64,000 bases of DNA from Devosia submarina. Its GTDB lineage: Bacteria > Pseudomonadota > Alphaproteobacteria > Rhizobiales > Devosiaceae. Positions within the stretch are counted from its first letter, which is position 1, and the number at the start of each line of letters is the position of its first letter. Both the position numbers and the translations under genes were made by a program. The stretch is from positions 248,001-312,000 of the forward strand of contig NZ_PYWB01000005.1 of assembly GCF_003056345.1 (NCBI RefSeq). Reading direction: 5' to 3'. Of this stretch, positions 1 to 64,000 are shown piece by piece. Under the pieces are notes generated by a model, which did no database searches, was not told where the DNA came from, and was given only the letters and a program-made list of their open reading frames with translations.

Positions 1-1747
1 TGAACACGATCACATCGGGGCCAATGCCGGGGAATGTGCCGCCACCGCCAGCGCGGTAATTGTTGGTTGCGACCACAAAGCGGGCAGCCGGATCAATCGG
101 GGCGCCATTGTGCATCAAATCCACGATGCGGTTGGCATCGAGGTTGAGCTCTTCCTTGCCATCGGCCGAATATTTGGACGGTTGGGTCAGGTCGATCTTG
201 TAGGTAACGCCGTCGAGCACGTCGTAATTATAGGACGGGAAGTCGGGGTTGATGAGCTCGGCATCGCTAGCTCCCGGCTCGATCTGGTTGAAGATGCCAG
301 CCGAGCGTTCCAGCCAGTTCTTGACGTCTGCGCCGGTGATGACCACCGCCTGGATGGTGTTGGGATAAAGGTAAAGGTCGGCCACGTTCTTGATGGCGAC
401 GGGGCCCACGGGAACATCGGTGTAATAGTCCGGACCGCCGCGCCCGCCGGCCTTGAACGGGGCTGCCGCCGACAGGATCGGCAGGCTCTCCCATTCGGTG
501 CCTTTCATCATCTGCTCGATATACCAGGTCTGGGCCTGGGACACGATCTGCACGGAGGGATCGTCGGCGACCAAGGCAAAGTAGGAGTAAAGCGGTGCTG
601 CCGTTTCACCGACCGGGCGGCGGATATAGTCGATCGTTTCCTCATGATCGGTCTGGGCCGCGGCGACAACTTCCGCCTCGTCTTCGACCAGGGCATTGAC
701 CTTGCCGTCCACGCGCTCGGAAATCGGGCGCGCCTCGGAGGTGTGCGACACCACCATCCACTTGCCCTCGGCATCCTGTTCGAGCAGCAGGTCGATCAGG
801 CCCATATGCGACCCCCAGAAGCCCGGCATGACGGCAGGCTTGCCGCTCAGAGTTCCCGCTTCGATATCGGCGCCTTCAACGCCCTCGTAGTCGGGGCCGG
901 GGAACACCAGATGCTGGTGGCCGGTGAGCACCACGTCGATGCCTTCAACGGCGGCAAGTTGCAGGGAGGCGTTCTCAGCGCCTGTGGTCTGGTCGGAGGC
1001 GATACCGGAGTGTGACAGCGCGACGATGATATCGGCGCCTTCCTCGCGCATGCGGGGAACATAGGCTTGGGCGGTCTCGACGATGTCGCGGGTGTTGACC
1101 TTGCCGGTGAGGTGGGTTGCGTCCCAAGTCATGATCTGGGGCGGCAGGAAACCGATAATACCCACCTTGATGGTCTTGGTCGCGCCCGAGCCGTCGGTCA
1201 GCTCTTTCTCGACGATCAGGTAAGGCTTGATATAGGTGTCATCGCCCAGCGGGTCGGCGGCCAGTTCGCCGCGCACGAGGTTGGCCGAAACAAACGGGAA
1301 CTCGGCACCCGCAAGGGCCTTGTCGAGATATTCCAGGCCATAGTTGAATTCGTGATTGCCCAAGGTCGCGGCTTCATAGCCGAGCGTGTTCATCGCGGCG
1401 ATGATGGGATGGACATTGTCCTCGAGGCCTTTTTCGTAGGCGATGTAGTCGCCCATCGGATTGCCTTGGATGATGTCGCCATTGTCGAGCAGCATGGAAT
1501 TGCCCGCTTCGGCACGAATGGCTTCGATCAGCGAGGCAGTACGGGCGAGGCCCATCGTGTCGTTGGGCGCGTCGGCATAATAGTCATAGGCGAACACGGC
1601 GACATGCAGGTCCGTGGTCTCGATGATCCGCAGATGCGCCTGGTTGGCTTGTGCCATGGCGGCAAACGGATGCATCGCGGCCATTGCCCCGATGCTGGCG
1701 GAGCCCGCCAGGAAAGTGCGTCGCGACATTTTGGGCAGGAAGTTCAT
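1..1747 (-). CDS. cpdB: Bifunctional 2',3'-cyclic-nucleotide 2'-phosphodiesterase/3'-nucleotidase (3' end cut by window)
   Basis: This is a periplasmic calcineurin-type phosphoesterase of the 5'-nucleotidase/CpdB family, which salvages extracellular nucleotides. The visible 582 codons begin with a twin-arginine signal (RRTFLAG, residues 9-15, then a hydrophobic stretch ending near MAQA), so export of the folded metalloenzyme by Tat is likely. Metal-site motifs are visible: D46-x-H48, DNGD (88-91), GNHEF (130-134), and a later GHQH. The 5'-nucleotidase C-terminal domain follows, reading [17 protein letters not shown] and [12 protein letters not shown], and then the window ends. The stop codon lies outside. 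CpdB is preferred over UshA because of the ETTDLH opening and overall resemblance; the exact substrate is inferred. The upstream side is a 0.9 kb repeat block. Confidence 0.88.
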
Positions 1748-1923
1748 GGATCGTCTCCCGGAATTGCTCGGCTGAACAAAGAAACGCCCGGGGGCCCCGC
1801 GCTCCCGAACAGCCGGATCAATGCATCCGGCGCTTGGCTCTTGCCGCCCGGAGGTGACGTCCAGATGACGGCAGCAGGTGACGGTAGGACGTTTTTGGGG
1901 AAGCGGTCAATTTGGATGATGGG

Positions 1924-2228
1924 CGTGCGCAAGCGCCGCCTCGGGTGCGGTGATGTCCAGCGTGCAAGTGGCGAGGCAATGCCCCGGATAAGTATAAAGT
2001 AGTGAGACAAAGCCCCGCCACTTGCGATGGGATTTTCCGGCGCGCGCGACTCTGGTCCCTGAGCCTCCCAGAGGCATTGGTGACACTTCCGCTTGCCTAC
2101 GAGGATCACGAACATCCCCGCCCCATCTGCCAACCACACTAGCCGGTTCGCGCGACCCGCTGGGTGATGTGGTTGGTGAGGGGAGAATAGCGCACGGTGA
2201 TGGAGGCGGGGATAAGCAGGAGAGATTT
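1924..2228. repeat. Structured dispersed repeat A, copy 1 (possible ncRNA)
   Basis: About 305 bp repeated in the same orientation at 60238-60540. The core at 2026-2131 differs by one base from 60340-60445. A left stem pairs GCAAGTGGCGAGGC (1964-1977) with 2012-2025. A closing stem pairs GATGGG (2026-2031) with CCCATC (2122-2127) and encloses a CTCTGG/CCAGAG hairpin. A right stem pairs CCAACCACA (2130-2138) with TGTGGTTGG (2168-2176) around an invariant segment AGCCGGTTCGCGCGACCC. The left and right stems differ from copy 2 but remain paired. I do not recognise the family. Which strand is transcribed cannot be told; on the minus strand it would lie about 180 nt upstream of cpdB. The 176 bp between cpdB and this element show nothing else I can name. 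Confidence 0.8.
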
Positions 2229-2254
2229 GGGGGTGGAAAAGCCCCTCTCCCTGG

Positions 2255-2275
2255 CCCTCCCCGCAAGGGGGAGGG
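2255..2275. repeat. Short palindrome E (CCCTCCCC-GCAA-GGGGGAGGG), copy 1
   Basis: A GC-rich 21 bp palindrome of two CCCTCC-type arms around GCAA. An identical unit lies at 58903-58923, and related units at 26069-26087 and 60571-60594. All are intergenic, consistent with a REP-like repeat. No coding function. Confidence 0.7.
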
Positions 2276-2320
2276 TGAACCTAGTGGGTGGGTGGCCACC
2301 GATGCCACTCACAAGCGCGG

Positions 2321-2442
2321 TGTCATCCCGGGCTCGACCCGAGATCCATCCTGAGATGGTCGTTTTTGGAGGTGCTCGCTCGGTCAACCCTGCGGCTGCG
2401 GAGGGATCTCGAGATGGACCCCGGGTCGAGCCCGGGGTGACA
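2321..2442. repeat. Palindromic intergenic repeat C, copy 1
   Basis: The two ends are near-perfect inverted repeats of about 30 bp: the left begins TGTCATCCCGGGCTCGACCC and the right ends GGGTCGAGCCCGGGGTGACA. About 60 bp of unrelated sequence lies between. A related unit is at 25924-26044 and a remnant near 23848-23872. This looks like a non-autonomous palindromic element rather than a gene. Confidence 0.65.
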
Positions 2443-2475
2443 TCGTGGTTGGGATGGATGGTGCCACCCCCCGAT

Positions 2476-2560
2476 CGTCATCTCAAGCCTGACCCGAGAA
2501 GACTGTACTTGCGGAGCGCTGGTAAAGTGCAGAGCCCTCGGGTCAAGCCCGACGGTGACG
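2476..2560. repeat. Palindromic repeat B, copy 1
   Basis: An 85 bp unit with inverted ends (CGTCATCTCAAGCCTGACCC at the left, GGGTCAAGCCCGACGGTGACG-type end at the right) and a shared centre containing CTTGCGGAGCG. Full-length relatives are at 20023-20108 and 60770-60855, with a half copy at 57461-57507. The remaining bases up to the ypfJ start hold only its ribosome binding site. Confidence 0.75.
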
Positions 2561-2662
2561 AGTGGTGGGTGGGAGTAGATCAGATCCACCGTCCCCACAC
2601 CCACAGGGAACTGAACCCCCATGCCCGACTTGTTGCTATCAAGCTAACCGGAGAAAAAAGCG

Positions 2663-3607
2663 ATGAAGTTTCGCGGCAGGCAGCAGAGTTCCAACATCGA
2701 TGATCGTCGTGGACGCACGGGCGGGCGCATGGGGGGACTGGGTGGCCTGGGAGGCAGCCCGTTTGGGCGCGGCGGTGGAATCCGGCTGCCGACAGGCGGG
2801 GGTCGCGGCGGGCGTGGCGGCATAGGGAGCCTCTTGGGGATCGTTGTGGTGCTCGGCATAATCTGGTTCGTGACCGGCACCAATCCAATCGACATCCTGA
2901 GCGGGGGTTCGGCGACAGGGCCATCCTCCTCGGCAAGCTCGTCCAGCCAATTGCCCACAACGGGCGAAGAGGCCGAGCTGCGCGAGTTCGTAGGTGTCGT
3001 GGTCAAGGAAACCGAAGATCTCTGGAGCGATGTCTTCGCCCAGCAGAACGAGGACTACCCCGAACCCACGGTTGTGCTGTTTAGCCAGGCGGTGAGCACC
3101 GGTTGCGGCGAAGCTGATTCCAGCACGGGTCCTTTCTACTGCCCCAATGATCAGCAGGTTTATATTGATCTGAGTTTTTACGACCAGTTGCGCGACCAGT
3201 TTGGCGCGCCAGGCGATTTCGCACAGGCTTATGTGCTGGCGCACGAGGTCGGCCATCACATCCAGAACATCACGGGCATTCTGCCCGAATTCAACCAGCG
3301 CCGCCGCTCCATGAGCGCCGAAGAGGCCAATGCCTATTCCGTGCGCGTAGAGCTGCAGGCAGATTGCTATGCGGGCGTGTGGGCCAATTATGCCGGCCAG
3401 CAGAACCTTGTGGAGCAGGGCGATTTCGAGGAAGCGTTGAACGCTGCCGACCAGATCGGGGACGATACGCTGCAAAAGCGAATGCAGGGCTTTGCCGTGC
3501 CCAAGACGTTCAATCATGGTACGTCAGCACAGCGCAAGACTTGGTTCGAGCGGGGCTATCAGTCCGGCAATCCGGGTGATTGCGACACCTTTTCGGGAAA
3601 TGTCTGA
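2663..3607 (+). CDS. ypfJ: Neutral zinc metallopeptidase, YpfJ family
   Basis: 314 aa membrane-anchored protein of the YpfJ/putative neutral zinc metallopeptidase family. The first 55 residues are Gly/Arg-rich (for example GGLGGLGG), one membrane segment lies at about 55-70, a Ser-rich linker follows, and the peptidase domain starts near 105. The zinc motif HEVGH is at 194-198 inside AYVLAHEVGHHIQ, and a downstream ELQADCYAGVW supplies the usual third ligand region. The start ATG follows a purine-rich GGAGAAAAAAG. Its stop TGA overlaps the start of the next gene (TGATG), so the two are probably cotranslated. The substrate is unknown in this family; the catalytic site looks intact. Confidence 0.92.
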   Translation: MKFRGRQQSSNIDDRRGRTGGRMGGLGGLGGSPFGRGGGIRLPTGGGRGGRGGIGSLLGIVVVLGIIWFVTGTNPIDILSGGSATGPSSSASSSSQLPTTGEEAELREFVGVVVKETEDLWSDVFAQQNEDYPEPTVVLFSQAVSTGCGEADSSTGPFYCPNDQQVYIDLSFYDQLRDQFGAPGDFAQAYVLAHEVGHHIQNITGILPEFNQRRRSMSAEEANAYSVRVELQADCYAGVWANYAGQQNLVEQGDFEEALNAADQIGDDTLQKRMQGFAVPKTFNHGTSAQRKTWFERGYQSGNPGDCDTFSGNV

Positions 3608-4104
3608 TGGCACAGGTCGAGGCGCTCGCCCTTGCAGATGACGGCACTTTCCCCAATAGCCGCTATCCGGCGCTGATCTATCGCGGCGCCACCAAGGGGG
3701 ATGGGCCCGAAGCGCTGGAGCAGCTCTTTGAGCGCAATGGCTGGCCGCCACAATGGCGCGACACGGTGTTCACCTTCCACCATTACCATTCCCAGAGCCA
3801 TGAATGCCTGGGCGTTGCCGTGGGAAACGCCACGCTGCGGCTCGGTGGGCCCGATGGCCAAGAGGTGCGGGTGGAGGCAGGCGATGTCGTGGTGATCCCG
3901 GCGGGCGTTGCGCATCAGCGCGTCCTAGCCAGCACGGATTTCATGGTCGTGGGCGCCTATCCGCCGGGGCAGGAGAATTTCGACACGCTGCGCGGCAATC
4001 CCGATGACCGGCCGAAGGCCGACGAGAACATCGCTGATGTCCCCGTGCCGCAATCAGACCCGGTGGAGGGTTCCTCCGGATCCTTGCTGGATAGGTGGCG
4101 CTAG
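3607..4104 (+). CDS. Cupin-domain protein
   Basis: 165 aa single-domain cupin. The start ATG overlaps the ypfJ stop as TGATG; an upstream in-frame ATG at 3580 lies inside ypfJ and is less likely. The first cupin motif reads FTFHHYHSQSHECLGVAVG, supplying His and Glu metal ligands, and the second reads VEAGDVVVIPAGVAHQRV. The C-terminal tail is acidic and Pro-rich. It resembles YjlB-type cupins of unknown function. Translational coupling to ypfJ suggests coexpression but not a shared pathway. The gene ends 4 bp into the convergent carA reading frame. Confidence 0.85.
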   Translation: MAQVEALALADDGTFPNSRYPALIYRGATKGDGPEALEQLFERNGWPPQWRDTVFTFHHYHSQSHECLGVAVGNATLRLGGPDGQEVRVEAGDVVVIPAGVAHQRVLASTDFMVVGAYPPGQENFDTLRGNPDDRPKADENIADVPVPQSDPVEGSSGSLLDRWR

Positions 4105-5306
4105 GCTGCCGTAGGCTTGTGCTCGGGCAGCTTTTCCATGCCCTTCTGCTCGCGCACATGGTTGAGGAAGCGCGTGAAGAGATAGTGGCTGTCGCGCGGA
4201 CCGGGGCTGGCTTCGGGGTGGTACTGCACCGAAAAGATCGGCTTGCCTTCAACGCTGAGGCCCGCATTGGTCTCATCAAACAGCGAAATATGCGTTTCGG
4301 TGACACCAGCGGGCAGGCTCGCCTTGTCCACGGCAAAGCCATGGTTCATCGAGGTGATTTCAACCTTCCCGGTGGTCAGATCCTTGACCGGATGGTTGGC
4401 GCCATGGTGGCCCTGGTGCATCTTTGAGGTCGTGCCGCCGAGAGCCAGGCCAAGCAGCTGGTGGCCAAGGCAGATGCCGAACACGGGCTTGCCGGTATCC
4501 AGCAGCTTCTGGATGGTGGGAACGGCATATTTGCCGGTCGCTGCCGGATCGCCGGGGCCATTGGACAGGAAAATGCCATCAGGATTGTGCGCCAGCACGT
4601 CCTCGGCCGTGGCCGTTGCGGGCACGACCGTCACCTTTGCGCCCTGGTCGGCAAGGCAGCGCAGGATGTTGCGCTTGGCGCCGTAATCGATCGCCACGAT
4701 ATGGAAAGGCGCGTCCTCGAGCTTGCCATAGCCCTTGTCCCAGGCCCAACCAGTCTGGTCCCAGTGGTAGGTCTGGGCGGTGGTGACTTCCTTGGCGAGG
4801 TCGAGGCCTTCAAGGCCGGGGAAGGCATTGAGCTCGGCCTTGATGGAGGCTTCGTCGAACATGCCGGTCGGCTCATGGGCGATCACACCATTGGGCATGC
4901 CGTTTTCGCGGATCTGCGCGGTCAGGGCACGGGTGTCGATGCCGGTGATGCCGATGATGTTGCGCTTCTTGAGCCAGGCGTCGAGCTTTTCGGCGGCGCG
5001 ATAATTGGATGGGTTGGTGATGTCGGCCTTCAAGACAACACCGCGGACACCCGAGAGTGCGGCCATGTTGACCGTCTCGATGTCCTCGTCATTGGTGCCG
5101 ACATTGCCAATATGGGGGAAGGTAAAGGTGATGATCTGCCCGGCATAGGAGGGGTCGGTCAGCACCTCCTGGTAGCCGGTCATGGCGGTGTTGAAGCACA
5201 CTTCGCCCGCGGCATGGCCTATGGCGCCGATTCCGCGGCCTTCCAGGCGCGTACCGTCTGCAAGCATCAGAATTGCGGTCGCGGGGGATTGCTGCCAGCC
5301 GGTCAC
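4101..5306 (-). CDS. carA: Carbamoyl-phosphate synthase small subunit
   Basis: 401 aa glutamine amidotransferase subunit of carbamoyl-phosphate synthase, which feeds ammonia to CarB for pyrimidine and arginine synthesis. The N-terminal CarA domain reads TAILMLADGTRLEGRG, with VCFNTAMTGYQEVLTDPSYAGQI and TFPHIGNVGTNDED. The class I amidotransferase domain has the nucleophile in FGICLGHQLLG and a C-terminal SVQYHPEASPGPRDSHYLF. I chose a GTG start at 5306 because GGAGG lies 7 nt upstream and the length (about 400 aa) fits the family; an extended reading frame lacks such support. carB is not in the window. The gene is divergent from yqeY and convergent with the cupin gene (4 bp overlap). Confidence 0.96.
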   Translation of the reverse strand: MTGWQQSPATAILMLADGTRLEGRGIGAIGHAAGEVCFNTAMTGYQEVLTDPSYAGQIITFTFPHIGNVGTNDEDIETVNMAALSGVRGVVLKADITNPSNYRAAEKLDAWLKKRNIIGITGIDTRALTAQIRENGMPNGVIAHEPTGMFDEASIKAELNAFPGLEGLDLAKEVTTAQTYHWDQTGWAWDKGYGKLEDAPFHIVAIDYGAKRNILRCLADQGAKVTVVPATATAEDVLAHNPDGIFLSNGPGDPAATGKYAVPTIQKLLDTGKPVFGICLGHQLLGLALGGTTSKMHQGHHGANHPVKDLTTGKVEITSMNHGFAVDKASLPAGVTETHISLFDETNAGLSVEGKPIFSVQYHPEASPGPRDSHYLFTRFLNHVREQKGMEKLPEHKPTAA

Positions 5307-5441
5307 GGTGGGCCTCCAAAGTTTGGGATATGTGGTTGAGGGCTCGTCATAGAAGCCCCCGCAGGGGAGCGCAAGTGGCGCAGCCGCATGTTTATGCCTA
5401 TATGGGCTGCGACACCGCAAAACCAAGAGGATGAAAAACCC

Positions 5442-5894
5442 ATGCGCGAACAATTCAGCGAAGGGCTAAAAGCTGCGCTCAAGGCGCGCGATCAGCGGCG
5501 CACCGCAACGCTTCGCGCCATCACTGCGGCCATCAAGGACAAGGACATAGCCATCCGGCAGGAAAACCGTGGCCCCGCCACCAACGAGGAAATCCTGGCC
5601 ATTGTACAAAAGATGGTGAAGCAGCGCGAGGAAAGCTTTGCCATCTATGCGCAGGCCGGACGCGCCGACCTTGCCACGGTGGAAAAGGAAGAGATCGACA
5701 TCCTCAACGAATTCCTGCCCAAGGGCTTGAGCGAAGAGGACGTGGATGCGGCCATCCAAGCTGCGATTGCCACGACAGGCGCCGAAGGGCCCAAGGACAT
5801 GGGCAAGGTCATTGCCCAGCTTAAAATCGACTATCCCGGCCGGATCGATTTCGGAAAGGCCAGCGGCAAGGTCCGCGCGGCCCTCGCGAGCTAG
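5442..5894 (+). CDS. yqeY: GatB/YqeY domain protein
   Basis: 150 aa protein of the GatB/YqeY family, which shares a helical domain with the tRNA-dependent amidotransferase subunit GatB; its cellular role is not firmly established. Recognisable segments include TLRAITAAIKDKDIA, EEILAIVQKMVKQREESF and a C-terminal GKVIAQLKIDYPGRIDFGKASGKVRAAL. The ATG at 5442 is preferred to an in-frame ATG at 5388 because of the preceding AAGAGGATG and the family's usual length near 150 aa. In many alphaproteobacteria yqeY precedes dnaG; here three genes separate them. A strong terminator follows at once. Confidence 0.93.
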   Translation: MREQFSEGLKAALKARDQRRTATLRAITAAIKDKDIAIRQENRGPATNEEILAIVQKMVKQREESFAIYAQAGRADLATVEKEEIDILNEFLPKGLSEEDVDAAIQAAIATTGAEGPKDMGKVIAQLKIDYPGRIDFGKASGKVRAALAS

Positions 5895-5904
5895 GCAAAT
5901 TGCA

Positions 5905-5930
5905 AGGAGCGCCCCGGCGCTCCTTTTTTA
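5905..5930 (+). terminator. Rho-independent terminator of yqeY
   Basis: Inverted repeat AGGAGCGCC/GGCGCTCCT with a tight loop, followed by a run of six T. It lies 11 nt after the yqeY stop and just before the convergent MFS gene end. Confidence 0.85.
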
Positions 5931-7106
5931 TTCTGCCGGCCGGCCCAGGGGCGGTGCCGTGCGCAATTCCGCCCAATAGGAGAGGATGGCGACCAGCGTT
6001 GCAGCGACAAGGCAACCAACCCCAATCAGCGGCAAGCTCCCATAGCTGGCGCCGCCCTCGATCGCTGCTGCACCGATCATGGCCCCAATTGCGATGCCGA
6101 TATTGTAGCCGGTCGGGATGAGAGCCGAGGCGAGGTTCGGCGCATCGCCCGCCGTTGCAAGCACCCGTGCCTGGATCGGCGTTCCCACCGCGAAGTTGAC
6201 CCCGCCCCAGATGATCACCGTCACTGCCATAAGAAGCGGGTGCGGGGTGGCAAGGTATAGGAGGGCAAAGGCCAGCACCTGACACACCAGGATGCCGATC
6301 ACGGACGGCATGATCTTCCAGTCGGCAAGGCGCCCACCGATGAACACGCCCACAGTCGAGCCAACGCCATAAAGCAGCAACACCCATGGCACCACCATGG
6401 GATCGAGCCCCGTCACTTCGATCAGGAGCGGCGCGATATAGGTAAAGACGCTGTATTGCGCGATCATGGCAAGGATGGCGATGATCAATGAGCTGACGAT
6501 CTGCTGCCGGCCCAGCGCCTTGAACTCACGCCTGAAACTGCCGCTCGTGCTGGCCTCGCCGGCCCGGGTGGGGAGGAACAGGGCGATGGCGATCGTCGCA
6601 ACCAGGCTCAGCGCGCCCACGGCCCAGAAACTTGCCCGCCAGCCGAACATATTGCCCACGGCGGTTCCGCCGGGCACGCCCAGAATATTGGAAATGGTGA
6701 GCCCGGACAGGATCAGCGCCACGGCAAAGCCACGCCGCTCCTTGGGCACAAGGCTGACGGCTACGATAGCCGCGATACCGAAATAGGTGCCATGCATCAC
6801 CGAAACGAGAATGCGGGCAGCCAGCAGCAGCTCGAAATTGGGCGCAAGGGCGCAAAGCACCTGCCCCAGGGTGAACACCGAGCCCAAGAGCAGAATCAGC
6901 GCCTTGCGCGACAGCTTCTTGGTGGCAACCGCCAGCAGGGGCCCACCAATCGCGATACCAATGGCGTAACCCGTCACCAAATAGCCCGCGACAGGAATGG
7001 TTATGCCCAACCCCGTGGCAACATCGGGCAGGACGCCGGCGATCACGAACTCGGCTGTGCCGAAAGCGAAAGCCGCCAGAAAAAGGGCTAGGAGGGGGAG
7101 TGACAT
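5928..7106 (-). CDS. MFS transporter, DHA1 (AraJ-like) family
   Basis: 392 aa inner-membrane drug:H+ antiporter-type MFS protein with about 12 membrane segments. It opens MSLPLLALFLAAFAFGTAEFVIAGVLPDVA, the characteristic first helix of the AraJ/DHA1 subgroup (the residues E-F-V-I-x-G-V-L-P), and has an intact loop 2-3 (GGPLLAVATKKLSRK). I used the ATG at 7106; upstream sequence in the same frame does not look like protein. No clear Shine-Dalgarno is visible. Export substrate cannot be predicted. It separates yqeY from dnaG and may be an insertion in an older gene order. Confidence 0.9.
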   Translation of the reverse strand: MSLPLLALFLAAFAFGTAEFVIAGVLPDVATGLGITIPVAGYLVTGYAIGIAIGGPLLAVATKKLSRKALILLLGSVFTLGQVLCALAPNFELLLAARILVSVMHGTYFGIAAIVAVSLVPKERRGFAVALILSGLTISNILGVPGGTAVGNMFGWRASFWAVGALSLVATIAIALFLPTRAGEASTSGSFRREFKALGRQQIVSSLIIAILAMIAQYSVFTYIAPLLIEVTGLDPMVVPWVLLLYGVGSTVGVFIGGRLADWKIMPSVIGILVCQVLAFALLYLATPHPLLMAVTVIIWGGVNFAVGTPIQARVLATAGDAPNLASALIPTGYNIGIAIGAMIGAAAIEGGASYGSLPLIGVGCLVAATLVAILSYWAELRTAPPLGRPAE

Positions 7107-7114
7107 TGTTGAAT

Positions 7115-7138
7115 CCGCCTCGGAGGCGGGCCTTTTTG
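7115..7138 (+). other. Terminator-like hairpin in the leader of the MFS gene
   Basis: CCGCCT-CGG-AGGCGG forms a perfect 6 bp stem, followed by GCC and five T on the plus strand. It points away from the minus-strand MFS gene, whose start is 9 nt away. Either it ends an unseen short plus transcript or it is a leader hairpin of the MFS mRNA. Confidence 0.35.
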
Positions 7139-7293
7139 TTGAAGCGGCCTCAAACCACAGCTGAACGCCTGGGGCAACCAACAATTGGCTGAGGCATAAT
7201 TGCCATTCAGTGCACGGCCACTTGGCGCGGGATGAAATTGGGCTACACTTGGCGTCAAAACAAGCGCATGGCGCGCATCTATTGGGGGCATTG

Positions 7294-7857
7294 ATGAGCA
7301 TATCGGCAAAAACCAAGCGGCGCTTCGCGGCGGCCACGGCCTTGCGGGGCCTATTCATGTTGCTGGGCGGCCTTTACGCCATTTTTTGGCCCGGCGACGC
7401 CTTGGCCGTGCTGGTGCTGGCTGGCGGCATCCTGCTGATCATTGACGGTGCACTGGGCTTGTGGAGCCTGACCTTTGGCGGCGGCAAGAGCGGCAATTAC
7501 TGGTTCGACGTCGTCAGCAATGCCCTGTCGCTGATCCTAGGCATCGTAATCCTCCTGAGCCCGCTGCTTGCCACTGTTTTTACCGTGGCGTTTCTTGGCA
7601 CGCTGATTGGCATCGCGGCGCTGATTGTGGGCATCATGCAGATCGTTGTTATCGTGCGCGAGCGCGAGAGCTATGCCCGCATCTGGCCGGTGGTGCTCTC
7701 GGGTATCTCGTATGTCCTGTTGGGGCTGGTGTTCCTGTTCATGCCGCTGATCAGCATCACCATTGCCGTGATATTCGGCGGAATCATGCTGATGGTGTTC
7801 GCCTTCGGCCTTTTTGGCTGGGCATGGCGCCTCTACCAGCGCAGCAAGGCGGCTTGA
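7294..7857 (+). CDS. HdeD-family (DUF308) membrane protein
   Basis: 187 aa membrane protein with about six segments and the paired-hairpin pattern of DUF308/HdeD proteins: ALRGLFMLLGGLYAIFWPGDALAVLVLAGGILLIIDG, then a second and third unit ending GIMLMVFAFGLFGWAWRLYQRSKAA. HdeD is linked to acid resistance in enterics, but most homologues have no assigned role. The ATG at 7294 follows GGGGGC; the longer frame upstream has atypical sequence. The neighbouring minus-strand gene ends 6 bp downstream, so the genes converge. Confidence 0.85.
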   Translation: MSISAKTKRRFAAATALRGLFMLLGGLYAIFWPGDALAVLVLAGGILLIIDGALGLWSLTFGGGKSGNYWFDVVSNALSLILGIVILLSPLLATVFTVAFLGTLIGIAALIVGIMQIVVIVRERESYARIWPVVLSGISYVLLGLVFLFMPLISITIAVIFGGIMLMVFAFGLFGWAWRLYQRSKAA

Positions 7858-7863
7858 GCCGTC

Positions 7864-8229
7864 TCACCGGTAAACCACTGTGACCCCGGCTACGCTCGCG
7901 TCCTGCCGGTAGATTTGAACGCCCGGGGGAAGGCTCAACTCGATCTTGCCCGGGCCATCCCAGCGTGCGCCCAGATCAGCCTCCTTGCCGATCGACACAA
8001 AGCTTGCCGCATCCTCGGGCAGGCCCTCTCCCGCTGGAACAAGTGCTGCCTGGGTGTTGGGGGCGTCCGACCCCCCGCAACGACGCGAAAACACCACAAG
8101 GTCAAAGCGCCCATCGGGCGCCGCCAGCCTGTTTTGAATGCTGACTTCGCAGCCGGGCAATGTTCCCGCCCAATACCAGATACCTGCTCCCACCACAGCC
8201 GCTGGAAGGGCGGTAAGTGCGACAAACAT
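7864..8229 (-). CDS. Small exported or anchored hypothetical protein
   Basis: 121 aa protein with an N-terminal hydrophobic segment (LTALPAAVVGAGIWYWAG) and a predicted extracytoplasmic domain with two Cys (LPGCEV and SRRCGG). The pattern of an early Cys, then PDGRFDLVVFSRRCG, then a C-terminal strand region resembles uncharacterised proteins with DUF5412-like topology, but I cannot assign a family firmly. The start is uncertain because no clear ribosome binding site precedes the ATG. It is convergent with the DUF308 gene and divergent from dnaG. Confidence 0.65.
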   Translation of the reverse strand: MFVALTALPAAVVGAGIWYWAGTLPGCEVSIQNRLAAPDGRFDLVVFSRRCGGSDAPNTQAALVPAGEGLPEDAASFVSIGKEADLGARWDGPGKIELSLPPGVQIYRQDASVAGVTVVYR

Positions 8230-8329
8230 GCCGAACGGGAATTTATAACGCGGTGACAGCTGTGCAACCCTGCTGTGGATAAGTGGGCAGCCCGTGACTT
8301 GGAGGGCAAGAGTGCTTATCTAACATCCC

Positions 8330-10264
8330 ATGCGCTTTTCCGATCAATTTCTCGACGAAATCCGCCAGCGCCTGCCGATCACGCAGGTGGTGGGCGAGCA
8401 CGTGCTTTGGGACAAGCGCAAATCCCAGCCCGGCCGCGGCGACATGTGGGCCTGCTGCCCTTTCCATGGCGAAAAAAGCCCGAGCTTTCACGCAGATGAC
8501 CGGCGCGGGATCTACCATTGCTTTGGCTGCGGGGTGTCGGGCGATCATTTCCGCTTTCTGACCGAAAAGGCCGGCATGAGCTTTCCCGAGGCGGTGGAAA
8601 AGCTTGCCGGCATGGCTGGCATTCCAATGCCCGCACGTGACGAGCGCCAGGAAAAGCGCGAAGCCGAGCGCAAGTCGCTCTATGATGTCATGGAACTGGC
8701 GACAAAATATTTCGAAGCTGCTCTGCAGCACAATATCGGCGCCCGCGCGCGCGGCTATCTGTTTGAGCGGGGCGTCTCAGCGCAGAGCCAGACGCGTTTT
8801 CGCATCGGCTTTGCCCCCGACAGCCGCAATGGCCTCAAGGAGCATCTGGCGCTTAATGGCGTCTCGGCTCAGGACATGATCGATACGGGCCTTGTTGCCC
8901 GCCGCGACGATGATCCGCTGACCTATGACCGGTTCCGCAACCGCGTCATGTTCCCGATTCAAGACTTCCGCGGTCGGGTCATCGCCTTTGGCGGTCGTGC
9001 CCTGTCGCCCGACGTGCCCGCCAAATATCTCAACTCACCCGAGACCGAACTCTTCAAGAAGCGTCAGACGCTTTACAACGGGCAAACTGCACGGCAAGCG
9101 GCGCGCGACGGTGGCACGGTCATCGTCATGGAAGGCTATCTGGATGTGATCGCGGCCGTTGCCGCAGGCTTTGAGGGGAGTGTCGCGCCCCTTGGCACGG
9201 CCTTGACGGAAGAGCATTTGCAATTGCTCTGGCGCATGAGCCCGGACCCGATCCTGTGCTTTGATGGCGACAAGGCTGGTCTCAAGGCCGCCGAGCGCTC
9301 CGCCGACCTGATCATGCCCCATCTCAAGCCCGGCTTCACCGTCAAGATCGCGACCTTGCCCGAAGGACAAGACCCCGATGATCTGATCAAGGCGCAGGGC
9401 AGGGCAGCCTTTGCCGATGTGCTGGATCGCGCCCGTTCGCTCTCCGACGTAATCTGGAGCATGGAAACGGGCGGGCTTGTTCCCGAAACCCCCGAAGCGC
9501 GTGCGGCGCTCCAGGCGCGGCTGCGCGAACGGGCCAATTCGATCCAGGATTCTTCGGTTCGCTTCCATTATGCCCAAGCGTTCGATGAAAAGCTGCGCGC
9601 CTTTCTTGCGCCCGTGCGGCAAAACCGCTTCGAGCCGCGGGGCGGGCAAAAGCGCTATGGGCAGAGCGGCGCCTATGGCTATCCCAGCCGCGGCACGCCG
9701 CGTCTTGTGGTCAGCGACACGCTGCGAAATTCGCGGCTTCTTAAGCCCGGTCATGTGGCCGAGCCGACGCCGCGCGAAGCGATCATCATCCTCAGCCTCG
9801 TCAATCATCCCGCTCTTGTTGAAGACAAGTTCGAGACGCTGGCGGCGCTAGATTTCGACACGCCCATTTCCCAAAAGGTCTTAGGTGAGATCCTGAGCCT
9901 TGTGGTGCGCCACCACGATATTTCGGCAGAAGACCTCCAATCGGCGCTCGGCGTGCGTGGCCACGGGCCAACACTTGAGCGCATGCGCGACGTGCTGCTG
10001 CGGCAGGGCGTGTGGCAGCATGGCGCCGAAATAGCCCTTGCCGACGCAGAGATCGGATTGAGTCACGCGCTGGCCTTGCATAATAAGAAAGTTCAACTAA
10101 ATAGGGAACTCAAGGCAGCCGAAGCGGCGCTGGGCGAAGACCCACGCGAAGAAACCTTTGAAAGGCTGCGGGACATCAAGAACCAGATTACCACCGTCGA
10201 TGGCACAGAAGCATTGATCGAAGGATTTGGTTCGTTATCGGGACGCGCGACACGCAGCTTTTAA
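8330..10264 (+). CDS. dnaG: DNA primase
   Basis: 644 aa primase that makes RNA primers at the replication fork. The CHC2 zinc finger is intact: C43-P-F-H46 then C64-x2-C67 (CFGC). The catalytic core follows with RFRNRVMFPIQD, the TOPRIM glutamate in VMEGYLDVIA (about residue 268), and the acidic DGDKAG (about 312). The C-terminal 190 residues, which bind DnaB in this family, are divergent and begin after a Gly/Arg/Tyr-rich linker. Length fits alphaproteobacterial DnaG. Only weak ribosome-binding sequence precedes the ATG. The gene is followed by rpoD after 184 bp, as in the macromolecular synthesis operon, but rpsU is absent upstream. Confidence 0.97.
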   Translation: MRFSDQFLDEIRQRLPITQVVGEHVLWDKRKSQPGRGDMWACCPFHGEKSPSFHADDRRGIYHCFGCGVSGDHFRFLTEKAGMSFPEAVEKLAGMAGIPMPARDERQEKREAERKSLYDVMELATKYFEAALQHNIGARARGYLFERGVSAQSQTRFRIGFAPDSRNGLKEHLALNGVSAQDMIDTGLVARRDDDPLTYDRFRNRVMFPIQDFRGRVIAFGGRALSPDVPAKYLNSPETELFKKRQTLYNGQTARQAARDGGTVIVMEGYLDVIAAVAAGFEGSVAPLGTALTEEHLQLLWRMSPDPILCFDGDKAGLKAAERSADLIMPHLKPGFTVKIATLPEGQDPDDLIKAQGRAAFADVLDRARSLSDVIWSMETGGLVPETPEARAALQARLRERANSIQDSSVRFHYAQAFDEKLRAFLAPVRQNRFEPRGGQKRYGQSGAYGYPSRGTPRLVVSDTLRNSRLLKPGHVAEPTPREAIIILSLVNHPALVEDKFETLAALDFDTPISQKVLGEILSLVVRHHDISAEDLQSALGVRGHGPTLERMRDVLLRQGVWQHGAEIALADAEIGLSHALALHNKKVQLNRELKAAEAALGEDPREETFERLRDIKNQITTVDGTEALIEGFGSLSGRATRSF

Positions 10265-10312
10265 GGGAAAACCTTGGGCCTGCGGGTTCGCGCGATTTTG
10301 CGCATGACGATG

Positions 10313-10331
10313 CGCACGAATTTCCCGTGCG
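10313..10331 (+). other. Hairpin in the dnaG-rpoD spacer
   Basis: CGCACG-AATTTCC-CGTGCG, a perfect 6 bp stem with a 7 nt loop and no T tract. It sits in the 184 bp gap where an rpoD promoter would be expected; its role is unknown. Confidence 0.3.
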
Positions 10332-10448
10332 AACCAGCTCGCTGCTGGGGCGTTAACGCCTCGGTTACCGATCCTTTACCTTGCTTTGAGGTGTCACCAC
10401 TTAAAGCCTTATTCGGGCCCGGGCGCACGGGATCCGACGGAGTACCAG

Positions 10449-12521
<2,073 letters not shown>

Positions 12522-12533
12522 GAGCGGCAGGTT

Positions 12534-12824
12534 ATGGCCGAAGGGCGCCTCAAGGTCACCAGCATCCGGGCCATTGTGCCGTTCAAGCTGGTGATCACCT
12601 TTTCGGACGCGTCCTTTGGCACGTTTGATGCGGCGCCGATGATTGGCGAGCGCGGGGAGGGCACCGAAGCCCTGCGGGACCGGCGGTTCTTCGGGCAGGT
12701 AGAGCTTGCCAATGGCGTGCCGACATGGCCAAACCATTTCGACATCTCGCCTGATTGGCTGCGAGAGGAAATGGCCAAGCGGGGGGAGCTGTTGTTCCCC
12801 GAGCCGGTGCGGCGCAGGCGATAA
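12534..12824 (+). CDS. DUF2442 domain protein
   Basis: 96 aa small protein resembling DUF2442: an opening beta region (RLKVTSIRAIVPFKLVITFSDASFGTFDAAPMI), then RRFFGQVELANGVPTWPNHFDISPDWLREEM. The motif ending in WPNxxDISPDxL is typical. Function is unknown; some members are toxin-antitoxin associated, but no partner is seen here. Its Shine-Dalgarno (AGGAGCGGCAGG) begins within the rpoD stop codon, so it is probably on the rpoD message. Confidence 0.8.
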   Translation: MAEGRLKVTSIRAIVPFKLVITFSDASFGTFDAAPMIGERGEGTEALRDRRFFGQVELANGVPTWPNHFDISPDWLREEMAKRGELLFPEPVRRRR

Positions 12825-12844
12825 GAAGAAAAGGAGACGAACCC

Positions 12845-13135
12845 ATGTCGTTTTGGAAAAATCTGTTCGGTGGTGGTTCGTCGAACGCCGAGCCCGCCGG
12901 CGACAAGGTGCTGGGTGAGGAAAGCCACAAGGGCTTTCTGATCAAGGCCATAGAGATGAAGGCTGGCAGCGAACTGCAACTCGCCGGAACGATCGAAAAG
13001 GAGATCGGCGGCGAGCTTAAGATATACCGCTTCGTGCGCGCCGACCGCATGAGCTCGCGCGAGGATCTCGTCACCCTGGCCATTGCCAAAGGCCGACAGA
13101 TCATCGACGAACAGGGCGAAGCGATCTTCCGCTAA
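12845..13135 (+). CDS. HlyU-family protein
   Basis: 96 aa protein of the HlyU family, named after a Vibrio activator of haemolysin but here a short alphaproteobacterial form. It starts MSFWKNLFGG, then has a core reading ESHKGFLIKAIEMKAGSELQLAGTIEKEIGGELKIYRFVRADRMSSREDLVTLAIAKGRQIIDEQG. No helix-turn-helix is visible by eye, so a DNA-binding role is doubtful. A strong AAGGAGACG ribosome binding site precedes the ATG. It lies 20 bp after the DUF2442 gene and may be cotranscribed with rpoD. Confidence 0.82.
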   Translation: MSFWKNLFGGGSSNAEPAGDKVLGEESHKGFLIKAIEMKAGSELQLAGTIEKEIGGELKIYRFVRADRMSSREDLVTLAIAKGRQIIDEQGEAIFR

Positions 13136-13163
13136 GCCGTAAGACCACAATCCATACAAGTCA

Positions 13164-13203
13164 GCCGGTATTCGCGGGACAATTGGTGTCCTGCGAAGCC
13201 GGC
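13164..13203 (+). other. Long stem-loop upstream of the 73-aa gene
   Basis: Outer stem GCCGG/CCGGC (13164-13168 with 13199-13203) and inner stem CGCGGGAC/GTCCTGCG (13173-13180 with 13188-13195), with loop AATTGGT. It lies between hlyU and the start of the next gene at 13225. There is no T tract, so an mRNA leader structure or processing site is as likely as a terminator. Confidence 0.45.
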
Positions 13204-13224
13204 TTGTCGCACAGGAGAATACCC

Positions 13225-13446
13225 ATGGCCAAGAAGCCAACCCCCCGCAGTGAATTCGTGATGTTCGACGTTGTCTACGAAGACGGCAGCCAGCGCTCCA
13301 ACCGCAAGGTGGATGCGAGCCTGCTGGGTGGTCTGGACGGCGACGAGCCGGCCCGCCAAGCCATCATGGAACAGGACCGCGCCATTTCCGAAAAGTCCGG
13401 CCTGCCGCCACTCCAGATCAAGTCGATCAAGCGTTCGGGCAAATAA
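13225..13446 (+). CDS. Conserved-looking 73-aa hypothetical protein
   Basis: 73 aa cytoplasmic protein, MAKKPTPRSEFVMFDVVYEDGSQ..., with charged ends, no membrane segment and no recognised domain. The start ATG has a good ACAGGAG site 7 nt upstream. The sequence has balanced protein-like composition, and downstream of its stop comes repeat sequence. I do not recognise the family. The stem-loop directly upstream may influence its expression. Confidence 0.7.
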   Translation: MAKKPTPRSEFVMFDVVYEDGSQRSNRKVDASLLGGLDGDEPARQAIMEQDRAISEKSGLPPLQIKSIKRSGK

Positions 13447-13473
13447 GCCGGAGCCTTGAGCCCTGAACTCCCG

Positions 13474-13559
13474 AGCCCTCATGGTGAGCTTAGGGAACCA
13501 CGAGGGCAGGCCACAAGAGGTGCCACGACCTCACCCTTCGACGGGCTCAGGATGAGGTC
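13474..13559. repeat. Palindromic repeat D, copy 1
   Basis: Begins CCCTCATGGTGAGC and ends with an inverted GACCTCA (13527-13533)/TGAGGTC (13553-13559) around ACCCTTCGACGGGCTCAGGA. Related CTCATGGTGAGC segments occur at 60636-60722 and 60895-60921. It fills the gap between convergent genes. Confidence 0.55.
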
Positions 13560-13575
13560 TGGCGTGGGCCTCTGA

Positions 13576-14613
13576 TCAGCCAAGCGCCTTGTCCACGGCA
13601 GGCTTCACCACCGTGCCATAAAGCTCGATCGCCCGCATGACCTTGTCATGGGGCAGGGTGCCGACGCTGAGTTGCAGGCCGAACCGGTCGTGCCCAAACC
13701 ATTCGTGCTGCATCAGGATCTTGTCGATGATCTCTTGTGGCGATCCCATGAAATAAGCGCCCTGGGGCGTCGCGCCGGCATCGAACTGCGCGCGGGTTGT
13801 TGGTGGCCAGCCGCGTTCCTTGCCGATCCGGCTCATGGCGGCGCTATGGGCGGGGAACGCAATGTCGCGCGCGTCCTGGCTGTTGTCAGCGATAAAGCCG
13901 TGCGATGAAATGCCAACGGGATGCTTGGCCGGGTCCTTGCCCACCTTGGCCACGGTCTCACGATAAAAATCCACCAGCGGGGTGAACTGCCGGGGTTGCC
14001 CACCGATAATGGCGATCATCAGCGGCAGGCCATAATAGGCGGCGCGTGCCACCGAATTGGGCGTGCCACCCACGGCGATCCAGAGCGGCAGCGGAGACTG
14101 CATGGGTTGGCGGTAAACCTGGACGCCTGGAATGGGTTTGGTGTGCTGCCCGCCCGGCCAGCTGATCTTGCCGCCCTCGCGCAGCCGGAGCAGCAATTCG
14201 AGCTTTTCTTCAAACAGCGTGTCGTAGTCGTTGAGATCATAGCCGAACAGGGGAAAGCTCTCGATGAACGAGCCGCGCCCGGCCATGATCTCGGCCCGCC
14301 CATTGCTGAGCAGGTCAAGCGTTGCAAACTGCTGGTAGACCCGCACCGGATCATCGGAACTCAGCACCGTCACGGCCGTCGAAAGCCGGATGTTCTTGGT
14401 GCGTGCCGCGGCAGCGGCGAGGATGGTCACAGGCGCCGAGGCGACGTAGTCGGGCCTGTGGTGCTCGCCCAGCCCATAGAAGGCGAGCCCTAGCTGGTCC
14501 GCCAACTCGATCTCTTCCAGGAGGTCCCTCAGCCGCTCGGCCGGACTTTGCATCCTGTCGCCATTGAGCGGGTCAGGCGTGTTTTCGGCGAAGGAGTATA
14601 GTCCCAGTTCCAT
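13576..14613 (-). CDS. LLM-class flavin-dependent oxidoreductase (CE1758-like)
   Basis: 345 aa luciferase-like monooxygenase. It starts [19 protein letters not shown] and has the subgroup signature [17 protein letters not shown], then [48 protein letters not shown]. These resemble the CE1758 family of FMN-dependent LLM proteins. The substrate is unknown. The ATG at 14613 has GAGG nine nt upstream; the longer frame to 14748 lacks support. It is alone on this strand, with repeat D downstream. Confidence 0.9.
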
Positions 14614-14778
14614 GTCGGCTACCTCGTGGTTGGGGCCATAGATGACCACCACGCGCACCCGGATCAAGAACGTACACTGGTGATACCGACGCACATTGAT
14701 GCGCCTCTGCATTTGGTTCGATCGCCATTGCCCGGCTCGTCCGGACAATGGTGGTTCAGCTTGTGTGGAGAGCGTGGA

Positions 14779-14799
14779 TCACCCGGACGGGCCGGGTGA
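14779..14799 (-). other. Hairpin downstream of the DUF533 gene
   Basis: TCACCCGG/CCGGGTGA, a perfect 8 bp stem with loop ACGGG, 20 bp beyond the DUF533 stop on the minus strand. There is no T tract, so it may be a 3'-end stabiliser or an intrinsic terminator of weak form. Confidence 0.35.
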
Positions 14800-14819
14800 T
14801 GACGATCACTTGACTCGCA

Positions 14820-15506
14820 TCACACGTTGTTGGGCGATGGCGCATAGGCGAAGGGTGACACGGGCGCAGTTGCGGGTTCTGGAGCCTTCTCGCCCGCGGC
14901 CTTGTGAATCTCGGCCACAAGGCCGGGCGCAAGCTTGAGCTTGGATGCCAGCGCATCGAGGTAGGCGCGCTCGGCTGCCGTGTCTGCCGTGATGGCCACC
15001 AGCGAGGCTGCATAGATTTCCGCGGCATGTTCGGGCGTGTCGGCGCGGGCCGCAACGGCGTTGATATCGAGCGGCGAGGAAAGCTCGTCAAACACCCAGG
15101 CCTTTTCTTCGGATGAAAGGTTCATTGTTTCGAGCTTGCCGAAGATCGCTTCCTTTTCTTCGGCATCGATCTTGCCGTCCGCCTTGGCTGCCGCGATCAT
15201 GGCGCGAACCAGCGACTTGCCCAGCTCTTCCTGCCCCTGCTGGTCATGCGCAGGCGGGATAAACGCGTCGCGGCCGGAACTCGGCACACTGCCTTGCTGG
15301 TTCTGCTGATAGTTCTGCCAGGCGCTATAGGCAAGGCCCCCCAGCGCTGCCACAGCGCCCATCTGAACAGCGCTGCCGGCAAGCTTGCCCAAGCCGCCCT
15401 TGCTCAAGAGCATGCCGGCGGCAAGGCCTGCGGCTCCGCTCATGGCGTTGCGCTGGTGGCCCTTGTCGGTCTGGAGGGCTTTGACGATCTGGTCGATGTT
15501 GAACAT
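14820..15506 (-). CDS. DUF533 / TerB-like protein (YebE family)
   Basis: 228 aa protein. The N-terminal half has a Gly-rich hydrophobic segment (MSGAAGLAAGMLLSKGGLGKLAGSAVQMGAVAALGGLAYSAW), followed by a Gln-rich linker and a C-terminal TerB-like helical domain: SLVRAMIAAAKADGKIDAEEKEAIFGKLE, with the acidic motif typical of tellurite-resistance TerB folds. This is the YebE/DUF533 layout; function is unknown. Its own start ATG at 15506 has AAGGGAC upstream. A Pro/Ala-rich tail ends the protein. Confidence 0.87.
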   Translation of the reverse strand: MFNIDQIVKALQTDKGHQRNAMSGAAGLAAGMLLSKGGLGKLAGSAVQMGAVAALGGLAYSAWQNYQQNQQGSVPSSGRDAFIPPAHDQQGQEELGKSLVRAMIAAAKADGKIDAEEKEAIFGKLETMNLSSEEKAWVFDELSSPLDINAVAARADTPEHAAEIYAASLVAITADTAAERAYLDALASKLKLAPGLVAEIHKAAGEKAPEPATAPVSPFAYAPSPNNV

Positions 15507-15590
15507 GAGCAGTCCCTTTTTGTTTTCCTCCCCGACCAGATGGTGCCGCTTACCGGCCACCGCAATAGCGTGGCGCCGAATGATGCAGCG

Positions 15591-15622
15591 CAAAAAAGAC
15601 CCCGGCGGGGCGGGCCGGGGTC
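15591..15622 (-). terminator. Rho-independent terminator of the 15675-16013 gene
   Basis: GACCCCGGC/GCCGGGGTC, a perfect 9 bp stem (15598-15606 with 15614-15622); on the minus strand it is followed by six T. It stops transcription of the small membrane protein gene before the DUF533 gene. Confidence 0.85.
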
Positions 15623-15674
15623 TCTCTTCAATGCGCTCGCAGGGAGTGACGAGGCATTATGGGGTTAAACGACC

Positions 15675-16013
15675 TTATGGGGTCGTCGTAGCGGCTGGAG
15701 CAGCAGGGGCTGCTTCAACGGGGGCTTCCACTGCTGGTGCAGTAGCAGCTGGTTCAGTGGTGGTAGCTGGTGCCTCGGTCATTGCGGCGCCGCCTGCGGC
15801 AGGATCAGCCGGGGCTTCAATGGCTGGTGCGCCACCGGTAGTGGTGGTAGTCGTCGCCGGGCCAGAATTGGCCGAGAAAACCAGATAGCCGATAGCCAGC
15901 AGGGCCAGGGCAACAATGATGCCGACGAACCAGCCAGTGCCGCTGCTTTCGCGCGTGTACACCGTGCGGTTGCCGTCATTGGTATAAACGGTATCGCGTT
16001 CCGGGGTAGCCAT
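15675..16013 (-). CDS. Small single-span membrane protein with Ala/Pro/Thr-rich tail
   Basis: 112 aa protein. A polar N-terminus (MATPERDTVYTNDGNRTVYTRESS) precedes one membrane segment at about 27-48 (GWFVGIIVALALLAIGYLVFSA), then a low-complexity Ala/Pro/Thr/Glu tail of about 60 residues, probably on the periplasmic side. No enzyme motif is visible and I do not recognise the family. AAAGGAG precedes the ATG. Its own terminator follows, so it is a monocistronic unit. Confidence 0.75.
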   Translation of the reverse strand: MATPERDTVYTNDGNRTVYTRESSGTGWFVGIIVALALLAIGYLVFSANSGPATTTTTTGGAPAIEAPADPAAGGAAMTEAPATTTEPAATAPAVEAPVEAAPAAPAATTTP

Positions 16014-16185
16014 GAAATTCGCTCCTTTGTTTCACCGTATGGCAAGAAAACGCGGGCTTTTTGGTTTCGTTCCCGTTTGTGTGATCACGAGGTGAAGTTG
16101 TGAACACGAAATGTAAAAACAAGCTGGAACAAAGCCTTAGGCTGGACTTCTCTGGGGAAAGAAGATGCTTTTTGCCCTTGGGGAA

Positions 16186-16216
16186 AAAACAAAAAGGCCG
16201 GGCTTTGAGCCCGGCC
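16186..16216 (-). terminator. Rho-independent terminator of the OmpA-family gene
   Basis: GGCCGGGC/GCCCGGCC, a perfect 8 bp stem (16196-16203 with 16209-16216); on the minus strand a TTTTTGTTTTTT tract follows. It lies 23 bp after the OmpA-family stop. Confidence 0.9.
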
Positions 16217-16238
16217 TTCATTGTTCAAGCCATCAATT

Positions 16239-18524
16239 TTACTGCTGGGCAACCGTGACCAGCGGGGTGATACGACGGATCGTCACGCGGCGGTTTTCCC
16301 TTTCGGCCGCTTCGGTGCGGATCTTGAGATAGCGCTCGCCATAGCCCTGGGTCGCCAGGTTTTCCGGCGGCACACCGTAGAAGTCCGACAGGATACGGGC
16401 GACCGTTGCCGCGCGCAGATCGGACAGCTGCAGATTGGAGATGTCCGACCCCACCGCATCGGTATGGCCTTCGATCAGGAAGGTTTCGGTGGGGTTCCGT
16501 TCCAGCAGCGCCAGCATGGCGTTGGCAACATTGGACAGGGCTCCCACCTGGTCACGGCCGATCGTGGCAGCGCCGGTGTCAAAGGTCAGGCCGCCCACTT
16601 CAAGCTTGCGAACGCTATCGCGGACACGAGCCGAGCGCTTGACCTCGTCGATCGAGTAAAGACGGGCAACCTGCTCCACCGGTGGCTGGCGGAAGAAGGT
16701 TTCGAGCTCTTCCTCGTCGGCCTCGGCGGCATCGAGCACATATTCGTCGACCGAGATGTTGAGGCGCAGCGGCGGCAGGCCGGCTGCAGGATCACGCCAT
16801 TCAACCAGCTGGTCCTGATTACGCTCGTCGAAATAGGCGAGAACATATTCACGGCCCGAGGGGTCGATGCGCGAGCGGCGAAGCACGTCGCCATTGCGGT
16901 TGCGCACGGTGACGATCTGGGTGCCATCGGGGCGCGTAATGGTTTCGCGCGTCCGGCCGCCACGCAGGTTTTCGTAGAAAATCTCGTCTTCGGCCGCGTC
17001 ATAGAACCGGGACGTATCCTGGCCGATCGAGCGCACAAACAATTCCGTGCCGATCTGCAGGACCGTCTGGGTCACGTCGATCTCGTTGCGGCGATTGTCC
17101 TGGTTCACCTCGATATTGGTCTGGTTGACGTCGATATTGGTCTGCTGCCCAATATTGGTCTGCGACTGATCGATATTGGTCGTGGTGTTGTTGACCGTGG
17201 TGTTGTTGGTGACGTTGTTCACCACATTGGTCTGGTTGATAACCGTGACGTTCTGCGGCAGCTCGGCGGGAGCGGCAAGAGCGGCGGCAGGTTCAACGCG
17301 CTCACCTTCTTCCTGGCTCACGGGCTGCACTTCTTCCACTGCAATGAACCGCGATTGTGCGGCAGCATCGGATTCAGGTGGTGGAGCGGCTGCTGCTTCG
17401 GCTGCGGCTGCAGCTTCGGCTTCCGTTGGCTGAGCCTCGGCAGCAGGCGCTGCCGTGCCTTCGGCGGCAACAGGAGCATCCTTGGCGCTGTCGAGCACGG
17501 GAGCGACCTGCTCCTGCGTCACGCCTTCGGGCAGGTCTTCAACGGGTTCCACCGGAATATCGGCAGAAACATCCGCGTCAGTTTGGGGGGCGAGGATGCC
17601 GCTGCTTTCCGCTGCCGGCGCCTGTTCCTCAGTTTCGGTTTCGGTCCCCGCTGCAGGCAGATTCGGCACGGCTGGCAGGGTCAGGCCGTTTTCGGCAAGG
17701 CAGGCGTCCACATCGGAAATGCCGGCTTCTGCGCAGATGGCGGAAATGGCCTGGCGGGCGTGGCTGATCTGGGCCTGCGCCGTAGCGGTGTCACCGCCCG
17801 ACATCATGTCGGCGATTGCAGCATTATAGATATCGATCTGTGCCTGCAGATCGGCCGAGATATCCACGTCAAGCGTCTGCTCGGCCTCGGTGGGCTGCTC
17901 GGTCTCTGTTGTCTGAACATTGGATTCAGCGTCCAGATCCTGCGTCGCAGCTGAAGGCTCTTCGATTTCCTGCGTTTCGAACGCTTCTTCCTCGGCGCTC
18001 ACAGCAGCGGGCTCGTCGGCAGCTTCGGCCTCAACCGCAGTGTCCGGCTCAGCTGCAGTTTCATCTCCCAGCGCTTCGGCTGCGGCGTCTGCTTCGGCAG
18101 GCGTTTCGTCCTGCGCTGCCGGGGTCTCGATTGTGGTGCTCTCGGCAGGCTCTGCCGGAACAGTTTCTTCTTCGGTCACGGATTCGGCTTCAACCGCAGT
18201 GTCATCTGCTGGTGCAGCTTCGTCTTCGACAGCGGCATCGTCCGCAGGAGTGTCTTCCTCGGCAGAAATGTCTTCCTCAGCAGGAGCAGTTTCCTCAGCA
18301 GGAGCAGTTTCCTCAGCAGGAGCAGTCTCGTCAGTGGGCGCTGCCTCGTCCGTGGTTTCCGCTTCGGTTTCGCCCTCGGCTGGCTGGGCTGCGATGCAGT
18401 CCTCGAGCGTCGTGAAGCCGGCATCGACGCAGGCTTGCGGCAGGTCCTGCGCATTCGCGGCAAAGGGCGACAGGGTGAGCAAGGTCAGGCTCGATCCGGT
18501 GAGGAGCCAGTTTCTAAGACGCAT
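16239..18524 (-). CDS. Large acidic OmpA-family outer-membrane protein
   Basis: 761 aa exported protein. A signal peptide ends near ANAQ (residue 26). Two similar Cys pairs occur: C32-x10-C43 (CVDAGFTTLEDC) and C264-x10-C275 (CAEAGISDVDAC). Residues about 48-240 and 280-415 are Glu/Ala/Thr-rich and disordered-looking, including a tandem EETAPA repeat. An Asn/Thr-rich stretch at about 423-475 carries repeated TNI units. The C-terminal OmpA peptidoglycan-binding domain spans about 640-755 (LIEGHTDAVGSDISNLQLSDLRAATVARIL and GYGERYLKI). It probably links the outer envelope to peptidoglycan; the long acidic spacer is unusual. AAAGGAAC precedes the ATG at 18524, and a terminator follows. Confidence 0.9.
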   Translation of the reverse strand: MRLRNWLLTGSSLTLLTLSPFAANAQDLPQACVDAGFTTLEDCIAAQPAEGETEAETTDEAAPTDETAPAEETAPAEETAPAEEDISAEEDTPADDAAVEDEAAPADDTAVEAESVTEEETVPAEPAESTTIETPAAQDETPAEADAAAEALGDETAAEPDTAVEAEAADEPAAVSAEEEAFETQEIEEPSAATQDLDAESNVQTTETEQPTEAEQTLDVDISADLQAQIDIYNAAIADMMSGGDTATAQAQISHARQAISAICAEAGISDVDACLAENGLTLPAVPNLPAAGTETETEEQAPAAESSGILAPQTDADVSADIPVEPVEDLPEGVTQEQVAPVLDSAKDAPVAAEGTAAPAAEAQPTEAEAAAAAEAAAAPPPESDAAAQSRFIAVEEVQPVSQEEGERVEPAAALAAPAELPQNVTVINQTNVVNNVTNNTTVNNTTTNIDQSQTNIGQQTNIDVNQTNIEVNQDNRRNEIDVTQTVLQIGTELFVRSIGQDTSRFYDAAEDEIFYENLRGGRTRETITRPDGTQIVTVRNRNGDVLRRSRIDPSGREYVLAYFDERNQDQLVEWRDPAAGLPPLRLNISVDEYVLDAAEADEEELETFFRQPPVEQVARLYSIDEVKRSARVRDSVRKLEVGGLTFDTGAATIGRDQVGALSNVANAMLALLERNPTETFLIEGHTDAVGSDISNLQLSDLRAATVARILSDFYGVPPENLATQGYGERYLKIRTEAAERENRRVTIRRITPLVTVAQQ
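18273..18327 (-). repeat. 18 bp tandem repeat inside the OmpA-family gene
   Basis: Three head-to-tail copies of an 18 bp unit (TCCTCAGCAGGAGCAGTT on the plus strand), encoding AEETAP-type hexapeptides. Identical DNA units point to recent slippage expansion, so copy number may vary between strains. Confidence 0.8.
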
Positions 18525-18756
18525 TATTCTTGTTCCTTTGTGTCGAAGGGCATTTGAGCCAAGCATCGCGGCGCTTGTCTGAACGCAGACTGAATGAATT
18601 CCGACAGCGCCCCAGCCGGTGCTTTTTCCCGCAAGGCCCAGAACGCCTGGCCTTGTGCTAGGTTCCAAACCCTGGCTCGCCAACAAAGCAGCGCCCGATC
18701 ATGGCGCCATTGCGGCAAGGCTGGTTGTCCCGCCCGGTTCGTGTTAGGCCCCCTTC

Positions 18757-19179
18757 ATGCAGCAAGCGAGCAAAACCCTGAGCCTGCCGACAAGGGGGCA
18801 GGGGCTTTATGAATTTACCCAGGCCGTCTCCGACTTTGTCGCCGAGAGTGAAGTTTCCACAGGCCTGCTGACCGTTTTCGTGCGCCACACCTCGTGCTCC
18901 CTTCTGATCCAGGAAAACGCCGATCCCGATGTGCAAACCGATCTTCTCGGCTTTTTCCAGCGCATTGCGCCCGAAAGCATGGACTGGATCGTCCACACGA
19001 CCGAAGGGCCGGACGACATGCCCGCACACATCAAATCGGCCCTGACGCAAACCACCATCGGCATTCCCGTGCTTGGGGGCGAGCCGGTGCTGGGCATTTG
19101 GCAAGGCATTTATCTCTTTGAGCACCGCGATCGGCCCCATCGGCGCGAGATCGTGCTCCACATCATCGGAGACCGCTGA
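18757..19179 (+). CDS. yjbQ: YjbQ-family (UPF0047) protein
   Basis: 140 aa protein of the YjbQ family, annotated as secondary thiamine-phosphate synthase on the basis of weak activity in E. coli. Family motifs are present: GLLTVFVRHTSCSLLIQENADPDV, IVHTTEGPDDMPAHIKSAL and the C-terminal GTWQGIYLFEHR-type segment (here GIWQGIYLFEHRDRPHRREI). The length is typical. The stop codon directly abuts the ATG of the TauE/SafE gene, so they form an operon. Confidence 0.92.
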   Translation: MQQASKTLSLPTRGQGLYEFTQAVSDFVAESEVSTGLLTVFVRHTSCSLLIQENADPDVQTDLLGFFQRIAPESMDWIVHTTEGPDDMPAHIKSALTQTTIGIPVLGGEPVLGIWQGIYLFEHRDRPHRREIVLHIIGDR

Positions 19180-20010
19180 ATGAATTGGGCTGAACTGGCC
19201 AGCTATTGGCCATTCGTGCTGGGGCTCATGGTCACGGGGGTCTTTTCGGGGCTTGCCGCGGGCCTACTGGGCATTGGCGGTGGCGCGATCATCGTGCCCG
19301 CGCTTTCCACTTCGCTGGCGCTCCTGGGCTATGATTCCGATGTGGTCCAGCACGTCGCCGTCGGCACCTCGCTCGCCATCATCATTCCCACCGGTATCAT
19401 GAGCGCCCGCGCCCATCACAGGCGCGGTGCCCTGGACACCAAGACCCTGCGCCTCTGGGTGCCATTCATCGTCGCGGGCACCTTTATCGGCGGCCTGATG
19501 GCGGGCCTGTTCTCCGGCGACGTGCTGCGCGTGGTTTTTGCCGTTATGGCCTTCCTGATCGCCGGCAATATCGTTTTTGCCTGGCAGACCAAGGTCATGG
19601 GGCACCTGCATGGCTCGGGCCTCGCTCATCGCATTTCGGCGTTCGTCGTGGGCTATATTTCGTCCCTGATGGGGATCGGCGGCGGCTCGCTCAGCGTCCC
19701 TACGCTCGTGGCCTTTGGCGCCAGCATGCATGCCGCCGTCGGCACTTCGGCCGCGCTGGGTGTTGCCATCGCACTCTCGGGAACTGCTGGCTTCATCATC
19801 TCGGGCTGGGGTCAATCCGGCCTGCCGCCGCTGAGCCTTGGCTACATCAACCTTGTCGCCATGGTGCTGGTCGCCATCCTCGCGGCCATCTTTGCCCCCT
19901 TCGGTGCAGCCCTTGCCCACAAGCTCGACCAGAAAACGCTCAAATACGTCTTCGCGGTGTTTCTGGTGGCCGTCGGGCTCAACATGCTGTGGAAAGTGCT
20001 GGCAGGCTAG
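19180..20010 (+). CDS. TauE/SafE-family membrane exporter
   Basis: 276 aa membrane protein of the TauE/SafE (DUF81) family, which moves sulfite or organosulfur anions in characterised cases. The internal duplication is clear: GLAAGLLGIGGGAIIVPALS in the first half and SSLMGIGGGSLSVPTLVAFG in the second. About eight membrane segments. The ATG follows the yjbQ stop with no gap. The substrate cannot be told from sequence. Confidence 0.9.
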   Translation: MNWAELASYWPFVLGLMVTGVFSGLAAGLLGIGGGAIIVPALSTSLALLGYDSDVVQHVAVGTSLAIIIPTGIMSARAHHRRGALDTKTLRLWVPFIVAGTFIGGLMAGLFSGDVLRVVFAVMAFLIAGNIVFAWQTKVMGHLHGSGLAHRISAFVVGYISSLMGIGGGSLSVPTLVAFGASMHAAVGTSAALGVAIALSGTAGFIISGWGQSGLPPLSLGYINLVAMVLVAILAAIFAPFGAALAHKLDQKTLKYVFAVFLVAVGLNMLWKVLAG

Positions 20011-20022
20011 CGCGCTACCGAT

Positions 20023-20108
20023 CGTCACCCTCGGGCTCGACCCGAGGGCACTTCACTTGCGGAGCGCCTGCTAGGTGCAAAGCCCTCAGGTCAGGCCCGA
20101 GGGTGACG
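20023..20108. repeat. Palindromic repeat B, copy 2
   Basis: 86 bp with inverted ends (CGTCACCCTCGGGCTCGACCC and its near complement ending GGGTGACG) and the central CTTGCGGAGCG shared with the copies at 2476-2560 and 60770-60855. It sits 13 bp after the TauE/SafE stop and could fold into a terminator-like structure. Nothing else is recognisable up to 20231. Confidence 0.75.
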
Positions 20109-20231
20109 ATCCAGCTCGGGGAACTGCCGGTTCTAACTGCAAGCTACTAAAATCGGTTGGTGGGGACGGTTTGACTACGGTGGTCCGTCCCCACCGCCCA
20201 AGCCCCCTCATGGGAGGGGAATTGGGAACGT

Positions 20232-20951
20232 TTAGTTCGTGGGCTCTGCGAGTTCCCACTGAACTGTTACGTTGATCGAAAAACTCAATTCGCCCGCTTC
20301 AACGGGCACCGAAGCCGCTGCGGCCTCGGCGCGCATGGCGTACATAGGCATGGGCGGGGGCTGGTTAAAGCTCTGCGATTCAGAAATCGAGACGAGTTCC
20401 GCCAGCGAGCTGTCGGCAGCCTCGGCATAAAGCCCGGCCTTTTCGCGCGCATCGGCAAAGGCCAGACGCCGCGCATCGTCAAGCAAATCGCTGGGGTCCG
20501 CCACGGAGAACGAAATGCCGTTGATGGTGTTGGCGCCGACCGTTACGGCCTTGTCCAGGATCGTGCCGAGCGCTTCGAGATCGCGCACCGAAAGGGTGAC
20601 CGAGTTCGTCACCTGGTAGCCAGCGATCTTGGGAGGCCGCGTATAGCCATTCTCGTCGCGCTCGTCGGTGTAGACATAGTCCGGATTGACTGAAAAACCC
20701 GAGGTCTGGATATCGCGTGCCTCGATACCTGATTCCTTGAGCGTGTTGACCAGCTCGGCCATAGCGGCAGAATTGGCATCAAGCGCCTCGCGCGCTGTTG
20801 CTCCTTGCGTGGTCACGCCCGAGGTGATGATCGCCATGTCAGGCGCGGCGCGCACTTCGCCAATTCCATCGATAGTGATCGTGCCGGCATAGGCGGGCAG
20901 GGCAAGGCTCCCGACAAGGGCGAGGGGGGCAAGGGCAAGCAGGTGACGCAT
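20232..20951 (-). CDS. SIMPL (DUF541) domain periplasmic protein
   Basis: 239 aa exported protein. A signal peptide (MRHLLALAPLALVGSLALPAYA) precedes a SIMPL/DUF541 domain reading TITIDGIGEVRAAPDMAIITSGVTTQGATAREALDANSAAMAELVNTLKESGIEARDIQTSGFSVNPDY, with the C-terminal ADAREKAGLYAEAADSSLAELVSISES. Homologues include E. coli YggE, associated with oxidative-stress protection. GGAG lies 8 nt before the ATG at 20951, which I prefer to a TTG two codons upstream. Confidence 0.92.
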   Translation of the reverse strand: MRHLLALAPLALVGSLALPAYAGTITIDGIGEVRAAPDMAIITSGVTTQGATAREALDANSAAMAELVNTLKESGIEARDIQTSGFSVNPDYVYTDERDENGYTRPPKIAGYQVTNSVTLSVRDLEALGTILDKAVTVGANTINGISFSVADPSDLLDDARRLAFADAREKAGLYAEAADSSLAELVSISESQSFNQPPPMPMYAMRAEAAAASVPVEAGELSFSINVTVQWELAEPTN

Positions 20952-21130
20952 TGGCAAACTCCAAAAGTTCGGGGGGACTACTCCCCATCCATTGCGTCAG
21001 TATTGCGGCCAAGATGAACCTGGCTTGAACAGCTTGTGGACAATCACCCCGCCAAAAGTATGACTTATCGCACTTGCCGGTCCTGCCCCGGTGCGGTACT
21101 CACAGCCAGCACAATTTCGAGGGGAAGCAG

Positions 21131-22282
21131 ATGAGCACAAGGCACTATCCGGACGGCGTTCTTGTTGGGCGTGCCCGCGTGCCCGGCCAGGCTTGCCCCC
21201 GCATCGTCACGGTGCGCAATGGCGAACTGTTCGACATCACCGCCAAGGGCTTTGCCACCGTCCGCGACATTGCCGAAAGCGGCAAGGCGGCCGAGCATGT
21301 GCGCAATGCCTCGGGCACCAGCCTTGGCAATGCCGACGCCATTGTGGCCAACAGCCTTGCCGCGAGCCACGATCCATCCCAGCCGAGCCTGCTTTCCCCC
21401 ATCGACCTGCAATCCATCAAGGCGTCCGGCGTCACCTTCGTTGTTTCGCTCCTTGAGCGCGTGATCGAAGAGCAGGCCCGGGGCGACAAGGCGCGCGCCG
21501 ATAGTTTGCGTGGTGAAATCCTCGACCTCATCGGCACGGACCTTTCCGAACTCGTCCCGGGCTCCGAAACCGCTGCGAAGGTCAAGGCTGCCCTGATCGA
21601 GAAGGGCGTCTGGAGCCAGTATCTGGAAGTGGGCATCGGGCCTGACGCCGAGATCTTCACCAAGGGCCAGCCCATGAGCTCGGTCGGCTATGGCGCTGAA
21701 GTCGGCCTTCATCCCATTTCGAGCTGGAACAATCCCGAGCCCGAAGTTGCGCTTCTTGTGACCAGCAAGGGCGAAATCATCGGCGCAACCCTTGGCAATG
21801 ACGTAAACCTGCGCGACGTTGAAGGCCGCTCGGCCCTGCTCCTGGGCAAGGCCAAGGACAACAATGCCTCTGCGTCCCTGGGGCCCTTCGTACGCCTGTT
21901 CGATGGCGATTTCACGCTCGACAGTGTCAAGCAATCCGAGATCGCGCTGCGCGTTGAAGGGCAGGACGGCTTCGTGCTCGAAGGGCATTCCTCCATGAGC
22001 CAGATTTCGCGCACGCCCGAATCCCTCGTCGCGGCCACCATTGGCGGACACCACCAATACCCCGATGGCCTGGTGCTCTATCTCGGCACCATGTTCGCCC
22101 CGGTGAAAGACCGCGATGGCGCCGGCAAGGGCTTCACTCACAAGCTGGGCGACGTTGTCACCATCTCGACATCCGAGCTTGGCACCCTATCTAACACTGT
22201 AAACCTCTCCACCCAGTGTCCGCCCTGGACCTATGGCACCAGCCATTTGCTGCGCGACCTCGCCAAGGCTGACCTCCTCTAG
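21131..22282 (+). CDS. Fumarylacetoacetate hydrolase-family protein (possible 2-keto-3-deoxy sugar-acid dehydratase)
   Basis: 383 aa protein of the FAH superfamily. The metal and active-site region is in the C-terminal half: VGLHPISSWNNPEPEVALLVTSKGEIIGATLGNDVNLRDVEGRSALLLGKAKDNNASASLGP and GTMFAPVKDRDGAGKGFTHKLGDVV. It resembles Caulobacter XylX-type 2-keto-3-deoxy-pentonate dehydratases. The next gene, 23 bp downstream, is an aldehyde dehydrogenase of the type that oxidises alpha-ketoglutaric semialdehyde, which is the following step in the Weimberg pathway, so this role is a reasonable inference. GAGGGGAAG precedes the ATG. Confidence 0.85.
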   Translation: MSTRHYPDGVLVGRARVPGQACPRIVTVRNGELFDITAKGFATVRDIAESGKAAEHVRNASGTSLGNADAIVANSLAASHDPSQPSLLSPIDLQSIKASGVTFVVSLLERVIEEQARGDKARADSLRGEILDLIGTDLSELVPGSETAAKVKAALIEKGVWSQYLEVGIGPDAEIFTKGQPMSSVGYGAEVGLHPISSWNNPEPEVALLVTSKGEIIGATLGNDVNLRDVEGRSALLLGKAKDNNASASLGPFVRLFDGDFTLDSVKQSEIALRVEGQDGFVLEGHSSMSQISRTPESLVAATIGGHHQYPDGLVLYLGTMFAPVKDRDGAGKGFTHKLGDVVTISTSELGTLSNTVNLSTQCPPWTYGTSHLLRDLAKADLL

Positions 22283-22305
22283 ATTGCTTCCGAAAGGCAC
22301 ATACA

Positions 22306-23745
22306 ATGGCTGAACTGCACAAAAACCTCATAAACGGGGAATGGGTCGGCACGGATGGCGTGGAAAACATCAACCCGTCCAACACTGCCGAAGTCGTGGG
22401 GCTTTATGCCCGCGCCACGGCCGAAGAAACCAAGCAGGCTATCGCGGCTGCCAAGGCAGCCTTCCCCGCCTGGTCGCGCTCGGGCATTCTTGAGCGCCAT
22501 GCAATCCTCTCCAAGGCTTCGCAGGAAATCACCGCCCGCAAGCAGGAACTGGGCGAGCTGCTGAGCCGCGAAGAAGGCAAGACCCTCCCCGAAGGTATTG
22601 GCGAGGTTACCCGCGCCGCGCAGATCTTTGATTTCTTTGCTGGGGAAACCCTGCGCCTGGCTGGCGAAGTGCTTCCCTCCGTGCGCCCCGGCGTTGGCGT
22701 CGAGATCACCCGCGAGCCCGTGGGCGTTATCGGCATCATCACGCCCTGGAACTTCCCTATCGCCATCCCGACCTGGAAAATTGCTCCGGCGCTGGCCTAT
22801 GGCAACACCGTCGTGATCAAGCCGGCCGACCTCGTGCCCGGCTCCACCTGGGCCATTGTGGACATTCTCGTCCGCGCCGGCCTGCCCAAGGGCGTGCTCA
22901 ACCTCGTCATGGGCAAGGGCTCGGTTGTGGGCCAGACCATGCTCGAAAGCAAGGACGTCAATGCCATCAGCTTCACCGGCTCGGTGGGCACGGGCAAGCG
23001 CGTCGCCTCGGCCTCGCTTGAAGTTGGCCGCAAGTTCCAGCTTGAAATGGGCGGCAAGAACCCGACCATCGTGCTTGATGACGCCGACCTCAAGGTCGCC
23101 GTGGAGTCGGTTGCCCAGTCCGCCTTCTTCTCGACCGGCCAGCGTTGCACGGCCTCCTCGCGCATCATCGTTACGGAAGGCATTCACGACCAGTTCGTCG
23201 AGGCCCTCGCCGAGCGTGCCCGCAACCTGCGCGTGGGCAATGCCCTCGACAAAGACACTGAGATCGGCCCCGTGGTCGATCCGAGCCAGCTCAAGCAGGA
23301 CACCGACTATATCGAGATCGGCAAGCAGGAAGGCGCGAAGCTCGTTGCCGGCGGCGAACTGGTGAAAAAGGAAACCGAAGGCTATTTCCTCCAGCCAACC
23401 CTGTTCACCGAAGCCAACAACCAGATGCGCATTTCCCGCGAGGAAATCTTCGGGCCCGTGGCCTCCGTGATCCGCGTCAAGGACTACGAGGAAGCGCTCG
23501 CCGTCTCCAACGACACCGATTTCGGCCTCTCCGCCGGTATCGTCACGACGTCGCTGAAATACGCCACCCATTTCAAGCGCAATGCCGAAGCAGGGATGGT
23601 GATGGTCAACGTTCCGACCGCCGGCGTCGACTTCCACGTCCCCTTCGGCGGCCGCAAGGGTTCCTCCTATGGCCCACGCGAGCAGGGCAAGTACGCTGCC
23701 GAATTCTTCACTGTCGTGAAGACCGCCTATACCGCTGCCGGCTAA
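22306..23745 (+). CDS. Aldehyde dehydrogenase (alpha-ketoglutaric semialdehyde dehydrogenase-like)
   Basis: 479 aa NAD(P)+-dependent aldehyde dehydrogenase. Cofactor and catalytic motifs are intact: TPWNFPIAIPTWK, FTGSVGTGKRVA, the general-base E247 in LEMGGKNP, nucleophile C281 in GQRCTASSR, and EEIFGPVASVI. The fold and length fit KGSADH/succinate-semialdehyde types. It forms an operon with the preceding FAH-family gene and ends at a strong terminator. The substrate is inferred from that pairing; no sugar transporter or regulator is adjacent to confirm it. Confidence 0.92.
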   Translation: MAELHKNLINGEWVGTDGVENINPSNTAEVVGLYARATAEETKQAIAAAKAAFPAWSRSGILERHAILSKASQEITARKQELGELLSREEGKTLPEGIGEVTRAAQIFDFFAGETLRLAGEVLPSVRPGVGVEITREPVGVIGIITPWNFPIAIPTWKIAPALAYGNTVVIKPADLVPGSTWAIVDILVRAGLPKGVLNLVMGKGSVVGQTMLESKDVNAISFTGSVGTGKRVASASLEVGRKFQLEMGGKNPTIVLDDADLKVAVESVAQSAFFSTGQRCTASSRIIVTEGIHDQFVEALAERARNLRVGNALDKDTEIGPVVDPSQLKQDTDYIEIGKQEGAKLVAGGELVKKETEGYFLQPTLFTEANNQMRISREEIFGPVASVIRVKDYEEALAVSNDTDFGLSAGIVTTSLKYATHFKRNAEAGMVMVNVPTAGVDFHVPFGGRKGSSYGPREQGKYAAEFFTVVKTAYTAAG

Positions 23746-23771
23746 TCCGGCCGGGCGAGTTGAGCATCACA

Positions 23772-23800
23772 ACCCGCGGACCTCGTCCGCGGGTTTTTTT
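23772..23800 (+). terminator. Rho-independent terminator of the FAH-ALDH operon
   Basis: CCCGCGGAC-CTC-GTCCGCGGG, a perfect 9 bp stem followed by seven T, 27 bp after the aldehyde dehydrogenase stop. The gap beyond it holds a short remnant of repeat C near 23848-23872. Confidence 0.93.
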
Positions 23801-23966
23801 GTTGGCGCCGGCAGGCGCAATTCCTCACCGGGGCCCCACAAGCACGATGTCACCCTGCGCTCGACCCGAAGCCAATTCCGATATGCCCACGATCGCTGTG
23901 GGTATCTTTTAACATGGGTTGCACGCTGGAACGGGTTTCATTAACCCTATTTTGCGGAGGGGCTCC

Positions 23967-24113
23967 ATGATCCACAAATTGATAGTGCCACGGCAAGCAG
24001 AACCCATCGTGCGCAAGCAGCTGGCCCAGCACGACAACCATGTGCTTCGTGCCCTCAAGGTCAAAGCCATGCACCGCGCCATCAACGAATTCGCCGCAGC
24101 CTATTGCCCATAG
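23967..24113 (+). CDS. Possible 48-aa small protein
   Basis: A 48 aa reading frame, MIHKLIVPRQAEPIVRKQLA then QHDNHVLRALKVKAMHRAIN and an end reading EFAAAYCP, starts 6 nt after a strong GGAGGGG ribosome binding site. It is basic, probably helical, with no membrane segment and no family I recognise. A more upstream ATG exists but lacks a ribosome binding site. Evidence is the site and composition only. Confidence 0.5.
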   Translation: MIHKLIVPRQAEPIVRKQLAQHDNHVLRALKVKAMHRAINEFAAAYCP

Positions 24114-24254
24114 CGGCCTTTCAAGCCAGAGGCGTCGTGCCCTTCGGCCGCATCCCGTTCGGCTCCCGCCTGAATTCGGGTTCCCCATAGACCCATGCGC
24201 CTTGCCAAGCGTTGAGCCCTCGCTCTAGACCAGCATCTAGTCCGAGGAATGCCC

Positions 24255-25880
24255 ATGTCCGACCGCTCGTCCCTTTTGACGCCGTTCCGCCACGAGACCT
24301 TTCGGCTCTTGTGGATGGCAACGCTGGTGTCCAATCTGGGCGGCCTGGTGCAGTCGGTGGGCGCCGGCTGGATGATGACGACGCTGACCGACTCGCACAA
24401 CATGGTGGCGCTGGTGCAGGCGTCTACCACCTTGCCCATCATGATCTTCTCGCTCGCGGCGGGTGCCCTGGCCGACAATTTTGATCGTCGCACCGTGATG
24501 ATCATTGCCCAAACCGGCATGATGATTGTTTCGCTTCTGCTTGCCGCCATGGCCATCATGGGGCTGCTCAGCCCCTGGCTTCTTCTCACCTTTACCTTCC
24601 TGATCGGCTGCGGCACGGCCTTGTTCAATCCGTCCTGGCAGGCCTCCATGGGCGATATCGTGCCGCGCACGGATCTGCCCAATGCGGTGACGCTCAATTC
24701 TGTTGGCTTCAACATGATGCGCAGCGTCGGCCCTGCAATCGGTGGGCTCATTGTCGCCCTGGCAAGTGCCGGCGCCGCGTTTGCCTTCAATGCCGTCAGC
24801 TATATCCCGCTGATCTTTTCCCTTTGGCGCTGGAAGCCCGAGCCAAGCGCCGCGCGATTGCCGCGCGAGGATTTCGCCAGCGCCATGTGGGCGGGGGTCC
24901 GCTATGTCTCGCTTTCGCCCCACCTCACAATCGTTCTTTTCCGCGCCCTGCTGTTTGGCCTTGCAGCCATTTCCGTGCTGGCGCTGCTGCCTTCGGTCGC
25001 CAATGACTATGTAGGGGGCGGCGCGCTCGTCTATGGCACGCTCCTGGGCTGTTTCGGGCTTGGCGCAATCGGTGGCGCGTTTCTCAATGGCCGCATCCGC
25101 GAGCGCTACAGCAATGAAGCCATTGTCCGCCTCGCCAGCATTGGCTTTGCCGTGTCCTGCGTCGGGTTGGGCTTTAGCCGCGATCCCATTCTGAGCCATA
25201 TGGTGCTGCTGCCCGCCGGCGCGTGCTGGGTCCTTTCGCTGTCCCTGTTCAACGTTTCGGTGCAGCTATCAACCCCGCGCTGGGTGGTCGGCCGAGCGCT
25301 GGCGCTCTACCAAACGGCAACTTTTGGCGGCATGGCAGCTGGCAGCTGGCTCTGGGGCGTCACCGCCGATACGCTTGGGCCCGATGGCGCTTTGGGCTGC
25401 GCCGGCCTTGTCTTGCTGGTTTGCGCTGTGGTCGGCCTGCGCCTGCCGCTGCCCCAGTTCAACACGCGCGACCTCAACCCGATCAACACCTTCAGCGAAC
25501 CCGTGCTGCGCCTAGATGTGCGCCCCCGCAGCGGCCCCATCATGGTCATGGTGGATTACCGGATCGACCAGTCAGATATCGGCAAATTCCTGGCCCTGAT
25601 GATGGATCGCCGCCGTATTCGCCGTCGTGACGGTGCACGGCAATGGGCGCTTCTGCGCGATCTGGAGGAGCCCGATCTGTGGGTCGAGAGCTACCACGTC
25701 CCCACCTGGATCGATTATCTGCGCCACAACATGCGCCGCACCAAGGCCGACGCCGAAAATGTCGAGCAACTGCGCGCCCTCCACCGCGGCCCCGGCAGCC
25801 CCAAGGTGCACCGCATGATCGAACGGCAAATCGTTCCGCTGAGCGACGACACGCCCTTGCGGGATACGCCGGAGGTGTGA
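24255..25880 (+). CDS. MFS transporter (EntS-like, MFS_3) with C-terminal extra domain
   Basis: 541 aa transporter. The first 400 residues are an MFS_3/EntS-like core with about 12 membrane segments (RHETFRLLWMATLVSNLGGLVQSVGAGWMM, then ADNFDRRTVMI). After about 415 comes a soluble tail of roughly 120 residues, RSGPIMVMVDYRIDQSDIGKFLALMMDRRRIRRRDGARQWALLRDLEEPDLWVESYHVPTWIDYLRH, resembling an antibiotic-biosynthesis-monooxygenase-type dimeric barrel. This layout occurs in a subset of MFS_3 proteins; the tail's role is unknown. I chose the ATG at 24255, which has GAGG 7 nt upstream, over one at 24249. Confidence 0.9.
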   Translation: MSDRSSLLTPFRHETFRLLWMATLVSNLGGLVQSVGAGWMMTTLTDSHNMVALVQASTTLPIMIFSLAAGALADNFDRRTVMIIAQTGMMIVSLLLAAMAIMGLLSPWLLLTFTFLIGCGTALFNPSWQASMGDIVPRTDLPNAVTLNSVGFNMMRSVGPAIGGLIVALASAGAAFAFNAVSYIPLIFSLWRWKPEPSAARLPREDFASAMWAGVRYVSLSPHLTIVLFRALLFGLAAISVLALLPSVANDYVGGGALVYGTLLGCFGLGAIGGAFLNGRIRERYSNEAIVRLASIGFAVSCVGLGFSRDPILSHMVLLPAGACWVLSLSLFNVSVQLSTPRWVVGRALALYQTATFGGMAAGSWLWGVTADTLGPDGALGCAGLVLLVCAVVGLRLPLPQFNTRDLNPINTFSEPVLRLDVRPRSGPIMVMVDYRIDQSDIGKFLALMMDRRRIRRRDGARQWALLRDLEEPDLWVESYHVPTWIDYLRHNMRRTKADAENVEQLRALHRGPGSPKVHRMIERQIVPLSDDTPLRDTPEV

Positions 25881-25923
25881 GGAAGGCTTTCGGTCTCTTG
25901 CACCAGACGCCCCACAACCCCGA

Positions 25924-26044
25924 TGTCATCCCGGCCTTGAGCCGGGATCCATCTCGAGATCTGGACACAGCTGCAAGGTGTCAGAAGAACCACTTGTGAG
26001 ATGGCCGCATCTCAGTCTGGATCCCGGCGCAAGGCCGGATGGCA
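25924..26044. repeat. Palindromic repeat C, copy 2
   Basis: Ends are inverted: TGTCATCCCGGCCTTGAGCC at the left and GGCGCAAGGCCGGATGGCA at the right, with a further GAGATGGCCGCATCTC hairpin inside. It is related to 2321-2442 and lies between the convergent MFS and phoB genes. Confidence 0.65.
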
Positions 26045-26068
26045 TTGCGGCAAAGCCCGATCTATCTC

Positions 26069-26087
26069 TCCCCCTTCCAGGGGGAGG
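26069..26087. repeat. Short palindrome E, variant copy
   Basis: CTCCCCCTTCCAGGGGGAG palindrome followed by GCTAGGTGGGGGTCC. The same unit of about 35 bp appears reverse-complemented at 60560-60594. Confidence 0.65.
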
Positions 26088-26103
26088 CTAGGTGGGGGTC
26101 CCC

Positions 26104-26805
26104 TCACACCAATTGCGCAAACCGTTCATCGAACGCATAGCCCGCGCCCCTAACCGTGCGGATCGGATCCACATCGCGCCCCCGGTTCAGCGCCCGGCGG
26201 AGCCGCCCGATATGGACGTCCACCGTTCGCTCATCCACATAAACCTCGTTGCCCCAGACACCATCGAGCAGCTGTTCGCGCGAATAGACCCGCCCGGGAT
26301 GGCGCATCAGATATTCCAGCAGCCGGTATTCCGTTGGCCCCAAATGCACATCGCGATTGGCGCGCCGGACGCGGTGGGTCGTCCGGTCCAGTTCCAAATC
26401 GCCCACCTTGAGCGCTGCCGTGACGAGGTTGGGGTTGGCCCGGCGCAGCAGGGCATGGATGCGGGCAAGAAGCTCGGGAATGGAAAACGGCTTGACCACA
26501 TAATCATCCGCGCCGGTCGCGAGCCCCCGCACGCGCTCTTCTTCTTCGCCCCGCGCCGTCAGCATGATGATGGGAATTCGCGCGGTTTCTCCCCGGGCCC
26601 GCCAGCGGCGGCATAATTCAATTCCGGAAATCTCGGGCAGCATCCAGTCGAGCAGGATCAGATCGGGCAGCTTTTCCTGGATAGCCTGCTGCGCCTCCTC
26701 GCCGGTTTCCGCCGTCACGACACGGAAGCCCTCGGCTTCAAGGTTGTAGCGCAAGAGAATGGCGATATCGCCTTCGTCTTCAACAACAAGAATAGTGGCA
26801 GGCAT
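26104..26805 (-). CDS. phoB: Phosphate regulon response regulator PhoB
   Basis: 233 aa OmpR-type response regulator that activates Pho genes under phosphate limitation. The receiver domain has D10-E11, phosphoacceptor D53 (LILLDWMLPE), T83 and K105 (DYVVKPF). The winged-helix domain includes GPTEYRLLEYLMRHPGRVYSREQLLDGVWG and VDVHIGRLRRAL. The start ATG at 26805 fits the family length. It is last in the pst-pho gene order, 120 bp after phoU, and may have some independent expression. A phoR sensor gene is not nearby. Confidence 0.96.
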   Translation of the reverse strand: MPATILVVEDEGDIAILLRYNLEAEGFRVVTAETGEEAQQAIQEKLPDLILLDWMLPEISGIELCRRWRARGETARIPIIMLTARGEEEERVRGLATGADDYVVKPFSIPELLARIHALLRRANPNLVTAALKVGDLELDRTTHRVRRANRDVHLGPTEYRLLEYLMRHPGRVYSREQLLDGVWGNEVYVDERTVDVHIGRLRRALNRGRDVDPIRTVRGAGYAFDERFAQLV

Positions 26806-26861
26806 GGGGGTGCTTCCCATTAGCTGAAGGCGAATTTTGTCGCCCATTTGGGTGTCGAGGT

Positions 26862-26881
26862 GACTGTTGGTGATAACAGTC
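26862..26881 (-). other. Hairpin in the phoU-phoB gap
   Basis: GACTGTT/AACAGTC, a perfect 7 bp inverted repeat around a 6 nt loop. It resembles PHO half-sites, but the 13 bp spacing does not match the 11 bp PHO box periodicity, so it is better read as an mRNA hairpin or another operator. Confidence 0.35.
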
Positions 26882-26925
26882 TGCTAACCGCAAGCGCTCA
26901 GATGCTAGTGCAGGTGAACGCGGTT

Positions 26926-27636
26926 TCAGGCCTTGATCTGCATGCGATGGAGGTCCTGCGCGTCGGCGGTCAATTGCTTGCCGGTCTGCAGGTAATAGGC
27001 GCGCTCCGCGATATTGGTCGCATGGTCTCCCACCCGCTCCAAGCTTTTGGCACAGAACAATAAATGGGTGCAGGTGGTGATGTTGCGCGGGTCTTCCATC
27101 ATATAGGTCAAAAGCTCGCGGAACAGCGAAGTGTGCATGGCATCAACCTCGTCATCGCGGTTGCAAACCTCGACCGCCGCCGCAGCATCCCGGTTGGAAT
27201 AGCTATCCAGCGCTTCCTTGATCTGGCGCTGCACCAGGGCCGTCATGTTCTTGACGCCATTATAAAAAGTGGGCTGCAGGCTCATCCCTTCGAGCTTGAG
27301 CGAACGCCGCGCCAGCTGCTTGGCCATGTCCCCCACGCGCTCGAGATCGGAGGCCACATGGATGGAGGTGATGATGGCGCGCAAATCGGACGCCATGGGC
27401 TGGCGGCGAGCAATCATGGACACCGCCATTTCATCGATCCGGCGCTGCATGTCGTCGATTCGCTGGTCGGCAATGATCGTCATGTCCGCCAGTTCACGAT
27501 CGAGCTTGAGCAGCGACTTGGTGCCGTTGTCGATGGCAACCTCAACCTGTCCGCCCATCTCGGCGATCATCTGGGCCAGTGCAACAAGCTCGTCATTATA
27601 AGAGGTTACGATGTGTTCTTTACCGGAAGTGACCAT
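26926..27636 (-). CDS. phoU: Phosphate signalling protein PhoU
   Basis: 236 aa, two repeated three-helix PhoU domains (SDLRAIITSIHVASDLERVGDMAKQLARR in the first, CTHLLFCAKSLERVGDHATNIAERAYY in the second), each with the metal-binding E/D-x-x-x-D pattern. PhoU links PstSCAB activity to PhoR/PhoB signalling at the membrane. AGGAGCATC precedes the ATG. It lies 21 bp after pstB in the same operon. Confidence 0.96.
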   Translation of the reverse strand: MVTSGKEHIVTSYNDELVALAQMIAEMGGQVEVAIDNGTKSLLKLDRELADMTIIADQRIDDMQRRIDEMAVSMIARRQPMASDLRAIITSIHVASDLERVGDMAKQLARRSLKLEGMSLQPTFYNGVKNMTALVQRQIKEALDSYSNRDAAAAVEVCNRDDEVDAMHTSLFRELLTYMMEDPRNITTCTHLLFCAKSLERVGDHATNIAERAYYLQTGKQLTADAQDLHRMQIKA

Positions 27637-27657
27637 TCTGATGCTCCTGTTCCCGGC

Positions 27658-28494
27658 TTAGCCGATGCGGCCCATGATGTAGTCCTGGGTCTGCTTGTTC
27701 ACCGGGTTGGTAAAGATATCCTCGGTGGCGCCTTCTTCGATTAGATTGCCCAGATGAAAGAAGGCCGTCTTTTGCGACACGCGCGCGGCCTGCTGCATGG
27801 AGTGGGTGACGATGACAATGGTATAATTTTCCCGCAGCTCATCGATCAGTTCCTCGATGATGGCGGTGGCGATGGGGTCGAGGGCGGAGCAGGGCTCGTC
27901 CATGAGGATAACTTCGGGCCCTACGGCAATGGCGCGGGCAATGCAGAGGCGCTGCTGCTGGCCACCGGACAGGCCCGTTCCAGGTTCATTGAGGCGATCC
28001 TTGACCTCCTCGAAGAGCCCCGCCTTGCGCAGGGAGGACACGACGATCTCGTCGAGGTCGGCCTTGGAGCGCGCCAGCCCGTGGATTTTCGGCCCATAGG
28101 CAACATTGTCGTAGATCGACTTGGGGAAGGGATTGGGTTTCTGGAACACCATGCCGATGCGGGCGCGCAGTTCCACCACATCAAGGGAGGGATCATAAAT
28201 GTCCTCACCATCGAGCTTGATGGTGCCGCCGACCTTGGCGCCCTCGATCGTGTCGTTCATGCGGTTGATGCAGCGCAGAAAGGTGGATTTCCCACACCCC
28301 GAAGGGCCAATGAAGGAGGTAACAGCGCGATCGGGAATGTCGATGGAAATGCCATGCAGAGCCTGCTTAGCACCATAATGCACGGTGACATCGCGGGCCG
28401 TCAGGCGGATGGGACGGTCGAGTGCATCAAGGGGGTTCATGGCCGAGTTCACACTCTGCTGCGTCGTTTTGATCTTGTTGGCGAGCATATCCAT
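27658..28494 (-). CDS. pstB: Phosphate ABC transporter ATP-binding protein PstB
   Basis: 278 aa ATPase of the high-affinity phosphate importer. Walker A is GPSGCGKST (63-71), the signature LSGGQQQR is at 175-182, Walker B ILMDEP is at 196-201, and the Q-loop lies in [26 protein letters not shown]. An N-terminal extension of about 28 residues precedes the domain, so a shorter start at [10 protein letters not shown] (residue 19) is possible. It is the third of three inner-membrane pst genes here. Confidence 0.97.
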
Positions 28495-28510
28495 TTCGGG
28501 TGTCCTTTAG

Positions 28511-29875
28511 CTAGGCGCGCTTTTCGAGGCGCGAGCGCAGGTAGATGGCAATGCCGTTGAGGCAGATCATGACTGCAAGCAGAACAATGATGGCGGCGGC
28601 TGTGCGCGGTTCAAAGAAATTGCGGTTTTCATTGCCCTGCCAGAGATAGATCTGGACGGGAAGGGCGGTCGCCTGGTCGAAGGGAGTGGCGGGAACTTGG
28701 GCCACGAAGGCCTTCATGCCGATCAGCAGCAGCGGCGCTGTTTCCCCAAGGGCATGGGCAACGCCCAGGATGGTCGCGGTCAGGATCGAGGGGAAGGTGA
28801 CGGGCAGCACATGGTGAAACACCATCTGCGTCTTGGATGCCCCCATGCCCAGAGCCGCCTGCCGCAGGGCCGGGGAAACCCCCAACAGGGCGCCGCGCGT
28901 GGCGATGATGATGGTGGGCAGGGTCATCAAAGTTAGCACCAGGCCGCCCACGATCGGCGCCGAAATGGGCAGGTGAAGATAGTTGATGAACACCGCCGCA
29001 CCGAGCAGGCCGAAGACGATGGAGGGCACGGCGGCGAGGTTGTTGATGTTGACCTCGATGAAATCGGTGAGGCGCGACTTTGGCGCGAATTCCTCGAGAT
29101 ATATGGCGCTCGCCACGCCGATCGGCACCGCCAGCACGATCACGATCAGCATCATGTAGAGCGTGCCCACAAGGGCGCCCAGCAGCCCCGCCGAAGCAGG
29201 CGCGGCGCGGCTATCGACATTGGTGAAGATGGCCCAGGCAAAGCCGGTGCTGATCGTGCCGTTCTCGACAAAGATGTCGATCAGCTGGCGGGCAGGGGCC
29301 GACAATTGCTGCTGCGCGTCGCCCAGGCTACGGTCGATATTGCCCTTGATCCAATTGTCTGCATTGGCCGATGCCAAAAGGTCTACTTCGACCGTTTGCC
29401 CAAGAAGGCCGGGATCGTCCACGAACATGGCGCGAACTTCGTGGCGCGCATTGGTCTCAGCGATGGACAGGATTTCGCGCGACTCGATCTCGAACCCGGC
29501 CGGAGCTGCTGCACGCAGCGACGCCTCTATGACCTTGTTCCAGTTGAGCATGGCCAGGTCGCGCTGCCATTTGAGGTTCGCCGCGCGGAAATCGGCCTCC
29601 GACTGACCCGGCACCATGACCGGCGCCGGCTCGATGTCAATAATCTCGGGATCATACGTCACCGCAAGATGCAGGTTCGACTGGGTAAAGGCCGGCAGGC
29701 CCCGGCGGACCACATCCACAAACAACAGGGCCACAAAGCCCAGCGCCAGGATGATCGCGGCAAGGCCGAGCCCCTTGAAAATGGCTTCGCTCATGTGGCG
29801 GCGGCGCAGGCCCGCCCGAATGGCCTTGGTGCGTTCCTGCGAAGCGCTTCGTGTGGTGGAGAGCGTGTCGGTCAT
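28511..29875 (-). CDS. pstA: Phosphate ABC transporter permease PstA (extended form)
   Basis: 454 aa permease, longer than the about 300 aa enteric PstA. A first membrane segment at about 33-55 is followed by a periplasmic domain of about 170 residues, as in DUF3333-containing alphaproteobacterial PstA, then the six-helix permease core from about 230 (GLLGALVGTLYMMLIVIVLAVPIGVASAIYLEEFAPKS and the EAA-type loop ALRQAALGMGASKTQMVFHHVLPVTFPSILTA). The ATG lies 2 bp after the pstC stop, suggesting tight coupling. Confidence 0.96.
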   Translation of the reverse strand: MTDTLSTTRSASQERTKAIRAGLRRRHMSEAIFKGLGLAAIILALGFVALLFVDVVRRGLPAFTQSNLHLAVTYDPEIIDIEPAPVMVPGQSEADFRAANLKWQRDLAMLNWNKVIEASLRAAAPAGFEIESREILSIAETNARHEVRAMFVDDPGLLGQTVEVDLLASANADNWIKGNIDRSLGDAQQQLSAPARQLIDIFVENGTISTGFAWAIFTNVDSRAAPASAGLLGALVGTLYMMLIVIVLAVPIGVASAIYLEEFAPKSRLTDFIEVNINNLAAVPSIVFGLLGAAVFINYLHLPISAPIVGGLVLTLMTLPTIIIATRGALLGVSPALRQAALGMGASKTQMVFHHVLPVTFPSILTATILGVAHALGETAPLLLIGMKAFVAQVPATPFDQATALPVQIYLWQGNENRNFFEPRTAAAIIVLLAVMICLNGIAIYLRSRLEKRA

Positions 29876-29877
29876 GA

Positions 29878-31254
29878 TTATTCGTACTGCTCCCGGAAGC
29901 GGCGGACGATAAAGAGCGCAAAGACATTGAGGCAGAGGGTGATAACGAACAGCGTCAGCCCCAGTGCAAAGCCCACCAGCGATTGGGGACCGGTGAAATC
30001 GGTATCGCCTGTCAGCTGGTTGACAATGGAAACGGTGATGGTTGCCACGGGCTCAAACGGATTGCCCCGCAGCACGGGGCTGTTGCCGGCTGCCAGCACC
30101 ACGATCATGGTTTCGCCAATGGCGCGGCTCACCGCCAGCAGGAACGCGCCCACGATGCCTGGCAGGGCCGCCGGTAGCATGACATTGCGGATGGTTTCGG
30201 ATTTGGTGGCGCCCAGTCCGTAGGCGCCATCGCGCAGGGAGCGCGGCACCTGATTGAGGATGTCGTCGCTGAGCGAAGACACAAAGGGTATGATCATGAT
30301 GCCCATGACCACGCCAGCCGTGAGCGCGCTGGTGGCGTTGATGGAAAGCCCCACCAGCCGGCCTGTATCGCGCAGGAAGGGACCGACGGTCACCAGGGCA
30401 AAAAAGCCGAAGACGATGGTCGGAATGCCTGCCAGGATCTCGATGATTGGCTTGGCCACGGCGCGCAAACGGCGGTGAGCATATTGGCTGAGATAGATCG
30501 CAGCCATCAGCCCCACGGGAACAGCAACCAGCATGGCGATCGCGGTGATCATCAGCGTGCCGGCAAGAAGCGGCAAGAGGCCATAGCTGCCGTAATTGGA
30601 GCCGGTCGGCGCATTGTTGGGCGCCCAGACCGTGCCGAAAAAGAAGTGCAGGGGATTGATAAAGGTAAAGAAGCGGAAGGCTTCGGTGACAAGCGAGGCA
30701 ACAATGCCGACCGTCGTCAGGATCGCAACGGCCGAGCAGGCCAGCAGAACCAGATTGATGATGCGCTCGACCGTGTTGCGGGCCCGCAGGCGTGCCGAAA
30801 TGCGGCCACGGGCATAAAACAGCGCCGCGCCACCGGCCAGGGCCGCAGCGCCGATCACAAGAAGGAAGCTGATCAGCTGAAACGAGCGCAGGGCATTCCC
30901 ACCCGCCTGTTCAAAGGGCTGGATTTCGCCCGCAACGCCATAGCCCGACGCGATAGCACTGATGCGGCTGATCGTGGTGTTAAGCCCAACCTGGTCAAGG
31001 TTGGCAAGGGTGTCTGCCGGGATCTGGGAAACAATGAAATCATGGGTGATGCCCGGGCCCACCCAAGCCCATGCGCCCAGGATGATGAGGGCCGGAACAA
31101 GGGTCCAGATGGCCAGCAGCGCCCCGTGATATTGAGGGCGCGAATGGATTTTGACGCCAGCGGTGGTTGCCAGGGCGCGGCTGCGCGACCATCCGGTCTG
31201 GTAGGACAGGCCCAACAGAACAATCAATAGGCCGGCAACAACAAGCGAGTCCAT
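29878..31254 (-). CDS. pstC: Phosphate ABC transporter permease PstC (extended form)
   Basis: 458 aa permease with an N-terminal extension of about 180 residues (three predicted membrane segments) before the standard core (LPLLAGTLMITAIAMLVAVPVGLMAAIYLSQYA and SLRDGAYGLGATKSETIRNVMLPAALPGIVGAFLLAVSRAIGETM). Matching extension of PstC and PstA is typical of alphaproteobacteria. A terminator separates it from pstS, so it is likely translated at a lower level than PstS. Confidence 0.96.
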   Translation of the reverse strand: MDSLVVAGLLIVLLGLSYQTGWSRSRALATTAGVKIHSRPQYHGALLAIWTLVPALIILGAWAWVGPGITHDFIVSQIPADTLANLDQVGLNTTISRISAIASGYGVAGEIQPFEQAGGNALRSFQLISFLLVIGAAALAGGAALFYARGRISARLRARNTVERIINLVLLACSAVAILTTVGIVASLVTEAFRFFTFINPLHFFFGTVWAPNNAPTGSNYGSYGLLPLLAGTLMITAIAMLVAVPVGLMAAIYLSQYAHRRLRAVAKPIIEILAGIPTIVFGFFALVTVGPFLRDTGRLVGLSINATSALTAGVVMGIMIIPFVSSLSDDILNQVPRSLRDGAYGLGATKSETIRNVMLPAALPGIVGAFLLAVSRAIGETMIVVLAAGNSPVLRGNPFEPVATITVSIVNQLTGDTDFTGPQSLVGFALGLTLFVITLCLNVFALFIVRRFREQYE

Positions 31255-31271
31255 GAACGCTCCGGGGAAGC

Positions 31272-31302
31272 AAAGAAAGGGCCGCGCCGGCGGCGCGACC
31301 CT
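31272..31302 (-). terminator. Terminator/attenuator between pstS and pstC
   Basis: AGGGTCGCGCC-GCC-GGCGCGGCCCT on the minus strand, 11 bp stem with one G-U pair, followed by TTCTTTG. It lies 9 bp after the pstS stop. Partial termination here would give more PstS than membrane components, as is known for binding-protein transporters. Confidence 0.75.
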
Positions 31303-31311
31303 GAACGGATG

Positions 31312-32337
31312 TTACTCAGCAGCGCCAGCTTCAAAAGCTGCCAACACTTCGTCAGTCTTTTCGGTCGGCTGGGGGATCAGGCCCGCAGCTTCGAGCGTGC
31401 CGCCTTCACCTGCCATGCCTTCGGATAGGAAGAACTGGACGAATTCCTGCAGGCCTGGGATGACGCCGATGTGCTGGCCCTTGACGTAGAAATAGAGGGG
31501 GCGGGACACAGGATAGTCACCGGCAGCAACCGTTTCCTTGGAGGGAACGACGCCATCAATGGTCGCGACCTTGAGGGTGTCGGTATTCTGCTCGTAAAAG
31601 GAGAGGCCGAACACGCCAACGGTGTTCTTGTCCGAATTGAGGCGGGCCAGGGTCTCGGTATAGTCGCCCGAAATCTCGGTTACGACGTCCTGACGCAGGG
31701 TGGAGCAGGCCGATTCAGCCTCGTCTTCGCTGAGGCCTTCGGGAAGGCCTGCTTCTTCACAGCCAGCACCAACAACGCGCTCCTGGAACACTTCGCGGGT
31801 GCCGTGATTGGACGCGGGAACAGCCAGGGCAATCGGCTGGTCGGGCAGCGAAGCATCGACTTCCGACCAGCTCTTGTATGGGTTGTCGACCAACTCGCCA
31901 TCGACCACCACCTGCGCTGCAATGGCCTTGTAGACCTGCACGGGGGTCAGTGCGAAGTCCGGACCAGAAGCGGCCGAGGCGAAGACGATGCCGTCAAAGC
32001 CGAACTGGATTTCACGGATGTCGGTGACACCGGATTGGTTGCAAGCCTCGCGCTCGCCGTCCTTGATCGGGCGCGATGCGTTGGCGATGTCGATGGTGTT
32101 GTCGCCAATGCCTTCGCAGAACTGGCTGAAGCCGCCGCCGGTACCGCCCGAGCCAACTACAGGCGTGTTGAATTCAGGGAATGCCGCGCCGAATTCCTCG
32201 GCAACAATGGAGGCAAATGGCAGGACGGTCGAGGAGCCAGCGACCTGGATGGTGTCACGAGACTGGGCAAGGGCAGCGTTGGACCCGAAAGCCACGAGCG
32301 TGATCACGGCTGCACTGGCAAAAAGTGCGATTTTCAT
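31312..32337 (-). CDS. pstS: Phosphate-binding periplasmic protein PstS
   Basis: 341 aa phosphate-binding protein. The signal peptide is MKIALFASAAVITLVAFGSNAALAQ; the mature protein begins SRDTIQVAGSSTVLPFASIVAEEF. Ligand-site segments GSGGTGGGFSQFC, SRPIKDGE and SNHGTREVF are visible. ATG at 32337 has AAAGGTTAC upstream; the frame continues further but gives no signal peptide at its end. A PHO box is about 119 bp upstream. It starts the pstSCAB-phoU-phoB cluster. Confidence 0.97.
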   Translation of the reverse strand: MKIALFASAAVITLVAFGSNAALAQSRDTIQVAGSSTVLPFASIVAEEFGAAFPEFNTPVVGSGGTGGGFSQFCEGIGDNTIDIANASRPIKDGEREACNQSGVTDIREIQFGFDGIVFASAASGPDFALTPVQVYKAIAAQVVVDGELVDNPYKSWSEVDASLPDQPIALAVPASNHGTREVFQERVVGAGCEEAGLPEGLSEDEAESACSTLRQDVVTEISGDYTETLARLNSDKNTVGVFGLSFYEQNTDTLKVATIDGVVPSKETVAAGDYPVSRPLYFYVKGQHIGVIPGLQEFVQFFLSEGMAGEGGTLEAAGLIPQPTEKTDEVLAAFEAGAAE

Positions 32338-32455
32338 TTTTGTAACCTTTACGGAAATCGTATCGACAATGGCCAGCAAAACCGGGTTGATCCCGGGCCG
32401 CCCTGTTTACGCCGCACACCATAAGACCGGCCTGTGACACATATATTACGGGCAG

Positions 32456-32473
32456 GTGACTGCTATGTGACAG
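32456..32473 (-). promoter_or_regulatory. PHO box upstream of pstS
   Basis: On the minus strand CTGTCAC-ATAG-CAGTCAC: two seven-base half-sites with the canonical 11 bp period and a 4 bp A/T-biased spacer, matching the alphaproteobacterial PhoB site. Another TGTCAC lies at about 32431-32437, with a TAATAT-like -10 candidate nearby. Identification rests on sequence match and position only. Confidence 0.8.
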
Positions 32474-32533
32474 GCTAAGTGATTACGGCCGTGGCAATTT
32501 TTTGGAAACGACCCGATTGTGACATCGCTGCTC

Positions 32534-33289
32534 TCAGCGCAGCAGCGGGCGTACTTCGGCCTGAATCTTGCGCATCAGGGGAAGGAAATTGGCGATCATG
32601 TGGGAGGTCGAGGCGCGCGCCGATTGGGCGCCAACATTGAGCGCTGCCACAGTCTCTCCGCGCGCATTGTAGAGCGGGATGGCAATCGAACACAGTCCGA
32701 GCTCCAGCTCCTCATCGATTACCGCAAAGCCCTGGGCCGCGACGACCGCAAGCTCGGTGGTAATCGCCGCCAGATCCGCCTTGGTCTTGGCCGTATAGGC
32801 CACAAGCTCGGAACGATGAAGGATCGCCCGAGCCTCTGCCTGCGGCATGGCGGCAAGCAGAATACGGCCCATGGAGGTACAATAGGCCGGCAGCCGCGCT
32901 CCGGCGCCTAGATTGATCGACATGACCCGCCGGTAGGAGGCTCGGGCGATATACAGAATCTCGGAATTGTCGAGCACGGCTGCCGACGAACTCTCGTTGA
33001 TTTTGGCCGAGAGTTCCTCAAGAAACGGCTGGATCAGGCCGGGCAGGGGCGTTGCCGCGAGATAGGAATGGCCAAGGTTGAGCACCCGTGGCGTCAGGCG
33101 AAAGAACTTGCCGTCATAAGTCGCATAGCCAAGATGGGCGAGCGTCAGAAGGCAGCGCCGCGCTGTTGCTCGCTCAAGCCCGGTGCGATTGGCGACATCG
33201 GTGATGGACTGGCTCGCATGCTCCTCATCAAAGCACGCGATCACGGCCAGGCCCTTGACCAGACCATTGATGATATCGCCTTCGCGCAA
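32534..33289 (-). CDS. IclR-family transcriptional regulator (PcaR/PcaU/PobR-like)
   Basis: 251 aa regulator. The N-terminal IclR helix-turn-helix reads GLVKGLAVIACFDEEHASQSITDVANRTGLERATARRCLLTLAHLGYATYDGKFFRLTPRVLNLGHSYLA; the effector domain includes AYCTSMGRILLAAMP and FAVIDEELELGLCSIAIPLYN. This matches the PcaR/PcaU subgroup controlling aromatic acid degradation, but no aromatic genes are adjacent. An in-frame stop six codons upstream leaves TTG at 33289 as the best start; no later ATG fits the conserved N-terminus. Confidence 0.88.
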   Translation of the reverse strand: MREGDIINGLVKGLAVIACFDEEHASQSITDVANRTGLERATARRCLLTLAHLGYATYDGKFFRLTPRVLNLGHSYLAATPLPGLIQPFLEELSAKINESSSAAVLDNSEILYIARASYRRVMSINLGAGARLPAYCTSMGRILLAAMPQAEARAILHRSELVAYTAKTKADLAAITTELAVVAAQGFAVIDEELELGLCSIAIPLYNARGETVAALNVGAQSARASTSHMIANFLPLMRKIQAEVRPLLR

Positions 33290-33392
33290 TGCTTCGATCC
33301 CGGTTTAAACAGATGGCCTAAAATCGGCTGTTCTGGGGCCAGCGGTCAGTTCCCCCTTGCCAGCGTCCCTGACCCTGCTAATAGGGCATTGT

Positions 33393-33468
33393 GGGCCTAT
33401 AGCTCAATGGTTAGAGCCGACCGCTCATAACGGTCTGGTTGGGGGTTCGAGTCCCTCTGGGCCCACCA
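33393..33468 (+). tRNA. tRNA-Ile2 (anticodon CAU, lysidine-modified type)
   Basis: 76 nt cloverleaf including encoded CCA: acceptor GGGCCTA/TGGGCCC with one U-G pair, D arm GCTC/GAGC, anticodon stem GACCG/CGGTC with loop CTCATAA, T arm GGGGG-TTCGAGT-CCCTC, discriminator A. The anticodon is CAT. The short D loop and overall resemblance to E. coli ileX indicate the isoleucine AUA decoder rather than tRNA-Met, a call that depends on TilS recognition and is therefore inference. Confidence 0.9.
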
Positions 33469-33671
33469 CAGCACCTTCCGCCCTTGTCATTCATAACCAC
33501 CCTGAGGAATACGGGTGTGGTTGTGTCTGTGTAAGTAAGCTGACAGGACGCTGACAAAAAGGTCCAGCTTAAGTTAAGCTATTGATAAACAACAATGATG
33601 GGAACGAGTCAGGGCCTGCTTCATTCTTAGGACATCCTTGCCGCGAGCAAGTCGAACCAAGGAGAATGAAC

Positions 33672-34118
33672 ATGAAAAACCTGCTTCTTGCTTCCGTCGC
33701 CGTTCTTACCCTGGCTTCGGGTCCGGCCTTTGCGCAGAACTCCAACGGCGATGCGGAAACCGATGCCGCTGTGGGCAGCGCTGCAGGTGGTGCCACGGGT
33801 GCCGTCGTTGGCGGGCTGATCTTTGGCCCCATTGGCGCAGTTATCGGCGGTTTCACGGGTGCTTCGCTCGGCGCATCGGCCGGTGTCGAGGCTGGCTCGG
33901 TGGATTATGTACGCATGAACCCCACTGAACCCGTGGTGATCGAGGACGACATCGACGTGGGCTATGTGGTTCCCGAGGACATCACAATTCACGTCATCGA
34001 AGGCGACGAGAGCCACGGCTATTTCTATACCGAGGACCGGGTCTACTTCGTTGATCTGGATGATCGAACGGTCGTTTATTCGCCGGGCACCGTGGTCGCC
34101 GCCGAAACGAGCAATTGA
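33672..34118 (+). CDS. Exported DUF1236-like protein with glycine zipper
   Basis: 148 aa exported protein. A signal peptide ends PAFAQ; a Gly/Ala-rich zipper segment follows (VGSAAGGATGAVVGGLIFGPIGAVIGGFTGASLGASAGV), then a domain reading YVRMNPTEPVVIEDDIDVGYVVPEDITIHVI and YTEDRVYFVDLDDRTVVYSPGTVV, which resembles DUF1236. An ATG at 33666 is only 1 nt from the GGAG site, so the ATG at 33672 (7 nt spacing) is preferred. Function unknown; likely envelope-associated. Confidence 0.82.
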   Translation: MKNLLLASVAVLTLASGPAFAQNSNGDAETDAAVGSAAGGATGAVVGGLIFGPIGAVIGGFTGASLGASAGVEAGSVDYVRMNPTEPVVIEDDIDVGYVVPEDITIHVIEGDESHGYFYTEDRVYFVDLDDRTVVYSPGTVVAAETSN

Positions 34119-34189
34119 TCCTTTGTTGATGGGCTGCCTTCGGGTGGCCCATTTGCTGCAAGGGGGGCCTTTCAGCCTTTGAGGAAATC

Positions 34190-35686
34190 ATGAGAAAACC
34201 AAAGATCTTTGCCGGACTGGCCCTTGCGGGCATGTTGCTGTCGACATCTGCTTTGTCCCCTGTCGGTCCCCTGGCCGTTTCGCCTGCCCAGGCGCAGTCG
34301 GCCAGCGTAAGCTTTAATCTCTTCTTTGATGAACTGGAGCCGCATGGCGTCTGGGTGCGGCACCCACAATATCGCTATGTGTTCTGCCCAACCGGCGTTG
34401 ACACCAGCTGGCGACCATATACGCGCGGCCGTTGGCTTTATCTGCAGGATACGGGTTGGTATTTTGCTTCCGACGAGCCATTCGCCTGGGCGACCTACCA
34501 CTACGGCCGCTGGCTTGATGACGATAATCTGGGCTGGTGCTGGGTGCCGGGCACCAAATGGGCTCCTGCCTGGGTCAGCTGGCGCCGTGGCGGTGATGCT
34601 ATCGGCTGGGCACCCCTGCCGCCGGAACGCGAAGGCTTCTCGGTTTCGGTTGAGGTGGTGCGAGAGGATTTCCCCGAGGACTATTGGGTGTTTGTCCCAA
34701 CCCGCAGCTTTATCGAGCCGGACCTTTCGGTCAGCATCGTGTTTGGCAATGATGCCCGCAGCTATTATCGGGAAACCGAGTTCGTCGGGCCGGTGGTTGT
34801 CCAGGGCGATGTGGTGACCAACAACGTGATCGAGGTCAGCTACATCGAGCAGCAGATCAATCAAGAGATCACGGTCTACAATGTCGAGGAATCCAACACT
34901 CCGGCCGCCGCGAACGTGACCGGTGAAAGCACGGTGCAGATATTCAACCAGGATCTGGAAGAGCCTACCGAGGAAATCGAACCGCCTGAAGCTGTAGAGG
35001 CGGCGGAAGCACCTGAGCTGATCAGGGCCGAGGGTGGGACCATTGACGCTGAGGCTGGTGCTGAAGCCGGAGCCGATGCTGAAGATGGTATCGATTCCGA
35101 AGACACCGATGCGACCGATCCCGTCACTGAGCAAACCGAAGGCGTTGACCCGGCGACTGCCGGCGCAGACGCCGAGACCACAACAGAGGCTGATGACTCG
35201 GCAATCACCGCCGAGGAAGCAGGCGACGCTGAAGCGGCTGACACTGAACAGTCGACACAGGTTGAAGAGGACGCCGAACTCGACCAGCCGGCTGATGCCG
35301 AAGAGGCCGGCGCAGTGTCAGCGGAAGAGGAAACCACGCCCGCACAAGCGAGCGAGCAAACCGAGGATGACGCAGCTTCAGCTGCTGACGAGTCCGAGGC
35401 GGTGACCGACACCACGGACGCTACGACGGACGAAGAGGCCGGTGAAGAGGCTGCGCCAGCTGATGCCAGCACTGAGGAGCCAGAAGCAACCGTTCAAGCC
35501 GAAGACGAAGCAGTCACTTCCGATTGCCCGCCTGAACTGCTGGTCGGTGGTGTTTGCCAGACACCTGGCGAAGAGATTGGTGATACCGAGGTGGAGGTTG
35601 AAGAAACCGATTCCGCTCCGTCCGATAGTGGTGAAACCAATGACGCCGGAGCTGATGAAGGCGCCGAAGAGGCTGTGACGCAGTAA
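34190..35686 (+). CDS. Exported DUF6600-like protein with long acidic C-terminal tail
   Basis: 498 aa exported protein. After the signal peptide (ending QAQSA) comes an aromatic-rich domain of Trp/Tyr repeats: VDTSWRPYTRGRWLYLQDTGWYFASDEPFAWATYHYGRWLDDDNLGWCWVPGTKWAPAWVSWRRG, resembling DUF6600. From about residue 260 the protein is a disordered-looking Ala/Glu/Asp/Thr tail, ending with a Cys pair in DCPPELLVGGVC. The tail is like the acidic region of the OmpA-family protein at 16-18 kb. Envelope role inferred. ATG is preceded by GAGG. A hairpin terminates the gene. Confidence 0.82.
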   Translation: MRKPKIFAGLALAGMLLSTSALSPVGPLAVSPAQAQSASVSFNLFFDELEPHGVWVRHPQYRYVFCPTGVDTSWRPYTRGRWLYLQDTGWYFASDEPFAWATYHYGRWLDDDNLGWCWVPGTKWAPAWVSWRRGGDAIGWAPLPPEREGFSVSVEVVREDFPEDYWVFVPTRSFIEPDLSVSIVFGNDARSYYRETEFVGPVVVQGDVVTNNVIEVSYIEQQINQEITVYNVEESNTPAAANVTGESTVQIFNQDLEEPTEEIEPPEAVEAAEAPELIRAEGGTIDAEAGAEAGADAEDGIDSEDTDATDPVTEQTEGVDPATAGADAETTTEADDSAITAEEAGDAEAADTEQSTQVEEDAELDQPADAEEAGAVSAEEETTPAQASEQTEDDAASAADESEAVTDTTDATTDEEAGEEAAPADASTEEPEATVQAEDEAVTSDCPPELLVGGVCQTPGEEIGDTEVEVEETDSAPSDSGETNDAGADEGAEEAVTQ

Positions 35687-35713
35687 ATCTGCCGGTCGAA
35701 CCGAGACAAGTTG

Positions 35714-35743
35714 GGCCGCTGCCGGCATCAGCCGGCAGCGGCC
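35714..35743 (+). terminator. Bidirectional hairpin between DUF6600 and GGDEF/EAL genes
   Basis: GGCCGCTGCCGGC/GCCGGCAGCGGCC, a perfect 13 bp stem with loop ATCA, followed by ATTGTTTG. It overlaps the convergent diguanylate cyclase gene end: that gene's stop codon is inside the loop. Confidence 0.75.
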
Positions 35744-37935
35744 ATTGTTTGCCGATGCGATTGCAGTAGGGCGAGCAGTTCTTCAGGTGGCTGCGGCTTG
35801 GCTAGCATATAGCCCTGCAATTGGTGGCAGCCGATGGCTTCGAGAATCTTCCGCTGCGCTGGCGTTTCGACGCCTTCTGCCGTGACAATCATGCGCATGG
35901 CGCGCCCAAGATCGACAATAGACTGAACAATGCTGCCGATTTCGCCGTCGACGCCGAGTTGAGCGGTGAAAGACTGGTCGATCTTGAGCTTGTCAATGCC
36001 GTGATTGCGTAGGTAGCTGATCGATGAGTAGCCCGTGCCAAAGTCGTCAAGCGCGATGCGGATGCCGCGAGCCCTCAGGAGCCGCAGGGTGGACTGGATC
36101 TGGGGCGAGTTCTGCAGCAGCAAGCCCTCGGTAATCTCGATCTCGAGCCGTTTGGGCGCAAGGCCTGTTAGCTCGAGGACGCTGAACACCTTTTGCGCAA
36201 AATGCTCGTCGCGGAACTGCAAGGGGGACACGTTGACCGCAACCCAGGGCAGGGTGGAGGCGGCAGCAAAGGTACAAGCCTTGCGCAGGATCCAGAGGCC
36301 AAGCTGCTCGATCATGCCGCGTTCTTCGGCGAGGCCAATAAAGGCAACCGGGGACACCCGCCCATGAACCGGATGATCCCAGCGCACGAGCGCTTCGGCG
36401 CCAACAATGCCCGTTGAATGGATCTGGTAGATCGGCTGGTAAACCAGGCTCAGGCCCTTTTCCTCCGCAAGCGCTGCCCGCAAATCTGCTTCAAGCGCGC
36501 GGCGTTCGCGCACGGCTTCGTCCAGCTCGCCCACAAACATCTGGTAGCGGCCGCGTCCACTATCCTTGGCGCCATAAAGGGCGATATCGGCCTGGCGCAT
36601 GAGTTCCTCGGCGCGGACCTGGGTGTCCGAGGTAACGATGAGGCCTACGCTTGCGCCGATATTGGCCTGGCTTCCCGCGATGTCGAAAGGCGTCGCGAAG
36701 GCGTCAACAACCTTTTGGCTCAATTCCATTGCCCGCGCTTCCTCCCCGGCGTCGAACTGTACAATGGCAAACTCGTCGCCGCCCAGCCGGGCCACAGTGT
36801 CAACCTCATCCACCATGGCGCTCAGGCGTTTGGCGGCCTGGCGGATGAGCTCGTCACCGGCCGGATGACCCAGCGTATCGTTGACGTGCTTGAAGCGATC
36901 GAGGTCAATGAAGTGGAGGGCGATCTTTGTGCCCGTGCGACGCATGTTTGCCAAGGCTTGGTCGAGACGGTCCTCAAACAAGGCGCGGTTAGGAATGCCG
37001 GTGAGGGGATCATGGAAGGCTAGAAATGATGCTTCAGCCTTGGTTTCCTCGAGGATTTTGGAGGTTCGGGCGAGGCGGCGGAGCAGCAGTGCTACGGCCA
37101 GCGCCACAAAGATTACGCCTAGCGCGACAGGGAAAGCGGTTTCCCGGATCAACTGGGACGCAGGCCTGTTAGGCGTCCAGGTAAAGAAGCCAAGAATGCG
37201 GCCCTTGGCGTTGAGCAGGGGAGACGCCATGCGCTCCCCGCCAGCTTCCGCATCCTCTTCGAACCGCATGCCAGATACATCGTGCACCATGCCGATCTGG
37301 TCGGCGATAGACTGATCAACTTCCAAGACAGAGATGAACAGGAACTCGGTTCCGGGGGCCTGCGGAACTGCGTCGGAGGACGGAAGGACTGGGCGAACGC
37401 TGACAAAGGCTGTCACGCCGTCGCCAAGTGTAACGAAGTCCTGCTTGCCCAAGCCGGTTATGGCTGAGGTGGAGTCTGCAAGTCCGGCAGAAGCAGAGGC
37501 CATGTCGGCTCTCAGGGCCTCTACCAGGGGATCCACAACGGGTTTATCTTCTTCATAGGCGCCTGGCTCGGCAAGCGCACCATCATGGACGGATCGGATC
37601 GGACGGTTTGCCGGATCAAGAATATAGACCCGGTCGTGGCCAAAATACTCGCTGATCCACTCCGCGAGATTTTCAGCCAGCCAAGCTTCATTGTTGATCC
37701 GAAGATTGATGACGGATTCGTCCCAGACGGTCGATGTTTCCTGATCAACCGAGACCCTGTCGACAATTTCCTTGAGACCGCGGCTGATGGCTCTGGTTTC
37801 GCGCTGGGTGGATCGATCGTCAATGCGCGAGGCAGCCCACCAGCCAAAACAACCCAGCCCGATCGTCAGCACGATTCCAAATGCCAGAGACAGATAGGTT
37901 ATCTGTTTAGAAAGCGATGCGTTGGTGCGTGACAT
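35728..37935 (-). CDS. Membrane c-di-GMP regulator with CHASE4, GGDEF and EAL domains
   Basis: 735 aa bifunctional c-di-GMP protein. A first membrane segment at about 13-35 precedes a periplasmic sensor domain of about 230 residues resembling CHASE4 (TVWDESVINLRINNEAWLAENL), a second membrane segment lies near 270-290, and then come GGDEF and EAL domains. GGDEF is intact at 385-389, with an RxxD-like sequence not evident upstream. EAL is at 514-516 (GAEALVRW) followed by the metal motif DDFGTGYSS and KIDQSF, so phosphodiesterase activity is likely. Ligand and net activity are unknown. The stop codon lies in a terminator hairpin loop. Confidence 0.94.
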   Translation of the reverse strand: MSRTNASLSKQITYLSLAFGIVLTIGLGCFGWWAASRIDDRSTQRETRAISRGLKEIVDRVSVDQETSTVWDESVINLRINNEAWLAENLAEWISEYFGHDRVYILDPANRPIRSVHDGALAEPGAYEEDKPVVDPLVEALRADMASASAGLADSTSAITGLGKQDFVTLGDGVTAFVSVRPVLPSSDAVPQAPGTEFLFISVLEVDQSIADQIGMVHDVSGMRFEEDAEAGGERMASPLLNAKGRILGFFTWTPNRPASQLIRETAFPVALGVIFVALAVALLLRRLARTSKILEETKAEASFLAFHDPLTGIPNRALFEDRLDQALANMRRTGTKIALHFIDLDRFKHVNDTLGHPAGDELIRQAAKRLSAMVDEVDTVARLGGDEFAIVQFDAGEEARAMELSQKVVDAFATPFDIAGSQANIGASVGLIVTSDTQVRAEELMRQADIALYGAKDSGRGRYQMFVGELDEAVRERRALEADLRAALAEEKGLSLVYQPIYQIHSTGIVGAEALVRWDHPVHGRVSPVAFIGLAEERGMIEQLGLWILRKACTFAAASTLPWVAVNVSPLQFRDEHFAQKVFSVLELTGLAPKRLEIEITEGLLLQNSPQIQSTLRLLRARGIRIALDDFGTGYSSISYLRNHGIDKLKIDQSFTAQLGVDGEIGSIVQSIVDLGRAMRMIVTAEGVETPAQRKILEAIGCHQLQGYMLAKPQPPEELLALLQSHRQTMAAAG

Positions 37936-38058
37936 AGGGATTTCGTGCTCAAACCAGCTGTCACCCTAGCGGTTGAAGCCTAATGATCCCTAAGGATCAC
38001 GCTGCAGTTTGCGTGCTAATAGACTTTGAGCACGCGTGAAATTCCCTGGTCGGCAGGA

Positions 38059-38670
38059 TTAGTGCTGCCAAACGACGAGGCCGGCCGCAGTGGCCATCAT
38101 TACGCCAGCGGTCTTGTTCAGGCGCCCCAATGCCTTGTTGCTCTTGAACATGTCGCGCGCCGCCGAGGCGAGCCAGGCATAGCCGCTTCCGATCATCAGA
38201 AGAACCACGACTACGATGAATGTGAGCTCGGCAAAGGCCAGCGGCGTCATCTGCTCAAGCGGAACGACGGTCGGCAGAATGGCGAGGTAAAACACAATAG
38301 TCTTGGGGTTGCCCATGGTCAGCGAGAAACCTGCAAGAAAGGTTTTCCAGCCATCTTCGTTTTTAGGTTTCAACTGCTCGGAGCCCGGGCGAGCGGTCCA
38401 GAACTTGTAGGCGATATACAAGAGGTAAGCGGCGCCAGCCCAGCGCACGAACGCGAACACCGGCCCGAAATAGGTAGCGACCGCTGCAAGCCCGAAAATT
38501 GCGAAGACGAAATAAACCAGATCGCCGGCCAAAATGCCGAGCACCATGGGGAAGGCGCCTTTGAAACCGCCACCCAGCGCCCGCGCCACCACGGCCGCGA
38601 CGCCAGGCCCTGGGACTAGCACAGCGATGGAATAGGCTATGGTGAAGGTAAGGAGCGTAAAGCCGTCCAT
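38059..38670 (-). CDS. LysE-family transporter
   Basis: 203 aa membrane protein of the LysE/RhtB exporter family with about six segments. The first conserved block is TFTIAYSIAVLVPGPGVAAVVARALGGGFKGA (the GPG motif), followed by WAGAAYLLYIAYKFW and AGFSLTMGNPKTIVFYLAILP. Such proteins export amino acids or other metabolites. ATG at 38670 used; an in-frame GTG at 38679 is possible. It points away from the GGDEF/EAL gene start, with 123 bp between, in which an inverted repeat GCGTGCT/AGCACGC (38011-38035) is the only structure. Confidence 0.9.
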   Translation of the reverse strand: MDGFTLLTFTIAYSIAVLVPGPGVAAVVARALGGGFKGAFPMVLGILAGDLVYFVFAIFGLAAVATYFGPVFAFVRWAGAAYLLYIAYKFWTARPGSEQLKPKNEDGWKTFLAGFSLTMGNPKTIVFYLAILPTVVPLEQMTPLAFAELTFIVVVVLLMIGSGYAWLASAARDMFKSNKALGRLNKTAGVMMATAAGLVVWQH

Positions 38671-38729
38671 TGATCCCACTCGGTCCGGAAGAAGAAATTA
38701 CGCCTCTGTGTGCAGGGCTGCAAGCGCCG

Positions 38730-39671
38730 TCAGGGCAGCCGCGCAAGCCGCTCCAGCAGAAGTGCGAAAAAGCCATCGGCATCGCCATTTCGCATAAAGG
38801 TGGCGTTTCGCACCTTACCCGTCACATGCCAGTAATCGGCAACGCTCATGCCCATGGTGAGCTCGCTTGCTGTTTCGATGGTGACGTTGCAGTGCCGGCC
38901 TTCGAACAGTTCGGGTTTGAGAAGATAGGCAATAACGGTTGGATCATGCAGCGGTGCTCCGCTCCAGCCGTATTTCTGCAGATCAAAGCTCTCCGAGAAG
39001 GTCAGCATGGCATGAACCGCCTTGCCGGCTTCGTTGCCCAACTCCAGAATAGCCCGCAGGCGCTCGGGCGTTGACTGTATCTGGTGAGTGACATCGAGCG
39101 GCAGCATGGTGATCGGCGCTCCGCAACGGAGCACAACATCGGCCGCTTCGGGATCGACAAAGATATTGAATTCGGCGGCAGGGGTGATGTTGCCGACCTC
39201 GAAATAAGCGCCGCCCATCATAACAATCTCGGCGATCCGCTCGGCGATCCGTGGCTCCTTCACCAGGGCCATGGCGATGTTGGTCAGAGGTCCAAGCGTG
39301 CATAGCGTTATCGAGCCTGCTTCAGCGTTCATAAGCGTCTCGATAAGGTAGTCGACGCCGTGCTGTGGCTGCAGCGGTATTGTGGGTTCAGGCAGGTCCG
39401 GGCCATTGAGGCCGGTGTCGCCATGTACATGCTCGGCCGTCACCAGAGCGCGGCGCATCGGGCGGGCGCAGCCGGCATAGACGGGTATGTTGCGCCGGCC
39501 AGCGAGTTCCACGATTTTCCGGGCATTGTTGGCATTGTGGTGCAGGCCCACATTGCCAGCCACCGCTACAATGCCGATCACGTCCAGTTCCTCGGGGGAC
39601 GCCAGTGCCAAGAGGATAGCGACGGCATCATCCTGGCCAGGGTCGGTATCGATAATGATCTTGCGCGGCAT
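38730..39671 (-). CDS. Inosine-uridine preferring nucleoside hydrolase family protein
   Basis: 313 aa nucleoside hydrolase that cleaves the N-glycosidic bond of ribonucleosides. The Ca2+-binding signature DTDPGQDDA is at 8-16; further family features are AGNVGLHHNANNARKI, TLGPLTNIAMAL, and the C-terminal HDPTVIAYLLKPELF. AAGGTTC precedes the ATG. It is in the same orientation as the LysE gene, 59 bp upstream of it, so the two could be cotranscribed. Confidence 0.92.
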   Translation of the reverse strand: MPRKIIIDTDPGQDDAVAILLALASPEELDVIGIVAVAGNVGLHHNANNARKIVELAGRRNIPVYAGCARPMRRALVTAEHVHGDTGLNGPDLPEPTIPLQPQHGVDYLIETLMNAEAGSITLCTLGPLTNIAMALVKEPRIAERIAEIVMMGGAYFEVGNITPAAEFNIFVDPEAADVVLRCGAPITMLPLDVTHQIQSTPERLRAILELGNEAGKAVHAMLTFSESFDLQKYGWSGAPLHDPTVIAYLLKPELFEGRHCNVTIETASELTMGMSVADYWHVTGKVRNATFMRNGDADGFFALLLERLARLP

Positions 39672-39825
39672 TGATGAACCTTCGGGTGAATCGCTGGCGG
39701 ACCCTAGCCGTTGTCGTTTCGGCGGTCGACCATTTCAATGTTGCTTGAGTGCCATGCATGCGGGATGCTTGACGCATCACCACCGGCCCTGAACACTCGC
39801 CCTGTTTTCACCGCGGGAGGCGATT

Positions 39826-41685
39826 GTGGCAGGAGAGATTGTCGGGCAGGCTGCTGCAGCGTCGCACGGCGTTGATCTGGTTCCAATCGTTGCTTTGCTG
39901 GGCGCGGCTGTGATCGCCGTGCCCTTGTTCAAGCGGCTAGGGCTCGGATCGGTGCTTGGCTATCTTGCAGCCGGACTCCTGCTGGGGCCCTCTGGCATAG
40001 CATTGATCCATGACCCCGAGTCCGTGCTGACGATCGCTGAACTGGGCGTCGTCATGTTCCTGTTCATTATCGGCCTGGAAATGGAGCCATCCAGGCTTTG
40101 GGCTTTGCGCAAGCAGATCTTTGGGCTTGGGGTGATCCAGGTTCTCATCTGCGGCGTGCTGCTGACCCTTGTAGGCATACTCCTAGGATTTTCGCCCATC
40201 GTGGCCTTTGTCTTCGGCCTTGGATTTGTTTTAACCTCGACCGCAATCGTCATGCAAGTTCTGGGCGAGCGTGGCGAGTTGTCCACCCCCTCTGGCCAGA
40301 AGATGGTCTCCATCCTCCTGCTCGAGGATCTAGCTATTGTGCCCTTGCTTGCCATTGTGGCGATCCTTGCGCCCTCTGGTGAAGAAACCGATTTGGTGCA
40401 CCGGCTCATCAGCATTGGGGCAGCGCTGGGCGCTGTAGCGCTGCTGATCTTCGTGGGCCGCCGCATCATGAACCCCGTCTTTGCGCTGCTTGCTTCAACC
40501 AAGTTGCGGGAGGTTATGTCGGAAGCAGCTCTGCTGGTGATCCTCGGTGCGGCCCTGCTGTTTCAGGCGAGTGGACTGTCCATGGCCATGGGAGCGTTTC
40601 TTGCCGGGGTCCTGCTGTCCACCTCTACCTTCAAGCATCAATTGGAAGCCGATGTGGAGCCGTTCCGAGGCATATTGCTCGGACTATTTTTCCTCGCCGT
40701 CGGCATGTCTCTGGATCTGGAAATTGTTGCGGAGAACTGGTCGATCATTGCCTTGAGTGTCGTGGGCTTCATGCTGGTCAAGGCTATTGCCATCTATCTG
40801 ATTGCGCGGTTGCTCAAGTCCAGCCATGGGGAAGCCCTGGAACGCGCGATCCTGATGGGGCAGGGCGGAGAATTTGCCTTCGTGCTCTATACGACTGCGG
40901 CTTCTGCAGGCCTCATCGATGCACCGAGCAATGCGATCTTTACGGCGACGGTGATCGTTTCCATGGTGCTGACGCCCTTCTTTTTGATCGCCATGCCCTT
41001 CTTCATGCCCAAGTTCCAGCAATCACTGGACGGGGTGGACGAGCCTGCCGATCTGCGGGCCAAGGTGCTCATCATCGGCTTTGGACGGTTCGGGCAAATC
41101 GTCAGTCAGCCTTTGCTGGCGATGCGCCATAGCGTGTCCATCATTGACAACGACACGAGCATGATCCGAGCAGCGGCCCAGATCGGGTTCAAGGTTTACT
41201 ACGGTGACGGCACGCGCCTAGATATCCTCCATGCCGCGGGAGCCGCCTCTGCGGAGGTGATCGTGATCAGCACCAACAACAAGGAACAAACGAGCCGGAT
41301 CGCAGAATTGGTCCGGGGCGAGTTCCCTTTGGCCAAGGTTATGGCCCGCGCCTTTGATCGTGCCCATGCCATCGAACTGGTTCGTGCCGGTGTTGAATAC
41401 CAGGCGCGTGAAACCTTTGAGTCCGCTCTGGTGTTTGGTGGTGCGGTCATAAAGGTGCTCGGCGCAAACGAGCAGGAAATTGAAGAAGTGCTCGAAGGCG
41501 TGCGGGATCGTGACCGGCAGCGGTTCGAACTGCAACTGGCCGGACAGGATTGGATGCTGGGAAGCCGCTTGCTCCTGAGCAATGCCCAGGATCAGGCCCG
41601 GGAAAGTGGCGTGACGGTCAGTTCAGATGCCGTTGAAGAGGCCGTCAGTAAGAGTATCGGGCCAGGCGAACCAGGCGGCCGCTAA
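39826..41685 (+). CDS. Kef-type K+/H+ antiporter with TrkA-N domain
   Basis: 619 aa monovalent cation:proton antiporter-2 protein. About 12 membrane segments span residues 20-395 (LGYLAAGLLLGPSGIALIHD, VVMFLFIIGLEMEP, LLLEDLAIVPLLAIVAIL), followed by a cytoplasmic RCK/TrkA-N domain with KVLIIGFGRFGQIVSQPLL and DNDTSMIRAAAQIGFKVYYGDGTR. This is the KefB/KefC layout, gated by glutathione adducts in enterics; here the ligand is unknown. Start is GTG at 39826 with GGGAGGCG upstream. It precedes the glycogen operon by 86 bp. Confidence 0.94.
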   Translation: MAGEIVGQAAAASHGVDLVPIVALLGAAVIAVPLFKRLGLGSVLGYLAAGLLLGPSGIALIHDPESVLTIAELGVVMFLFIIGLEMEPSRLWALRKQIFGLGVIQVLICGVLLTLVGILLGFSPIVAFVFGLGFVLTSTAIVMQVLGERGELSTPSGQKMVSILLLEDLAIVPLLAIVAILAPSGEETDLVHRLISIGAALGAVALLIFVGRRIMNPVFALLASTKLREVMSEAALLVILGAALLFQASGLSMAMGAFLAGVLLSTSTFKHQLEADVEPFRGILLGLFFLAVGMSLDLEIVAENWSIIALSVVGFMLVKAIAIYLIARLLKSSHGEALERAILMGQGGEFAFVLYTTAASAGLIDAPSNAIFTATVIVSMVLTPFFLIAMPFFMPKFQQSLDGVDEPADLRAKVLIIGFGRFGQIVSQPLLAMRHSVSIIDNDTSMIRAAAQIGFKVYYGDGTRLDILHAAGAASAEVIVISTNNKEQTSRIAELVRGEFPLAKVMARAFDRAHAIELVRAGVEYQARETFESALVFGGAVIKVLGANEQEIEEVLEGVRDRDRQRFELQLAGQDWMLGSRLLLSNAQDQARESGVTVSSDAVEEAVSKSIGPGEPGGR

Positions 41686-41688
41686 GCT

Positions 41689-41710
41689 TGGGGGCTTTCG
41701 TCTGCCCCCA
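41689..41710 (+). terminator. Weak terminator-like hairpin after the Kef gene
   Basis: TGGGGGC/GCCCCCA, a perfect 7 bp stem around an 8 nt loop, then TTAAG. It lies between the antiporter stop and glgP and may insulate the glycogen operon. Confidence 0.45.
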
Positions 41711-41771
41711 TTAAGTGCAAGACTGTCCCCAACAGAGGGGAAACTGTTCGACATGAAAACGGGATTGCGAG

Positions 41772-44240
41772 ATGACGCAAAAGCCGATTGTTTACGATGC
41801 CCCTACGCCAGCGCTCCGCGCTACCACCGTTGAAGCTATTCAGGCGGAAATCCTTGAAAGACTGATTTATTCTGTCGGCAAGGACCCCATTGTTGCCCGC
41901 CCCCATGATTGGCTTGAGGCAACGATCCTTGCAGTGCGTGACCGTGTTATGGATCGCTGGATGGAATCCTCCCGCGAAACCTGGCGGACGTCGCACAAGC
42001 GGGTTTATTACCTAAGCCTTGAGTTCCTTATCGGCCGCTTGATGCGAGACGCGATGAGCAATGTCGGGCTGATCGAGCCGGTTCGCGATGCGCTCAAGAA
42101 CCTCAATGTGGATCTGGGCGATCTGATCAATCTGGAGCCTGATGCAGCGCTGGGTAATGGTGGCCTTGGTCGCTTGGCAGCCTGCTTCCTTGAATCCATG
42201 TCCTCGCTCAAGATTCCTGCCTATGGCTACGGCATCCGCTATGTCCACGGCCTGTTTCGACAGGAAATGAGCGAAGGCTGGCAGGTTGAACTGCCCGAAG
42301 ACTGGCTCGCGCATGGCAATCCCTGGGAATTCGAGCGCCGGGAAAGTGCCTATGAGGTCGGTTTCGGTGGCTACGTCCAACCCGTGACGGACCCCGAGGG
42401 CATTGTTCGGCAGGAATGGCGGCCCAATGAGCACCTGCTGGCTGTCGCTTACGACACGCCGATCGTGGGGTGGCGTGGGGCGCGGGTGAACACCTTGCGC
42501 CTGTGGAGCGCCCAGCCGATCGATCCGATCTTGCTCGACAAGTTCAATTCGGGTGACCACATCGGTGCCCTGGAAGAAAGCTCACGGGCAGAAGCGATTA
42601 CGCGGGTTCTTTATCCGGCCGATTCAACTGCTGCCGGTCAGGAATTGCGCTTGCGGCAGGAGTTCTTTTTCTCCTCGGCGTCCCTGCAGGACATTGTACG
42701 CCGGCATGTGCAGCAATATGGGGATTTGAGCTCGCTACCGGACAAGGTCGCGATCCAGCTCAACGACACTCATCCTGCGATCTCAATCTGCGAGATGATG
42801 CGCATCCTGGTGGACGAAAAGGGCGTGGAATGGTCCAAGGCCTGGGAGCTCTGCAAGGGCGTTTTTGGTTACACCAACCACACGCTGCTGCCCGAAGCAT
42901 TGGAGAGTTGGCCAGTGGCGCTGCTGGAGCGTTTGCTCCCGCGTCACATGCAGATCATCTACCAGATCAATACGGACGTCTTAGCTGAAGCGCGGCAACG
43001 GGCCAAGTTCAGCGACGCGCAGATCGCCAATGTTTCCTTGATCGACGAAAACGGCGGACGCCGTGTGCGCATGGGGCAGCTGGCATTTGTGGGTTCGCAC
43101 TCCATCAACGGTGTGTCCGCCCTACATACCGAGTTGATGAAGGAAACGGTATTCTCCGATCTGCACAAGCTTTATCCGGAGCGCATCAACAACAAGACCA
43201 ATGGGATAACGCCCCGCCGCTGGTTGATGCAGTGCAATCCAGGATTGGCAAAACTGATCAGCAGCCGCATCGGGTCCGATTATCTTGATGATATCGACCT
43301 GCTGAAGGGGCTTGAAGCCCATGCGGACGACCCGACCTTCCAGGATCAGTTTGCTGCCATTAAGCACGCCAACAAGGAAAAGCTGGCGCGCCTCATCAAG
43401 GAACGCCTGAACATCGTCGTCTCGCCGGATGCTCTGTTTGACGTCCAGATCAAGCGCATCCACGAATACAAGCGGCAGTTGCTCAACATCATCCAAGCGG
43501 TTGCGCTTTATGATGAAATTCGTGCCCATCCGGAACGCGTATGGGTTCCGCGCGTTAAAATCTTCGCGGGCAAGGCGGCACCAGGATACTGGAACGCTAA
43601 ACTAATCATCAAGCTCATCAACGACGTTGCCAAAGTCATCAACAATGATCCGGCAGTGCGTGGCATGCTCAAGGTGGTTTTCCTGCCGAACTATAACGTG
43701 AGCTTGGCCGAAGTGATTGTTCCTGCTGCTGACCTGTCCGAACAGATTTCCACCGCGGGAATGGAGGCGTCGGGAACGGGCAACATGAAATTCATGGCCA
43801 GCGGTGCAATCACCATTGGAACCTTGGACGGCGCCAATGTGGAGATGCACAAGGAAGTTGGCTCCGACAATATCGTCATCTTTGGTCTGTCCACTGCCGA
43901 GGTGAACGAGAAGCGCTCAAAGGGCGAAACGCCCAGCGCCATGATCGAAAGATCGCCGCGTCTCAAGGAGGCGCTGGACTCGATCGCATCAGGCGTATTC
44001 TCTCCGGATGACACCAATCGCTATCGTGAGCTGATCGGCGGCTTGTATGAGCATGACTGGTTCATGGTGGCCCGGGACTTTGATGCATATGTTGCAGCGC
44101 AAGCTCAAGTTGATGCGATCTGGAATAACAAGCGCCGTTGGAATGCCATGGCCATCCGCAATACCGCCAATGTTGGCTTCTTCTCGTCTGATCGCACCAT
44201 CCGGCAGTATGCCCACGATATCTGGGGGGTGAAAACCTAG
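41772..44240 (+). CDS. glgP: Glycogen phosphorylase
   Basis: 822 aa PLP-dependent glycosyltransferase that phosphorolyses glycogen to glucose 1-phosphate. The PLP lysine is K673 in the signature EASGTGNMKFMASGAITIGTLDGANVEM. Other family blocks: DLGDLINLEPDAALGNGGLGRLAACFLES, QLNDTHPAI, and FDVQIKRIHEYKRQLLN. Length matches bacterial GlgP. First gene of the operon glgP-glgB-glgC-glgA-pgm-glgX-phosphoesterase. The 5' upstream 86 bp hold a weak hairpin and the probable promoter. Confidence 0.97.
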   Translation: MTQKPIVYDAPTPALRATTVEAIQAEILERLIYSVGKDPIVARPHDWLEATILAVRDRVMDRWMESSRETWRTSHKRVYYLSLEFLIGRLMRDAMSNVGLIEPVRDALKNLNVDLGDLINLEPDAALGNGGLGRLAACFLESMSSLKIPAYGYGIRYVHGLFRQEMSEGWQVELPEDWLAHGNPWEFERRESAYEVGFGGYVQPVTDPEGIVRQEWRPNEHLLAVAYDTPIVGWRGARVNTLRLWSAQPIDPILLDKFNSGDHIGALEESSRAEAITRVLYPADSTAAGQELRLRQEFFFSSASLQDIVRRHVQQYGDLSSLPDKVAIQLNDTHPAISICEMMRILVDEKGVEWSKAWELCKGVFGYTNHTLLPEALESWPVALLERLLPRHMQIIYQINTDVLAEARQRAKFSDAQIANVSLIDENGGRRVRMGQLAFVGSHSINGVSALHTELMKETVFSDLHKLYPERINNKTNGITPRRWLMQCNPGLAKLISSRIGSDYLDDIDLLKGLEAHADDPTFQDQFAAIKHANKEKLARLIKERLNIVVSPDALFDVQIKRIHEYKRQLLNIIQAVALYDEIRAHPERVWVPRVKIFAGKAAPGYWNAKLIIKLINDVAKVINNDPAVRGMLKVVFLPNYNVSLAEVIVPAADLSEQISTAGMEASGTGNMKFMASGAITIGTLDGANVEMHKEVGSDNIVIFGLSTAEVNEKRSKGETPSAMIERSPRLKEALDSIASGVFSPDDTNRYRELIGGLYEHDWFMVARDFDAYVAAQAQVDAIWNNKRRWNAMAIRNTANVGFFSSDRTIRQYAHDIWGVKT

Positions 44241-44251
44241 GCACGTGAGTG

Positions 44252-44274
44252 TTGGCGCCCGATGTGGGCGCCAA
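44252..44274 (+). other. Hairpin between glgP and glgB
   Basis: TTGGCGCCC-GATGT-GGGCGCCAA, a perfect 9 bp stem, 11 bp after glgP. No T tract follows. It may stabilise the upstream message or attenuate the rest of the operon. Confidence 0.5.
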
Positions 44275-44329
44275 ATTACGACTTGAGCGATATCGGTCCA
44301 GGGCGATTGTTGGTTAGGGGAGCGGGCGT

Positions 44330-46525
<2,196 letters not shown>

Positions 46526-46580
46526 ACGGCTGGTTTGTAGATACGTCCCGGTGTAACGGGCACGAGCGGAGGGTTAGAGA

Positions 46581-47848
46581 ATGGCAGACTACAGGGTACC
46601 GTCACCGCTGGCTCGTGAGGCCATGGCTTATGTGCTGGCTGGCGGACGTGGCACGCGGTTGATGGAACTCACCGATCGGCGCGCCAAGCCGGCGGTCTAC
46701 TTTGGCGGCAAGTCGCGCATTATCGATTTCGCCCTATCCAATGCCATCAATTCAGGCATTCGCCGCATTTCCGTTGCTACGCAATATCAGGCGCACAGCC
46801 TGATCCGACATCTGTCCCGCGGCTGGAACTTCCTCCGCCAGGAGCGCAATGAAAGCTTCGACGTGCTGCCCGCATCGCAGCGCGTTCGCGAGGACATGTG
46901 GTATGCGGGCACTGCTGACGCCGTGTACCAGAATATGGACATCATCGAGGATTCGGGCGCCCGTTACATCGTGATCCTTGCGGGCGACCATATCTACAAG
47001 ATGGACTATGAAATTATGCTGCGCCAGCATGTGGACACGGGCGCGGACGTGACCATTGGGTGCCTAGAAGTGCCTCGCATGGAGGCGACCGGCTTTGGCG
47101 TGATGCATGTGGACGGACGCGACCGTGTGGTCGATTTCGTTGAGAAGCCAAAGGATCCGCCGGGTATTCCCGACAAGCCTGACATGGCGCTGGCTTCCAT
47201 GGGGATCTATGTTTTCGAAACCCGCTTCCTGATGGAGCAGCTTCGCCGGGACGCGGCCACTGAGGGCTCCAACCGTGATTTCGGGAAGGACATCATTCCC
47301 TATATCGTCAAGAACGGCACGGCATGGGCGCACCGCTTCCCGCGCTCCTGCGTGCGCTCCAGCAATGAAGAAGTCAGTTATTGGCGCGACGTCGGCACGA
47401 TAGACGCCTATTGGAAGGCATCGATCGACCTGACCGACATCAAGCCGCAGCTGGACCTCTACGACCGCGATTGGCCGATCTGGACTTATGCTGAAATCAC
47501 GCCGCCGGCCAAGTTCGTGCATGATTTCGACGGGCGGCGGGGTTCAGCGGTGAATTCGCTGGTTTCGGGTGATTGCATCATTTCCGGCGGACATTTGCAG
47601 CGCACACTCCTCTCCACGGGCTCCCGCGTGCACTCCTATTCCGAACTCAACGAAGCGGTGGTGCTGCCCTATTGCGACATTGGGCGGAATGCCCGTTTGC
47701 GCAAGGTCGTCATCGATCGTGGCGTCAACATTCCCGAAGGCCTGGTTGTCGGGGAAGATCCCGAATTTGATGCGAAATGGTTCCGGCGTAGCGATGAAGG
47801 CGTGACGCTGATCACCCAGCAGATGATAAACAAATATCTGGCGGGTCG

Positions 47849-47852
<4 letters not shown>
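46581..47852 (+). CDS. glgC: Glucose-1-phosphate adenylyltransferase
   Basis: 423 aa ADP-glucose pyrophosphorylase, the committed and allosterically controlled step of glycogen synthesis. Motifs: the nucleotide-binding [45 protein letters not shown], then [13 protein letters not shown], and [19 protein letters not shown] precedes the ATG. The stop overlaps the glgA start as ATGA. Regulator residues cannot be judged by eye. Confidence 0.97.
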
Positions 47853-50927
<3,075 letters not shown>

Positions 50928-50940
50928 TGCCAAATCGCCT

Positions 50941-52947
50941 ATGAAGCCCATGCTCGTCCCCCATGGGGGCAGTACCGAGCGGCTTGGCGCCACCGTGTCC
51001 GCGGATGGCGTCAACTTCGCTGTGTATTCAGAAAGCGCCAGTGCAATCTGGGTTTCGATCTTCGACGAGCTGGATCAGGAGACTGACCGGTTTGCACTCG
51101 ATGTGCATGAGGACAATGTCTGGGCCGGTTTGATCCGCGGCCTTGGGGCTGGAACGCGCTATGGTCTGCGCGCTGATGGACCCTATGATCCGGATCAGGG
51201 CTACTTCTTTGACCCCATGAAGCTTCTGGTTGATCCGTACGCCAAGCGGCTCGACCGGGTGTTTGTCCGCTCGCCCCGTTTGCGGCTGGATCGTGCAGAA
51301 GCAGTCGATACAGCGCCGCTCGTGCCCAAGGCCATTGTTGTCAGCGAGAGCTGGGAAAAGGCAGCGCCCCGGAAGAAGGCCCCGAGCCTCTTCTACGAAA
51401 TGAATGTGCGTGGCTACACGATGCGGCACCCCAGCGTTCAGGGGCCGTTGCGGGGCACCATTGCTGGGCTCACCACGCAGCGCGTCATTGATCACCTAAA
51501 GTATATTGGGGTCGACACGCTGCAGCTCATGCCAACGGCGGCATGGATCGACGAGGGGCATCTGCCCGCGCTGGGGCTAACCAATGCCTGGGGGTACAAT
51601 CCCGTGGCCTATTCAGCAATCGATCCGCGGCTTGCCCCACGCGGACCGCACGAGTTGCGCAACATGACCGATCTTTATCGCAAGAACGGGATTTCGGTCA
51701 TTCTCGATGTGGTCTTTAACCACACAGGCGAGGGTGACGCGTTTGGACCCATGCTGAGCCTGATGGGTCTTGATGCGCGGACCTATTACCGTTTTGCCGA
51801 AATCGACGGCAAGCGGGTACTGGTAAATGACACCGGTACTGGCAACACGCTGCGGTGCGATCATCCGGCGGTGCAAAGGCTAGTGATTGACAGCCTTAGG
51901 TACTGGGTCGAAGAGATGGGCGTGTCCGGCTTCCGCTTCGATCTTGCGACAATTTTGGGTCGCGATCCGGGCTTCAATCCCAACGCCGTGATGCTGCAGA
52001 AGATCAAGAACGATCCGGTTCTCAGCCAATGTATCCTTGTTGCAGAGCCGTGGGACACGGGGCCGGGCGGCTATGCGCTTGGCCAGTTCGGCAAGGAGTT
52101 TAAGGAGCACAACGACACCTATCGCGATGAGGTGCGACGGTTCTGGCGCGGAGAGGATGGCAAGATCGGCGCGCTTGCCGGTAAGATTGCAGGATCTGCC
52201 GAAATTTTCGATTTTGCAGGGCGTAAGCCCAGCAATGGCGTGAACATGCTGGCCGTGCATGATGGCTTTACGTTGCGTGACCTCGTCAGCTACGTGCACA
52301 AGCACAACGAGGCCAATGGCGAAAGTAACCGCGACGGGCATGCGCAGAACGCCTCCTGGAACTGCGGCGTTGAGGGGGAGAGCGATGATCCAGCCATCAT
52401 CTCCGCGCGAAAACGGGATGTCCGGGCATTGCTCGCGACGCTGTTCATGTCGCGTGGCATTCCCCTCCTGCAGCAAGGCGACGAGATGTACCGCACCCAG
52501 CAGGGCAACAATAATGCCTATGCGCAGGACAATGAAATCACCTGGCTCGATTGGGAAAACGCCGACGGCGATCTCATGGACTTCGTGGCGGCGCTCACTC
52601 GCTTCCGCAAAGCCCATTCCGCTTTGACCCATGACCATTTCTTAAGCGGGCAGGAGCGAAATGGCGTCAGAGATGTCGTATGGCTGCATCCCGAGGGCCG
52701 CGAGATGAACGAGGATGATTGGCGAGAGTCAGGTGCCTCGGTGCTGGGCATGCATCTGCGCAACAAAGATGATGAAGTTCTGGTGTGGTTCAACCGCAGG
52801 ATCGAACCAGTGGTGGCGCGGCTGCCGGACGCTGATTGGGACGTTGGGTTCGTGTCCGACCCTTCGGCCAACGTCGCCATGGTGGAAGCCACGGCAACAT
52901 TGACGCCGCGATCTGTTACCGCGCTGGTGAGGCCTGCCGGATCATGA
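50941..52947 (+). CDS. glgX: Glycogen debranching enzyme GlgX
   Basis: 668 aa GH13 isoamylase-type debranching enzyme that removes limit-dextrin branches left by GlgP. CBM48-like N-terminus (ERLGATVSADGVNFAVYSESASAIWVSIFD), then the barrel motifs VVFNHTGEGDAFGP, SGFRFDLATILGRDP, and FTLRDLVSY, and GIPLLQQGDEMYRTQQGNNNAYAQDNEITWLDW. I used ATG 50941; a GTG at 50914 that overlaps pgm is also possible. Its stop overlaps the next start as ATGA. Confidence 0.96.
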   Translation: MKPMLVPHGGSTERLGATVSADGVNFAVYSESASAIWVSIFDELDQETDRFALDVHEDNVWAGLIRGLGAGTRYGLRADGPYDPDQGYFFDPMKLLVDPYAKRLDRVFVRSPRLRLDRAEAVDTAPLVPKAIVVSESWEKAAPRKKAPSLFYEMNVRGYTMRHPSVQGPLRGTIAGLTTQRVIDHLKYIGVDTLQLMPTAAWIDEGHLPALGLTNAWGYNPVAYSAIDPRLAPRGPHELRNMTDLYRKNGISVILDVVFNHTGEGDAFGPMLSLMGLDARTYYRFAEIDGKRVLVNDTGTGNTLRCDHPAVQRLVIDSLRYWVEEMGVSGFRFDLATILGRDPGFNPNAVMLQKIKNDPVLSQCILVAEPWDTGPGGYALGQFGKEFKEHNDTYRDEVRRFWRGEDGKIGALAGKIAGSAEIFDFAGRKPSNGVNMLAVHDGFTLRDLVSYVHKHNEANGESNRDGHAQNASWNCGVEGESDDPAIISARKRDVRALLATLFMSRGIPLLQQGDEMYRTQQGNNNAYAQDNEITWLDWENADGDLMDFVAALTRFRKAHSALTHDHFLSGQERNGVRDVVWLHPEGREMNEDDWRESGASVLGMHLRNKDDEVLVWFNRRIEPVVARLPDADWDVGFVSDPSANVAMVEATATLTPRSVTALVRPAGS

Positions 52948-53675
52948 TTATTGCCCAGCTCAGCGACATCCATGCCAGTGGCCTAAGCGAGCCTTTCCGA
53001 CGGCTTGACAAGGTGCTGGGCTGGCTCAGGCCTCTTCAACCTGATGCCATTATCATCAGTGGCGATCTGGCCGAGCATGCGCATGAGCAATGCTATGCCG
53101 AGATTCGAGAGCGGCTCGAGGACACGGGCATTCCGTTCTTTCTTGTGCCGGGCAATGTCGATGACCCCGCAGCGCTCCGGCGTGTCTTTGCGGAGCGATT
53201 CAACTGGCCTGCGGACGGCAAGCTCAATTGCTCGGGCGTGGTTGGCGACCAAATGCGGGTTATCGGGCTCGACGTGACCGTTCCCGGCGCGCATCACGGT
53301 GATGCGCAACCGGTGCTCGGCTGGCTGGAGAACGAGCTGGCGTCAAGCAGTTTGCCGAGCTTGATCTTTCAGCATCAGCACCCGTTCATGTGCGGGATCG
53401 ACGGTAAGGACCGCAATCTCTGCCATAACCAGGAAGCGCTCTCCCTTGTCATTGGCAAGGCTGGCGGCGCAGCTCTTGCTCTGACGTGCGGGCATGTTCA
53501 CCGCCCGATGTTCTCGCGCTTTGCTGGCTTGCCTGCCACCATGGCGCCGTCCGTTACTCGTGCAAACACGCTGCGGCTCGATGGCAAGGATACGCTGGCC
53601 GTCGATCCGCCCGGGCTGTTGCTGCATCATTATGCGGAAACGCGGCTCGTGAGCCATGTCGTGATGGTGAGTTAA
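52944..53675 (+). CDS. CpdA-like metallophosphoesterase
   Basis: 243 aa calcineurin-like phosphoesterase similar to cAMP phosphodiesterase CpdA. Motifs in order: D8-x-H10 (AQLSDIHASG), ISGDLAEH, LVPGNVDD, FQHQHPFM and CGHVHRPM, giving a complete dimetal site. It overlaps glgX by 4 bp (ATGA) and so is the last cistron of the glycogen operon. Whether it acts on cyclic nucleotides or on another phosphoester is not decidable from sequence. It is convergent with the GNAT gene, with overlapping stop codons. Confidence 0.88.
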   Translation: MIIAQLSDIHASGLSEPFRRLDKVLGWLRPLQPDAIIISGDLAEHAHEQCYAEIRERLEDTGIPFFLVPGNVDDPAALRRVFAERFNWPADGKLNCSGVVGDQMRVIGLDVTVPGAHHGDAQPVLGWLENELASSSLPSLIFQHQHPFMCGIDGKDRNLCHNQEALSLVIGKAGGAALALTCGHVHRPMFSRFAGLPATMAPSVTRANTLRLDGKDTLAVDPPGLLLHHYAETRLVSHVVMVS

Positions 53676-54139
53676 GCCGGGGCCTCAACCATGCCCAGGC
53701 GACGGTAGATCTGGATGGCTGAGGCATTGCCAGGCATCACCTTGAGATCAACATGGGTCGCGCCACGCTCGTGGAAGGCGTGGAAGGTCGAGAGAAGCAA
53801 AGCCTCACCAATACCACGGCCGCGCCATGCGGGGAGAACGGCGATATCCTTGATGAAAGCCGAGGTCCAGGATTGAGCAAGGCCGATGGGACCGCCATCC
53901 ATATCGGCGGCAATGATGACGAGGGCCGGATCGAACTCGGCATCATCGTTGAGTGCGTCCCACCAATCCTCGAATGGGGGAACGCTGCCGAAGCCGCTTT
54001 GATAGGCTTCGGACAGGATGGCGTGCAAAGCTCTTGGCTCCGCAAGGGCGAAAGGCAGCCGCCGCGTTCCGACCGGCCAGACTGGCGGTGGGATATCAGC
54101 GCTCAGGATTTTGCGCATGCGGATAGCGGTGTCAGACAT
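53672..54139 (-). CDS. GNAT-family N-acetyltransferase
   Basis: 155 aa acetyltransferase. The acetyl-CoA loop is IAVLPAWRGRGIGEALL (R/Q-x-x-G-x-G), followed by the C-terminal helix and NASAIQIYRRLGMVEA. Substrate unknown. ATG at 54139 used; a longer frame to 54157 adds six residues without better ribosome binding site. Its stop overlaps the stop of the CpdA-like gene in opposite direction. Confidence 0.9.
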   Translation of the reverse strand: MSDTAIRMRKILSADIPPPVWPVGTRRLPFALAEPRALHAILSEAYQSGFGSVPPFEDWWDALNDDAEFDPALVIIAADMDGGPIGLAQSWTSAFIKDIAVLPAWRGRGIGEALLLSTFHAFHERGATHVDLKVMPGNASAIQIYRRLGMVEAPA

Positions 54140-54196
54140 TTGCTCAGCCCTTTGCACGAAAAGACCGGATGATCGCTGCCATGCCCTGGCGCATTG

Positions 54197-54628
54197 TCAT
54201 AGCAGCCTCATCAGGAACAAGATGAGAAAGCCGATACCGATGGCAAGGCAAAGCGGAGAATAAATCCGGCGATCGCTAAGCCGGAAATTGGGCTCGGGCG
54301 TTAGTTCGCTCCATCGAGCCGTGTAGCCCAAGGCGCCGCGGCCGATGAAGATGGCTGCGGCCGGTAGGGCCGACAGGGTAAGCGCAAGCCCGCCGCTGGT
54401 GTGATCGGCAAGCGCAAGAGCAAGAATGCCGGCGGCAAATGTGAGCAGGCTTACGCCGAACGAGGCCCAGCGCGGGGGCATGCGTTCGACGCCCTGTGTG
54501 CCGACCACGGTTTGAGCCAGCAGTTTTTCGTCGCGAATGGGCCATGTGAGCCCAAAAGACCACATGAGGTGAGCCATTGAAACAGTGAGCAGGGGCACAA
54601 AAACCAGTGCTGCGACTAGCATGTTCAT
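54197..54628 (-). CDS. DUF3995-like membrane protein
   Basis: 143 aa protein with about four membrane segments and the DUF3995 pattern: VSMAHLMWSFGLTWPIRDEKLLAQTVVGTQGVERMPPRWASFGVSLLTFAAGILALAL. The start is uncertain; ATG at 54628 matches the domain boundary, while an upstream ATG at 54706 would add 26 polar residues. No ribosome binding site is decisive. Function unknown. Same strand as the MliC-like gene upstream. Confidence 0.75.
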   Translation of the reverse strand: MNMLVAALVFVPLLTVSMAHLMWSFGLTWPIRDEKLLAQTVVGTQGVERMPPRWASFGVSLLTFAAGILALALADHTSGGLALTLSALPAAAIFIGRGALGYTARWSELTPEPNFRLSDRRIYSPLCLAIGIGFLILFLMRLL

Positions 54629-54732
54629 GGGCGGATAATACTCGTCCTCATCGATGCGCCTATATGCGGGGATAGGTGAGAGCGCCCGTCTCGTCCAGTG
54701 CGGCATGCTGCCATAGGTCGCTGTAACAGCTG

Positions 54733-55116
54733 TCAGGGGGTATTCACCAGTTCGGAGCATGTCAGGACAGCTTCGGCATCGTCCCCTTCAGCTGTGTCGT
54801 AGAGGCTGCCGTCCGGTCCTTTGCTTTCCCAGATCCAAGAGCCCGAGGCATAGCGGGCGCCTGACTCGGGAACAATCGCAGCAAAGACGAGGGGCTGGGA
54901 TTCACTTTCGAGCGGAATGATCGCCAGGAAGTTCGGCGCAGCATCGAGATAGGTTACGCTGAGGGGTGTTTCGGTGCCGCAATCATAGGTGACGGTACGC
55001 CGCTCGAAATCCTGGCCGGCACTTAGCTGCAGCTGCAACGATGTCTCGACGGCATGAACAGGTATTGCGGCAAAGAGCGTGGCGAAAGCAAAAATGGCGA
55101 TCAATCGGTTGATCAT
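54733..55116 (-). CDS. MliC-like exported lysozyme inhibitor domain protein
   Basis: 127 aa exported protein: signal peptide MINRLIAIFAFATLFAAIPVHA, then an MliC-type fold with Cys pair VTYDCG and VLTCSE, and the conserved central SGARYASGSWIWESKGPDGSLYD. MliC proteins inhibit C-type lysozyme in the periplasm. A lipobox is not evident, so it is probably soluble. Inhibitor activity is inferred from the family. Confidence 0.82.
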   Translation of the reverse strand: MINRLIAIFAFATLFAAIPVHAVETSLQLQLSAGQDFERRTVTYDCGTETPLSVTYLDAAPNFLAIIPLESESQPLVFAAIVPESGARYASGSWIWESKGPDGSLYDTAEGDDAEAVLTCSELVNTP

Positions 55117-55183
55117 GAGGTAACCCCTGCAAATTTCCCGGCCCAAGCTTTCACCGCCAAGCGGCAGAATTTGGATGCTGGGC

Positions 55184-55582
55184 TTATTGCGTGCGCGCTT
55201 GCTTGACCTTGCTGTAAAGACCTGCTGCCCGGTCGATGACTTCGTCGATCAGGACTTCCCCTTCCTTCATCTGTGGATCGTTGGCCTGAGTGCGGGCGAT
55301 AAGGGAATAGGAAAGGACCTGGATCGCGTAGGCCTCGTTGTGGCGGCCGGCGCGATAATGCTCATTGCCGCGCTCTTCAAACTTCTTGAGTAGCTGGTTG
55401 TAGATTGCCGCGTTCATCTTGCCCTTGGCGCCAGACCAGGTGGTGCTTTGAAGATCCCTGGCCAGCTCAGCAGCGAAGGTACCAAGGACCCACATGATTT
55501 CGGAATCCTTGGTCCCGTCAGTTTGCAGGTCCCGCAAGAGCGTGGCAAATCGTTGCTTGAAGTCTTGTTCCTTGGTCGTCAT
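55184..55582 (-). CDS. Hypothetical cytoplasmic helical protein
   Basis: 132 aa protein, mostly charged and helical: MTTKEQDFKQRFATLLRDLQ then KMNAAIYNQLLKKFEERGNEHYRAGRHNEAYAIQVLSYSLIARTQA. The stretch EERGNEHYRAGRHNEAYA resembles a single TPR repeat. I recognise no known family. ATG at 55582 chosen, with GGAAC upstream; an alternative TTG lies two codons earlier. It ends before a plus-strand region of 270 bp containing an orphan terminator. Confidence 0.7.
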   Translation of the reverse strand: MTTKEQDFKQRFATLLRDLQTDGTKDSEIMWVLGTFAAELARDLQSTTWSGAKGKMNAAIYNQLLKKFEERGNEHYRAGRHNEAYAIQVLSYSLIARTQANDPQMKEGEVLIDEVIDRAAGLYSKVKQARTQ

Positions 55583-55814
55583 GGGCAATGTTCCAATTCT
55601 GGTCGTTTGCGTCCCTTAGAGCAGTTTGCGGGCGGGATCGCCATGCCGCTGGGCCAGTTCGATCACAGTTTCATTCGGGCGGAACCCTTGCCCATTGCTC
55701 TCGTTAAACCGCCAAGCCGGTGATGACTGGCAGGTGTTTGGCAGGCCGGAATAGCTTGCCAATCGGTCGGTAGGCTGCCGCAGAGGCTGACGCTCCTTTG
55801 TGGTGTCTCCCGTG

Positions 55815-55846
55815 GGGACGCGAACTCGTTTCGCGTCCCTTTTCGT
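55815..55846 (+). terminator. Orphan rho-independent terminator (possible sRNA 3' end)
   Basis: GGGACGCGAA-CTCG-TTTCGCGTCCC, 10 bp perfect stem followed by TTTTCGTTTC on the plus strand. Both flanking genes are on the minus strand, and on that strand the hairpin has no T tract. It may end an unannotated plus-strand RNA starting somewhere in 55590-55700. Confidence 0.55.
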
Positions 55847-55852
55847 TTCTCA

Positions 55853-56371
55853 TCAAAGACCCGAAGTCAGGTTAAGCCGGTCGAGCGTCGATCGGTCTTC
55901 GGGGTCGACCATGCCGATCATGAAGCGCAGGACGATCTGCCGGGAATTGGGCGGAAGATTCGCTATGGCCGTATTGATGCGGCTCGCCTGCGTTGCCGAA
56001 AGCGTGCTGAAAAACTGCCGGCCTTTCTCGGTGGCGTGGAGGAGCCGCTGGCGGCGATCCGTATGACCGGTTTTTTGCTCGATATAGCCGCTGTCGATCA
56101 GTTGCCGGAGCACGCGCGCCAGGCTTTGCTTGGTGATCTTGAGAATGTCGAGCAGATCAGCCACGGGCATGCCGGGGCGCAGATTAACAAAATAAAGCAC
56201 CCGGTGATGGGCGCGTCCAAAGTCCTGCCGCTCCAGCAATGCATCGGCATCGCCGGTGAAATCCCGGTAGGCAAAGAAGAACAGCCCCATGATGTCGAGC
56301 GGCAAATCCTGGCTCTCGGGAGGGGGAGAATTTATGTCAGCCTTGTTGACATTTTTTTGGGTTGCTGACAT
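55853..56371 (-). CDS. MarR-family transcriptional regulator
   Basis: 172 aa winged-helix regulator: VADLLDILKITKQSLARVLRQLIDSGYIEQKTGHTDRRQRLLHATEKG is the DNA-binding helix-turn-helix and wing. N-terminal 28 residues are polar. It is divergent from ilvE, so it may regulate the ilvE promoter in the 136 bp between them. Ligand unknown. Confidence 0.9.
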   Translation of the reverse strand: MSATQKNVNKADINSPPPESQDLPLDIMGLFFFAYRDFTGDADALLERQDFGRAHHRVLYFVNLRPGMPVADLLDILKITKQSLARVLRQLIDSGYIEQKTGHTDRRQRLLHATEKGRQFFSTLSATQASRINTAIANLPPNSRQIVLRFMIGMVDPEDRSTLDRLNLTSGL

Positions 56372-56507
56372 TGTTTTCCCATCAGGACGCCGTCCATGTC
56401 TTATCCCTCAGGCTTTGTGGTTTGCCAAGGCTTTGGGGCTCGGGCATGATCGACGCAGATGTGGCGGCGGCAGAGGCGCGCTCGCCAGACTCATTCGGGA
56501 GAGGATC

Positions 56508-57398
56508 ATGGCCGGTGTGCCCATGGACCAGCGTGATGGCTGGATCTGGTTTGATGGTGAATTCAAACCCTGGAAAGACGCAAAAATTCACGTGCTGACG
56601 CACGGGCTGCACTATGCAAGCTCCGTGTTCGAAGGCGAGCGCGCGTATGGCGGCGAGATCTTCAAGTCGCGCGAACATACCGAACGCCTGATCCGTTCGG
56701 GCCAGACGCTGGACATGACCATTCCGTGGTCCGTCGAGCAGATCGAGGAAGCCAAGCGACAGGTTCTGGAAAAGAACGGCCTCGTAGATGCCTATGTGCG
56801 CCCCGTGGCGTGGCGCGGCTCGGAAGAGCTGAGCGTTCCGGCGCGCAACAACACGGTGCATCTGGCGATCGCGGCCTGGGTGTGGCCCAGCTATTTCTCG
56901 GTTGAGGAAAAGCTCAAGGGTATCCGCCTGGAATGGAGCCGCTGGAAGCGTCCGAGCCCGGAAACAATTCCGTCCTCGGCCAAGGCGGCGGGTCTTTACA
57001 TGATCTGCACGCTGAGCAAGGACGCGGCGATGGCGAACGGCTATGCTGATGCGCTGATGCTGGACTATCGTGGCTATGTGGCTGAGGCGACTGGCGCCAA
57101 CGTGTTCTTCATCAAGGGCAAGGACATCACGACACCTACGCCGGATTGCTTCCTCAATGGCATTACGCGCCAGACGCTGATTGATCTTGCCAAGCGGAAT
57201 GGCTTCACGGTGACTGAACGGCACATCATGCCTGAAGAACTGGGCCAATTCGATGAGTGCTTCCTCACAGGGACGGCAGCAGAGGTTACTCCGGTTAGCG
57301 AGATCGGGGAGTATAAATTCCAGCCCGGCGAGGGTTGCCGGACGCTGATCGATGCTTATGCGGCTGAGGTTCAGCCCAAGCGGGCGGCAGCCGAGTAA
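56508..57398 (+). CDS. ilvE: Branched-chain amino acid aminotransferase
   Basis: 296 aa class IV PLP aminotransferase. PLP lysine K159 is in SSAKAAGLYM; LTHGLHYASSVFEGERAY and GYVAEATGANVFFIKG, then NGITRQTLIDLA are class IV blocks. Start ATG at 56508 follows GGGAGAGG; a longer frame back to 56289 is an overrun through non-coding sequence and overlaps the divergent marR. Converts branched-chain 2-keto acids to Leu, Ile and Val. A terminator follows. Confidence 0.94.
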   Translation: MAGVPMDQRDGWIWFDGEFKPWKDAKIHVLTHGLHYASSVFEGERAYGGEIFKSREHTERLIRSGQTLDMTIPWSVEQIEEAKRQVLEKNGLVDAYVRPVAWRGSEELSVPARNNTVHLAIAAWVWPSYFSVEEKLKGIRLEWSRWKRPSPETIPSSAKAAGLYMICTLSKDAAMANGYADALMLDYRGYVAEATGANVFFIKGKDITTPTPDCFLNGITRQTLIDLAKRNGFTVTERHIMPEELGQFDECFLTGTAAEVTPVSEIGEYKFQPGEGCRTLIDAYAAEVQPKRAAAE

Positions 57399-57415
57399 GG
57401 TTTTTGGACTTTCGA

Positions 57416-57447
57416 AAGGCCGGGCCAAGTGCCCGGCCTTCTTGTTT
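57416..57447 (+). terminator. Rho-independent terminator of ilvE
   Basis: AAGGCCGGGC-CAAGT-GCCCGGCCTT, a perfect 10 bp stem followed by CTTGTTTG, 18 bp after the ilvE stop. Confidence 0.85.
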
Positions 57448-57460
57448 GCCGACGCGGTAT

Positions 57461-57507
57461 CGGTAAAAGGGAAGCGTAGAGCCCTCGGGTCAAGCCCGAC
57501 GGTGACG
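57461..57507. repeat. Palindromic repeat B, half copy
   Basis: Matches the right half of repeat B (AGAGCCCTCGGGTC then AAGCCCGACGGTGACG as at 2530-2560); the left half is missing. It lies just before the convergent moaE gene end. Confidence 0.65.
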
Positions 57508-57524
57508 AGCGGTGGGGAGGGTCT

Positions 57525-57971
57525 TCATTCCCAGCGCGCCTTTGCCTCGTCGTCTGCGCTTTTAGCTTCGACCCAGTGAGTGCCCTGTGGGGTAGTTTCC
57601 TGTTTCCAGAAGGGGGCGTCCGTTTTCAGGAAGTCCATCAGGAACTCGGCCGCCTCGAATGCGGCCTGGCGGTGGGGCGAGAGGGTCATGACCTGGACGA
57701 TGGGCTCGCCCGGGTGAAGCGTCCCGTAGCGATGAATGATCGTCGCCGCGAGAAGATCGAAGCGGTTGGTGGCTTGCGCGAGGAGATCGTTGAGCTGGTT
57801 GAGGGCCAGTTCGGGATAGCACTCAAGCGTCAGGGCTGTGATGGGATCTTGCGGGTTGGAGCGCACCACGCCGGTGAAGGTCGCGGCGGCGCCTGCGTTG
57901 TCTGTGGCGCTGAGGAAGGTGTTGAGCTCGGCACCGGGATCGAATCTTTCCGTGGTCACGCGAACAGTCAT
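57525..57971 (-). CDS. moaE: Molybdopterin synthase large subunit MoaE
   Basis: 148 aa catalytic subunit of molybdopterin synthase, which transfers sulfur from MoaD thiocarboxylate to precursor Z. Motifs AAATFTGVVRSNPQDP, TIIHRYGTLHPGEPIVQVMTLSPHRQAAFEAAEFLMDFLKTDAPFWKQE are MoaE hallmarks, including the Lys in FWKQE. It starts 2 bp after moaD, completing pgsA-moaD-moaE. Confidence 0.95.
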   Translation of the reverse strand: MTVRVTTERFDPGAELNTFLSATDNAGAAATFTGVVRSNPQDPITALTLECYPELALNQLNDLLAQATNRFDLLAATIIHRYGTLHPGEPIVQVMTLSPHRQAAFEAAEFLMDFLKTDAPFWKQETTPQGTHWVEAKSADDEAKARWE

Positions 57972-57972
57972 C

Positions 57973-58224
57973 TCAGCCGCCGGTCATAGGGGGAAAGAGC
58001 GCGACTGTGCTGGCGCCGTGAATTGAAGCATCGTGGCCGACGAGCTTGGCGTCTACGGCAGCCTTGATCAGGGAGCGCTTCTCCGTTGCCAAGGCGAAGG
58101 CCTCGTCGCGGCCGGCCAGCCAGTCGATCAATTCTGCGACGGTGCTGACTTCGGCAGGAGGCGAAACCTCCTCCTCGCCGCGGTTGAGACGTTCGCGTAG
58201 CCAAGCGAAGTAAAGGATCTTCAT
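57973..58224 (-). CDS. moaD: Molybdopterin synthase small subunit MoaD
   Basis: 83 aa ubiquitin-like sulfur carrier. The invariant C-terminal GG is present (VALFPPMTGG) and the N-terminus reads MKILYFAWLRERLN. ATG overlaps the pgsA stop as ATGA. Confidence 0.95.
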   Translation of the reverse strand: MKILYFAWLRERLNRGEEEVSPPAEVSTVAELIDWLAGRDEAFALATEKRSLIKAAVDAKLVGHDASIHGASTVALFPPMTGG

Positions 58225-58787
58225 TTTGTTTCGGCACTCAGATGCGGCCAGCTGGCGCGCAGATATTGCCAGCCGGTCCAGACGGTCAGGATGCCGGCGA
58301 GCCAGAGCAGCAGGTCGCTGACGAGACCCAAGCTGGGTACGATGCGCTCGAGGAGGACGACGGCCAGGGACACGAGCTGGATAGTGGTTTTCCACTTGGC
58401 AAGCCCGGTGACGTTGAGCACGACCTTGGCATTGCCCAGGAATTCTCGCAGGCCAGATATGAAGAACTCGCGAAAGAGGATGGCGCAGACCGGGATCATG
58501 TCCCAGGCCGACAGGCTGCCATCCCAAGCCAGGGCGGCGATGAGGATGCCAACGAGGAGCTTGTCGGCGATGGGGTCGAGCATGCGGCCCAGAGGCGAAT
58601 ACTGGTCCCAGGCGCGGGCGAGATAACCGTCCAGCCAATCGCTGGCGGCGGCCACTATATACAGGATCAGTGCCATGAGCCGCAAAGTCGTATCCCCGCT
58701 CATCACCAGCGCAACGATGGGGATGATCGCACCGATACGGGCGATGGTGATAAGATTGGGAACGAGCAGGAGGGGTGATCTGGCCAT
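58221..58787 (-). CDS. pgsA: CDP-diacylglycerol-glycerol-3-phosphate 3-phosphatidyltransferase
   Basis: 188 aa membrane enzyme making phosphatidylglycerophosphate. The CDP-alcohol phosphotransferase motif D-G-x2-A-R-x8-G-x3-D-x3-D is intact at residues 53-75 (DGYLARAWDQYSPLGRMLDPIAD). About five membrane segments. In related bacteria it follows uvrC directly; here aroG and a repeat block lie between. Confidence 0.95.
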   Translation of the reverse strand: MARSPLLLVPNLITIARIGAIIPIVALVMSGDTTLRLMALILYIVAAASDWLDGYLARAWDQYSPLGRMLDPIADKLLVGILIAALAWDGSLSAWDMIPVCAILFREFFISGLREFLGNAKVVLNVTGLAKWKTTIQLVSLAVVLLERIVPSLGLVSDLLLWLAGILTVWTGWQYLRASWPHLSAETK

Positions 58788-58902
58788 GGGAGGACAGAAC
58801 AGGAATGGGGGGAGGGGGTCAAGTCAAAGTGGCACGCGGGTTCATGTGCTCTGGCTTCCGGAATGATCTTGATATCGGGGCTCTCGTACCCCCACCCTTG
58901 AT

Positions 58903-58923
58903 CCCTCCCCGCAAGGGGGAGGG
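58903..58923. repeat. Short palindrome E, copy 2
   Basis: CCCTCCCC-GCAA-GGGGGAGGG-type, identical to 2255-2275, between pgsA and aroG. Confidence 0.7.
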
Positions 58924-58943
58924 TGTCGACTGATACATCGCCG

Positions 58944-60017
58944 CTAGGCGACTTGCTGGTTTGTGGCTGCACGGCGCTGGGTGACGGCTTCGGCCAAGGA
59001 TTCGAGGGCCGTGACGGTGGTGCCCCAGTCGATGCAGCCGTCTGTAATGGACTGGCCGTGAACGAGATCCTGGCCGGGAACGAGGTCCTGGCGGCCGGCA
59101 ACGAGGTTGGATTCAATCATGACGCCGATGATGCGGCGGTCGCCGGCGGCGAGTTGCTGGCCAATGTCGGCGAGGACCAGGGGCTGGTTTTCCGGCTTCT
59201 TGCTCGAATTGGCGTGGCTGGCATCGACCATGATGGCGGGTTGGAGGCCAGCCTTGGTGGCTGCAGCCGCGGCAGCGTCGATGCTCGCGGCGTCGTAATT
59301 GGTGGTTTTGCCGCCGCGCAGGATGATGTGGCAATCCTCGTTGCCGGTGGTCGCGGCAATGGCGGAGCGGCCGTCCTTGGTGACGGCGAGGAAATGGTGG
59401 GGCTGGCTGGCGGACTGGACGGCATCAAGGGCGATCTTGACGTTGCCATCGGTGCCGTTCTTGAAGCCGACGGGGCAGGAGAGGCCGGAGGCGAGTTCGC
59501 GGTGGATCTGCGACTCGGTGGTGCGGGCACCGATGGCAGCCCAGCTGACGAGGTCCGCAATATATTGCGGGGTGGTCATGTCGAGGAATTCGCAGGCGGC
59601 TGGCAGACCCATATTGGCGATGTCGAGCAGCAGGGCCCGGGCTGTGTGCAGGCCCTGATCGATCCGGAAACTGCCATCGAGATTGGGATCATTGATGAGG
59701 CCCTTCCAGCCGACAGTGGTGCGGGGCTTTTCGAAGTAGACGCGCATGATGATCTCGAGCCGGTCGCCCAAGGTCTCACGCAGCGCGACGAGGCGCTTGG
59801 CGTAGTCCAGCGCCGCGGCGGGATCGTGGATGGAGCAGGGGCCAACGATGACGGCGAGGCGGTCGTCATTGCCCCCGAGAATATTGTGGAATGCATGCCG
59901 GGCACCAATGACGGTGCGGGTCGCACGGTCGGTGCGCGGATGCTGGCGCATGATTTCGATGGGGGTGGCGAGTTCCTGGATGGCGCTGATGCGCAGATCG
60001 TCGGTGGATTTCAGCAT
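58944..60017 (-). CDS. aroG: 3-deoxy-7-phosphoheptulonate synthase (class I, AroF/G/H type)
   Basis: 357 aa DAHP synthase, condensing phosphoenolpyruvate and erythrose 4-phosphate at the head of the shikimate pathway. Motifs: VIVGPCSIHDPAAALDYAKRL, MRVYFEKPRTTVGWKGLINDP, IGARTTESQIHRELASGLSCPVGFKNGTDG, RGGKTTNYD and ASHANSSKKPENQ. These are close to the enteric class I-alpha enzyme; most alphaproteobacteria use a different (class II) DAHP synthase, so this may be an extra isozyme or acquisition. GAGGAGC precedes the ATG at 60017. The gene and repeats split the usual uvrC-pgsA order. Confidence 0.95.
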   Translation of the reverse strand: MLKSTDDLRISAIQELATPIEIMRQHPRTDRATRTVIGARHAFHNILGGNDDRLAVIVGPCSIHDPAAALDYAKRLVALRETLGDRLEIIMRVYFEKPRTTVGWKGLINDPNLDGSFRIDQGLHTARALLLDIANMGLPAACEFLDMTTPQYIADLVSWAAIGARTTESQIHRELASGLSCPVGFKNGTDGNVKIALDAVQSASQPHHFLAVTKDGRSAIAATTGNEDCHIILRGGKTTNYDAASIDAAAAAATKAGLQPAIMVDASHANSSKKPENQPLVLADIGQQLAAGDRRIIGVMIESNLVAGRQDLVPGQDLVHGQSITDGCIDWGTTVTALESLAEAVTQRRAATNQQVA

Positions 60018-60237
60018 GGTGGCTCCTCGGGATTTTGGGTGAGGCGGCCACAAAAACCGCCTCGAATGATCGGGCGGTGGGCTGGGGTTTGATGCTTATC
60101 GGGTCAGGATCAGATCAAGCGCGCGCTAGCCTCCGCCGGGAGCGGATAGCTAAAGTACCAAAACGAGATGGTTGCGAGGGAGATCATGGCGAAACTGTAG
60201 CCCGGCGTTTTCGACTTGTCGACTCCCTTGTTTTGGA

Positions 60238-60540
60238 CGTGCCGAAGCGCCGCCCCGGGTGCGGTGATGAACAGCGTTGATGTGGCGAGGCCTTGCCCCG
60301 GTAAGTTTTAGTGTAGTGAGACAAAGCTTCGCCACATCAGATGGGATTTTCCGGCGCGCGCGACTCTGGTCCCTGAGCCTCCCAGAGGCATTGGTGACAC
60401 TTCCGCTTGCCTACGGGGATCACGAACATCCCCGCCCCATCTGCCCCTTCACAAGCCGGTTCGCGCGACCCGCTGGTTCGTGAAGGCAGTGGGGGGAGAT
60501 TAGCGCATGGGGATGGTGGGGGGAGAAGGGGGAGAGATTT
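60238..60540. repeat. Structured dispersed repeat A, copy 2 (possible ncRNA)
   Basis: 303 bp, same orientation as 1924-2228. Core 60340-60445 differs at one base. Left stem pairs GATGTGGCGAGGC (60279-60291) with 60326-60338. Closing stem AGATGGG (60339-60345) pairs with CCCATCT (60436-60442). Inside lies GGGGAT-CACGAAC-ATCCCC, a perfect hairpin. Right stem pairs CCTTCAC (60446-60452) with GTGAAGG (60480-60486). Compared with copy 1, both flanking stems changed sequence but kept complementarity. On the minus strand it would be about 220 bp upstream of aroG. The 220 bp before it hold nothing else I can name. Confidence 0.8.
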
Positions 60541-60570
60541 AGTTTTGTGCGCGGGAGAGGACCCCCACCT

Positions 60571-60594
60571 AGCCTCCCCCTGGGAAGGGGAGGG
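60571..60594. repeat. Short palindrome E, variant copy (reverse of 26069 unit)
   Basis: AGCCTCCCCC-TGGG-AAGGGGAGGG, preceded by ACCCCCACCT. Reverse complement matches the 26069-26104 unit. Confidence 0.6.
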
Positions 60595-60635
60595 ACTGGT
60601 GCGGTTGGTGGGGCGCATGCGGGCAATCAGTAGAT

Positions 60636-60722
60636 CTCATGGTGAGCGTGTCGAACCATGAGGGCGTGGCACCTGAGGCCTCCACTCGCTCGGCCTCGTG
60701 GTTCGTGTAAGCTCACCATGAG
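60636..60722. repeat. Palindromic repeat D, copy 2
   Basis: Inverted ends CTCATGGTGAGC (60636-60647) and GCTCACCATGAG (60711-60722), a perfect 12 bp match. Inside, TCGAACCATGAGG (60651-60663) and CCTCGTGGTTCG (60694-60705) form a second inverted pair. A partial relative lies at 60895-60921, just before the uvrC stop. Confidence 0.7.
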
Positions 60723-60769
60723 GCCTTGGGGAACATCGTGCATGGGGAGGATGGTTCAACAATCCCGAT

Positions 60770-60855
60770 CGTCATCCTCGGGCCTGACCCGAGGAGACTG
60801 TACTTGCGGAGCGTTGGTTAAGTGTAGAACCTTCGGGTCAGGCCCGAGGGTGACG
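60770..60855. repeat. Palindromic repeat B, copy 3
   Basis: 86 bp with inverted ends CGTCATCCTCGGGCCTGACCC and GGGTCAGGCCCGAGGGTGACG, more nearly perfect than the other copies, and the shared centre CTTGCGGAGCG. Confidence 0.75.
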
Positions 60856-60927
60856 GTCGGCGAGTGGGGACAAGATGGGGCCGATAAATAGACCTCATGG
60901 TTGGCCTTTCGAACCAGGAGGGGCGGC

Positions 60928-62814
60928 TCAGCCGCCTGGGTTGAAATGGTCGTAGACCAGCTGGGCCATGGTGCCCGAGATGCCGGGGACGGCGTTTAGG
61001 TCGGTGAGGGAGGCGCGGCTGACGGCTTTGGCGGAGCCGAAATGGTTGAGCAGGGCGCGCTTGCGGGTGGGGCCAATGCCTTCGATTTCGTCGAGCGGGT
61101 TCTTGATCTGGTCCTTTTTGCGCTTGGCACGGTGGGTTCCGATGGCGAAGCGGTGGGCTTCATCGCGCAGGCGCTGGACATAGTAGAGGACGGGATCGCG
61201 GTGGGGCAGCATGAAGGCCTCCCGGCCTTCCATGAAGAATTTTTCGCGGCCGGCGTCGCGTTCCTCGCCCTTGGCGATGCCGATAAAGGTCACGTCGCGC
61301 GGCAGGTTCATGGCCGAGATCACTTCGCGCACGGCGTTGAGCTGGCCGGCGCCGCCGTCAATGAAGACAACGTCTGGCCAATCGGGCATGCCGCCGCCTT
61401 CGTCCTCCACCTCGTCTTCGGCTTCGTTGGCCAGGCGCGTGAACCGGCGGGTAAGCACTTCGCGCATCATGCCGAAATCGTCGCCAGCGGTGATGTCGGA
61501 TTTGATGTTGAAGGTACGGTAGTGCTTTTTCGAAAAGCCTTCTTCGCCGGCGACAATCATGGCGCCCACGGCATTGGTGCCCGAAATGTGGGAGTTGTCG
61601 TAGACCTCGATGCGGCGGGGAGGCTCGTTAAGGCCAAAGCAATTGGCGACCCCTTCAAGCAGCGCACGGTTGGTGGCGCCTTCGGCAAGCTGGCGGCCGA
61701 GGGCTTCGCGGGCATTGTTGAGGGCGTGATTGACAAGGTCGCGCTTTTCGCCCCGCTTGGGCTGCTCGATATAAACGCGGCGGCCAGCGCGGGTGGAAAG
61801 GGCTTCGGCCATAAGGTCGGGTTCGGCGAGGTCGTGGCTGACGAGGACCAGGCGCGCGGGGGTACGATTTTCGTAGAACTGGCCGATAAAGGCTTCGAGC
61901 ACCTCGGCGTCGGTGAGGCTGGCGTCGGCACGAGGGCGATAAGGGTAGTTGCCCCAGTTCTGGTAGGCGCGAAAAAAGAACACCTGAACGCAGAACTGGC
62001 CGCCTTCATGATGGATGGCAAAGACGTCGGCCTCCTCGACGGATTTAGCGGTGGCATCGCCCTGTGACTGGACGAGGGCCAGGGCCGAGAGGCGGTCGCG
62101 CAGGAGTGCGGCGCGTTCAAAATCAAGCTGTTCGGCGGCCTCGTTCATCTCGCGCTGGAGATGGTCGCGCACGCTTTGCGACTTGCCCGAAAGGAATTGC
62201 CGGGCGTCTTCAACCAGTTCGCCATAACCTTCGAGCGAAATTTCGCGCGTGCAGGGGCCCGCGCAGCGCTTGATCTGGTGCATGAGGCAGGGGCGGGTGC
62301 GGGCGGCGTAGAAGCTGTCCGAGCAATTGCGCAGCAGGAACGCCTTTTGAAGGCTCGCAATGGTGCGGCCGACGGCCGTGGCCGAGGCGAAAGGGCCGAA
62401 ATAATGGCCCTGGCGGCGACGGGTACCGCGATGTTTGGTGAGTTCGGGCGCCTCGTGATCGGTGGCGATCAGGATATAGGGGAAGCTCTTGTCGTCGCGC
62501 AGCAGGACGTTGAAGCGCGGCTTGAGCCGCTTGATCATGTTGGCTTCAAGCAGCAGCGCTTCGGACTCGGTTTCGGTGCGCACGAATTCCATGCTGACCG
62601 TGGCGGCGATCATGCGCTGCAGGCGCAGTTCGAGCGCGTCGGGGCGCGTGTAATTGGTGACACGGGCCTTGAGGTTGCGCGCCTTGCCGACATACATGAC
62701 CTCGCCTTGCGCATCGAGCATGCGATAAACGCCAGGGGCGGCGGGCAAGGTGCGCACGAATTCGCGGATAACTTCGTGGCCTGATTTGACTTGTGGAATG
62801 GTCTGGTCGGTCAT
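60928..62814 (-). CDS. uvrC: UvrABC system protein C (excinuclease subunit)
   Basis: 628 aa nuclease that makes both incisions in nucleotide excision repair. N-terminal GIY-YIG domain ([27 protein letters not shown]), central Cys-rich region and UVR motif ([11 protein letters not shown]), RNase H-like endonuclease ([28 protein letters not shown]) and C-terminal helix-hairpin-helix ([18 protein letters not shown]). Start ATG at 62814 overlaps the SDR stop as ATGA; a longer frame into the SDR gene is not supported. Confidence 0.97.
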
Positions 62815-63578
62815 GATCGTGGAGTGGGGGCCCGGCGGGCCGGAAATTCGATGTGGCGGCCGCCATCGAGCGCCAGCATCTGGCCGGTCATGGAAGGCGT
62901 GTTGAGCAACATTATGACGCCCTGGGCGATCGCCTCGGGCCCGGCATTGCGCTGCAGCGGCAGGGAGCGGACGGATTGTTCGAAAGCTTCCTGGGATTGC
63001 CCGGCATGCGGCAGGACAGGGCCAGGGCCTATGGCGTTGACGCGAATGGCCGGAGCGAGCGACTGGGCGAGGGTGCGCGTTGCCGTCCAAAGAACGGACT
63101 TGGAGAGGGTATAGCTGAAATAGGATGGCGCAGGATGGAGCACACGTTCGTCGATGATATTGACGATGTTGCCTTCCTCGCCCTCAGGAAGTTGGGCCGC
63201 AAAGTCGCGGGCCAGGAAAATGGGCGCTTCGGCATGGATGGCGAAATGCTGGTCCCACAAGACCTCATCGACATCCCGGATGCTGTCGCGCTCGAAACTG
63301 GAGGCATTGTTGACGAGGATTGTGAGCGGACCAAAGATCGATGCTGCTTGCGCAATGACTTCTGCCCGTTCCGGGCGCTGGGCGAGGTCGGCCCGAAGGA
63401 TGGCGGCACGGCCACCTTCTGCAGCAATCGCGTCGCGCGTTTTTTCTGCGCCTTCAAGATCGGAGCGGTAGTGGATAACGACGGCATGACCGTGGCGCGC
63501 CAGGGTTAGGGCAATGGCGGCGCCGATGCGGGTGCTGGCGCCGGTGACCAGCGCTATCGATGAGGATTGATTCGTCAT
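62811..63578 (-). CDS. SDR-family oxidoreductase (FolM/pteridine reductase-like)
   Basis: 255 aa short-chain dehydrogenase: cofactor motif GASTRIG (13-19), NNAS (90-93), catalytic Y156-x-x-x-K160 in SYFSYTLSK. The TRIG turn and the segment [20 protein letters not shown] resemble FolM-type dihydromonapterin/pteridine reductases rather than general SDRs. It overlaps uvrC by 4 bp and is first in this operon. Substrate is inferred. Confidence 0.9.
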
Positions 63579-63733
63579 GCGGCAGTTGTAACCTTTGGCG
63601 GCAGTTTAGTGCTGAATGAACCTGATCAACAATGCGCGGGTGGGAGGTTCCCTGGCTGGGGCAGGCGCTATGGCTAGGCAATAGCACCTATTTGCGCTAG
63701 CGCTCTCCTGCACCCCTTAGATAAGCATCGAGC

Positions 63734-64000
63734 ATGACCATTTCATCCAGTACCGGCCGCACGGATAATGTGGGCCAGGCAATTGTTTTGACTGTTTTCA
63801 CCGTCGCGGTATTCGGCATCCAGGATGTTCTGTCCAAGACGCTGGTGCAGACCTATTCGCCCTTCCAGGTGACCATGGTGCGCTATTGGGGCTTTGCGCT
63901 GTTTGCGCTGTTTCTGGTGTTGCGGCAGGCGCCCTTGCGGCAGGCGTTGAGCTCGAAAGTGCCGCTGCTGCAGGTGGTGCGCGGCTCGCTCCTGATCATC
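63734..64000 (+). CDS. EamA/DMT-family transporter (3' end cut by window)
   Basis: The first 89 codons of a membrane protein: MTISSSTGRTDNVGQAIVLTVFTVAVFGIQDVLSKTLVQTYSPFQVTMVRYWGFALFALFLVLRQAP. One predicted helix followed by a conserved S/TPFQ-x3-R motif and a second helix, as in EamA-domain transporters. Divergent from the SDR-uvrC operon, with 155 bp between. Substrate unknown. Confidence 0.8.
   Translation, partial: MTISSSTGRTDNVGQAIVLTVFTVAVFGIQDVLSKTLVQTYSPFQVTMVRYWGFALFALFLVLRQAPLRQALSSKVPLLQVVRGSLLII

Follow-up and report, generated by a model that had tools for sequence, protein, structure and literature searches.

The window, i.e. the 64,000-nucleotide stretch of Devosia submarina DNA analyzed here, contains two copies of an intergenic element, which an earlier note, made from the letters of the sequence, had described as a candidate structured RNA of unrecognized family. 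Both copies were confirmed at 1924-2228 and 60238-60540, and so was the claim that they share a 106-nt core with one difference: copy 1 (2026-2131) and copy 2 (60340-60445) deviate at 1 of 106 positions. The left stems of the two copies, GCAAGTGGCGAGGC and TGATGTGGCGAGGC, as well as the right stems, CCAACCAC and CCCCTTCAC, differ in sequence, and pairing is kept in both cases. Table 1 lists the features of the copies and the genes downstream of them. The phosphodiesterase site of copy 1 is occupied by an RNA copy also in genomes G433 and G032, the synthase site of copy 2 also in G433.

Table 1. Coordinates of the RNA copies, their predicted parts and the genes behind them in the window.
Feature	Position	Strand	Remarks
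RNA copy 1	1922..2181	-	predicted ends: 5' near 2181, 3' near 1922
Copy 1, upstream promoter-like motif CTTATCCCC	2208..2216	-	motif scan
Copy 1, -10-like hexamer TATTCT	2184..2189	-	distance to upstream motif 18 nt, to hairpin A 5 nt
Copy 1, hairpin A	2130..2176	-	variable stem CCAACCAC/GTGGTTGG, conserved apical segment
Copy 1, hairpin P5	2101..2119	-	proposed kissing with the loop of hairpin A (post hoc test)
Copy 1, core closed by P3	2026..2127	-	GATGGG (2026-2031) with CCCATC (2122-2127); holds P4 and P5
Copy 1, long hairpin P2	1964..2025	-	variable 14-bp stem
Copy 1, 3'-terminal hairpin P1	1936..1950	-	CCGC..GCGG, hypervariable loop (by eye)
RNA copy 2	60236..60494	-	predicted ends
Copy 2, upstream motif CTTCTCCCC	60520..60528	-	motif scan
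Copy 2, -10-like hexamer TAATCT	60497..60502	-	motif scan
2',3'-cyclic-nucleotide 2'-phosphodiesterase gene, downstream of copy 1	526..1747	-	part scanned; start codon near 1747
3-Deoxy-7-phosphoheptulonate synthase gene, downstream of copy 2	58944..60017	-	

The designation as a two-copy element was too narrow, as the 3.98 Mb genome of the window contains 21 full copies, and 5 to 15 copies were fetched from each of ten relatives. Among the 21 copies, 9 have a core of type one and 10 a core of type two; one is a mosaic (L010) and one is very divergent (L021). The helices of L021 have a different sequence and, as judged by eye, still pair. The copy L010 (around 1478-1632) combines both core types of the genome and is a probable product of gene conversion. 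Other intergenic repeats, namely CCTCCCC-rich hairpins of the GTCATCCCGG..CCGGGATCCATCC type, adjoin the RNA element at 2236-2500 and 60560-60800 of the window. They occur in similar order and orientation and on the same side of many RNA copies.

Fold, strand and promoter-like motif

The comparison of the copies showed a conserved predicted fold of about 260 nt, which runs from hairpin A on the 5' side through a multibranched core built of P3, P4, and P5 and through the long hairpin P2 to hairpin P1 on the 3' side. For a structure alignment, 71 matches (67 distinct rows) were fitted to the structure of the model; 88.3% of the cells pair, and double-sided changes are seen in 34 of the 36 pairs. 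The 67 distinct rows contain 514 cells with double changes, compared to 151 ± 9 after shuffling and at most 106 in slid controls, a count that leans toward the structure to which the alignment was fitted. For P2, an alignment of 40 copies was generated by MAFFT without structure, which was predicted afterwards; here, 9 of 13 pairs change on both sides. The excess of double changes bears out the claim that the left and right stems differ between copies and stay paired. For the closing stem, which had been proposed as well, the results were negative: its own pairing was no better than that of swapped partners, with 1532 of 2000 permutations scoring at least as high. On the minus strand, its arms correspond to the promoter-like -10 region and the 3' end, and they show no covariation.

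A wide-window test gave no support for a kissing interaction between hairpin A and P5 (124 of 2000 permutations were as high). A test anchored on the CGA/UCG loop motif did support it (19 of 5000 for helix length, 62 of 5000 for flanking pairs), but was designed after viewing the sequences; of 146 sequences, it omitted 6 in which no P5 hairpin was detected, and of 42 loop combinations, 2 that lack CGA. On the minus strand, the P2 loop of many copies contains the complement of the stem once more (GAGGC/GCCTC repeated); two small hairpins could thus form in place of the long one.

The strand on which the element had first been read is probably the wrong one. In an alignment fitted to the plus strand, 129 A.C cells were counted versus 67 G.U cells; since A.C is a wobble pair on the opposite strand, this excess favors the minus strand. 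For P2, the minus strand gives the more stable hairpin in 106 of 118 copies, and the P2 columns contain 38 G.U versus 5 A.C cells on this strand (tallied by hand, for a structure predicted on minus). The alifold consensus energy of the pooled alignment was -80.9 for minus versus -70.7 for plus, and consensus folding by genome was better on minus for all five genomes tried. Against the minus reading, single-sequence folding of the whole element was ambiguous, the plus strand being lower in 34 of 56 cases. Despite these ambiguous single folds, the plus-strand reading was rejected because of the wobble asymmetry, and we conclude, with high but not full confidence, that the RNA is encoded on the minus strand.

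A motif scan of the minus strand of 116 copies found CTTATCCCC followed by a -10-like hexamer YANNNT; because the best of many placements was taken, weak copies are flattered. The spacing is 17 in 75 copies, 18 in 25, 16 in 6, and other in 10 (i.e. 16-18 in 106 of 116), which leads to the consensus CTTATCCCC-N17-YANNNT, and most hexamers end 5-6 nt ahead of hairpin A. In the source genome, the upstream motif is mostly CTTCTCCCC. Within the window, the exact bipartite pattern has one match, which belongs to copy 1 (2184-2216); one of 100 shuffles has a match. A second YTATCC is often seen by eye 9-10 bp further upstream of the motif. Thus, the scan showed a conserved promoter-like element at a fixed distance before the first predicted hairpin, as for a small RNA gene. 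A U-tract terminator was not found: 7 of 116 copies have TTTT close to their 3' end, compared to 13 for the control, and the transcript may therefore run into the next gene. From the gene-call step on, a truncated copy (L123) and two R1 matches overlapping called genes (L126, L130) were dropped; the counts based on 116 copies also do without L110 and L132, which are cut by contig ends. The truncated copy L123 (G458, around 4001-4188) agrees with L121 from mid-core onward and has unrelated sequence before; the junction may record an insertion, a deletion or a conversion.

Reach of the family and concerted evolution at shared sites

The window copies belong to a family of structured RNA genes that has apparently not been described before and that reaches up to 21 copies per genome. 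In 60 relatives, blastn found only short weak pieces outside the source genome (best E 0.0056). The search with covariance models, which the earlier note had suggested, was more productive: model R1, consisting of the core and one hairpin, matched 22 of 75 genomes of the genus (E<=1), R2 matched 27 of these 75 (E<=0.01), and R3 found homologues in 44 of 136 family genomes, belonging to 3 of 16 genera (E<=0.01). In an order-wide search of 397 genomes, five matched the RNA model, all inside the family. All these counts are lower bounds, as the models are insensitive: R3 missed G026, where the RNA behind X (see below) is plain by eye, and a divergent copy visible by eye upstream of parC in G429 was matched by none of the models. 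Pattern matches in five genomes of one other genus were discarded; the one that was read lies between two genes and has no such fold by eye. The proposed comparison with Rfam yielded no matching family: at gathering cut-offs the window gives only a tRNA and 10 further loci give none, and with E up to 1 only matches far below their cut-offs were obtained. The titles and abstract openings of the literature searched on Devosia small RNAs and repeats, multi-copy sRNAs, concerted evolution, rhizobial repeats, and cuckoo RNAs contain no description of the family. With homologues in many species that preserve pairing through changes and without an Rfam match, the proposal of a structured RNA of unrecognized family is strongly supported. 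Beyond what the earlier note could see, there are the promoter-like motif, the linked X gene, and a concerted evolution of copies at shared sites.

Gene neighborhoods were taken from simple codon-based gene calls, and 55 sites were grouped by the similarity of the gene behind the copy, which could merge paralogous genes. Several sites recur across species: those of parC and of a molybdopterin oxidoreductase were found in 6 genomes each, that before a reductase, which we take to be RibD-like, in 7, those of ftsH, clpB, and the phosphodiesterase in 3 each, and those of dnaK, dnaE, and aroG in 2 each. A random dispersal of copies is ruled out by these shared sites. Of the 121 pairs of copies at the same site, 105 could be compared with paralogues from both genomes; for 82 of these 105, each of the two copies resembles a paralogue more closely than its same-site counterpart. 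At the site before a presumably lldD-like gene, the copy of G433 has an identity of 0.38-0.40 with its orthologues and of 0.97 with a paralogue. As judged from these identities, the likeness of copies within a genome at shared sites is concerted evolution, which is most simply attributed to gene conversion.

In the source genome, the genes behind the copies comprise parC, dnaK, ftsH, clpB, dnaE, mutL, aroG, rlmN, and dapD as well as those of the cyclic-nucleotide phosphodiesterase and an AMP nucleosidase. They have no common pathway, as compared for 20 of the 21 copies, with 17 of the 20 neighbors named. A heat-shock regulon, suggested by dnaK, ftsH, clpB, and a further neighbor gene that we assume to be hslV, was dropped because the other genes are unrelated.

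The site upstream of ilvD was read in 8 genomes, with 4 further loci left out. A copy is present in G006 and G447; by eye, the site is empty in the 6 others, including G459, where the flanks did not align by eye. The loci L291-L294, L296, L297, L299, and L300 contain a conserved palindromic, operator-like stretch around GTACCGTACGGTAC before ilvD, which is found in 7 of the 8 genomes; the eighth, G439, has a shorter form of it.

The linked protein X

In genomes bearing X, a protein of about 155 aa, one RNA copy usually lies directly behind its gene. A profile search (E<=1e-10) found X in 50 of 75 Devosia genomes, with one match each except for two in G034 and G446; in the order, X was found in 8 of 397 genomes, all inside the family. 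By eye, the RNA lies directly behind X in 30 of the 34 X matches whose downstream side was read; as these are the best-scoring ones among the X-bearing genomes and the profile was built from RNA-adjacent X genes, the linkage rate may be lower elsewhere. In the same 30 loci, the promoter motif is located between 25 nt before and 195 nt after the X stop codon. Three loci can be set aside: in L249 (G000) X is about 0.9 kb from its RNA, in L252 (G013) only 203 nt lead to the contig end and no RNA was seen, and in L256 (G214) X is partial with no RNA seen behind. Promoter motif and RNA then follow, by eye, 30 of 31 X genes; in G035 no RNA was seen behind X. A stricter regular expression matched 21 of 32 X loci, versus one match in 135 kb of control sequence. 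In L255 (G011), a second, incomplete promoter-and-hairpin stretch is located downstream of X, just before the full RNA.

Of the 38 Devosia genomes matched by R3, 8 yielded no X (E<=1e-10). Two of the RNA-bearing genomes without X (G450, G451) are incomplete; G435 (6 matches) and G032 (10) are nearly complete, which indicates that X is not strictly needed for the persistence of the RNA. X had no match in NCBIfam (2 sequences), and its profile had none among PDB sequences. No family was assigned; 17 members gave only stray weak matches, namely one to Pfam CATRA-N (0.0022), one to SpoU_methylas_C (0.037), three to PADLOC PDC-M36B (best 0.014), one to a Cas11 model (0.015), and one to a PHROG (0.055). 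Family searches found neither a transposase nor a nuclease match. Plasmids and phages contained no X match, and plasmids no match for copy 1. The C-terminal end of X is basic.

Interpretation and related systems

From these comparisons, we give slightly better than an even chance to the reading that the element is an autonomous multi-copy gene of a structured noncoding RNA, which works with X, probably in trans. Each copy would be transcribed from its own promoter and all copies would yield the same RNA, such that dosage would matter. X would bind the RNA, as suggested by the linkage and the basic C-terminal end, and the two would form a functional ribonucleoprotein, which would most likely work in trans. 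Gene conversion among the copies would keep them compatible with the shared partner. Tentatively, we also consider a further-reaching proposal possible, according to which this is a new ribonucleoprotein class, whose RNA has so far been seen only in Devosia and two related genera, is kept uniform at up to 21 loci by gene conversion like ribosomal RNA, acts in trans with a novel small protein, and has a kissing loop in its core.

The location of the copies may point to a cis-acting function, in which the element would be the promoter and folded 5' leader of the next gene, perhaps an attenuator read by X, and the copies constitute a regulon. Where the genes on both sides run in the same direction, the RNA follows this direction at 31 of 38 distinct sites (p 1e-4). 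A co-directional gene lies behind 101 of the 117 copies with a called neighbor, and its start is at a median distance of 97 nt (minimum 26 nt, 19 of 101 within 60 nt), which leaves little room for another promoter; the missing U-tract terminator fits as well. However, the other 16 of the 117 copies face a gene's end, the genes behind the copies of the source genome have no common pathway, and near-identical copies within one genome are unusual for riboswitch leaders. We regard a leader as unlikely. It is rather unlikely, too, that the element is a non-coding mobile element of the MITE or SINE kind, either domesticated or active to this day, whose structure and promoter serve its spreading and whose mobilizer may be X. 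Many dispersed copies, one of them beside a gene as in REP/RAYT, and the ilvD site, filled in two genomes and empty by eye in six, would be in agreement with mobility; repeated insertion, however, fits poorly with sites that are common to species and at which spacing and orientation are similar but the sequences group by genome. In addition, X has no transposase match, and the searches of plasmids and phages for X and of plasmids for copy 1 were negative. An element acting at the DNA level, by protein binding or as a cruciform, would match the intergenic location beside promoters and the conserved CTTATCC repeats, but neither the strand asymmetry of the wobble pairs nor the multibranched conserved fold, and is very improbable.

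For the favored reading of a trans-acting RNA with a protein partner, the nearest parallel is the CIN1 locus, and the Devosia system may work like it. The RNA-binding protein CcaF1 is co-transcribed with CcsR sRNAs at this locus of Alphaproteobacteria (PMC10253847), and related multi-copy sRNAs of this class have hypervariable stems (PMC7143759). Cuckoo/CcsR/alpha-r14 with CcaF1 resembles the Devosia system in that a small protein gene is followed by sRNA genes (PMC10253847, PMC7143759, PMC3927594); moreover, Cuckoo/alpha-r14 RNAs also have several copies per genome, hypervariable stems, and conserved loops. The Cuckoo RNAs are short repeated hairpins, whereas the Devosia RNA comprises about 260 nt with a multibranched core and, unlike them, has a promoter-like motif before nearly every copy. 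The Cuckoo partner is an RNA-binding protein, whereas X is a putative one; X has no DUF1127 match (17 X proteins) and is about twice as long as the protein described for the Cuckoo locus. With 1 mismatch allowed, the Cuckoo loop motif CCUCCUCCC is absent from both window copies; a near match lies upstream of copy 2 (60521-60529). As neither this motif nor DUF1127 was found, the Devosia RNA was not classed as a member of Cuckoo/CIN1.

HEARO (omega) RNA is a further case for comparison, of which copies without a protein gene exist. This IscB-type RNA (RF02033) is likewise a folded RNA beside a protein gene (PMC9755519), and it precedes this gene, whereas the Devosia RNA lies behind it. Unlike HEARO, the Devosia RNA has no RF02033 match, and X, with about 155 aa, has no nuclease match. 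REP/BIME elements with RAYT are similarly dispersed, intergenic, folded repeats, some of them beside a gene; REPs are palindromes of 20-40 bp in more than 100 copies, in contrast to about 260 nt and at most 21 copies here, and RAYT is a tyrosine (HUH) transposase, whereas X lacks any transposase family match. As for the Devosia RNA, copies of rRNA and tuf genes are described as more alike within a genome than across species at the same site (PMC6053082). Unlike these genes, the Devosia element is noncoding and was seen only in one family, as far as the models reach. To our knowledge, bacterial multi-copy noncoding RNAs under concerted evolution, beyond ribosomal and transfer RNA, have rarely been described. 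With the copy number, a promoter-like motif, a candidate protein partner, and a predicted fold available, it can be tested directly why one RNA is kept in many copies by a bacterium. Copies also occur in the named strains D. naphthalenivorans CM5-1, D. limi DSM 17137, and D. epidermidihirudinis E84.
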